Source: Anaerolineae bacterium (GTDB lineage Bacteria; Chloroflexota; Anaerolineae; Anaerolineales; Villigracilaceae). Taken from it: a DNA stretch of 34,017 nt. The DNA lies in assembly GCA_017303655.1 (NCBI GenBank), contig JAFLCE010000047.1:1-34017 (forward strand), written 5' to 3'. Each line of letters begins with the position of its first letter. Positions within the stretch are counted from its first letter, which is position 1. Both the position numbers and the translations under genes were made by a program. Below are positions 1 through 34,017 of this stretch, piece after piece. A model generated the notes under the pieces. It was given only the letters and a program-made list of their open reading frames with translations. It ran no database searches and had not been told where the DNA came from.

Positions 1-515
1 GCTAAGGTGTGGAGGATATCTTGTTGAATAGGATGATCGACCGAAAGATAGGTCTCGAGGGGCAGTCCGCGCATTTTGGCGAATGCCAGCATGGAGGTGT
101 GTTTGCCGGAGCAGTTGTTGAAATTTGAAGTCGGCGTGATGTTTTGCTGAATGACTTCGCGTAGTTTACCTGCATCACTCGGCAGGTGTGGGCCACATTG
201 CAGTTGGCTTTCTTCTATGCCGATTTTTTTCTGCATGACTACGACTGCATCAAGATGAAATTGTGCAGTGTCGTGAGAAGCGCAGGAGAGGGCGAGTTCG
301 CGCTGGGTGTAGTTGTAGTGCTCCACACCGCCTGCTTCTACAAATGGCAAGACCTGAAATGGTTTGGAAGAAGAGCGCAAAAAGGCGACCGTGTTAGGGT
401 CGCCATAAGAATTTAGTAAGCTGCCGTCTGCGCTGACCACAGCAATCGACCCTCTGTGAATGGCTTCGACAAGATCGCCGCGTGTCAGTTCGAGGAGGGG
501 TTCAGGAATTTTCAC
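1..515 (-). CDS. L-asparaginase II family (R. etli type), partial
   Basis: Hydrolyses L-asparagine to aspartate and ammonia if active. The first 171 residues are in the window; the C-terminus is cut off by the window edge. Family motifs are clear: RSSSKPFQ with Ser48 and Lys51, SCASHD with Ser80, CGPHLP near 107-112, and NNCSGKH with Cys135 and Lys138. As I recall, the Rhizobium etli enzyme ReAV uses Ser48/Lys51, Ser80 and a metal site with Cys135, Lys138 and Cys189; the first five line up at the same numbers here, and Cys189 lies beyond the edge. The GTG start at 515 is chosen because it shares one base with the TAG stop of the upstream MBL gene and has a GAGGA just before it, so the two are translationally coupled. 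An ATG-only gene caller would miss it. Confidence 0.9.
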   Translation of the reverse strand, partial: MKIPEPLLELTRGDLVEAIHRGSIAVVSADGSLLNSYGDPNTVAFLRSSSKPFQVLPFVEAGGVEHYNYTQRELALSCASHDTAQFHLDAVVVMQKKIGIEESQLQCGPHLPSDAGKLREVIQQNITPTSNFNNCSGKHTSMLAFAKMRGLPLETYLSVDHPIQQDILHTL

Positions 516-1372
516 TAATCCTCAACAGTGCTGCTGGGGGTATGGTATTGCCGCGCATTGTAGTGCAGTAAGCCATAACGTAACCGTTGAGCAAATTGCT
601 TCTGGCGTGCGGCTGGGGCTTTGAACCAAGTCAACAAAGTAGTGACCATTTTTTCCACAGCGGCTGGGTTGGGCTTTTTGCTGGTGGATTTATTGAGCTT
701 ATCGTGGATATGCTTGAGCAGGTCGTATTGGGCTTTGATGACAGCAGTGGTGACCACGCCGCCACGGCTGCTAATGAAGGTATATCCCTTGTAATCGGAT
801 TCCAAAAGCAGGCTCAACGATTCGAGCCAGGCTTTGAGGTTCGACCCAGCGAGGAAAGGCGGCTGGTTCTTCATAACGGTGTCGCCGATAAAGAGGACTT
901 TCTCTTCTGGCAGGTTGACCCAAATGGAGCCGTTGGATGGACCGGGACGATGTTCGAGGAGAACGGGAGAGTCGCCCCAGTGCAGGGATAGTTGATCGAG
1001 GAAGGAGATTTCAGGCGGAGCCCAACGAACACTGCCCAAACCTGGGATGGACTCCCAGTCTGCGCCGGTTTCTTCGCCTTGGGCTTTGAAGGTGCCTGGG
1101 CGGGTGCGGAAGATGTAGGCTGTCTTTTCGTGTGCAACGACTGTGCAGTCCATGGCGCGAGCGCCGAGGGTGCGGTCTGGATGGGCGTCCATGTTGATCA
1201 GCAACCGGTCGACACCACCGCCCAAATTCATGAGCGAGGCGCGCCAGGAGCGGGCATCCTCTGGGGAGGGAGGCGCGTCGATCTGGATCAGTCCGCGTGG
1301 AGTGACGATCACACCAAGTGTGACGCCGAGAAATTGGTCTTCGATGAAAATATTTTTCGTAATTTCCTGCAT
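515..1372 (-). CDS. MBL-fold protein with degenerate metal site
   Basis: A 285-residue metallo-beta-lactamase-fold protein. The N-terminal strands and the region LLINMDAHPDRTLG (57-70) align with the usual HxHxDH motif, but it reads D62-A-H64-P-D66-R67, so the first and last histidines are lost. The PGHTxGS segment is RPGPSNGS (142-149), also without histidine. The FIGDT aspartate (D164) is kept, and the usual C-terminal GHG is replaced by SSRGG. The fold is therefore recognisable while most zinc ligands are changed; it may bind one metal, use other ligands, or be a non-catalytic sensor. The C-terminus (about 225-285) is helical and basic. The start has AGGA 5 bases upstream. It overlaps the asparaginase gene by one base and follows the histidine kinase gene on the same strand. 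Confidence 0.85.
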   Translation of the reverse strand: MQEITKNIFIEDQFLGVTLGVIVTPRGLIQIDAPPSPEDARSWRASLMNLGGGVDRLLINMDAHPDRTLGARAMDCTVVAHEKTAYIFRTRPGTFKAQGEETGADWESIPGLGSVRWAPPEISFLDQLSLHWGDSPVLLEHRPGPSNGSIWVNLPEEKVLFIGDTVMKNQPPFLAGSNLKAWLESLSLLLESDYKGYTFISSRGGVVTTAVIKAQYDLLKHIHDKLNKSTSKKPNPAAVEKMVTTLLTWFKAPAARQKQFAQRLRYGLLHYNARQYHTPSSTVED

Positions 1373-1406
1373 GATGGTCCTAAAAAAATCCCTTTCACGG
1401 AATAAC

Positions 1407-1435
1407 GCGCCCGTGGGGATGATCTCGACGGGCGC
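1407..1435. repeat. 8-bp inverted repeat between kinase and MBL genes
   Basis: GCGCCCGT at 1407-1414 pairs perfectly with ACGGGCGC at 1428-1435 across a 13-base loop. It lies in the 76-bp gap between the kinase stop and the MBL start. There is no T-run directly after it on either strand, so it is a weak or factor-dependent terminator, or a stabilising hairpin, rather than a clear intrinsic terminator. Confidence 0.5.
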
Positions 1436-1448
1436 AATGTTTCAAATT

Positions 1449-3593
1449 TTATTGCGGCTTATCTGGTTTGTCTGGTTTGAAGGTCAAACGACCGGTTTGG
1501 CGTTTGAGCTGCCCGGGTAACTGTCGCTTGGCAACGGGTAATGTCAGCCAGAAGGTTGTGCCTGCACCGACTTCGCTTTCGAGCCAGATCTCGCCGCCAT
1601 GACCGTGAACGGCAAGGCGACAGAATGCCAGCCCAACGCCCAAACCGCCGGGACGGTTTTTTCCGCGCAAGCGCATAAATTTTTCGAAGATGCGGTCACG
1701 TTCAGCCGGAGCAATTCCAGGACCATTATCCCGCACCCAGAATTTTACAAACAAGCCATCGGGGCTGGTTTGAGCACCAATATCGATCTTGCCGCCAACA
1801 GGTGTGAATTTGATGGCGTTTTCCAGTAAATTGATCAGCACACGGTAGATCATATCAACATCCACCCAAACTAAAGGCATAACGCTCTTGGCACGGTTGG
1901 TGAGTGTGTGCTGACGGGCTGCGACGGAGGGCTCAACATCGCGAATGGATTCGCGTACCAAAGCTACAGGATCAATTGAGTTTTGGTCGACGACCTGTTG
2001 CCCGGCTTCGAGCCGGTTGATATCCAGAAGGGAGTTTACGAGCCGTTGAATGCGCCCAGTGGAATTGCGGGCAATGTTCAACATCGAATTTAAAGTCTCA
2101 TCGGCGGGCATGAGCGTGCTCATCATCTCCAGGCTGGAAACGATATTGCCCAACGGCGAGCGCAGATCGTGGAAGATCATCGAGGTCATGTCATCGCGCA
2201 GGGCGTCGAGGTCTTTGCGAGCGGTATTATCTCGCAATATCCATTGAACGGCTTCGGTATCATCGAACTCCACCCGCCGGGCATAGACTTCAATGGCAAG
2301 GGTGCCGCCATCCTGACGATGCAACCCTGATTCATAGGTGCAGGTTTCGCCACTGCGTAGTAATTCAAAGTTAAGCCCGGTCTTGCCCCAGTTTACTTCA
2401 TGCAACTGGTCGATGCCCATGGTATGCAACTGTTGCGACGTGTAGCCGCTTAACAAGGCAGCTTGGCGGTTCACTTCCAATACTTTGCCATCCCAATTGG
2501 TGATGACAATCGGGTCAAGGCTGTCTTCGAATAATTCACGGTAATGTTTATGAGCGTTATGAAGCTGCTCAAATAACTTTGAGTTTTCAATAGTAGTGCC
2601 AGCCAAACTGCCAAGCCCGGTCATCACGACCATGGCATCGGGGTCGAACGTCCCCGTAAGCGGATTCGCCGCGATGAGCACCCCAAGGACGATTCCATGC
2701 GCTTGAATAGGCGCGATTGCAAAGGCACGCATCTCCACGCCGCTTAGCCTGTCTGCATCGCTAAAGGCTGGTTCGAGTTTGACGTTTGATACCACCAACC
2801 CCTGTCCTTTGATCACGACATCACCAGCCAGCCCCGTCCCGGCAAAGATGCGGCTACCGGGAATGTTGCCGGAGTTATTGCCCGCTGCTGCTTGAAAAAC
2901 CAGATCGTTGGTCGAAGCTTCAGATAAAGCCAGTGCCACGGTTTCCACTTGCAGAGCTTGCATAGTCTGATTAAGAATGCGGCGCAGGACCTCATGCATT
3001 TCCAACGAAGTGTTGATCGCTGCTGCCCCTTCTGCTAGGGCAGACTTAACCCGCGCGGTGCGCTGAGTTTCTGAATGCAGGCGGGCATTCAAGACCGCCA
3101 CACTAGCTTGGTCAGCGATGGCTTGCATCAATTCAAGATGTTCTTCGTTGAACGTATTTGGCACCGAATGAACCAGCGTCAGCACGCCGACAAAACGTTC
3201 GCGTGTGATCAGAGGGACACAGATCGCCGATTTAGACCCACTCTTTTCAGAGGCATCATCGGCACGGCGCAACCAGCGGTCATCGCGGCTGGTATCGGGC
3301 AGAAGTGCGGCTTTGCGGTTTTGCATGACCCACCCTGCCAACCCGCGTTCGACCGTATCTTTTAATTGCTGTGTCGTATGTTCGTGGAGTTGTTTCCCGA
3401 AAACAATGGTGGCATCTACAGGTTTGCCGAGATCGTCCATCACCACGATGCTGCCACGTTCTCCGCCTACATATTGAAGGGAAGCATACAAGACGCGTTG
3501 AAGTACCGTGCGAAGATCCAGCGCGGAAGCAACTTCACGGCTGATCTTAACCATCAATTCAAGTAGAGAGCGAGTGCGTTCTTCAGATAACAT
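1449..3593 (-). CDS. GAF-GAF-PAS hybrid sensor histidine kinase
   Basis: Soluble sensor kinase of about 714 residues. In order: GAF (about 12-174), second GAF (189-339), PAS (346-459, ending in WILRDNTARKD), HisKA with the phosphoacceptor in MIFHDLRSPLGNI (His475), and a HATPase_c domain with N box NLLENAIKFTP, G1 DNGPGIAP and G2 GGLGVGLAFC. No membrane segment is evident, so it senses cytoplasmic signals. No response regulator sits beside it; it is an orphan kinase. The frame is open to a TTG at 3641, but a TATACT -10 box at 3626-3621 on this strand would place transcription start near 3614, downstream of that TTG, so the ATG at 3593 is preferred. The C-terminal tail carries short KPDKPDKP repeats. 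Confidence 0.92.
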   Translation of the reverse strand: MLSEERTRSLLELMVKISREVASALDLRTVLQRVLYASLQYVGGERGSIVVMDDLGKPVDATIVFGKQLHEHTTQQLKDTVERGLAGWVMQNRKAALLPDTSRDDRWLRRADDASEKSGSKSAICVPLITRERFVGVLTLVHSVPNTFNEEHLELMQAIADQASVAVLNARLHSETQRTARVKSALAEGAAAINTSLEMHEVLRRILNQTMQALQVETVALALSEASTNDLVFQAAAGNNSGNIPGSRIFAGTGLAGDVVIKGQGLVVSNVKLEPAFSDADRLSGVEMRAFAIAPIQAHGIVLGVLIAANPLTGTFDPDAMVVMTGLGSLAGTTIENSKLFEQLHNAHKHYRELFEDSLDPIVITNWDGKVLEVNRQAALLSGYTSQQLHTMGIDQLHEVNWGKTGLNFELLRSGETCTYESGLHRQDGGTLAIEVYARRVEFDDTEAVQWILRDNTARKDLDALRDDMTSMIFHDLRSPLGNIVSSLEMMSTLMPADETLNSMLNIARNSTGRIQRLVNSLLDINRLEAGQQVVDQNSIDPVALVRESIRDVEPSVAARQHTLTNRAKSVMPLVWVDVDMIYRVLINLLENAIKFTPVGGKIDIGAQTSPDGLFVKFWVRDNGPGIAPAERDRIFEKFMRLRGKNRPGGLGVGLAFCRLAVHGHGGEIWLESEVGAGTTFWLTLPVAKRQLPGQLKRQTGRLTFKPDKPDKPQ

Positions 3594-3636
3594 ATTCAAT
3601 AAATTCCAAATGCGCGTATAAGTATAGTCCCTTTGG

Positions 3637-3642
3637 TACAAT
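3637..3642 (+). promoter_or_regulatory. -10 box (TACAAT) for leaderless HAD gene
   Basis: TACAAT ends 6 bases before the ATG at 3649, so transcription would start at or within a base or two of the start codon. No Shine-Dalgarno precedes that ATG. A back-to-back TATACT (3626-3621) serves the kinase gene on the other strand. Confidence 0.55.
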
Positions 3643-3648
3643 TAATCC

Positions 3649-4311
3649 ATGCCCCTGAAAGTACCAATGATAAAAGCCCTGTGTTTTGACGTGGATGGCA
3701 CCCTGAGCGATACCGATGACCTCTACGCCCGCCAGCTTTCAAAATTTTTCCCCAAGAGACTCTTCAAAGACCCAGATTATACTGCTCGCCGTTTTGTGAT
3801 GTGGATCGAAGCCCCCGGCAACGCTCTATTGGGACTCGCTGACTCGCTTCATCTCGACGATGAGATGATTGCCATTATCCACTGGCTTTCACGCCACCGA
3901 AACCACTCCGACAAAACCTTCCTGCTCGTCCCCGGCGTGGATGAGATGCTCAAACAACTGCACGGACGCTACCCCATGGCAGTCGTCAGCGCGCGAGACG
4001 AAAAAGGAACCATGCGCTTTCTTGAGCAGTTCGATCTTGTGAAATATTTCGATGCCGTCATCACTGGCTTATCGGCAACCCATACCAAACCTTATCCTGA
4101 TCCGATTCTGCTGGCGGCAAAGAAAATGAACGTCTCCCCAGAAAATTGCTTGATGATCGGCGACACCACGGTAGACATTCGTGCAGGTAGGGCAGCAGGC
4201 GCACAAACTGTTGGCGTGTTATGCGGTTTTGGCGAAGAGCCTGAACTTCGCAAAATGGGAGCAGATGAGATAGTTTCAGATACGACAAAATTATTGGATC
4301 TATTAAATTAA
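3649..4311 (+). CDS. HAD-family phosphatase
   Basis: A 220-residue haloacid-dehalogenase-superfamily hydrolase of the phosphoglycolate-phosphatase-like group with a helical C1 cap. Motif I is FDVDGT (nucleophile D14, acid D16), motif II VVSARDE (S114), motif III lysine in THTKPYPDP (K147), and motif IV MIGDTTVDI (D172, D176). All catalytic residues are present, so it should remove phosphate from a small molecule; the substrate cannot be read from the sequence. The ATG at 3649 lies 6 bases after a -10 box, favouring this leaderless start over the in-frame ATG at 3667. It converges on the MFS gene, with a GTAG palindrome between them. Confidence 0.9.
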   Translation: MPLKVPMIKALCFDVDGTLSDTDDLYARQLSKFFPKRLFKDPDYTARRFVMWIEAPGNALLGLADSLHLDDEMIAIIHWLSRHRNHSDKTFLLVPGVDEMLKQLHGRYPMAVVSARDEKGTMRFLEQFDLVKYFDAVITGLSATHTKPYPDPILLAAKKMNVSPENCLMIGDTTVDIRAGRAAGAQTVGVLCGFGEEPELRKMGADEIVSDTTKLLDLLN

Positions 4312-4329
4312 AAACACCCCAAGAAAATC

Positions 4330-4349
4330 GTAGGGGCGGGGCCCCCTAC
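4330..4349. repeat. GTAG...CTAC palindrome between convergent genes
   Basis: GTAGGGGCGGGGCCCCCTAC forms a 7-bp stem (GTAGGGG/CCCCTAC) around a CGGGGC loop. It is 18 bases past the HAD stop and 4 bases past the MFS stop. It looks like a short member of the same family as the 28-bp palindromes at 26141 and 29603, and may serve as a bidirectional terminator. Confidence 0.65.
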
Positions 4350-4353
4350 ACGT

Positions 4354-5697
4354 TTAATTCTTTATCACCCTCGGTGCAAAAATAAATAGCACCAATAAGA
4401 TTGCTCCACCTACAAAGAACGGCACAGGTGGACCAAACCATTGAAAGAGCGCGCCATAGAAAAGGGGAGCGATGGCATTCGCCGCGCTGTATGCCGCAGA
4501 TGATAAACCCAACATCCCGCCCACTTCGCTTTTATCCGATGCTTTGGTGATGAGACTGTTCACTGCTGGCATAAGCGTCCCGCCGCCTAAGGCTGCTGGA
4601 ACACTGGCGATCATCAGCCAGATGATACCAAGCCAACCTCGTGAGGTTTCATCCGGCAGATTCACGTTGATGCTTTGAATGGATACGCGGAACTCGCCTT
4701 GCCCGGCGAGGGTTTCGAGTACACGCGCTTTTTCGTACCAGGGAACAGGCACCGCCGGAGTCAGAGCCGTTCCGATCAAGCCGATTGCCAAGGCACCAAT
4801 GCCCATCAATGCCAACCAGCGGTCGCCTTTGACGCGTGACCAGCGTCCGATTAATCCGCCTTGAATGACGATGATAAGGATGCCTGCCAACATGAACAAG
4901 CCGGAGGTGTCACGTGCATCCATGCCGAGTTGATTGAGCGTGAACAACGAGAAGAGTTGCTCATATCCGCCGAACGCTACTTGATAGAAGAACATCACAA
5001 TCACAAGGAACATGATGGTGGGGCGGTTTGCCATGGCTTCGCGTAAAGCCCCAAACGAAAATGGACGGCGTTTGCGTGAGGCTTCGGGGTCGGCTGCATC
5101 TGCCACGGTTTCTTTGAACCAGAAGGTCGTCAATAAAATAGAAGTGAGTGAGAACAAAGCGGCTGTCCATGCCACGGCTTGATAGTTCTGACCGGTTGAA
5201 GCGAGCACGATAAACGCGAGGATGGGTCCGAGCACAAAGCCGACACCAAATGCCGCGCCGACCAAGCCAAGCCCCTGTGTGCGCGTCTTTTCGTTGGTGC
5301 TGTCTGCAATGGCGGCTTGCGCGGTGGAGATGTTTGCACCAGAGAGACCGTCGATGATGCGGGACACAAAAAGTAAAAACATGCTGTTGGCAAAGCCAAG
5401 CAGAATGAAACCACTTAACGTCCCGATCTGGCTGGCAATGAGAACGGGTTTGCGCCCGAAGCGGTCGGAGAGTCTGCCGAGGATCGGTGCGCCGAGGAAC
5501 TGCATCAGCGGGTAAGCGGCTTGGAGAATACCGATCATGATCGGTTCCGCACCGAAGCGGGCAGCATAAAGCGGCAACAAGGGGATAATAATAGAAAGAC
5601 CCATCAAGTCTACGAGTACGATGACCAGGATGGGCAGAATGCGTTTGAAATCTAGTTTATCTTCAGGGGGCGTTGGGGTGACCGTAGTTTCCGTCAT
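4354..5697 (-). CDS. MFS multidrug/tetracycline-type exporter
   Basis: A 447-residue major facilitator with about 12 membrane helices, of the TetA/DHA1-like group. Motif A follows TM2 as GAPILGRLSDRFGRKP, and a motif C-like glycine-rich stretch (GAAFGVGFVLGPILAF) lies in TM5. A long polar segment of about 50 residues, including VPWYEKARVLETLAGQGEF, sits between two helices in the second half and is longer than in standard 12-TM drug exporters. It should export small hydrophobic compounds using the proton gradient. The ATG at 5697 has AAGGAG 5 bases upstream. It lies downstream of the ABC exporter operon, separated by a terminator hairpin, so it is probably its own unit. Confidence 0.88.
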   Translation of the reverse strand: MTETTVTPTPPEDKLDFKRILPILVIVLVDLMGLSIIIPLLPLYAARFGAEPIMIGILQAAYPLMQFLGAPILGRLSDRFGRKPVLIASQIGTLSGFILLGFANSMFLLFVSRIIDGLSGANISTAQAAIADSTNEKTRTQGLGLVGAAFGVGFVLGPILAFIVLASTGQNYQAVAWTAALFSLTSILLTTFWFKETVADAADPEASRKRRPFSFGALREAMANRPTIMFLVIVMFFYQVAFGGYEQLFSLFTLNQLGMDARDTSGLFMLAGILIIVIQGGLIGRWSRVKGDRWLALMGIGALAIGLIGTALTPAVPVPWYEKARVLETLAGQGEFRVSIQSINVNLPDETSRGWLGIIWLMIASVPAALGGGTLMPAVNSLITKASDKSEVGGMLGLSSAAYSAANAIAPLFYGALFQWFGPPVPFFVGGAILLVLFIFAPRVIKN

Positions 5698-5723
5698 AAA
5701 AACTCCTTTTCAATGTTTCATGA

Positions 5724-5758
5724 AAGACCCTAAAGGTTTTCATAACCTTTAGGGTCTT
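5724..5758 (-). terminator. Intrinsic terminator of the MarR-ABC operon
   Basis: A perfect 15-bp stem (5724-5738 with 5744-5758) around a 5-base loop lies just past the stop of the second ABC gene. On the minus strand it is followed by TTTCAT, a short T-rich tail. It separates the ABC operon from the MFS gene. Confidence 0.75.
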
Positions 5759-5764
5759 ATTGTA

Positions 5765-7765
5765 TTACGCCAATGCAGCTTCCAATTCTTCCTGTTTCTT
5801 GAACTGGCTCATATACAGGTCGTAATAGAAACCTTTCTTTTCCAACAGTTCGTTGTGCTTGCCGCGTTCGATGATCTGACCGGCTTTGAGCACAAGGATC
5901 TGGTCGGCATTGCGGATGGTGGAAAGACGATGCGCGATGACAAAGGAGGTGCGTCCGCTGAGCAATTGGTCGAAGGCTTTTTGGATGAGACGCTCGGTTC
6001 GTGTGTCCACGCTCGAAGTGGCTTCATCCAAAATGAGAATTCTCGGGTCTGCGAGCGCGGCGCGAGCAATGGACAATAACTGGCGCTGTCCCTGTGAGAG
6101 ACCGGAACCGCGTTCGCCCAACACAGTCTGATATTTTTCCGGCAGGCGTTCAATGAACGAATCGGCGTTGGCGAGTTTGATGGCTGCCATCACTTCTTCG
6201 TCGGTGGCGTCAGGCTTGCCAAAGCGGACATTTTCCATGACGGTGGTGCTGAAGAGGAAAGTATCCTGCAACACGATGCCGACCTGCTTGCGAATGGATT
6301 CGGCGGTGACATCGCGCACATCCACGCCGTCGATCTTGACCGAGCCTTCGGTCACATCGTAGAAGCGCGGCAGAAGGTTGATGATGGTGGTCTTGCCTGC
6401 ACCTGTGGGACCCACAATTGCAAAGGTCTGACCGGGCTGGGCGGTAAAGGAAACACCCTTCAAGACCGGCACGCCATCTTCATATTCATGTGCCACATTC
6501 TCGAACTCCACCAGACCTTTGATCTCGGTCATTGCTTTGGCGTTCGGCTTGTCGAACACGGCGGGTTTTTCATCGAGGATGGTGAAGATGCGTTCGCCGC
6601 CTGCAATCGCGTTTTGGATGTTCGTCCATAAGACGGCGATCTGTTGAATGGGTTGGTTGAAGCGCTGCACATACGCAAGGAAGGTGATGACCAAGCCGAG
6701 TGTGACAGGCGCGCCGCCAAAGTCACCGCCACGGAGCAATGCCCAACCGCCTACGCCAACGACGATTCCCAAAGCGACATAGGATAAAGCTTCCAAGGCA
6801 GGTGCCAGGGCGGAGGTGAAGGACACAGCGCGGACGTTCGCATCGCGATTAGCAGCGTTGACTTCTTTGAAGTTTTCAATGTTTTCTTCAGCACGATTGA
6901 ATGCCTGCACTTCGCGCACGGCCGAGATCGACTCTTGTAATTCCGAGTTGACCGAGCCAATTTCTTCACGCGCTAGGCGGAAGGCTTTACGCGCCTGTGC
7001 TGAGAAGTAGGAAGTGACCCACAACATAATAGGGGCGATTGCCAGGGAGAGCAACGCGAAAGGCAAGCTGCGGGTGACCATGTTGTATGCCGTCCACACC
7101 AGCAGCAGGATGCCGCTGAAGACTTGAACCAGCGCGAACGAGAACGATTGCTCGATGGCGGAGGTGTCGTTAGTGATGCGGCTCATCAAGTCACCGGCTT
7201 CGTGCTCGGCGTAATAGCTGAGCGAAAGGTCGTGCAGGTGATGGAACAAGTCCAGCTTGAGTTCACGCAGCACGTGTTGACCCGTCCACGACATGGTGAA
7301 GAACAAGGTACCGGTGACGATGGCACCCAGCACGAACAAGGCGATGGTGATGAGGATTAATCTCCACAGACCTGCGATGCGTTCTTCATTGGTAGCTGTG
7401 GCGGGGTCGAGGAGTTTGAAGTCACCTAGGTGATACATGGTGGCGATGATCTTCTGCGTGCCGGTTAAGGTGGCAGGGTCTGAGATCAGCCAACAGGCAG
7501 ATGTGGTCACTTCTGCTGAATCAGTTGCCGGTGCGAAAGAGCCGAAGGTACTTCCTCCACCGGTGGGGACGAGGAAACAATCCGCTGCCTGTCCGGTCAA
7601 TTCGGGCGTGGTCACTTGAGTCCAGGTGGAGACGACGATCAAGACCAAAGCGAGGACGAGCACGTACCAGAATTTGCCGAAATATTTTCCGAAGCGGGCG
7701 AGAGTCTCACCGAGGTTGCGGGCTTTGTTGGAGTCGCCTTTGAAGAGATCGCGATTCATCATCAT
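5765..7765 (-). CDS. ABC exporter half-transporter, consensus-site subunit
   Basis: A 666-residue fusion of a six-helix exporter domain and an ATPase. Walker A is GPTGAGKTT (452-460), the signature is LSQGQ (556-560) instead of LSGGQ, Walker B ends ILILDEATSS with catalytic Glu581, and the H-loop is IAHRLST (His612). It has complete Walker A, Walker B and His, but a damaged signature. Its partner has the opposite pattern, as in heterodimeric exporters such as TM287/288 and BmrCD. A long outside loop between TM1 and TM2 (about 55-130) contains Cys63 and Cys91, which could form a disulfide. Its ATG overlaps the upstream stop in an ATGA, indicating coupled translation; the start could instead be the second or third of three consecutive ATGs. 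Confidence 0.93.
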   Translation of the reverse strand: MMMNRDLFKGDSNKARNLGETLARFGKYFGKFWYVLVLALVLIVVSTWTQVTTPELTGQAADCFLVPTGGGSTFGSFAPATDSAEVTTSACWLISDPATLTGTQKIIATMYHLGDFKLLDPATATNEERIAGLWRLILITIALFVLGAIVTGTLFFTMSWTGQHVLRELKLDLFHHLHDLSLSYYAEHEAGDLMSRITNDTSAIEQSFSFALVQVFSGILLLVWTAYNMVTRSLPFALLSLAIAPIMLWVTSYFSAQARKAFRLAREEIGSVNSELQESISAVREVQAFNRAEENIENFKEVNAANRDANVRAVSFTSALAPALEALSYVALGIVVGVGGWALLRGGDFGGAPVTLGLVITFLAYVQRFNQPIQQIAVLWTNIQNAIAGGERIFTILDEKPAVFDKPNAKAMTEIKGLVEFENVAHEYEDGVPVLKGVSFTAQPGQTFAIVGPTGAGKTTIINLLPRFYDVTEGSVKIDGVDVRDVTAESIRKQVGIVLQDTFLFSTTVMENVRFGKPDATDEEVMAAIKLANADSFIERLPEKYQTVLGERGSGLSQGQRQLLSIARAALADPRILILDEATSSVDTRTERLIQKAFDQLLSGRTSFVIAHRLSTIRNADQILVLKAGQIIERGKHNELLEKKGFYYDLYMSQFKKQEELEAALA

Positions 7766-9711
7766 TGGGCACCGCCTTTCTCGTTGGGGAGGATCTGCGA
7801 GTTGTAGATCTCTGCGTAGATGGGGCTGTCTTCCATAAGTTCCTTGTGTTTGCCTTCGGCGACGACCTTGCCTTTTTCGAGCACGATGATTTTGTCTGCG
7901 TTCATCACGGTGCTGATGCGTTGCGCGATGACAAAGGAGGTGCGACCTTTCATGAGCACGTCGAGCGCTTTTTGCAAAGCGGCTTCGGTGCCGAGGTCGA
8001 CCGATGAAGTCGAGTCGTCGAGGATGAGAATGCGCGGGTCGAGTAACAGGGCGCGGGCAATGGCGACGCGTTGTTTTTGTCCGCCGGAAAGTGTGGTGCC
8101 GCGTTCGCCGACATGCGTGTTGTAGCCTTCAGGGAAGGATGTGATGAAGTCATGCGCTTGCGCGGCTTTTGCAGCGGCAAAGATTTCTTCATCGCTGGCA
8201 TCGGGTTTACCAAAGGCGATGTTATCGCGGATGCTGCCACTAAAGAGAGTGGTTTCTTGCAATACGATACCGATCTGCGAGCGCAGCGAGTCGAGAGTCA
8301 CATCGCGCAGTTCGTTGCCATCGATGGTGATGCGTCCTTCGGTCGGGTCGTAGAAGCGCGGCAGTAAGTTAATGATGGTTGTCTTGCCGGAGCCAGTAGC
8401 ACCGAGCAGAGCGATTGTCTCGCCGGATTTCGCTTCAAAGGTGACGTTGGAAAGTACCGGTTCGCCGCCGCCGAAATAACGGAAGGTGACATCTTCGAAC
8501 TTCACATCGCCCTTCACGCCGGGGAGTTTGATGGCATCGGGCTTGTCGGTAATATCTGATTTGGCATCGATGATCTCAAAGATACGCGTAGCAGAAGCAG
8601 AAGCCTGCCCCAACTGTGTGATGATGAAACCAAATTGAGCGATGGGTAAAAAGAGATAGATGAGATACAGCGAAAATTCCTGCCATTCGCCGAGGCTCAA
8701 CGCGCCTGCGATGATCTCCTTGCCACCTACATTCAAGATGGCAGCCTGACCGAGGTTGGCAACCATGAAGATCAACGGAAAGAGGAAGGTGAAGAGTCGT
8801 GCAACCGTAATGGATTGCTGCATGCTGTCATCTGCCGCGACGCGGAATTTTTTCTGTTGTTCCTTCTCGCGCGTAAATGCTTTAATGACTTTCATGCCCG
8901 CCAGATTTTCCTGAAGGATCGTGTTCAAGGTGGAAAGTTTCTGTTGAACCTTTGCGAACAAAGGTTGGCTCAACCCGCCGAAGATCATGAACAAAACAAA
9001 AGCAAGCGGCAGGATCGGCAATGTGGTCAATGCAAGTTTTGTATTGGTGCTGAATAAAATAGTAAGCGTACCCACCAATAAAATGATCGCGCCTACCAGT
9101 TGCAATAAGCCCTGCCCAATGAACAGACGCACCTTTTCCACATCATCCGTCGCGCGGATCATCAACTGACCCGTTTGATTCTTGTCGTGATATGAAAAAG
9201 ACAAACGCTGGATCTTCGCATACAAATCATTGCGCATATCATACGCAACCGCCTGCGAATTTTTCTCTGCCCAATAGGCTTGCAGGAAGGCGAACACTCC
9301 ACGCAGGACGGCGAAGACGATGATGAGGATAATGGCGGTGATCAAAGTCTGTGGGGCGGAGGAAACATCCGCTTCCAACTGGACCTTGAGCTGTTCCACT
9401 GTCCATTCGGCAGGGTACTGCACTGCTTCCAAGATCTTCGGCAGAGCCGCGCTCATGAATGTAGCGGGAATTTTATCCAGCGCCTGTAGGATCTGATCGG
9501 CAATGTATCCGCTGGTGACGGCATCGATAACATTGCGTACCATGCGCGGGACAGCCAACTGTGCCAGTGTGGCGATGATCAAAAATAAATAGGGCAGTGC
9601 CGCCTGCTGTTTGTAATTCATCAAATAGCGGATGGCACGTCCCATTGCGCCGCGCGGTTTGGGTCCGCCGGGGCGTGTACGAGCTTGGGGTCGGGATAGA
9701 GATGCTTGCAA
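7762..9711 (-). CDS. ABC exporter half-transporter, degenerate-site subunit
   Basis: A 649-residue permease-ATPase fusion. Walker A is GATGSGKTT (437-445) and the signature is a full LSGGQ (541-545), but Walker B reads ILILDDSTSS, with Asp566 in place of the catalytic Glu, and the H-loop is IAQRIST, with Gln597 in place of His. It therefore supplies the intact signature to its partner's working site while its own site should bind but hardly hydrolyse ATP. Together they would export lipids, drugs or peptides; the cargo is not visible. The start is TTG at 9711: AAAAGGAG lies 7 bases upstream, whereas the next ATG (residue 23) has no ribosome site. It follows the MarR gene by 86 bp. Confidence 0.93.
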   Translation of the reverse strand: MQASLSRPQARTRPGGPKPRGAMGRAIRYLMNYKQQAALPYLFLIIATLAQLAVPRMVRNVIDAVTSGYIADQILQALDKIPATFMSAALPKILEAVQYPAEWTVEQLKVQLEADVSSAPQTLITAIILIIVFAVLRGVFAFLQAYWAEKNSQAVAYDMRNDLYAKIQRLSFSYHDKNQTGQLMIRATDDVEKVRLFIGQGLLQLVGAIILLVGTLTILFSTNTKLALTTLPILPLAFVLFMIFGGLSQPLFAKVQQKLSTLNTILQENLAGMKVIKAFTREKEQQKKFRVAADDSMQQSITVARLFTFLFPLIFMVANLGQAAILNVGGKEIIAGALSLGEWQEFSLYLIYLFLPIAQFGFIITQLGQASASATRIFEIIDAKSDITDKPDAIKLPGVKGDVKFEDVTFRYFGGGEPVLSNVTFEAKSGETIALLGATGSGKTTIINLLPRFYDPTEGRITIDGNELRDVTLDSLRSQIGIVLQETTLFSGSIRDNIAFGKPDASDEEIFAAAKAAQAHDFITSFPEGYNTHVGERGTTLSGGQKQRVAIARALLLDPRILILDDSTSSVDLGTEAALQKALDVLMKGRTSFVIAQRISTVMNADKIIVLEKGKVVAEGKHKELMEDSPIYAEIYNSQILPNEKGGAQ

Positions 9712-9797
9712 GAGAATACTCCTTTTAAAAATGACGGGTTGAAGATATCAGGTCAATGTGTACGAATGGTGGTGAAGTGGGTCAGGGATTGTGGAGG

Positions 9798-10247
9798 TTA
9801 GTTTTTGTCGCTCATGTTCCTTGCCGCTTCAGTGAGGATGGTTAGCGCTTCAACGACTTTTTCTCTTTCCTCTCCCTTGAGGTTAGATACGAGCTCGTCC
9901 ATCCACTTGTAACGTTCCTTGAAGCCTGCCTCGATCAGTTCTTTGCCCTTGGGGGTAAGCTGTAAAACTTTGGCGCGGCGGTCGCTGGGGTCTTCAGCGC
10001 GTTCGATGTGCTCGCCCTGTACGAGCTTCTCCACCAGTTGACTCGCTGCTGCATTGGAGATGTCGAACCGTTCGCTGATCTCCGACATGCCGCATGGACC
10101 TTTATGATGCAACTGCATCAGGATGCTGAACTGCGGCATCGAAAGCCCAGTCGTCTTGGCGAACTGCGTCCAGCCGCGCATGGAGCGGTGCATGAACACA
10201 TCCATCCAGGTACGCATGGATTGTGAAATGGGGAGGGGTTTGGTCAT
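9798..10247 (-). CDS. MarR-family transcriptional regulator
   Basis: A 149-residue winged-helix regulator. The recognition region CGMSEISERFDISNAAASQLVEKLVQ is followed by the wing EDPSDRRAKVLQLTPKGKEL, the usual MarR DxRxxxLxLTxxG signature. MarR dimers generally repress nearby efflux genes and release DNA on binding a small ligand. It is the first gene before the two ABC exporter genes on the same strand, and a palindrome overlaps its own promoter, so it probably represses itself and the exporter. An AGAAGG lies about 8 bases before the ATG. Confidence 0.92.
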   Translation of the reverse strand: MTKPLPISQSMRTWMDVFMHRSMRGWTQFAKTTGLSMPQFSILMQLHHKGPCGMSEISERFDISNAAASQLVEKLVQGEHIERAEDPSDRRAKVLQLTPKGKELIEAGFKERYKWMDELVSNLKGEEREKVVEALTILTEAARNMSDKN

Positions 10248-10264
10248 AGTTAAGCCTTCTTTTT

Positions 10265-10282
10265 AGTTAAGCGGGCTTAACT
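10265..10282. promoter_or_regulatory. Candidate MarR operator palindrome
   Basis: AGTTAAGC-GG-GCTTAACT is a perfect inverted repeat. It covers the -10 box and start site of the MarR promoter. Extra AGTTAAG half-sites lie at 10248-10255, touching the start codon, and at 10292-10298, giving several sites for dimer binding. The assignment to this MarR is inferred from position. Confidence 0.7.
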
Positions 10283-10308
10283 TTATGCCTGAGTTAAGTT
10301 TTCGTCAA
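10280..10308 (-). promoter_or_regulatory. Promoter of the MarR-ABC operon
   Basis: On the minus strand TTGACG (10308-10303) and TAAAGT (10285-10280) are separated by exactly 17 bases, matching the -35 consensus at 5 of 6 positions and the -10 consensus at 4 of 6. Transcription would start near 10273, inside the operator. Confidence 0.65.
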
Positions 10309-10388
10309 GAAATGGGAGGTTAGAGATATATAAGAATTCATAATGCCCCTAATTTGCAATACATCAAGCTTGCACAAAATTGACTTGA

Positions 10389-10437
10389 TACTGACCGCCG
10401 ACGATGGACGGCAGACTGTGGTCGGCGGTCAGTGGTC
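10389..10437. repeat. Degenerate heptamer array, seven units
   Basis: Seven consecutive 7-base units each end in GAC or GTC; examples are GATGGAC (10403-10409), GGCAGAC and TGTGGTC. The outer units also make a 13-bp inverted repeat (10390-10402 with 10421-10433, 18-base loop). It lies in the gap between the HD-GYP gene end and the MarR promoter. A related array with the same GATGGAC unit is at 18337-18371. Confidence 0.7.
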
Positions 10438-10477
10438 GAAATTCAATGGATATATGTACTTCTGATTTTTTTTGCTT

Positions 10478-12094
10478 TCACTTGGATACGTTATGCTTTA
10501 TTTCAGAAACAACCAGTAAAAAGAGTTCCACTGCCTGCGGGTCGAAATGCCTTCCTGATTGCGCACGAATATACTCCAGGACTTTTTCCACAGGCCAGCC
10601 CTTGCGATAGATCCGATCTGAACACAGCGCATCCCACACATCTACAACAGCAAAGAGACGTGCTGCCAATGGGATCTCATCTCCTTTTAGCCCACGCGGA
10701 TAGCCTGTGCCATCCCATTTTTCATGATGACAATAGGGAATATCAAGCGCGGGACGTAGATACTCGATTGGGTATAACATTTCATAGGCAAACAGCGGGT
10801 GTTTGTGCATAATGTCCCACTCTTTGTTCGTAAGTTGATCATCTTTTAAGAGGATCGCATCTGGAATGCCCATTTTCCCAATATCGTGTAAGAGGGCACC
10901 ATGCTTCACATGTAAGATCTCTGCCTCTGTCATGCCTGCCCTCTTTGCAAGCAGCATGGTTAATTCAGTAACACGCGCGGTGTGATCTTTTGTTTCTCGA
11001 TCCCGTAGATCGAGCGCATGTGACCAGCCCTCAATCGTTCGGTTATATGCAAGCGCCAGTTCAAAGTTTGACCGCTGTAGGTCCTCGAAAGATTTCATGC
11101 TTTCAATCGCCATGGCAGCCTGTCCGGCAAGGGTTTCCAGAAAATCATGCCATTCCTGGTCTGGTTGAGTTCCTGAACGGTTTCCTAAAAATAGTACACC
11201 GGCGATATTTCCCTTGGCAATCAATGGAACAGCATAGCAGATTTGAAGTTGTTCGATGTGTGCCCACTTATCCGTTTGTGGAATCGTTGAGTTCAGGTCG
11301 GGAAAAGCCAGCGTGCGACGTTCCAAGGCAGCCCGCCCGATCAAGGTCTCGCCGAGATAAATTTGAGCCCTGGATAGTTCAGAGGATTGAGCGCCGATCA
11401 CCAGTGCCGTTTCAAGGGTGAGCAAAGGAGAATTAAATAGCAGGATCGAGATCAGATCCACATCCAGTTGTCTTTTTGCTTGCTCAGCGACCGTTCGTAA
11501 TCCCACTCGCAGGTCGGTCGTTCCAAGGATTGCGATGTCATTATCCCGAAGTGCTTGAAGGCGAAAAAGTTGCTGTTCAATTTTCTGTTTGGCAGCCGCC
11601 AATTCAGCAGTACGTTGTTCAACGCGTTTATCCAATTCTGCATTGGTATGGGCAAGAGCCCCCTGTAAAAGGCTCAATTCGTTTCGCTTTTGGATTAAAT
11701 TCTGTTCTGTAAGGGCGAATCGGGTCACATCTTCAAATATCACCAGCAGCCCTGAACCAGTTTGCACTGGATCAAAAGGTAAAACATGGAATGTCAGATA
11801 ATATAGCATGCCGTCAGACCGGTAGCGGTTTATCCGTTCGATTTTGAATGAAGGTAATTTATTCGATAGGATGGATTGAAGCACTTCCTCGGATCCAATG
11901 AATTCCTTGAATGCTTCAGTCAGTGGAATGCCTGTTTGGATCTGACCCGTCCCGTCAAATATTCTTGAGATGTTCGGCGACACCTCGATAATGGAGAGTT
12001 TTGAATCAACATATACATATAACAATTGATACCACTCGCTGGCGACTTGCGCCAAACGCGCCGACAATTTCAACGGGGATGTATGTTGGATCAT
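10478..12094 (-). CDS. PAS-GAF-HD-GYP cyclic-di-GMP phosphodiesterase
   Basis: A 538-residue cytoplasmic protein: PAS-like N-terminus (about 15-125), coiled coil (130-175), GAF (about 185-335) and HD-GYP (350-535). The HD-GYP domain has LLHDIGKMGIP (His403-Asp404), HHEKWDGTGYPRGL (456-469) with the intact GYP motif, and VVDVWDAL (Asp485). These are the metal and substrate residues of RpfG-type phosphodiesterases, so hydrolysis of cyclic-di-GMP (or a related dinucleotide) is expected. The start is 3 bases past the small-GTPase stop, with GAAGGGAA as ribosome site, so it is co-transcribed with the GTPase and should be an output or partner of that module. Confidence 0.92.
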   Translation of the reverse strand: MIQHTSPLKLSARLAQVASEWYQLLYVYVDSKLSIIEVSPNISRIFDGTGQIQTGIPLTEAFKEFIGSEEVLQSILSNKLPSFKIERINRYRSDGMLYYLTFHVLPFDPVQTGSGLLVIFEDVTRFALTEQNLIQKRNELSLLQGALAHTNAELDKRVEQRTAELAAAKQKIEQQLFRLQALRDNDIAILGTTDLRVGLRTVAEQAKRQLDVDLISILLFNSPLLTLETALVIGAQSSELSRAQIYLGETLIGRAALERRTLAFPDLNSTIPQTDKWAHIEQLQICYAVPLIAKGNIAGVLFLGNRSGTQPDQEWHDFLETLAGQAAMAIESMKSFEDLQRSNFELALAYNRTIEGWSHALDLRDRETKDHTARVTELTMLLAKRAGMTEAEILHVKHGALLHDIGKMGIPDAILLKDDQLTNKEWDIMHKHPLFAYEMLYPIEYLRPALDIPYCHHEKWDGTGYPRGLKGDEIPLAARLFAVVDVWDALCSDRIYRKGWPVEKVLEYIRAQSGRHFDPQAVELFLLVVSEIKHNVSK

Positions 12095-12097
12095 TGT

Positions 12098-12610
12098 TTA
12101 CATTCCCTTCTCAAGGATATCTGCCAGATGGCTGAAAGCGTCTTCAACCTGCTCCCCGGTTTTTGCACTAGTTAGGAAAAAAAATTTTTCGCCCAACTTT
12201 GCTAGTACGGTAAGCAGGTCGATATCCGAAATGTCGCGTGTATGGGTCAGATCCGCTTTGTTGCACACAAACGCCAGTTGAATGCCCGGGTTGATCGTTC
12301 GAACCTGGCGTGCATAATTTTCAAAAGCGATCAGGGTATCGCGGCGGGTCAGGTCACAGACGATCAACGCGCCCGCAGCTCCCTGCATATAGGAAGCGCC
12401 CGAAGCCTCAAACCCATTGCTGCCAGCCAGGTCCCAGACCATCATATTCATTTCCCCATACGATCGTTTGAGTGTTTTGCGTGATATTTTCACACCAACG
12501 GTACTGAGATACTTGTCGTCAAAGCGACCTTCGACAAAGCGCTGCACAAGGCTTGTCTTGCCTACGCCGAAATCGCCCAGCAAACATATCTTTTTTTGAA
12601 TAATGGTCAT
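12098..12610 (-). CDS. Ras/Rab-like small GTPase
   Basis: A 170-residue single-domain GTPase. G1 is GDFGVGKTS (12-20), the switch-I threonine is in YLSTVGVKIS, G3 is WDLAGSNGF, G4 is CNKADL and G5 is TSAKTG. In Ras and Rab G3 is WDTAGQE; here Ser takes the place of the catalytic Gln, so hydrolysis is probably slow and dependent on a partner. There is no C-terminal lipidation motif. Bacterial relatives include MglA-type and Roc-type GTPases, usually paired with roadblock/longin partners; the neighbour encoded 13 bp upstream has such a domain. The bacterial start ATG follows a GAAGATTAAG region with a weak ribosome site. Confidence 0.92.
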   Translation of the reverse strand: MTIIQKKICLLGDFGVGKTSLVQRFVEGRFDDKYLSTVGVKISRKTLKRSYGEMNMMVWDLAGSNGFEASGASYMQGAAGALIVCDLTRRDTLIAFENYARQVRTINPGIQLAFVCNKADLTHTRDISDIDLLTVLAKLGEKFFFLTSAKTGEQVEDAFSHLADILEKGM

Positions 12611-12623
12611 CTTAATCTTCCGA

Positions 12624-14195
12624 TCATGGATTGGCAGTTGGGGTAATTTGCCCGGGTGGCACAGTGGCTAACACGGTGATCCAGCGCGCAGGCACCCAGC
12701 CGCGATGATAGCCCGTTTCATCGGTCCATTCCACCTCCACCCAGGTATCATAGACGGACAACACTTTTACAGGTCTGCTGATAAACAACACTTCCACACG
12801 CGAGTCAATGAAATCTGGAAGCTGCCGCATCCACACATTACCGGAAGCGAAGGCTTCATATGGGGTGGGGGTCGCGCTGGGCGTTGAAGTACTCGTTGGG
12901 CTGGCGGTCACTGTGGGGGTGAAGGTTTGTGTTGGGGTAGAAGTGGGTGTAAATGTAGGCGTTGACGTTGCAGTGGCTGTAGGTGTCGACGTGGCAGTGT
13001 TCGTTGCGGTGGGGCTGGGGAATGCGACCGGATATAAGGCGATGGTGAATTGAAGGTAAAAGCACATCAAAGCAATCAATAGAATTGCAACCAACCCACC
13101 GATTGCCCAACCTATCTTGGCATTGCGGGTCATCGTGGTTGGCCATGGATTACTTCCTGTGGTTTCCACTACGAGGCGGGCGATCTTTGGCTGTAAATTG
13201 GGCAGGGTCGATGGATCGCCATTATATTGAGCCAGCGATTTTTCATACTTTACATGTAATTCGGATACGAACATGTGCAGTTTGGCACGAAATCCCTCCG
13301 GTTCTGTACCGGTGATGACCACTGCCAGGTATGCAGCTCGTCCGTTCTGAATGATGATGCGTTCATCGCCATACTGCACTTCATCCAGTTCTTTGTTTTC
13401 ATCGCCATGCCCGAACGAGTCGCGCACAAAATCTCGAATGGCAGTTAACATGCCGCTGATCAGATCTGAGTCGGCAACTTCCGTGCTGCCGGGGTGGCTG
13501 TGCGCGAGCAATAGTCCAGACCCGTGCTGGATAAGAAATATCTCACGAATGGAAAAGGGGAGAGAATCGCGCAACGTTAACTGCGCCGGTGAGACACCTC
13601 GCAAGCGCGCCATAGCCGTGCGCAGCATACTTTGCGGACCGAAAGACGCCTTCAACCGGGCATCAATGTTACGTTGAAATTCCTTTGCAAACTCGCCGAC
13701 TGCACGCTGGACACTTTCACCGATGACGGGATACAGGGCTTCAACCATATCCTTGCGAGAATCACGGATCTGCACCCGGATCGCTTCCCCCATGATGGGA
13801 CCGAGCGCCTCTGCCATCTCGTCGCGTGAGTCGCGAATGGTGCGGCTGATCATATCCCCGAGGACGGGTGTGACGCGCGCGATCAGTCCTTCTGAATCGG
13901 CTTGTGCCCTGCGGCGCAGTATCTCGATTTCTGTCTGTAGATCGCGTGATCGGGTATCTGCTTCACGAGCAACCTGCTGTAAGCGGTCAAGTTCCGCTAG
14001 CAGTTCGTCTAATTGTTGACGCAGGTTTTCGTCATCTGATTGAGATTGATCTTTGGAGGTTTCGATCTGACGTTCAATATCGCGCAGGCGGTCGAACACT
14101 TCCGAGAGCAGAATCGAACGGATGGAAATTAACGGGTCAAGTGAATCGCCTTCAGGTCGTTCAGGGGTTGGGTTATCGGGCTGAAGGGGATTCAT
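12624..14195 (-). CDS. Coiled-coil/longin-like protein with TM and external SH3b
   Basis: A 523-residue membrane protein. Residues 25-100 form a coiled coil; 108-180 hold three 23-residue repeats beginning PVLGDMI, PIMGEAI and PVIGESV. Residues 213-320 (REIFLIQHGSGLLLAHSHP ... DSDLISGMLTAIRDFV) resemble a longin/roadblock-like domain, which I recall from OmpA-family proteins encoded beside small GTPases in other phyla. One TM helix lies at about 361-390, then a Thr/Pro/Ser linker (393-445), then an SH3b-like domain (451-510, with WVEVEW and GWVPARWI). The likely topology is coiled coil and longin inside, SH3b outside, where it could bind the cell wall. It would recruit or regulate the GTPase encoded 13 bp downstream. 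Confidence 0.85.
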   Translation of the reverse strand: MNPLQPDNPTPERPEGDSLDPLISIRSILLSEVFDRLRDIERQIETSKDQSQSDDENLRQQLDELLAELDRLQQVAREADTRSRDLQTEIEILRRRAQADSEGLIARVTPVLGDMISRTIRDSRDEMAEALGPIMGEAIRVQIRDSRKDMVEALYPVIGESVQRAVGEFAKEFQRNIDARLKASFGPQSMLRTAMARLRGVSPAQLTLRDSLPFSIREIFLIQHGSGLLLAHSHPGSTEVADSDLISGMLTAIRDFVRDSFGHGDENKELDEVQYGDERIIIQNGRAAYLAVVITGTEPEGFRAKLHMFVSELHVKYEKSLAQYNGDPSTLPNLQPKIARLVVETTGSNPWPTTMTRNAKIGWAIGGLVAILLIALMCFYLQFTIALYPVAFPSPTATNTATSTPTATATSTPTFTPTSTPTQTFTPTVTASPTSTSTPSATPTPYEAFASGNVWMRQLPDFIDSRVEVLFISRPVKVLSVYDTWVEVEWTDETGYHRGWVPARWITVLATVPPGQITPTANP

Positions 14196-14290
14196 GAAGG
14201 TTTACAAGGAATGATACAGACGTACCAGGAATGCTTCACCTAGTACATTGCGAAATTTAAACAAGACGTGGTGCTTTCTGTGGAACGAAA

Positions 14291-14986
14291 TCAGGAATTA
14301 TCAGCTTCCTGTCGCAAACGCAGACCTAACTCCATAAGCATTTGACCCAGATCCTGACGCGAGGTCTTTTTGTTTTCCAAGGAAGCAGCCATGGAAAGAA
14401 GCTCCTGCCTTAAACTATCGTCGCGCTGGCGGGCTTCCGATTGCAGGGTGCGGGTCCGCTCGGTTTGTTCGGCGCTTTGTTTATCCAAACGATCGCTTAA
14501 TTCCTTATGGGTTTCGCGAAGCTGACGTAGGAGATCAGCGGCAAGTTTTTCAAGGTTATCGCTTAATTGTTTTTGACCGGCTTGCAATTGAGATGACTGT
14601 TCTGCAGATTGTCGATCCAATTTTTCGGTCAGGTCTTTGTGTGAGGCGCGCAGCTGGGCAGATTGATCCGTGCCCTGCTTATCGAGCTTCTCATTAAAAT
14701 CGCGCCGGGTTTCTGCAAATTGTGCGTTGGTCGATTCGGAGAGAGTTCCAATTTGATCCTGCACCAGGTTGGTCATTTCCTGGCGTAATGATCGAAGCCC
14801 TGTTTCCAGGTCGCTCAACCTTTTTTCAAGAGTACGCGATTGCGAGCCAAATAAAATATCGCGCAATCGCCCCAATTCATCAGCGGTTGGTTCAGGTGTG
14901 TCTGCCTTCACTTCGATGCCATCAAGAGGAGACGCTGACGCCGAAGGTTGCGTTTCGGTTACTACGGAAGAATTTGATTTGCCCAT
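14291..14986 (-). CDS. Coiled-coil protein of the GTPase operon
   Basis: A 231-residue soluble protein with no enzyme motif. After a low-complexity start it has DELGRLRDILFGSQSRTLEK (an LRxxLFG motif also seen, as I recall, at the head of OmpA-like proteins linked to small GTPases), then a long coiled coil of about 160 residues. The coiled coil contains four versions of a repeat such as DLTEKLDRQSAEQSSQLQA, KQLSDNLEKLAADLLRQLRE and KELSDRLDKQSAEQ, spaced about 22-23 residues. The start is the ATG at 14986 with GGAAG 8 bases upstream; an in-frame start at 15124 would cross the promoter. It is first in the operon and probably a scaffold. Confidence 0.82.
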   Translation of the reverse strand: MGKSNSSVVTETQPSASASPLDGIEVKADTPEPTADELGRLRDILFGSQSRTLEKRLSDLETGLRSLRQEMTNLVQDQIGTLSESTNAQFAETRRDFNEKLDKQGTDQSAQLRASHKDLTEKLDRQSAEQSSQLQAGQKQLSDNLEKLAADLLRQLRETHKELSDRLDKQSAEQTERTRTLQSEARQRDDSLRQELLSMAASLENKKTSRQDLGQMLMELGLRLRQEADNS

Positions 14987-15016
14987 TTTGGTCACTTCCT
15001 TTCGAAGATTTATCAG

Positions 15017-15022
15017 ATTATA
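15017..15022 (-). promoter_or_regulatory. -10 box (TATAAT) for the GTPase operon
   Basis: A perfect TATAAT on the minus strand, with predicted start near 15010 and a leader of about 24 bases carrying GGAAG before the ATG at 14986. No good -35 is present at 17 bases, so an activator may be needed. Confidence 0.5.
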
Positions 15023-15108
15023 CACTTCTTCAAAATGCCCGGCGATTGCAAATAAGATAAGATGCGCCTCCCCGGTAGGCTTATAGGTTTGCAAAATTAT
15101 GGCTATAT

Positions 15109-15140
15109 AAAAAAATACATTCACTTTCAGGTGAATGTAT
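15109..15140 (-). terminator. Intrinsic terminator 2 upstream of the GTPase operon
   Basis: ATACATTCAC (15115-15124) pairs with GTGAATGTAT (15131-15140) in a perfect 10-bp stem with a 6-base loop, followed on the minus strand by a run of seven T. It is the second of two terminators in tandem, with no protein gene upstream on this strand. Confidence 0.75.
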
Positions 15141-15160
15141 CGCGGCGTAAATTGGCATTA

Positions 15161-15229
15161 AAAACGACGAGGTCGTCCGTGAAGGACGACCTCGTCAACT
15201 CTCTCCTACCAATAAATACCAGTAAATGT
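15161..15229 (-). ncRNA. Candidate small RNA with terminal hairpin
   Basis: The 372-bp gap 14987-15358 has no protein gene. On the minus strand TACAAT (15241-15236) lies 17 bases after TTGCAT, predicting a start near 15229. The transcript would run about 50 bases and then into a perfect 13-bp stem (15166-15178 with 15184-15196, loop GTGAA on the plus strand) followed by GTTTTT, a good intrinsic terminator, with a second terminator 20 bases on. This gives an RNA of about 65-70 nt (or about 120 with read-through). No known RNA family is recognised. The hairpins could instead form an attenuated leader of the GTPase operon. Confidence 0.45.
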
Positions 15230-15358
15230 ATCTGTATTGTACGGGTTGTACGCCCTGCATGCAATTAGACAAAAGTACTATAGCTCGGTGAAAGAGGCTA
15301 TCCCGCTAATATAACTACCTCCTTATACTTAATGGTAAGATACCTTTATTGGGTCGTT

Positions 15359-16459
15359 ATGCATAAAATATTCATTAGTTACTCGCGTAAAGATATTACC
15401 TTCATTCGCAAATTGGCAGGCGATTTGGAAGCCACCAGCTATGACGTGTGGTGGGATCTGACCGATCTGCGCGGCGGCGATGACTGGGTGAAAAAGATCC
15501 CGGCTGCCATTCAAGAAAGTGATTTCTTTGTGATCGTGCTTACGCCAAACTCGATCCAATCTGAATGGGTACAAAAAGAATATACTCAAGCGCTTAACTT
15601 CCGCAAAAAGATCATCCCGATCATGTTCGAACAATGTGATGTCCCTTTTGCGCTTAACACCATTAACTTCGTTAACTTCATGGGGACAGACTATATCGCG
15701 AGTTTTAGAAACCTGTTATCGTCACTTGGATATAGCGGCACACCGCCAGAGATCACTCCATACGAACGGGTGACAACTCTTCTGCCAGCACCAGTTCGTA
15801 AATACGCTGCTCCTCTGGCTGTGGCTTTTGTGATCTTGATCGCATTCGCGCTTCTTTTCTGGCCCAAACCTGATTCTCAGCCCCCAATCTTATCGGCGAC
15901 CGAAACAGATTCACCGACATCCACATTGACCGCCAGTGCCACGGTTACCATCACAGTAACTGCCAATGTGCCAACGCCCACACCAACCGTCACTGAAGTA
16001 AAAGCCTCGGTAACACCGACCAGCACCAATCCACCGTTCGAGGCGCTGACCTTCTGTGTAAATTCATTGTATTCCAACACCATCAACGTCCGTTCTGGTC
16101 CCGGCACCAATTATGCAGTGATCGGCGAGCCGTTAAGAGTTGGCAAGTGTCTGAGTTTTCGTGCTGTGAATGAGTCTGCCACCTGGCTTTTGATTTCTTC
16201 GAACCAAGCCGACCCTGAATTCCAACAATACGAAGGCGGTTGGATTTTTCGTGAACTGCTTGGGCTTGGCAGAGACGGTTCGCTTGATCTGCCCGCTGCC
16301 ACGCTGACTTTCACACCGACGTCCTCACTCACGCCAACAGCATCAAATACACCTACCATCACACCATCGCCCACGGTTACGCCAACTGATACTCCCACGG
16401 TCACGCCATCGCCGACCGATACCGAAACACCTGAACCGAGCCCAACACCTACACCATAA
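15359..16459 (+). CDS. Membrane TIR-domain protein with external SH3b
   Basis: A 366-residue protein. The TIR domain (1-130) starts MHKIFISYSRKD and contains SEWVQKEY, where Trp70 and Glu74 match the WxxxE of catalytic TIR NADases. One TM helix lies at about 147-168, then a Thr/Pro linker (180-226), an SH3b-like domain (230-300: NTINVRSGPGTNYAVIG ... GGWIFREL) with Cys233 and Cys264, and a second Thr/Pro tail (315-366). The TIR should be cytoplasmic and SH3b external. The same outer half occurs in the GTPase-operon membrane protein read away from it. The start is the ATG directly before HKIFISYSRKD; an ATG at 15332 would sit 3 bases from a TATACT (15323-15328) that is better read as the -10 box. 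A role in NAD signalling or defence is inferred. Confidence 0.9.
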   Translation: MHKIFISYSRKDITFIRKLAGDLEATSYDVWWDLTDLRGGDDWVKKIPAAIQESDFFVIVLTPNSIQSEWVQKEYTQALNFRKKIIPIMFEQCDVPFALNTINFVNFMGTDYIASFRNLLSSLGYSGTPPEITPYERVTTLLPAPVRKYAAPLAVAFVILIAFALLFWPKPDSQPPILSATETDSPTSTLTASATVTITVTANVPTPTPTVTEVKASVTPTSTNPPFEALTFCVNSLYSNTINVRSGPGTNYAVIGEPLRVGKCLSFRAVNESATWLLISSNQADPEFQQYEGGWIFRELLGLGRDGSLDLPAATLTFTPTSSLTPTASNTPTITPSPTVTPTDTPTVTPSPTDTETPEPSPTPTP

Positions 16460-16494
16460 AAAAAGACGGACACTTTTTAGCGACCGTCTTTTTT
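16459..16494. terminator. Bidirectional intrinsic terminator
   Basis: AAAAAAGACGG (16459-16469) pairs with CCGTCTTTTTT (16484-16494) around a 14-base loop. The A-run and T-run make it work on both strands; it ends the TIR gene (its stop codon touches the stem) and the convergent amphi-Trp gene. Confidence 0.85.
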
Positions 16495-16513
16495 CTTAAG
16501 GGATGGGGAAAAA

Positions 16514-16735
16514 TTAATACGTCCACTTCAACTGAAATTCGATCTCTTCCTCACCATCTCCGCGTTCATGCTCGATACTGATCTCAACATCGGCTGGGAT
16601 GGAGACTCGCGTCCCTGCTACCTGAATTCGAAAGCGTTCCTCCGCTTCCAAAGCATCCGCAAGGCGGCGCAATTTCTCGGCAAATTTTTTAACTGAATAC
16701 ACTTTTTCAATGTCACGTGTTCGCTTCTTTGGCAT
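16514..16735 (-). CDS. amphi-Trp domain protein
   Basis: A 73-residue protein matching the amphi-Trp domain family: KFAEKLRRLADALEAEERFRIQVAGTRVSIPADVEISIEHERG, ending EEIEFQLKWTY with the conserved C-terminal Trp. It has a basic helix followed by amphipathic beta-strands. The family is small and has no assigned biochemical role. The ATG has AAGGAG 9 bases upstream. It is a single gene converging on the TIR gene and divergent from the EamA transporter. Confidence 0.85.
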   Translation of the reverse strand: MPKKRTRDIEKVYSVKKFAEKLRRLADALEAEERFRIQVAGTRVSIPADVEISIEHERGDGEEEIEFQLKWTY

Positions 16736-16832
16736 AAGGTTTCTCCTTTTTTTGAATCATACTTCAAACTCAGCGAGAAGCCATAGAATTTCATAAAACT
16801 ATAATCTCTGTTAATCCACATACCCGTCACGG

Positions 16833-16838
16833 TATAAT
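16833..16838 (+). promoter_or_regulatory. -10 box (TATAAT) close to the EamA start
   Basis: A perfect TATAAT lies 8 bases before the ATG at 16847, with no ribosome site, predicting a leaderless or near-leaderless message. Confidence 0.6.
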
Positions 16839-16846
16839 CGCGCCCT

Positions 16847-17689
16847 ATGGGTTCAATACTTTTTGGTCTTCTGTCCGCGCTCAGTTGGGGCGCGGGTGAT
16901 TTTACAGGCGGGCTCGCAGCGCGCAAAGTGGGTGCGTATCGTTCCGTCTTTTATGCCGAAGTGGTCGGCATCCTCTTTCTTTTTACTGTGCTGATATTCG
17001 TATCCGAACCTCTGCCCGATGCACGCGCACGCATCTTTGCTATAGCAGCAGGCATGCTGGGCACGGTCGGTTTGATGCTTTTGTATCACTCCATGACCCT
17101 CGGGCTGATGAGCATCGCCGCACCCGTCTCCGCTTTGTTGGCGGCAGTCATGCCCGTTGTCATCGGGATGTTCACCGAAGGCTTCCCCGGCTTCATCACA
17201 TTTTTGGGATTTGGATTCGCCTTGCTCGCAGTTTGGTTGGTCTCTCAAAGTGAAGGCGGTGTAAAAGATATCCTCTCGCATCTTTCGGACTTGAAACTGC
17301 CTCTGCTTGCAGGCATTGGATTTGGCTTTTACTTTGTCTTAATGCATGAAGCCACTCGTGATGGCGGCTCTGTCTGGCATATGGTTTTCTCGCGTCTGGG
17401 CGGCATGGCGTTGATCACCACCTATCTTCTTGCCACGCGTTCTTCATGGAAGATCGACCTGTCTGCCATGCCTATCATTTCAGTCAATGGAATCTTGGAT
17501 ATTGGCGGCAACTTTTTTTTCATCCTTGCAGGACAGGCAGGCAGGTTAGACGTGGCATCAGTGCTGAGTTCTCTTTTCCCCGGTGCAACTGTCATTCTGG
17601 CATGGATTTTTTTAAAGGAACGTCTTAACCGCAATCAGTGGATCGGGGTTGCCTGTGCGTTGATCGCCATTTTATTGATAACTATTTAA
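16847..17689 (+). CDS. EamA/DMT-family transporter
   Basis: A 280-residue inner-membrane protein with about 10 helices in two EamA halves (about 1-135 and 145-280). The first half begins LLSALSWGAGDFTGGLAARK and the second ends with a FLKERLNRNQWIGVACALIAI segment, typical of the drug/metabolite transporter superfamily. It would move a small metabolite; substrate unknown. The start follows a TATAAT by 8 bases. It is followed after 15 bp by a small membrane protein gene on the same strand, likely in one transcript. Confidence 0.9.
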   Translation: MGSILFGLLSALSWGAGDFTGGLAARKVGAYRSVFYAEVVGILFLFTVLIFVSEPLPDARARIFAIAAGMLGTVGLMLLYHSMTLGLMSIAAPVSALLAAVMPVVIGMFTEGFPGFITFLGFGFALLAVWLVSQSEGGVKDILSHLSDLKLPLLAGIGFGFYFVLMHEATRDGGSVWHMVFSRLGGMALITTYLLATRSSWKIDLSAMPIISVNGILDIGGNFFFILAGQAGRLDVASVLSSLFPGATVILAWIFLKERLNRNQWIGVACALIAILLITI

Positions 17690-17704
17690 TAAAGAGGAGC
17701 ATTT

Positions 17705-18334
17705 ATGACTTCAACACAAGAGCATAATCACCAATTACAGCAAAGCGGAAATTTTACAGCCGCTGATCTTGAAGGCAATAAGCAGGGTCAATATTCTGAG
17801 ACCCAAATAAAGCGCTTCAAAGATAGCCGCGACTTCATTCAACAGACCTCCGGCAAGTACGAGAATAAAGGTCCACTCATTTCACTGATCTTCGGCGTGG
17901 GACTTTTATTCTTTTGCGTTGTCCTGTATTTTGTAGGTGTCTTTGACATGCTCCGCTCCTCACTGGGTGGACTCTTCCTGCCCGTGCTGGCAGGAGCGGC
18001 GATTCTTGCGGCTTTGTTCGTGTTTGTCATCGCCCCGAGACAATATCAATCCTCAGTCGATATGTACAAATCCATGGGTACACCACTGGCGGAACAGCCA
18101 ATTGGCGCAATTCAAGTCATTGAAGCGCGAGCAGAGGCATACGCCTCTCAAGGCGGCATCAACCGCCGCGGACATCAATCTTCGCGCGTCTCCTACGTCT
18201 TGCAAATGGACAGTATCAAATTCCTCATCACCGAAACTTTGATGAATGTCATCGAGAACAAACGCCTATATCGTGTTTATTGCGTCAACGATGGGGGCGT
18301 GTGGACCCTGCTTAGCATCGAGACCTTGGAATAA
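17705..18334 (+). CDS. Two-helix membrane protein of unknown function
   Basis: A 209-residue protein that I cannot assign to a named family. Residues 1-55 are polar and Gln-rich; two membrane helices lie at about 58-80 and 89-110 (LISLIFGVGLLFFCVVLYFVG and FLPVLAGAAILAALFVFVIA). The C-terminal 95 residues (IGAIQVIEARAEAY ... YRVYCVNDGGVWTLLSIETLE) look like a small cytoplasmic beta-rich domain. AGAGGAG lies 7 bases before the ATG. It follows EamA by 15 bp and ends 2 bases before a heptamer array. Confidence 0.8.
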   Translation: MTSTQEHNHQLQQSGNFTAADLEGNKQGQYSETQIKRFKDSRDFIQQTSGKYENKGPLISLIFGVGLLFFCVVLYFVGVFDMLRSSLGGLFLPVLAGAAILAALFVFVIAPRQYQSSVDMYKSMGTPLAEQPIGAIQVIEARAEAYASQGGINRRGHQSSRVSYVLQMDSIKFLITETLMNVIENKRLYRVYCVNDGGVWTLLSIETLE

Positions 18335-18336
18335 AA

Positions 18337-18371
18337 TTCCATCATCCACGGTCTATCGTCCATCGTCTGAA
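18337..18371. repeat. Degenerate heptamer array, five units
   Basis: Read on the minus strand, five consecutive 7-base units include TTCAGAC, GATGGAC (18364-18358) and GATAGAC. The GATGGAC unit is identical to one in the array at 10389-10437. It begins 2 bases past the stop of the membrane protein gene. Confidence 0.6.
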
Positions 18372-18377
18372 ACTGTG

Positions 18378-18525
18378 GTAAACTCACGTCCGCTCTCAAC
18401 GGAGAGCGAATTTTCTGGGAACTTGTTTTGATCACTCTGATTGAACGCCTCGTTTGCAACGGGGTCAAGCCCGAATAACGTTCTCGGGCTTTTTTGTTGG
18501 GCGGGTCTGCTTGCAAAAGCAAACC
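18378..18525 (+). ncRNA. Structured leader or small RNA before the DEAD-box gene
   Basis: Within the 290-bp gap, three hairpins follow each other: a 7-bp stem with tetraloop AACG (18391-18408), a 7-bp stem with a 3-base loop (18448-18464), and an intrinsic terminator (18467-18491 plus six T to 18495). A fourth imperfect stem (18504-18525) lies beyond the terminator. A weak TAAACT -10 box is at 18378-18383. It could be a 5' leader with an attenuator controlling the helicase, a free-standing small RNA of about 110 nt, or simply the 3' end of the EamA transcript. Confidence 0.45.
18467..18495 (+). terminator. Intrinsic terminator before the DEAD-box gene
   Basis: AAGCCCGA (18467-18474) pairs with TCGGGCTT (18484-18491) over a 9-base loop, and a T-run follows to 18495. 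It sits 130 bp upstream of the helicase ATG. Confidence 0.75.
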
Positions 18526-18579
18526 TTGTTGGCAAGAAGAAGTTGGTAGAGTCATCAGAACATCCCGCATCATGATGTT

Positions 18580-18605
18580 GTAGAGGCGAGGTCACCTCGT
18601 CCTGC
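18580..18605. repeat. Degraded GTAG palindrome
   Basis: GTAGAGGCGAGGT followed by C and ACCTCGTCCTGC. The core CGAGGT/ACCTCG pairs perfectly; the outer right arm no longer matches CTCTAC. It looks like a decayed copy of the palindromes at 26141 and 29603, and lies 20 bp before the helicase start. Confidence 0.5.
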
Positions 18606-18624
18606 AAATAAAAAGGATAACTGA

Positions 18625-20310
18625 ATGACTACCGATTTTTCTTCGCTCAACCTGCGTGCTGAGATTATGCAGGCTATCACTGAACTCGGCTATGCCGAGC
18701 CGACTCCCATTCAATCGGGAATGATCCCCCTCATGCTCACCGGCGTGGACGTGGTCGGTCAAGCCCAAACCGGCACAGGCAAAACCGCTGCCTTTGCCCT
18801 CCCCATTCTCCATAACTTTCAACGACAAAAGAATCCGCAGGCATTAGTGCTTGCTCCGACCCGCGAACTCGCTTTGCAGGTCGCCGACTCGATGACCGAG
18901 TATGGTAAACACATGCATGTACGTGTGCTTGCCGTTTATGGCGGGCAGCCGTATGGTCCGCAGATCAATAATCTGCATCGCGGCGTCGACATCGTTGTCG
19001 GTACGCCCGGACGTTTGAACGACCTGCTCGAACGCAAAGTCCTCAACCTCAGCGAGATCAAGACCGTTGTTCTTGATGAAGCGGATGAAATGCTCAATAT
19101 GGGCTTCGTCGAAGAAGTTGAAAAGATCCTTACAACGACTCCTTCCGAACGTCAGACTGCCATGTTCAGCGCCACCATGCCCGCACGGATCCGCTCCCTT
19201 GCAAACCGCTTCATGCGGGACCCGCAAACTGTTACTGTTAAAAGAAGCACTCTCACCGCTGCAGCCATCGAACAGCGCTACTACATGGTCAATGAGAATC
19301 ATAAGACGAATGCCCTCACGCGTTTGTTTGAGATCGAACCCATTCATAGCGCGTTGGTTTTTGCCCGTACCCGTGCAGAAACCAGCTCACTCGCCAATGA
19401 ACTCGTTATTCGAGGTATCCCTGCTGAAGCCATTCACGGTGACCTGGATCAGAACGCCCGCGAACGTGTGCTCGGGCGTTTCCGCTCGAATCAATTGAAG
19501 GTACTCGTCGCCACCGATGTCGCCGCACGCGGTTTGGACATCGACGATATTTCCCACGTCTTCAACTATCACCTGCCGGATGACGCCGAAGTGTATATCC
19601 ATCGTATCGGTCGTACCGGGCGTGCAGGCAAGACCGGCATTGCCATTACCCTGCTTTCTCCCAAAGAACGCCGCCGCATGCGTGAAGTGGAAGCGCTCAC
19701 CAAGCAGCAAGTCAAACAGATGGAACTGCCCACCGCTGAAGATATCACTAAGCACCGCGAGGCGCAGGTGGTGGAAAAGCTGCGCATCTGGCTCGGCCGC
19801 GGACGTTACAAGCGTGAGCTTGAGATCGTTCAGGAATTGATCGATGGCGGGCATGATGTGATGAACATCGCTGCGGCTGCCATCAAGATCTCCCGTGGCG
19901 ATGAAAAGCAACGCCCGATCGCCGAAATCTCCGAAGTCCGAGATGAACGCCGCGAACGCGATTTCTCTCGTGGCGGTAAAGGCGCAACCACACGGCGTGA
20001 ATCGTTTGGGCGTAGTGAAAAGCCCGGGCGTTTTGGTGACAAGTCGCGGGTTAAGGGTAGCCGCACTCATGAAGAGGGCATGATCCGCTTGAAGGTTAAC
20101 AAAGGCAAGTCACACAGCATCCGCCCGAATGACATCGTAGGGCAGATCGCCTTCCATGCCAACATCCCTGGTAATGTCATCGGTAAGATCCGCATCGAAG
20201 ATAAAATCTCATTCGTAGACATCCCAGAAGATGTGGTGGAACAGGTGCTCAAGCACAGCGGTAACTATAAAATTGGAAAAGAAAAGTTTAGTGTCGTAAA
20301 GGCGCAGTAA
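18625..20310 (+). CDS. DEAD-box RNA helicase with DbpA-type RNA-binding domain
   Basis: A 561-residue ATP-dependent RNA helicase. Q motif EPTPIQ (25-30), Walker A AQTGTGKT (47-54), PTRELALQ, DEAD at 151-154, SAT at 182-184, then in the second RecA domain ARGLDIDD and HRIGRTGRAG. After a helical dimerisation-like segment and an Arg-rich stretch (about 425-480) comes a DbpA-type RNA-binding domain (about 487-561: MIRLKVNKGKSHSI ... NYKIGKEKFSVV). This is the layout of DeaD/CsdA-type helicases that remodel rRNA and mRNA, often in the cold. AAGGAT precedes the ATG. The structured leader suggests control at the RNA level. Confidence 0.95.
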   Translation: MTTDFSSLNLRAEIMQAITELGYAEPTPIQSGMIPLMLTGVDVVGQAQTGTGKTAAFALPILHNFQRQKNPQALVLAPTRELALQVADSMTEYGKHMHVRVLAVYGGQPYGPQINNLHRGVDIVVGTPGRLNDLLERKVLNLSEIKTVVLDEADEMLNMGFVEEVEKILTTTPSERQTAMFSATMPARIRSLANRFMRDPQTVTVKRSTLTAAAIEQRYYMVNENHKTNALTRLFEIEPIHSALVFARTRAETSSLANELVIRGIPAEAIHGDLDQNARERVLGRFRSNQLKVLVATDVAARGLDIDDISHVFNYHLPDDAEVYIHRIGRTGRAGKTGIAITLLSPKERRRMREVEALTKQQVKQMELPTAEDITKHREAQVVEKLRIWLGRGRYKRELEIVQELIDGGHDVMNIAAAAIKISRGDEKQRPIAEISEVRDERRERDFSRGGKGATTRRESFGRSEKPGRFGDKSRVKGSRTHEEGMIRLKVNKGKSHSIRPNDIVGQIAFHANIPGNVIGKIRIEDKISFVDIPEDVVEQVLKHSGNYKIGKEKFSVVKAQ

Positions 20311-20322
20311 AAAACTTAAACG

Positions 20323-20362
20323 AAAAGACCTGACGGATCAAAAATCTGTCAGGTCTTTTTTT
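20323..20362 (+). terminator. Intrinsic terminator of the helicase gene
   Basis: A 16-bp stem with one wobble (20323-20338 with 20344-20359), 5-base loop, and seven T. It also carries an A-run on its left side, so it may serve the convergent ppgK gene. Confidence 0.85.
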
Positions 20363-20377
20363 GTTTTGGAGGGCTAA

Positions 20378-21124
20378 CTAGAACTTTACGGCTGTGCCTT
20401 GTGAGAATAACGCTGCGCCAACGATGCCCGCTTCATTTTGGAATTGCGCCGGGACAACCCTTGATTGTAATTTTAATAGCGGTAAAAACTTCTCGTGTTG
20501 TTTGCTGATGCCGCCGCCGATGATGAACAGGTCGGGCCAGAAAAGTTTTTCCATTTCATTGAGGTATTCATTCAGACGCTTGGCATATTTTTTCCAAGAC
20601 ATATCCTCGCGTTGACGTGCCGCATCCGATGCGCGGTGTTCGGCATCCTTGCCATTGATCTGCATATGACCGAACTCGGTGTTGGGAAGCAAATGCCCAT
20701 TGTAAAAAATAGCGGAGCCAATTCCGGTACCTAGCGTGATCATGATGACCGTGCCATGTTCGCCTTTGCCCATACCGAAAGCCATTTCTGCCATGCCAGC
20801 TACATCTGCATCGTTGCCCACGTGACATTTGCATCCTGTAATGGATGTGAACAATTCATCGGCGTTGGTGCCAACCCATTTTTCTGAAACATTCGCCGCC
20901 ATTAATGCCACGCCGTGCTTGATGGGGGCGGGGAAGCCAACGCCGATCTCCTTCTTCCAATTGAACGCTTGGGCGATCTCTGCCACGACCAGCGCGACTG
21001 CCTTGGGTTTTGCCCCATTGGGAGTGGGGATGCGAATCCGTTCTGCCAAAAGCTTGCCGGTTTTGATGTCTACCGGTGCGCCTTTGATTCCTGAACCGCC
21101 AATGTCGATGCCGAGTGCCTGCAT
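20378..21124 (-). CDS. ppgK: Polyphosphate glucokinase (ROK family)
   Basis: A 248-residue kinase that phosphorylates glucose to glucose-6-phosphate with polyphosphate (and often ATP) as donor. It begins [17 protein letters not shown], the phosphate-binding loop; [22 protein letters not shown] and [10 protein letters not shown] follow. The C-terminal half, with [38 protein letters not shown] and [16 protein letters not shown], is characteristic of polyphosphate glucokinases rather than ordinary ROK kinases. The start is the ATG at 21124 with AGGAG 8 bases upstream; the open frame to 21235 is an unsupported extension. It is a single gene, divergent from the ArsR-like regulator. Confidence 0.95.
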
Positions 21125-21294
21125 TTGAAAACTCCTGATAATGAGATGAGACAGTCTTGTATGGCTATGATAACTCCAACCCCTTTCTTTTGGGGGAGTG
21201 TTTGGGTGAGGCAAAACCCTTGACTCAATCTCCAAAATAGATAAAATAGCATCTATCGTTAAAAAATATTTTAATGATGAAAGGAAGTTTTCCT

Positions 21295-21927
21295 ATGAAA
21301 AAAGATAAAGAAGAGAAAAAGCGTTTTCACATCTCTGACCTCGAGACCTTGCGCGCCATCGCTGACCCACTTCGGGTGCAGATCATGGAATTGCTCGAGG
21401 TACAGCCGTTGACCGTTAAACACGTGGCAGAGAAGTTGGGGCTTGCCCCTAGCAAACTCTATTATCACTTTGGCGCACTCGAAAAACTCGGCATGATCGA
21501 AGTGGCAGAGACCCGTATGGTCGCCAATATGCTGGAGAAGACGTATAAGTCTGCGGCGCATATTTTGGATGTGGACCCGGCTCTCTTCCAGTTTTCGAAA
21601 GAAGGCGATAACGAGCCGATCAACATCCTGCTCTCTTCCACCATCGATGCCACTCGTGAAGACCTGATGCGCAGCATGCAGGCACGCCAATTCCAACTGG
21701 AACAGGGGGCAGATGAAACGCCTCGTCGCATCATCGTCAACCGCGTCGTCAGCAGTGTCTCTGAAAAGCGGATCGAAGAATTCCAAAATCGGCTGGTCAA
21801 GCTCATTCAAGAATTCGAGGCGGAGGATGCCTCTGCGAAACCCAAGGACCAACCCTATGCCTTAACCGTAGCTTTCTACCCAAGTTTTTATTTTGACAAG
21901 ACCGTCAAGAAAGGTAAAAAGAAATGA
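21295..21927 (+). CDS. ArsR-like winged-helix regulator
   Basis: A 210-residue regulator. The winged helix (about 10-75) reads LRAIADPLRVQIMELLEVQP, VAEKLGLAPSKLYYHFGALEKLGMIEV, an ArsR/HTH_20-like pattern; the C-terminal half is a helical domain of unknown ligand specificity (about 100-200). No metal-binding cysteines are present. The ATG at 21295 is chosen because GGAAG lies 7 bases upstream; ATGs at 21274 and 21277 have no ribosome site. The stop overlaps the MFS start in ATGA, so it probably controls that exporter, as such pairs usually do. The Lys-rich ends are unusual. Confidence 0.88.
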   Translation: MKKDKEEKKRFHISDLETLRAIADPLRVQIMELLEVQPLTVKHVAEKLGLAPSKLYYHFGALEKLGMIEVAETRMVANMLEKTYKSAAHILDVDPALFQFSKEGDNEPINILLSSTIDATREDLMRSMQARQFQLEQGADETPRRIIVNRVVSSVSEKRIEEFQNRLVKLIQEFEAEDASAKPKDQPYALTVAFYPSFYFDKTVKKGKKK

Positions 21928-23276
21928 CATCTGCCACTTTAGAAACAAACCGCATCGAAACGCCAAAAGATATGAAGACTTTCTTCACCATCTGGGGCGG
22001 ACAATTGATCTCCATGCTAGGCTCTGGTCTGACGAACTTTGCCCTTGGCGTATGGATCTATGACCAGACCAAACAAGCCACGCCCTTCGCTATTACCGTT
22101 TTACTTGGCACCATTCCTCGTGTTCTTTTGCTGCCCATCGCCGGTTCCATCGCAGATCGTTTCAATCGCCGTTTCATTATGATCGTTTCCGATACGCTCA
22201 ATGCTGTATTGACCCTGTTCATTTTCCTTCTATTGGGTGCAGGGAATTTACAGTTATGGCACATCTATCTTATTTCAATGCTGGGCTCTATTCTCAGTGC
22301 GTTTCAAGAACCCGCCTATTCCGCATCCATTTCGATGATCGTGCCGAAGGACAAGCTTGGCAGTGCCAATGGAATGGCGCAAATGGGACAGGCAATCTCA
22401 TCCGTGTTAACTCCTGTTATGGCAGGCGCTCTCTTCGTCTTTATTGGTTTCAACGGCATCATCATGATCGATTTCATCACGTTCTTCTTCGCCATTGCCG
22501 CGTTGTTGTTCGTGCGCATTCCACAGCCTGAGCGCGCCCCTGAACACAAGGATAAAAATATCTGGCAGGATATGCAGTTTGGTTGGAATTACCTGAAAGA
22601 GCGCAAAGGTCTGCTGGGTTTGCTGTATTACTATGCCATGGTCAACTTCCTGCTCAACTGGTCGGCGGTGCTTCTAATTCCCATGGTGTTGAGTCGCTTC
22701 ACTGCCGATGTGTTGGGCATTATTCAAACCGTAATGGGTGTGGGTATGTTGGCGGGCAGTATTATCATGAGCGCCTGGGGTGGTGCCAAGCGTCGCATCC
22801 CAACTGCAATTGGTTTCATCATCCTCGGGGTGACGGGTTTCATCATCGCCGGTTTACAACCCAATCCCTGGTTCATCGGGGCTGGCATCTTCCTCTTGAT
22901 GTTCTCCGTCCCATTGGCGAGCGGAAATAGTCAGGTTGTGTTTCAGACCAAAGTGCCGCGTGAAATTCAAGGACGCGTTTTCTCTGTCCGTTCGACCATT
23001 TCGCAATCGATGATGCCGCTTGCCTTTCTCACCGCCGGTCCGCTGGCAGATAAATTCTTTGAGCCGCTTCTTCAAGATGGCGGCGCACTGGCGAGCACGT
23101 TTATTGGTCAGATGCTTGGCACAGGAGCAGGACGCGGCATAGGTCTGATGTTCATTCTCTCAGGGCTTACCGGAATCATCGTCAGTATATTCGTCTACCT
23201 CAACCCGCGCATTCGCAATTTGGAAGATGAATTGCCAGATGCCCTACCCGACGAAGAAAAAGCGCCTCAAGCCTGA
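21924..23276 (+). CDS. DHA3-type MFS exporter
   Basis: A 450-residue major facilitator with about 12 helices. After a 17-residue polar N-terminus come FFTIWGGQLISMLGSGLTNFA, a motif A-like loop IAGSIADRFNRRF, and the paired GSANGMAQMGQAISSVLTPVMAGALF. This resembles the DHA3 (macrolide efflux MefA-like) group. It is translationally coupled (ATGA) with the ArsR-like regulator and ends in a strong terminator. Substrate unknown. Confidence 0.9.
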   Translation: MTSATLETNRIETPKDMKTFFTIWGGQLISMLGSGLTNFALGVWIYDQTKQATPFAITVLLGTIPRVLLLPIAGSIADRFNRRFIMIVSDTLNAVLTLFIFLLLGAGNLQLWHIYLISMLGSILSAFQEPAYSASISMIVPKDKLGSANGMAQMGQAISSVLTPVMAGALFVFIGFNGIIMIDFITFFFAIAALLFVRIPQPERAPEHKDKNIWQDMQFGWNYLKERKGLLGLLYYYAMVNFLLNWSAVLLIPMVLSRFTADVLGIIQTVMGVGMLAGSIIMSAWGGAKRRIPTAIGFIILGVTGFIIAGLQPNPWFIGAGIFLLMFSVPLASGNSQVVFQTKVPREIQGRVFSVRSTISQSMMPLAFLTAGPLADKFFEPLLQDGGALASTFIGQMLGTGAGRGIGLMFILSGLTGIIVSIFVYLNPRIRNLEDELPDALPDEEKAPQA

Positions 23277-23296
23277 CCTGAAACTGGTCAAACAAA

Positions 23297-23337
23297 AAAG
23301 AGCCTCATCTACGCTGAAAACGTGGACGAGGCTCTTT
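23297..23337. terminator. Bidirectional terminator
   Basis: A 17-bp stem with one mismatch and one wobble (23297-23313 with 23321-23337), flanked by A and T runs, between the convergent MFS and ABC permease genes. Confidence 0.8.
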
Positions 23338-23348
23338 GCTTTCTGGGC

Positions 23349-24911
23349 TTAATTCTGCAACTGACGAGACCTGCCAAAGAATGCGAACACGATCAACGCC
23401 AGTGCAAGCGGAATGAAGATCTGCGGGTGACCGTTGCTGCGTGCGCCGATGAAATCCAAGTTGGGCACATTGTTCATTGGACCGAGATACCAGAGCGTGA
23501 GATACACGATCTCGAAGGGTTTGCTCGTCCCGCTCCATACGCCGAGGGCAATGGCAAGCGATGGGATGAAGAGTGCGCCGGAAAGCAGGGCGAACAACCC
23601 AACCGAATTACTGTTAATCATGAAGTTCAATGCTGCGCCGCTTCCCATGATGAGGGTGACGATAAATCCCGCCAGCCATTGCGCAGGGAGTTGACGCCAT
23701 AATGGTGAAGCAGAGGAGAACGCAAGTTGTTGCACATTATCACGCGCTTCACGGTTGCCAATGGGAGAGAGCAACAAGATGTGCCATGCCCATGCAAGCG
23801 GTAGTACGATCTGCCGCACATTCTCGATGGGGCTGGCAATGCTTGCGATGATGAGTCCCGCCGCGCCTGCGTACCACCACCAACGTTGACCTTTGACCAG
23901 CAGTTTTAATTCCGCGAGTAAGACGTTGAAGAAACTGAATCGATTCGCGGCGCGATTTAATGCGGTCAAACTTACAGCGGGGGCAGAGGGTCGAAGCGCA
24001 GGTGCAGGCTCGGCTGAGTCGGAGGCGCTGCTCTTTATCCGCTTGGGTTTACTGCGCGAGGGATCGAAACGATCAAAGAAAAGCGCGCCAAAGAGAGTCA
24101 ATGCGACCGCAAACAGGATGAGCGAGAAGCGCATGAAAAGAATGTCTGGAGTCCAGTGAACGCCTTCCCACACGAAGGTGGTGGTGGCGGGTGACATGCC
24201 GCCACCGAGGGTGAAGGAGCCGTCGTAATCGGAATAAAGTGTTGAGACGGCGGTGCTCATTTGGTCAGAGAGCAAGCCCAGCCCGATGGGTTCGAGGGCG
24301 GGATATTTGCTGAGCGTGTCGTTCTCCATGAAGAGTGGCAGGGTGGTGATGAAGAGAAAAAAGTAAACCAGGTTGCCGAAGCCGCCCTGCAAAAATGGAA
24401 TTGTTTCGAATAACACGGCAATGGCAGCCACCAGCATCATCAACGGTGTGGCAATTAATAGGAAGGGTGAAAGAAATGCGGCGAGATTGATCTGTGTGCT
24501 TTCGCCTTGCGAAAATTGGATGACGAGTCCGGCAAGCGCGAGCACGACCACCATCGCCATTAGCACGGCGAAGTTGCTCAATAATTTTCCAATGAGATAC
24601 AACGGACGAGTGAGCGGTGTGGTCGCCATGATCTGACCGACGCCGGTTTCGCGGTCACGCGCCACCGAACCTTTGACGAGATAAAAACCGAACCAGCCAA
24701 GGAAGAATGCGGCAATGAGCGACATCATCGCACCAACCCAAGCCGAGTTGTATTCGCCGCGATATTTGCCCAACTCCAACGCCATATTGCCAATGGCGGT
24801 TTGATAACCGAGGAAGACCACCAAGCCAACCATCACCAAAAAACTATAACGGCGCACGCGCTCTAAAAAATCAGCGCGGGCAAGATGATAGATAATGCGT
24901 GCCGATTTCAT
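23349..24911 (-). CDS. ABC-2-type permease, two-half architecture
   Basis: A 520-residue permease with about 11-12 helices. The first half (about 1-270) starts with an amphipathic ARADFLERVRRYSF segment followed by six helices; GSVARDRETGVGQIMATTPLTRPLYLIGKLLSN is the coupling-helix region of ABC-2 permeases. A polar linker rich in Ser, Pro and Ala (about 280-315) leads to a second set of five helices (330-515). The length is about twice a standard ABC-2 subunit, so it may supply both permease halves. It overlaps the ATPase stop in ATGA. Substrate unknown. Confidence 0.85.
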   Translation of the reverse strand: MKSARIIYHLARADFLERVRRYSFLVMVGLVVFLGYQTAIGNMALELGKYRGEYNSAWVGAMMSLIAAFFLGWFGFYLVKGSVARDRETGVGQIMATTPLTRPLYLIGKLLSNFAVLMAMVVVLALAGLVIQFSQGESTQINLAAFLSPFLLIATPLMMLVAAIAVLFETIPFLQGGFGNLVYFFLFITTLPLFMENDTLSKYPALEPIGLGLLSDQMSTAVSTLYSDYDGSFTLGGGMSPATTTFVWEGVHWTPDILFMRFSLILFAVALTLFGALFFDRFDPSRSKPKRIKSSASDSAEPAPALRPSAPAVSLTALNRAANRFSFFNVLLAELKLLVKGQRWWWYAGAAGLIIASIASPIENVRQIVLPLAWAWHILLLSPIGNREARDNVQQLAFSSASPLWRQLPAQWLAGFIVTLIMGSGAALNFMINSNSVGLFALLSGALFIPSLAIALGVWSGTSKPFEIVYLTLWYLGPMNNVPNLDFIGARSNGHPQIFIPLALALIVFAFFGRSRQLQN

Positions 24912-25777
24912 TGTTTACCACCGATGAAATATAGATAGGCATCTTCGAGATTGGGGCTTACGCTTCGCGACTCTGCCTCGGGTTGGTCGCTGCTCACCAC
25001 GCGGACTTGTACGCCGTCGCTTTTGCGGATCGTTCCGCTGACGATATGTTTGCTTTTGAGCGCGGGCAGGTCTTTGCTTTGAATTGTCCACTCCCAAACT
25101 TTGCCTTCGAGTTCGTTGAGCAAACTTTCAGGCGCGGCTTCACGCAAGAGTTGACCTTTATTCACCAATGCAATATGAGTCGCCGTCGCTTCGACATCCG
25201 AAACGATGTGAGTCGAAAGAATCACAATGCGTTCGCCTGAAAGGTCAGATAATAAATTGCGGAAGCGCACGCGTTCTTCAGGGTCAAGCCCCACAGTCGG
25301 TTCATCTACGATAAGTAACTGCGGGTCGTTGAGTAAAGCCTGAGCGATGCCCACACGCTGTTTCATGCCGCCTGAATATCCGCCCAGCGGACGCTTTGCC
25401 GCATCTTTGAGATTCACAAGTTGCAGTAATTCGTCAATGCGTTTCTTTGCGGTGTTGGCATCCAGTCCTTTAATGGCTGCCATGTATTCGAGAAATTCAA
25501 TGGCGTTCAAATTCGGGTATACACCGAAATCCTGTGGCAAATAGCCGAGCACATCGCGCAAGGCGTCGGGGTTCTTTGCTACATCAATGTCGTTCCACAA
25601 AATTTTTCCATCGGTCGGTTTGGTGATTGTGGCGAGCATGCGCATGAATGTCGATTTGCCCGCACCGTTCGGTCCGAGTAGACCTAAAATGCCAGGTTTA
25701 ATCTCAAGGGAAAAATCTTTTAATCCCCAAAATCCGCGTTTGTATTCTTTACCTAAGTTTTGAATGCTAAGTTTCAT
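24908..25777 (-). CDS. ABC transporter ATP-binding protein
   Basis: A 289-residue ATPase: Walker A GPNGAGKST, Q-loop YLPQDFG, signature YSGGMKQRVGIAQAL, Walker B LLIVDEPTVGLDPE, and H-loop STHIV. A C-terminal extension of about 80 residues follows, typical of ABC-2 exporters. The start is the ATG at 25777 with GGAGA 5 bases upstream; the frame continues to 25840 without a ribosome site. It forms an operon with the permease that follows. Confidence 0.93.
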   Translation of the reverse strand: MKLSIQNLGKEYKRGFWGLKDFSLEIKPGILGLLGPNGAGKSTFMRMLATITKPTDGKILWNDIDVAKNPDALRDVLGYLPQDFGVYPNLNAIEFLEYMAAIKGLDANTAKKRIDELLQLVNLKDAAKRPLGGYSGGMKQRVGIAQALLNDPQLLIVDEPTVGLDPEERVRFRNLLSDLSGERIVILSTHIVSDVEATATHIALVNKGQLLREAAPESLLNELEGKVWEWTIQSKDLPALKSKHIVSGTIRKSDGVQVRVVSSDQPEAESRSVSPNLEDAYLYFIGGKQ

Positions 25778-25885
25778 AAAATCTCCAGAAATGAATTGTA
25801 AGTTGTTTACGAGAGAAGACGCTCTCTGGTTGCAACCCAAATTCTAATTGGGCGCCGTTTAATTGTCCCTGTCTTATCGGCTAGT

Positions 25886-25901
25886 TAAATAAATTTATTT
25901 A
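25886..25901. repeat. AT-rich 16-bp palindrome
   Basis: TAAATAAATTTATTTA is a perfect palindrome touching the stop codon of the small gene on its right. It could terminate that gene or act as an operator. The rest of the gap to the ABC ATPase holds GGTTGCAACC, a second short palindrome, and no gene. Confidence 0.5.
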
Positions 25902-26123
25902 CTAACGGACTTTTTCTTGAGCGGCTTTTTCCAACAAAGAATATCCACTTTCGATTAATCGCTTCACATCCGGACCTGAAACGGGTCTGCCCACTTCGAG
26001 CTTTTCCACCACCCTCAGCATTGCCCCTCTCACTCCACTGGCGCGGTACGCCACCGCTGAATCCGCAGAAATTCGTTCGAGGCGGGAGAGCAGGAATTGT
26101 AGTGTGCGTAGATCTTCGATCAT
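25902..26123 (-). CDS. Small helical protein of unknown function
   Basis: A 73-residue protein (MIEDLRTLQFLLSRLERISA ... LIESGYSLLEKAAQEKVR) with two or three predicted helices and no membrane segment or known motif. I do not recognise the family. The ATG at 26123 is preferred over the frame extension to 26138, because a TACAAT -10 box ends 6 bases before it, making the message leaderless. It may be co-transcribed with the ABC operon 125 bp downstream. Confidence 0.6.
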   Translation of the reverse strand: MIEDLRTLQFLLSRLERISADSAVAYRASGVRGAMLRVVEKLEVGRPVSGPDVKRLIESGYSLLEKAAQEKVR

Positions 26124-26129
26124 GATTTT

Positions 26130-26135
26130 ATTGTA
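26130..26135 (-). promoter_or_regulatory. -10 box (TACAAT) for the small unknown gene
   Basis: TACAAT on the minus strand followed by 6 bases and ATG at 26123. A 28-bp palindrome lies 5 bases upstream of it. Confidence 0.5.
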
Positions 26136-26140
26136 CAACA

Positions 26141-26168
26141 GTAGAGGCGACTCGCGAGTCGCCTCTAC
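26141..26168. repeat. 28-bp perfect GTAG...CTAC palindrome
   Basis: Left arm GTAGAGGCGACTCG, right arm its exact reverse complement. It lies 12 bases past the stop of the Lnt-like gene. Relative to the copy at 29603, arm positions 5 and 10 differ and both changes are compensated in the other arm. Confidence 0.85.
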
Positions 26169-26180
26169 AATCTTTATGCT

Positions 26181-27635
26181 TTATGCAGACTTCTTTTTTC
26201 TCGTCACCCACAACCCGATCAACAAACCGACCAAGCCGAGCAGCATCACATTGCCAACGCCATCTCCAATTGAGGGATATAGCGTGTTCACAGACCCGAT
26301 CGGGGTTTGGACATTTTGAATGCCAGTGAATCCGCTCGCGTTTTCTTCGAACATGTCCACGTGATTGATGACCTTGCCGTATGCATTTGTCACCATCGAT
26401 ACGCCTTCACCTGTCTGGCGGAAGATGCTCATGCCATTCTCCACGGCGCGGAAGGTTGCCATGCCTGCGTGAATGTCTTTCACTTCGCGCCAATCATTCG
26501 AAGGGACGAAGAGCAAGTCCACATTCTGTTCGCCAGCTTGATTGAGCACGTTCGGGAAGTCAGCGTCCCAACAGATGACGGCGCTGAGTTTACCGTAGGG
26601 CGTGTCAATCGTTTGCAGAACGCCGTCGCCTTTGAGCGAGCCTTCAAAATCGTTGCCGCCGTATTTGACATGCGTCAGCACGATCTCGCCGTTCGGGTCA
26701 ATGATGTGGACTTTGTTTTCAGCGGGTTGTTTGCCGAGGTCAAAGACAGGCAGCACGATATAAATATTTTTTTCTTTGGCAAGTGCAGATGCATCCGCGA
26801 TCAACTTCTCAACTTGAGCAGTTGTTCCCATGCCCGCGCCTTCTTGCAGGACGACGATGTTCGCGCCATCCTCTGCCAGCAAGCGGATCTGATTTAGTTC
26901 ATCCGCGTGCAGGTCGGAGATTGCCGCTTCGTTCCCTGCTGAGAATTGATTCATCACCTCGATCAGTTTCCCCGCTGGGAGTGAGAAGCCTGCGATCTGG
27001 GCGGTGTGCGTCGGTTGGGCAGGGAGCAGAGTCCGCCCGAGGCTGAGAGAAAGGATGAGGGCGAGCGACCCAGCAAAAGCCCAGGAAAGAGGCGCGGGTT
27101 TTTTATCCCAAAAATGATTGACGAGGCTGGAGAACCAACTCATCACAAAGGTCACGCCCCATAGACCTGTCACTGAGGCGATCTGCATGGCGGGTAGAAA
27201 ATCGCGTTGGGAGTATGCCATTGCGCCGAAGGTGCCGAAGGGACTGCCGCTGGCGGAGAAGAAATCCATGGCGGTGTTGGCGATGGGGAAGATGAGCGTG
27301 AGCCAGGCGGTGTTGCCGAAGCGGCGATAGTAAATGCGGTCAATGACGTAGGGCAGCAAGCCGAGCGGTGTGGTTAGTAGGAAGAAGCCGACTTCGGCGA
27401 GCGGATGAATTTTGGACATGAAGGTTGCACCCTGCCACGAGATGATGGTGGGGATGGCGGATACTACCCAGAGAAGAAGGAAGTTGCGCCCGGCTTTGTC
27501 GCTTTCGCGGAAGAAGCGCATGACGAAGATGGGGATGATCCATGCTGCGAACGGGAAGTTCCATTTGCCGCCGACGAATAAGCCGAGGATGGCGGCGATT
27601 GCGAGGTAGAAGTAGCGAAGGTTTTTGTTGTTCAT
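26181..27635 (-). CDS. Lnt-like membrane carbon-nitrogen hydrolase
   Basis: A 484-residue protein with six or seven N-terminal membrane helices (1-205), a nitrilase-like domain outside (about 212-445) and one C-terminal helix (462-478), the layout of apolipoprotein N-acyltransferase. The Glu-Lys-Cys triad is visible: Glu265 in VVLQEGAG, Lys324 in LTHVKYGG, Cys355 in AVICWDADFP. It could N-acylate lipoproteins or amidate/hydrolyse another lipid-linked substrate. Overall similarity to classical Lnt is modest, with QEG in place of the WPE-type motif. AGGAG lies 6 bases before the ATG. A TACAAT -10 box is at 27673-27668. Confidence 0.85.
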   Translation of the reverse strand: MNNKNLRYFYLAIAAILGLFVGGKWNFPFAAWIIPIFVMRFFRESDKAGRNFLLLWVVSAIPTIISWQGATFMSKIHPLAEVGFFLLTTPLGLLPYVIDRIYYRRFGNTAWLTLIFPIANTAMDFFSASGSPFGTFGAMAYSQRDFLPAMQIASVTGLWGVTFVMSWFSSLVNHFWDKKPAPLSWAFAGSLALILSLSLGRTLLPAQPTHTAQIAGFSLPAGKLIEVMNQFSAGNEAAISDLHADELNQIRLLAEDGANIVVLQEGAGMGTTAQVEKLIADASALAKEKNIYIVLPVFDLGKQPAENKVHIIDPNGEIVLTHVKYGGNDFEGSLKGDGVLQTIDTPYGKLSAVICWDADFPNVLNQAGEQNVDLLFVPSNDWREVKDIHAGMATFRAVENGMSIFRQTGEGVSMVTNAYGKVINHVDMFEENASGFTGIQNVQTPIGSVNTLYPSIGDGVGNVMLLGLVGLLIGLWVTRKKKSA

Positions 27636-27711
27636 GTGAGGCTCCTGTTTGGTGATTGCCGCTATTGTATGGATTCATCCTTCTCGCCACATCGTCCAAT
27701 CCGTGCGAAAG

Positions 27712-27732
27712 CGGACACTGTCCGTTCGGACA
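27712..27732. promoter_or_regulatory. Candidate operator: three CGGACA half-sites
   Basis: CGGACA (27712-27717), TGTCCG (27719-27724) and CGGACA (27727-27732) form two overlapping inverted repeats. They lie just upstream of the weak -35 region of the sensor kinase promoter, the usual place for an activator such as the NarL-type regulator encoded in the same operon. Confidence 0.5.
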
Positions 27733-27756
27733 ATATGCTGGTGCGCCTGCCGAGAG

Positions 27757-27762
27757 TAAAAT
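27757..27762 (+). promoter_or_regulatory. -10 box (TAAAAT) of the two-component operon
   Basis: TAAAAT followed by 6 bases and ATG at 27769, with no ribosome site; predicted leaderless. Confidence 0.5.
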
Positions 27763-27768
27763 AAGCGC

Positions 27769-28962
27769 ATGGATACAAACTCTCGCCAGGATTCTTTTAT
27801 TGCTTATCCGTTCTACATATTTATTTCATTGCTGCTGGGAAGCATTATTACTTTCAGTATTCGTGAACTTTGGATTTCTGCATCATGGATGTATGCGGTG
27901 GGGTTAGGTATCTTGTTCCTCGCTCATATTGGTTTGTTTTGGATGAACATCCGCGAGTATGAAAACCTGCGCTGGTTCTATTTTTATTACCCTGCCCAGA
28001 TCGTTTTGATCGTCATCATGGTCAACCTGCCTTTTGTGAGCACCATCCATTTGACATTGTTAGGTTCGTCCGTTCTGTGTTTGATCGGCGAGGCATTGGG
28101 GTTGTGGGGCAATACCCGCCGCTCTTTGTATTTGGGAATCTTTTTGTTCGTTTTTATTGTGGGAATGGTGTATCTTCAAGTGGGGCGTGAGGGGATTTGG
28201 ATCGCCATTTCAAACTTGTTGGTTAATGGCGGATTTATCGTGCTGTTGATGGTGATGTACAACCAGCAGTTGGCAGAACGCCAAAAAGCCGTGGAACTTG
28301 CCGAAAGCCTTGAAAGTGCCAATGCGAAACTGGCGGCTTACAACGCCAAGATCGAATCGCTGACTTTGCAGAATGAACGTCAGCGCATGGCGCGGGAATT
28401 GCACGATACGCTTGCACAGGGTGTGGCGGGGCTGGTCTTGCAGCTCGAAGCGGTGAAAGCGCACCTCGGCGCGAATCGAACCGAACGCGCTTCTGCCATC
28501 GTGGAGCAATCCATCACTCGCGCTCGCAGTACCCTCGCTGAATCGCGTGCCGCCATTGATGACTTGCGTGCCGCGTCTACGAATGTCTCTGATGCAGTTC
28601 GTGAAAAGATCGAACGCTTCAAACAAGCAACGGGTATTTCCTGTGAAATGGAAATCTCTATAAATGAAAATCAACTTCCCTTTGAAACAACAAATCACGC
28701 CCTCAACATCCTGAGCGAATCGCTGACCAACATCGCCCGCCACGCACAGGCGACGCAGGTGAAGGTCGTGTTCATTATTCAAGATCAAAATATGCAGCTC
28801 GAAGTCCGTGACAATGGCATAGGCTTTGATGTGAATCAAAAGCCAGATGGAAGTTACGGTCTGATCGGGATGCACGAACGCGCACGGCTGACAGGCGGCA
28901 TGCTCTCCATTGAATCAAATCAAAGCGGCACATGCATTCAATTCATTGTGGGGAGGTCGTAA
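27769..28962 (+). CDS. NarL-family sensor histidine kinase
   Basis: A 397-residue kinase with five or six N-terminal membrane helices (15-163) and very short outside loops, so it senses the membrane or is intramembrane-sensing like LiaS/DesK. A coiled linker (165-200) leads to the HisKA_3 domain RQRMARELHDTLAQGVAGLV (phosphoacceptor His212) and a HATPase_c domain with SESLTNIARHA, RDNGIGFDV and GSYGLIGMHERA. It overlaps the response regulator start by one base (TAATG). The start is leaderless, 6 bases after TAAAAT. Confidence 0.93.
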   Translation: MDTNSRQDSFIAYPFYIFISLLLGSIITFSIRELWISASWMYAVGLGILFLAHIGLFWMNIREYENLRWFYFYYPAQIVLIVIMVNLPFVSTIHLTLLGSSVLCLIGEALGLWGNTRRSLYLGIFLFVFIVGMVYLQVGREGIWIAISNLLVNGGFIVLLMVMYNQQLAERQKAVELAESLESANAKLAAYNAKIESLTLQNERQRMARELHDTLAQGVAGLVLQLEAVKAHLGANRTERASAIVEQSITRARSTLAESRAAIDDLRAASTNVSDAVREKIERFKQATGISCEMEISINENQLPFETTNHALNILSESLTNIARHAQATQVKVVFIIQDQNMQLEVRDNGIGFDVNQKPDGSYGLIGMHERARLTGGMLSIESNQSGTCIQFIVGRS

Positions 28963-29606
28963 TGATCCGCGTGATGATCACGGATGATCATCTCATTGTC
29001 CGCGAGGGATTGCGGCTGATTCTCGAAACCGCTGATGATATTGAAGTGGTCGGGGAAGCTGTGGATGGGGCGGAGTGTTTGGAACTTGTTTCGAAATTAA
29101 ATCCCCAAGTTATCCTAATGGACTTGCAAATGCCGCGCATGGACGGCATCACTGCCATTGGTCATTTGCGAAAAGATTTTCCCGAAATCGCCATCGTCAT
29201 CCTCACCACCTACAATGAAGATGACTTGATGATCCGTGGTCTGCAATCTGGCGCGCGCGGATATTTGCTCAAAGACTCGAGCCGCGAAAATCTATTGGAT
29301 ACCATCCACGCCGCCGCGAAAGGCGAGACGTTGTTGAAGCCGGAAATCCTCGCCCGCGTACTCGCACCTCAGACTCAAGGCAAGCCTGTGGCTACAACAC
29401 AAAGCGTTTCCACGCTGACAGAGCGCGAACTCGAAGTGTTACAGCTCGCGGCAAAGGGCGAACGTAACAAAGAGATGGCGTACAAGTTGGGAATTACGGA
29501 AAGAACCGTCAAAGCTCACTTGCAAAGTATCTATCAAAAATTTGGGGTCGATTCCCGCGCGGCGGCGGTTGCTGTGGCAGCAGGGAAGGGGTTGTTAAAA
29601 GAGTAG
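28962..29606 (+). CDS. NarL/LuxR-type response regulator
   Basis: A 214-residue regulator. The receiver has the acidic pair Asp8-Asp9, phosphoacceptor Asp54 in VILMDLQMP, and Lys in YLLKDSS. The C-terminal LuxR-type HTH (about 148-210) reads TERELEVLQLAAKGERNKEMAYKLGITERTVKAHL. The start is the ATG at 28962 that overlaps the kinase stop, with GGGAGG upstream, rather than an in-frame ATG at 28932 inside the kinase gene. It likely binds the CGGACA sites at 27712. Its TAG stop is inside the left arm of a 28-bp palindrome. Confidence 0.94.
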   Translation: MIRVMITDDHLIVREGLRLILETADDIEVVGEAVDGAECLELVSKLNPQVILMDLQMPRMDGITAIGHLRKDFPEIAIVILTTYNEDDLMIRGLQSGARGYLLKDSSRENLLDTIHAAAKGETLLKPEILARVLAPQTQGKPVATTQSVSTLTERELEVLQLAAKGERNKEMAYKLGITERTVKAHLQSIYQKFGVDSRAAAVAVAAGKGLLKE

Positions 29607-29630
29607 GGGCGTCTCGCGAGACGCCCCTAC
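29603..29630. repeat. 28-bp perfect palindrome overlapping a stop codon
   Basis: Left arm GTAGGGGCGTCTCG, right arm its exact reverse complement. The response regulator stop TAG is bases 2-4 of the repeat, and the methyltransferase stop is one base beyond its other end. It probably terminates both convergent genes. Confidence 0.88.
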
Positions 29631-29631
29631 A

Positions 29632-30405
29632 TTACGCCAATTTACAAACCGAAATTATAGAGGGACTATCTTTTGTCAGCGAGCTTTTATCCCAATTTCC
29701 ATATTGATGCAGAATCTGAAATCCACTGCGTTCGAGCAGGGCGTTTAATTCCTGCGGGTAGGTGTATCGAATGGCGATATGCGTCACACGTTCCTTCTCC
29801 ACGCCATCTTCTTTCCAGCGGCGATATAAGTTATAGACCAACACCTGCGCAACATGGTCGTATTCTCTTGTCTCTGTAATGCGGACCGTGAAGCCTTTGT
29901 CATTTGTGTAGGTCATCCACTCGGTTTCGTTTAGGTCGGTGGAGCAATCGTCCCAGTTGGGGTTGCGGGTTTCGAAGGCGAAGATACCGTCTGTCGTGAG
30001 ATGCTTGCGGATATTTTGCAACAAATCCTGTTGATCGGCATTGTTTAGAAAGGCTTGAAATGCATTGCCGGTCATGTAAATGAAGTTGAATTTCTCGCTC
30101 AAATCGAAATTGCGGGCATCGCATTGAAACCAGCGGATGGACAAGCCCAACGCTTCGGATTTGTTCCGCGCATGTGCTAACATGGCAGGGACAATATCCA
30201 TGCCGGTGACGAGGATACCTTGTTGGGCTAGGGGAATTGCCACCAAGCCCGTGCCGCATGCCACTTCGAGCGTCGTCCCGCCGACTTGTTTGGCAAGGTT
30301 CGCGTAAAAGTGGTGTGAAGGATGATCTCCGCCAACTTCAAGATCGTAGTTGACCGGGTCAACGAATTCGCCGAGGTAATCTTCTTCGATGGTGAATGTA
30401 GGCAT
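29632..30405 (-). CDS. Class I SAM-dependent methyltransferase
   Basis: A 257-residue methyltransferase with the Rossmann motif I LEVACGTGLVAIPLA, the acidic motif II GMDIVPAML, and FNFIYMTGNAFQAFLN as motif IV region. The C-terminal half contains a beta-rich part (about 150-230) typical of methyltransferases acting on small molecules. Substrate cannot be told. No ribosome site is visible before the ATG; a GGATA pentamer repeat lies 58-85 bp upstream. It converges on the response regulator. Confidence 0.88.
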   Translation of the reverse strand: MPTFTIEEDYLGEFVDPVNYDLEVGGDHPSHHFYANLAKQVGGTTLEVACGTGLVAIPLAQQGILVTGMDIVPAMLAHARNKSEALGLSIRWFQCDARNFDLSEKFNFIYMTGNAFQAFLNNADQQDLLQNIRKHLTTDGIFAFETRNPNWDDCSTDLNETEWMTYTNDKGFTVRITETREYDHVAQVLVYNLYRRWKEDGVEKERVTHIAIRYTYPQELNALLERSGFQILHQYGNWDKSSLTKDSPSIISVCKLA

Positions 30406-30462
30406 AAGGTTGGATCCAGTTTGGGTGGGCTGTCCGCTTTCGGTTAAGGGAGAGGCGGGTTT

Positions 30463-30490
30463 TATCCTATCCTATCCTATCCTATCCTAT
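30463..30490. repeat. Pentanucleotide tandem repeat (TATCC)5
   Basis: Five perfect TATCC copies plus TAT, GGATA on the minus strand. It lies between the ABC permease stop and the methyltransferase start, in the upstream region of the latter. Confidence 0.9.
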
Positions 30491-30498
30491 TCAATTCA

Positions 30499-31533
30499 TT
30501 AAGATTTCAAGCGGCGTGAGACTCGTAGCAGCAATCCAAATAGCAGGGCAAAAAATAAGGCGAAGACCAGCACATTCCAACCGGTCGTGTACGCGTCGCC
30601 GACGGCAAGGCGGGAAAGGGTTGTGATGGGTGAAATGTTCAAGAGGGTGCTGATGCCCACGCCAGCCAACAGCAGCAGGGAGTATGTGAATTGTGAGCGT
30701 TCGCGGTCTTGTAAAAATGCAGCGCTTAGTGCTGCTGAGGTGGAGGAGATGCCCGCAATGACCAACGCCAACAAAAGGATCCAGCCGGTGTTTTGAATGA
30801 CGATGTTGTTGACCTGCATTAACGTCAGCCAGGCAATGCATTGCAAGACGGCAAGAAAGACTGCCGCTGTAATCTTCGCGCCGATCATCCCGCTGATAGT
30901 TAACGGCGCCGAGAGCAAAGTTTGCAGGGTTTTGCCTTCTACTTCTTCCGTGATCATATCAATGGACATGCTCCCGGCAACAAAGGCGGGGAAGAACATC
31001 AGCATGGGAATGAGCACCGAATAGACGAACTCGAAAGATGTCGCGGGTTTGCCTTGCAAGTCGGTATAGCGGACTTCGATGCCTTTTTCTGCCCGCAGAT
31101 AATTTTCATATTGCTTGAGCGGCTCCTGGATCACCATGCGAATCAGCGAACTGATTGTGTCGGAGTCGGGTAAATAAAGTTTGACTTCGGTATTTCCATT
31201 CGCATCGCGAGGGGTATCAACGAGTGCGAGCACCTCACTACGATAAAACCCGGCTTGCGCTTCTTGAATGGTTGGGTATGTTGTAACGCCTAATCCGCGT
31301 TCTCTCATGAGACTAGCCAGTGGGCTTTCGGCATCGCCGACTACGCCAACGCGGATACCTCCATCGCTAAATCGCAGGATGGTATCAGGGTCGTAAAGCG
31401 AGAGCATACCTAGCAACAAGCCCGATGAGAACGAAGCAATGAAGAACTGGATTAGGATCGAAATGATGATGGTGCGGTCACGCAGCACCGAGGTTAATTC
31501 TTTTTTGAAGATCGCTAGAAATGGGAAGATCAT
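30499..31533 (-). CDS. ABC-2-type permease (NatB-like)
   Basis: A 344-residue permease: one N-terminal helix (about 17-42), a large outside domain (45-175), then five helices (about 182-335). The stretch SIDMITEEVEGKTLQTLLSAPLTISGMIGAKI is the ABC-2 coupling region. The layout matches NatB/YhaP-type exporters. It overlaps the upstream permease stop in ATGA. The divergent ATPase at 33201 should energise both permeases. A GGATA repeat lies just past its stop. Confidence 0.87.
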   Translation of the reverse strand: MIFPFLAIFKKELTSVLRDRTIIISILIQFFIASFSSGLLLGMLSLYDPDTILRFSDGGIRVGVVGDAESPLASLMRERGLGVTTYPTIQEAQAGFYRSEVLALVDTPRDANGNTEVKLYLPDSDTISSLIRMVIQEPLKQYENYLRAEKGIEVRYTDLQGKPATSFEFVYSVLIPMLMFFPAFVAGSMSIDMITEEVEGKTLQTLLSAPLTISGMIGAKITAAVFLAVLQCIAWLTLMQVNNIVIQNTGWILLLALVIAGISSTSAALSAAFLQDRERSQFTYSLLLLAGVGISTLLNISPITTLSRLAVGDAYTTGWNVLVFALFFALLFGLLLRVSRRLKS

Positions 31534-33158
31534 AGCCCGCCTCGCATCACAGTGGCGTTATAGAAGAAATGAGCGATGGTTCCAAGGGCTAATGCCAGCC
31601 AGTAGGGGAAGCGCAGTTTGATGCGCATCAGAGTCACAAGCGAGGTAAAGATGAAATGCGCCACCAATGGAATCAACAAGAACACGCCCGCTCCAAATAA
31701 AGCGCCGGAGACATTTGCCTCAGACACCACACTGACCGAAATCAGCAAAAGTAATTTTTCGCCGATCAAGAATCCAAGTGCCGAGAGGAAAGACAACCCA
31801 ATGATCTCGCGTACCGAAGTCACCACGCCGCGCTCTGCCAAAACGACGATGCCGACCGTTTTGACTACTTCTTCGATCAATGCGGCAGTGAGCAAAGTAG
31901 CACCAAGGATCAACCCAACCGGCAGGTTGGTGGCAAATGCCAGCATCACCACCTGTGCCATGTACACCGCTGGAATCACCAGCAGACTCCACAAGGTCAC
32001 TGCGAACCAGGGCTTGGAATGCGCCATCATTAAATAAATGGCATCGCCGATCTTGCGTGTGATCGGTTTATAGCCCATCAAAAATTCTTCATTCAACAAT
32101 CTCGTCCCGGCGAACATGGCGAAGCCGAAGATCGCCGTCATGGGCAGCGAAGGCAATAGATATTCACGCCAGCCAAACGGTTCTGCGCGATACATTTTCA
32201 CAGCCAAGGTCAACGGCGAGATATATGCCAGGTCACTACTATTGGTGAACATCGCCGGAAAAACCAGATACGCCGTCGTCATCGTCGTCACCAGCATCGA
32301 AATAAAGGTCGTATCTTTGAAGTTTCGGTAGAACAACGGCACCATCAAATAGATCGCAAAAATGAACAGGGTCGTTGGTGCAAAGATCATCAACGCCAGC
32401 GGAATATCACCCTTCGTCAAATACGCGATCAAGATCGTGGTCGAGAGCGCGAACACGGCATACGGCAGCATCTTGCCAAGGATGATCTGCAACGGCGTGA
32501 CAGGCGCAGACAGCAAAATCGTTAGGCGGCGGTTTGATTTTTCATCCATGAAACTGCTGGTAAAGAAAATGCTGATGAAGGTGATCGGCAGGATGTAGAT
32601 CAACGCGACCAGCACTTGTGTGAAAGGAGCCGGAGGCGGAGTCAACGATGGGATGATTATTTCTTCCGGCTTGGTGGATTCTGGAGGCGCATCCCCCGCA
32701 TCAATCCCCGCCTGAGGCTGTTCGGCGCTGAGATAGTTGATGCCCACCCGCAGCGGGAACGCGTCTGCTTCTGCGAACGAATTCCCAACGCGAACGAGCT
32801 CTGACTTTTCCATATATTGTTTGAGCGCGCGCTCAGCAAACTGAGACTTGTCATCTGCGCGTGAAAATACATCCGCATCGATGATGAGCACGTCAATGGA
32901 CTGATCCGCCAAAAGCGACTGTCCTTCTTCTGCGCTGACTTCGATCACAGCAAAACGACTGTCATTGATCTCTGGTACATCGCCCGAAATGCCCACGCGA
33001 TACAAGCCGCTGCCCAGCGAAACTGTATCGTGCAAGGAATAGGCTGAGATCCCTAGCACTGCCAGCAACAACACCACCGCCAGCGGACTGGCTCCGCCGC
33101 CGAAACGTTTTCTTAAACGGGTAATTTCCCGCCATGCGATCACAAGGATTTGATTCAT
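31530..33158 (-). CDS. ABC-2 permease fused to PrsW-like protease domain
   Basis: A 542-residue fusion. Residues 1-355 are a NatB-like ABC-2 permease: one helix, outside domain (45-180), then five helices with the coupling segment SFMDEKSNRRLTILLSAPVTPL. From about 385 to 540 there is a separate set of helices with the residues of the PrsW/CPBP intramembrane protease clan: LIEEVVKTVG (Glu429, Glu430, Lys433), GFLIGEKLL (Glu467), VAHFIFTS (His501) and IAHFFYN (His530). PrsW proteases use a Glu-Glu pair and histidines, so the site looks complete. It may cleave a membrane protein as part of transport or regulation. The second permease overlaps its stop in ATGA. Confidence 0.82.
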   Translation of the reverse strand: MNQILVIAWREITRLRKRFGGGASPLAVVLLLAVLGISAYSLHDTVSLGSGLYRVGISGDVPEINDSRFAVIEVSAEEGQSLLADQSIDVLIIDADVFSRADDKSQFAERALKQYMEKSELVRVGNSFAEADAFPLRVGINYLSAEQPQAGIDAGDAPPESTKPEEIIIPSLTPPPAPFTQVLVALIYILPITFISIFFTSSFMDEKSNRRLTILLSAPVTPLQIILGKMLPYAVFALSTTILIAYLTKGDIPLALMIFAPTTLFIFAIYLMVPLFYRNFKDTTFISMLVTTMTTAYLVFPAMFTNSSDLAYISPLTLAVKMYRAEPFGWREYLLPSLPMTAIFGFAMFAGTRLLNEEFLMGYKPITRKIGDAIYLMMAHSKPWFAVTLWSLLVIPAVYMAQVVMLAFATNLPVGLILGATLLTAALIEEVVKTVGIVVLAERGVVTSVREIIGLSFLSALGFLIGEKLLLLISVSVVSEANVSGALFGAGVFLLIPLVAHFIFTSLVTLMRIKLRFPYWLALALGTIAHFFYNATVMRGGL

Positions 33159-33188
33159 CGTTTTCTACGCTCGTTGTTTACTTTGAGA

Positions 33189-33194
33189 TAAAAT
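33189..33194 (+). promoter_or_regulatory. -10 box (TAAAAT) of the divergent ATPase
   Basis: TAAAAT followed by 6 bases and ATG at 33201, with no ribosome site, predicting a leaderless message. The 42-bp gap must also hold the promoter of the permease operon on the other strand. Confidence 0.5.
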
Positions 33195-33200
33195 TACAAC

Positions 33201-34017
33201 ATGATACAACTTACAGACGTTTCCAAACGCTACGATAATACTACAGTCGTTCAAGGGCTGAACTTACAGATCAATCAGGGTGAGATCGTTGGCATCATCG
33301 GACATAATGGCGCTGGGAAAAGCACCACCATGAAAATGATCGCCGGGCTGATCGAACCCACCTCCGGCGATATCCGCGTGATGGGGCAGGATATGGTCAA
33401 GCACAGCATCAAGGTCAAACAACGCATCGGCTATTTGCCCGAGGAAAGTCCGTTGTATGAGGCGATGACCGCCCAGCAATATTTGTTATTCTTTTCCGAG
33501 CTTTATCAAATGCCACGTCAGAAAGCCATGGGGCGCATTGACGGGTTGTTGGAGTCTCTGGGCTTGGAACAAAAGAACAAGCTGACGGGAGAATATTCCA
33601 AGGGCATGAAGCGCAAGACCGCCATCGCACGGACCTTGCTGCATGATCCTGAATTGCTCATCCTCGATGAACCGAATTCAGGTCTCGACCCGTTGACTTC
33701 CTTCTTTATTATCAACTATCTCAAAACCTTGAAGCGCGAAGGCAAGACCATCTTACTGAGTGCGCATAACCTATTTCACGTCGAAACAATCTGCGACCGG
33801 GTCGCCATTATCAAGAATGGGAAACTGCTAGTCTTCGACACCATGGACGCGATCCGTTCCCGGCTTGGAAAGCGCGAGTATCAAGTCATTTTTCACTCAG
33901 ACGATAAACTGGAGTATGAGCAGATCGGCGGCAATTATATTTTCCGCACACATGATGTCGATGGCATCGCACATATGCTCGAAACGGTCTCTGCCAAAGG
34001 CTGGACATTGGTAGACC
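33201..34017 (+). CDS. ABC transporter ATPase, partial
   Basis: Runs off the window; 272 residues are visible. Walker A GHNGAGKST (34-42), Q-loop YLPEESP, signature YSKGMKRKTAIART (Lys in place of the first Gly), Walker B LLILDEPNSGLDP and H-loop SAHNL. A C-terminal extension is still in progress at the window end. It is divergent from the two ABC-2 permeases and is the natural ATPase for them. The start is leaderless, 6 bases after TAAAAT. Confidence 0.93.
   Translation, partial: MIQLTDVSKRYDNTTVVQGLNLQINQGEIVGIIGHNGAGKSTTMKMIAGLIEPTSGDIRVMGQDMVKHSIKVKQRIGYLPEESPLYEAMTAQQYLLFFSELYQMPRQKAMGRIDGLLESLGLEQKNKLTGEYSKGMKRKTAIARTLLHDPELLILDEPNSGLDPLTSFFIINYLKTLKREGKTILLSAHNLFHVETICDRVAIIKNGKLLVFDTMDAIRSRLGKREYQVIFHSDDKLEYEQIGGNYIFRTHDVDGIAHMLETVSAKGWTLVD

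Follow-up and report, generated by a model that had tools for sequence, protein, structure and literature searches.

A predicted longin domain in a Group 1 Rup GTPase module of an Anaerolineae bacterium

The locus described here raises the question of what a membrane protein with an outer SH3b-like end, a small GTPase and a cyclic-di-GMP enzyme have in common, encoded as they are with a coiled-coil protein in one unit of an Anaerolineae genome (GCA_017303655.1). The unit lies in a stretch of 34,017 nucleotides (contig JAFLCE010000047.1), the whole of which we call the window. On re-reading, the four ORFs were confirmed as first described, with their common minus strand and spacings of 95, 13 and 3 bp (Table 1); the four-gene unit is real, and the functional reading first attached to it is partly supported. 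The sequence-only reading took the unit to be undescribed, but the module is conserved and has been on record as Group 1 Rup since 2014 (PMC4316618), the window holding a variant with SH3b and HD-GYP domains. What we add is the structural identification of two of its parts, a longin domain at the level of predicted fold and a PAS domain by predicted fold and profile, which makes the function of the module testable.

Table 1. Features of the four-gene module in the window
Feature	Coordinates	Strand	Remark
Coiled-coil protein, cytoplasmic, P0004, 231 aa	14291..14986	-	Module gene 1; ORF with ATG, AAAGGAAG upstream
Coiled coil - longin - TM - Pro/Thr-rich linker - SH3b protein, P0003, 523 aa	12624..14195	-	
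Longin-fold domain, P0003 residues ~215-344	13164..13553	-	Predicted fold
TM helix (putative), P0003 residues ~360-386	13038..13118	-	Hydrophobic stretch by reading of the sequence
SH3b-like C-terminal domain, P0003 residues ~449-509	12669..12851	-	Via homologue L040
Ras-superfamily GTPase (Rab-like, Group 1 Rup), P0002, 170 aa	12098..12610	-	Pfam Ras 4.9e-34
PAS - signalling helix - GAF - HD-GYP phosphodiesterase (predicted), P0001, 538 aa	10478..12094	-	HD_5 6.5e-37, GAF_2 8e-12
PAS domain, P0001 residues ~22-123	11726..12031	-	Part common to the system's outputs
Codon of invariant P0001 Gln135, helix after PAS	11690..11692	-	
HD-GYP domain, P0001 residues 360-520	10535..11017	-	Pfam

Wuichet and Søgaard-Andersen (2014) described Group 1 Rup GTPases, with Chloroflexi among the taxa, as lacking the G3 Gln; in the sections of their paper available to us, the neighbouring genes encode a coiled-coil protein, a protein in which a conserved domain is often joined to a TM segment and OmpA, and an output with an invariant N-terminal Gln that typically carries GGDEF/EAL or histidine kinase domains, and the set is catalogued without a known function (PMC4316618). 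The window holds a Ras-superfamily GTPase with motifs G1 to G5 and Ser64 in place of the G3 Gln, a cytoplasmic coiled-coil neighbour (found with a family HMM at 76 of 80 loci, the best of 525), a protein with a conserved domain and a TM segment, and an output with an invariant Gln (Gln135) in its N-terminal region. Membership in Group 1 Rup rests on these four gene features, the Nostoc and rhizobial modules described below standing in for published Rup sequences. We infer that Gln135 is the Gln of the published logo (PMC4316618). According to the same paper, Nostoc punctiforme transcribes a Group 1 Rup gene.

Neither P0003 nor P0004 has a Pfam match over the cut-off, and the P0003 domain was identified from a predicted model. 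DSSP assigned this model two strands, a helix, three strands and two C-terminal helices, the topology of a longin, and structure comparison with Sec22b aligned 124 of 127 residues at an rmsd of 2.6; at the level of predicted fold, the domain is a longin. Of the "longin/roadblock-like" domain originally proposed, the longin half therefore stands as a predicted fold, whereas no roadblock was detected by sequence: Robl_LC7 (PF03259) matched nothing in the window, its two matches in this genome lying on other contigs (C13 and C29), and hhalign to roadblock, run with and without the misframed rows L154 and L156, returned nonsignificant probabilities of 0.06-0.8 of 100. MglB (1j3w) occurred among the Foldseek rows for the domain at an E value of 5e-4; roadblock chains were not among the 50 VIA rows listed, a listing that does not exclude them. 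The Pfam Longin model had no match over the cut-off in the window genome or in 14 control genomes, and of 68 Pfam families for 69 members of the longin family, the 25 listed included neither a longin nor a roadblock model. The family was aligned as A4 (68 of 80 loci plus the window, with near-copies and a small number of others omitted); a further alignment, A8, took in 82 of 82 rows plus the window. The outer end was assigned through homologue L040, which matches SH3_3 at 5.4e-10 and P0003 at 5e-13 by phmmer. A Pfam scan of the family found SH3_3 in 43 of 83 members and OmpA in 4 of 83, and related longin proteins end in OmpA or BON where P0003 has SH3b. This end may act as the sensor that it was initially taken for.

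P0002 was first read as a Ras/Rab-like GTPase, which its Pfam match bears out, and its closest likeness is to Rab: a PDB sequence search gave 724 matches; of the 60 listed, 57 go by the name of Rab, Ypt or Sec4, a Thorarchaeota Rab among them, and the other 3 have generic names. Of the three GTPases nearest to it by tree path, two (from Anaerolineales bins L060 and L078) also come with an HD-GYP output. The PAS-GAF-HD-GYP architecture of P0001 likewise agreed with the domain matches, and the motif residues of HD, HH and GYP could be read in the protein (HDIGK and HHEKWDGTGYP); P0001 is a predicted HD-GYP c-di-GMP phosphodiesterase. The supposition that breakdown of c-di-GMP is the point of the system is not supported, since HD-GYP occurred in 4 and EAL in 2 of 90 outputs scanned. 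In the window genome, the PAS profile matched the P0001 gene and, weakly (3e-4), one other place.

The outputs vary in other ways. Stand-alone PAS-helix proteins with no enzyme domain lie inside the module at four loci (L107:7926-8390, L109:7896-8384, L062:9096-9527 and L101:7209-7679). At three loci, from KSB1 bins and from a bacterium without assignment, PAS is joined to a sigma-54 activator with a Fis-type HTH (L106:8215-9594, L112:8204-9580 and L125:8003-9394; the sigma-54 domains were seen per protein for L106 and L125 and are presumed for L112 from a Pfam tally), and there the module would control transcription directly. Seven loci (L041:2685-4669, L061, L068, L072, L075, L081 and L084) have two PAS-outputs of differing enzyme type beside one GTPase, for example GGDEF with a class III cyclase or a kinase with a cyclase, so that one GTPase switch may drive two messengers. 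The number of output swaps on the tree is not firm: 8 changes were needed, but well-supported branches force only 1 change per group. Motif patterns supplied the labels, 6 of the 78 rows being labelled by hand (L112 as sigma-54 among them) and 7 remaining unlabelled; an earlier labelling, in which 13 unknown rows counted as a group, gave 15 changes.

We consider it probable that this Group 1 Rup module with an HD-GYP output works by an envelope-anchored longin docking the GTPase, which in turn switches the PAS-output enzyme. The outer SH3b end of P0003 would anchor the protein in the envelope, and the cytoplasmic longin domain would form a docking platform, acting as GEF or GAP, for the Rab-like GTPase. 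Longin and roadblock domains dock Rab, Arf and MglA. The GTPase would then bind the PAS-plus-helix region of the downstream enzyme, the site of the invariant Gln, and binding would switch the fused output domain, which in the window would be a c-di-GMP phosphodiesterase. From topology and precedent, we infer that the signal runs from the envelope through longin, GTPase and PAS to the enzyme.

The conserved residues bear on two other ways in which the switch might work. Among 62 aligned GTPases (A6, 61 of 70 plus the window, thinned in the same way as A4), Gln was absent from the G3 position in all 62 (Ser in 29, Gly in 27 and other residues in 6), while Gln135 was invariant in 75 of 75 PAS-stretch rows (A5, 74 of 83 stretches plus the window, likewise thinned) and also in 90 output rows (A7, 89 of 91 plus the window, two cut-off ORFs left out). 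It is therefore conceivable, and we entertain it tentatively, that the PAS-helix is the GTPase-activating partner, its Gln completing the active site in trans, with the longin as exchange factor and the output as both regulator and effector. This would be in line with a suggestion made in 2014 (PMC4316618 sections 17, 18, among those available to us), but the predicted model places Gln135 in the helix leaving PAS, where it could serve dimer packing instead. The same alignment shows Phe in 60 and Tyr in 2 of the 62 GTPases at the position aligning with Ras Gly12, and none has an equivalent of Ras Gln61, where P0002 has Ser64. Changes at Gly12 and Gln61 affect Ras, and these GTPases could be slow or non-hydrolysing scaffolds whose switching depends on binding partners and not on GTP turnover. 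We think this unlikely: all 62 retain the P-loop Lys, and N117, K118 and D120 of the G4 motif are each present in 61 of 62, which indicates that nucleotide binding is under selection, and a partner may supply catalysis.

How closely the longin belongs with the GTPase can be judged from the distribution of the genes. Of 301 genomes of the phylum surveyed, 13 were positive for the longin profile (E 1e-10), 14 for the GTPase profile (E 1e-40, a cut-off set after a gap between close and distant GTPases was seen) and 15 for the PAS profile (E 1e-10), and 13 genomes were common to all three; the probability of the longin-GTPase overlap by chance was 7e-22 by genome and 2e-10 by genus, kinship being ignored, and 10 of the 13 genomes belong to one family. 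The neighbourhoods of the longin-positive genomes and of the GTPase matches held the same gene set. The module is thus rare, and only 3 of the 37 genomes of the window's genus yielded a close GTPase. Three genomes had the GTPase and PAS-output with no longin found (G036 and G146, each 98% complete, and G006, 85% complete and on a short contig), the two genes lying on different contigs in G146; a further genome (G272) had a weaker PAS match (3e-11) without other module parts.

When GTDB genome contigs were scanned with an alignment of 11 sequences, 525 relatives were confirmed; we examined the loci of the best 80. They are mostly from Chloroflexota (Anaerolineae, Chloroflexus, Oscillochloris and Herpetosiphonaceae), the others being two KSB1 bins, one unassigned bacterium and one Calditrichaceae bin with coiled coil and longin only, on a short contig. 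The expectation that the four genes would be conserved together rather than scattered across Chloroflexota was upheld: all four were present at 66 of these 80 loci, the GTPase at 70 and the PAS-output at 69. The fraction rose to 42 of 46 among loci flanked by 2.5 kb or more on each side; at 10 of the 14 incomplete loci, the longin gene lay within 2.5 kb of a locus end. Coiled coil, longin, GTPase and output most often follow one another in this order; GTPase-first and divergent arrangements exist. Ten loci had no neighbouring GTPase, and of five such genomes searched, four had one elsewhere, in each case adjoining a PAS-output, while the fifth (G355) has longin and coiled coil and no such GTPase. 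As their adjacency is conserved, a link from GTPase to output is strongly implied.

These exceptions would suit an assembly in which the coiled-coil and longin-SH3b proteins, anchored in the envelope, only position the GTPase-output pair and the longin has no catalytic or gating role, since the halves of the module can be separated in the genome or divergently transcribed and some genomes have GTPase and PAS without longin. We regard this as quite improbable given the strong co-occurrence of the halves and a longin fold many known members of which bind small GTPases. The module also recurs beyond these phyla: plasmid searches with longin and GTPase queries, run separately, found the same 4 of 72,556 records. 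By profile, the Nostoc and Rhizobium sp. 007 plasmids carry all four genes (the Rhizobium PAS-output reached only at 3e-4), and the Mesorhizobium plasmid carries coiled coil, longin-OmpA and GTPase. The Mesorhizobium neighbours are annotated as a hypothetical protein, an OmpA family protein (30.2% identity over 92% of the query, 5e-27), a Rab family GTPase and an adenylate/guanylate cyclase, which the PAS profile does not reach; the fourth record is from Rhizobium sp. CC1099, gene content being taken from the other three. That the genes are neighbours by coincidence, with no functional link, would fit the varying order and strand, but their joint presence at 66 of the best 80 of 525 loci and again on plasmids of other phyla makes this scarcely credible.

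The surroundings of the module in the window were also surveyed. Upstream of the coiled-coil gene, at 15114-15197 on the minus strand, lie two hairpins with no Rfam match, one of which has a G+C-rich stem of 14 pairs with T after it; a riboswitch in the leader was discarded as a candidate, with no Rfam match in 14900-15400 up to E 5, and no match at gathering score anywhere in the window. The divergent neighbour (15332-16459, plus strand) encodes a TIR - TM - Pro/Thr-rich - SH3b-like protein (TIR_2 5.9e-30; SH3_3 only 0.065), for which the best PADLOC matches were TIR-Argonaute proteins and further ones Thoeris ThsB. It was rejected as a fifth module member, phmmer with its TIR part against the ORFs of loci L037-L142 returning the window copy only. 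Downstream (5765-10247, minus strand), a MarR-type regulator and, after it, a pair of ABC exporter genes encoding membrane and ATPase domains look ordinary.

The longin shape of P0003 ties the Rup set to switch partners known from eukaryotic cells. A wider reading, on which we find ourselves evenly divided, is that the "unknown" domain of Group 1 Rup is a bacterial longin in an operon with a Rab-like GTPase. On this reading, the GTPase would be loaded by a longin receptor anchored in the envelope and recognised by a PAS-helix fusible to at least six output types, as a bacterial counterpart of the eukaryotic longin-Rab pairs. If true, a longin encoded with its GTPase in one operon would provide concrete, testable biochemistry for Rup and place the longin-GTPase pairing in bacteria. 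What tempers the surprise is that the part of PMC4917890 that we consulted (Table 1 there) already records the roadblock/longin superfamily, taken as a whole, in bacteria. A literature search, with most subscription journals outside its scope, found no later study of Group 1 Rup and no longin described in Rup.

Compared with Group 1 Rup as published, the window has the same four components (GTPase, coiled coil, domain-TM protein and Gln-bearing output) but differs in an outer end of SH3b rather than OmpA and in a GAF-HD-GYP output; the available sections of the 2014 paper give no fold for the membrane-protein domain or the output N-terminus (PMC4316618). The actinobacterial conservon (CvnA-D) also combines a sensor-type protein, a roadblock partner and a Ras-like GTPase in one operon, as far as the consulted parts of PMC4316618 and PMC13343842 go, whereas its GTPase is of the MglA family, its partner is a roadblock, its membrane sensor is the kinase itself and it has no longin-TM protein. 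In the MglA/MglB polarity switch, too, the partner of the small GTPase belongs to the roadblock/longin superfamily, but MglB is a roadblock and P0003 is not matched by Robl_LC7. Many known longin members bind small GTPases, according to the parts of PMC3521125 and PMC10933270 available to us; in those parts, a 2012 analysis has longins arising from roadblocks at about the time when eukaryotes originated (PMC3521125), and a 2024 paper reported longin homologues in Asgard archaea, where MK-D1 GTPase genes are generally not in an operon with them (PMC10933270). Eukaryotic pairings of longins with Rab or Arf include Mon1-Ccz1/Ypt7, TRAPP/Rab1, the SRP receptor and the AP and COPI small subunits; in contrast to these, the set in the window gives no sign of vesicle traffic, is operonic and comes with a PAS-linked signalling enzyme.
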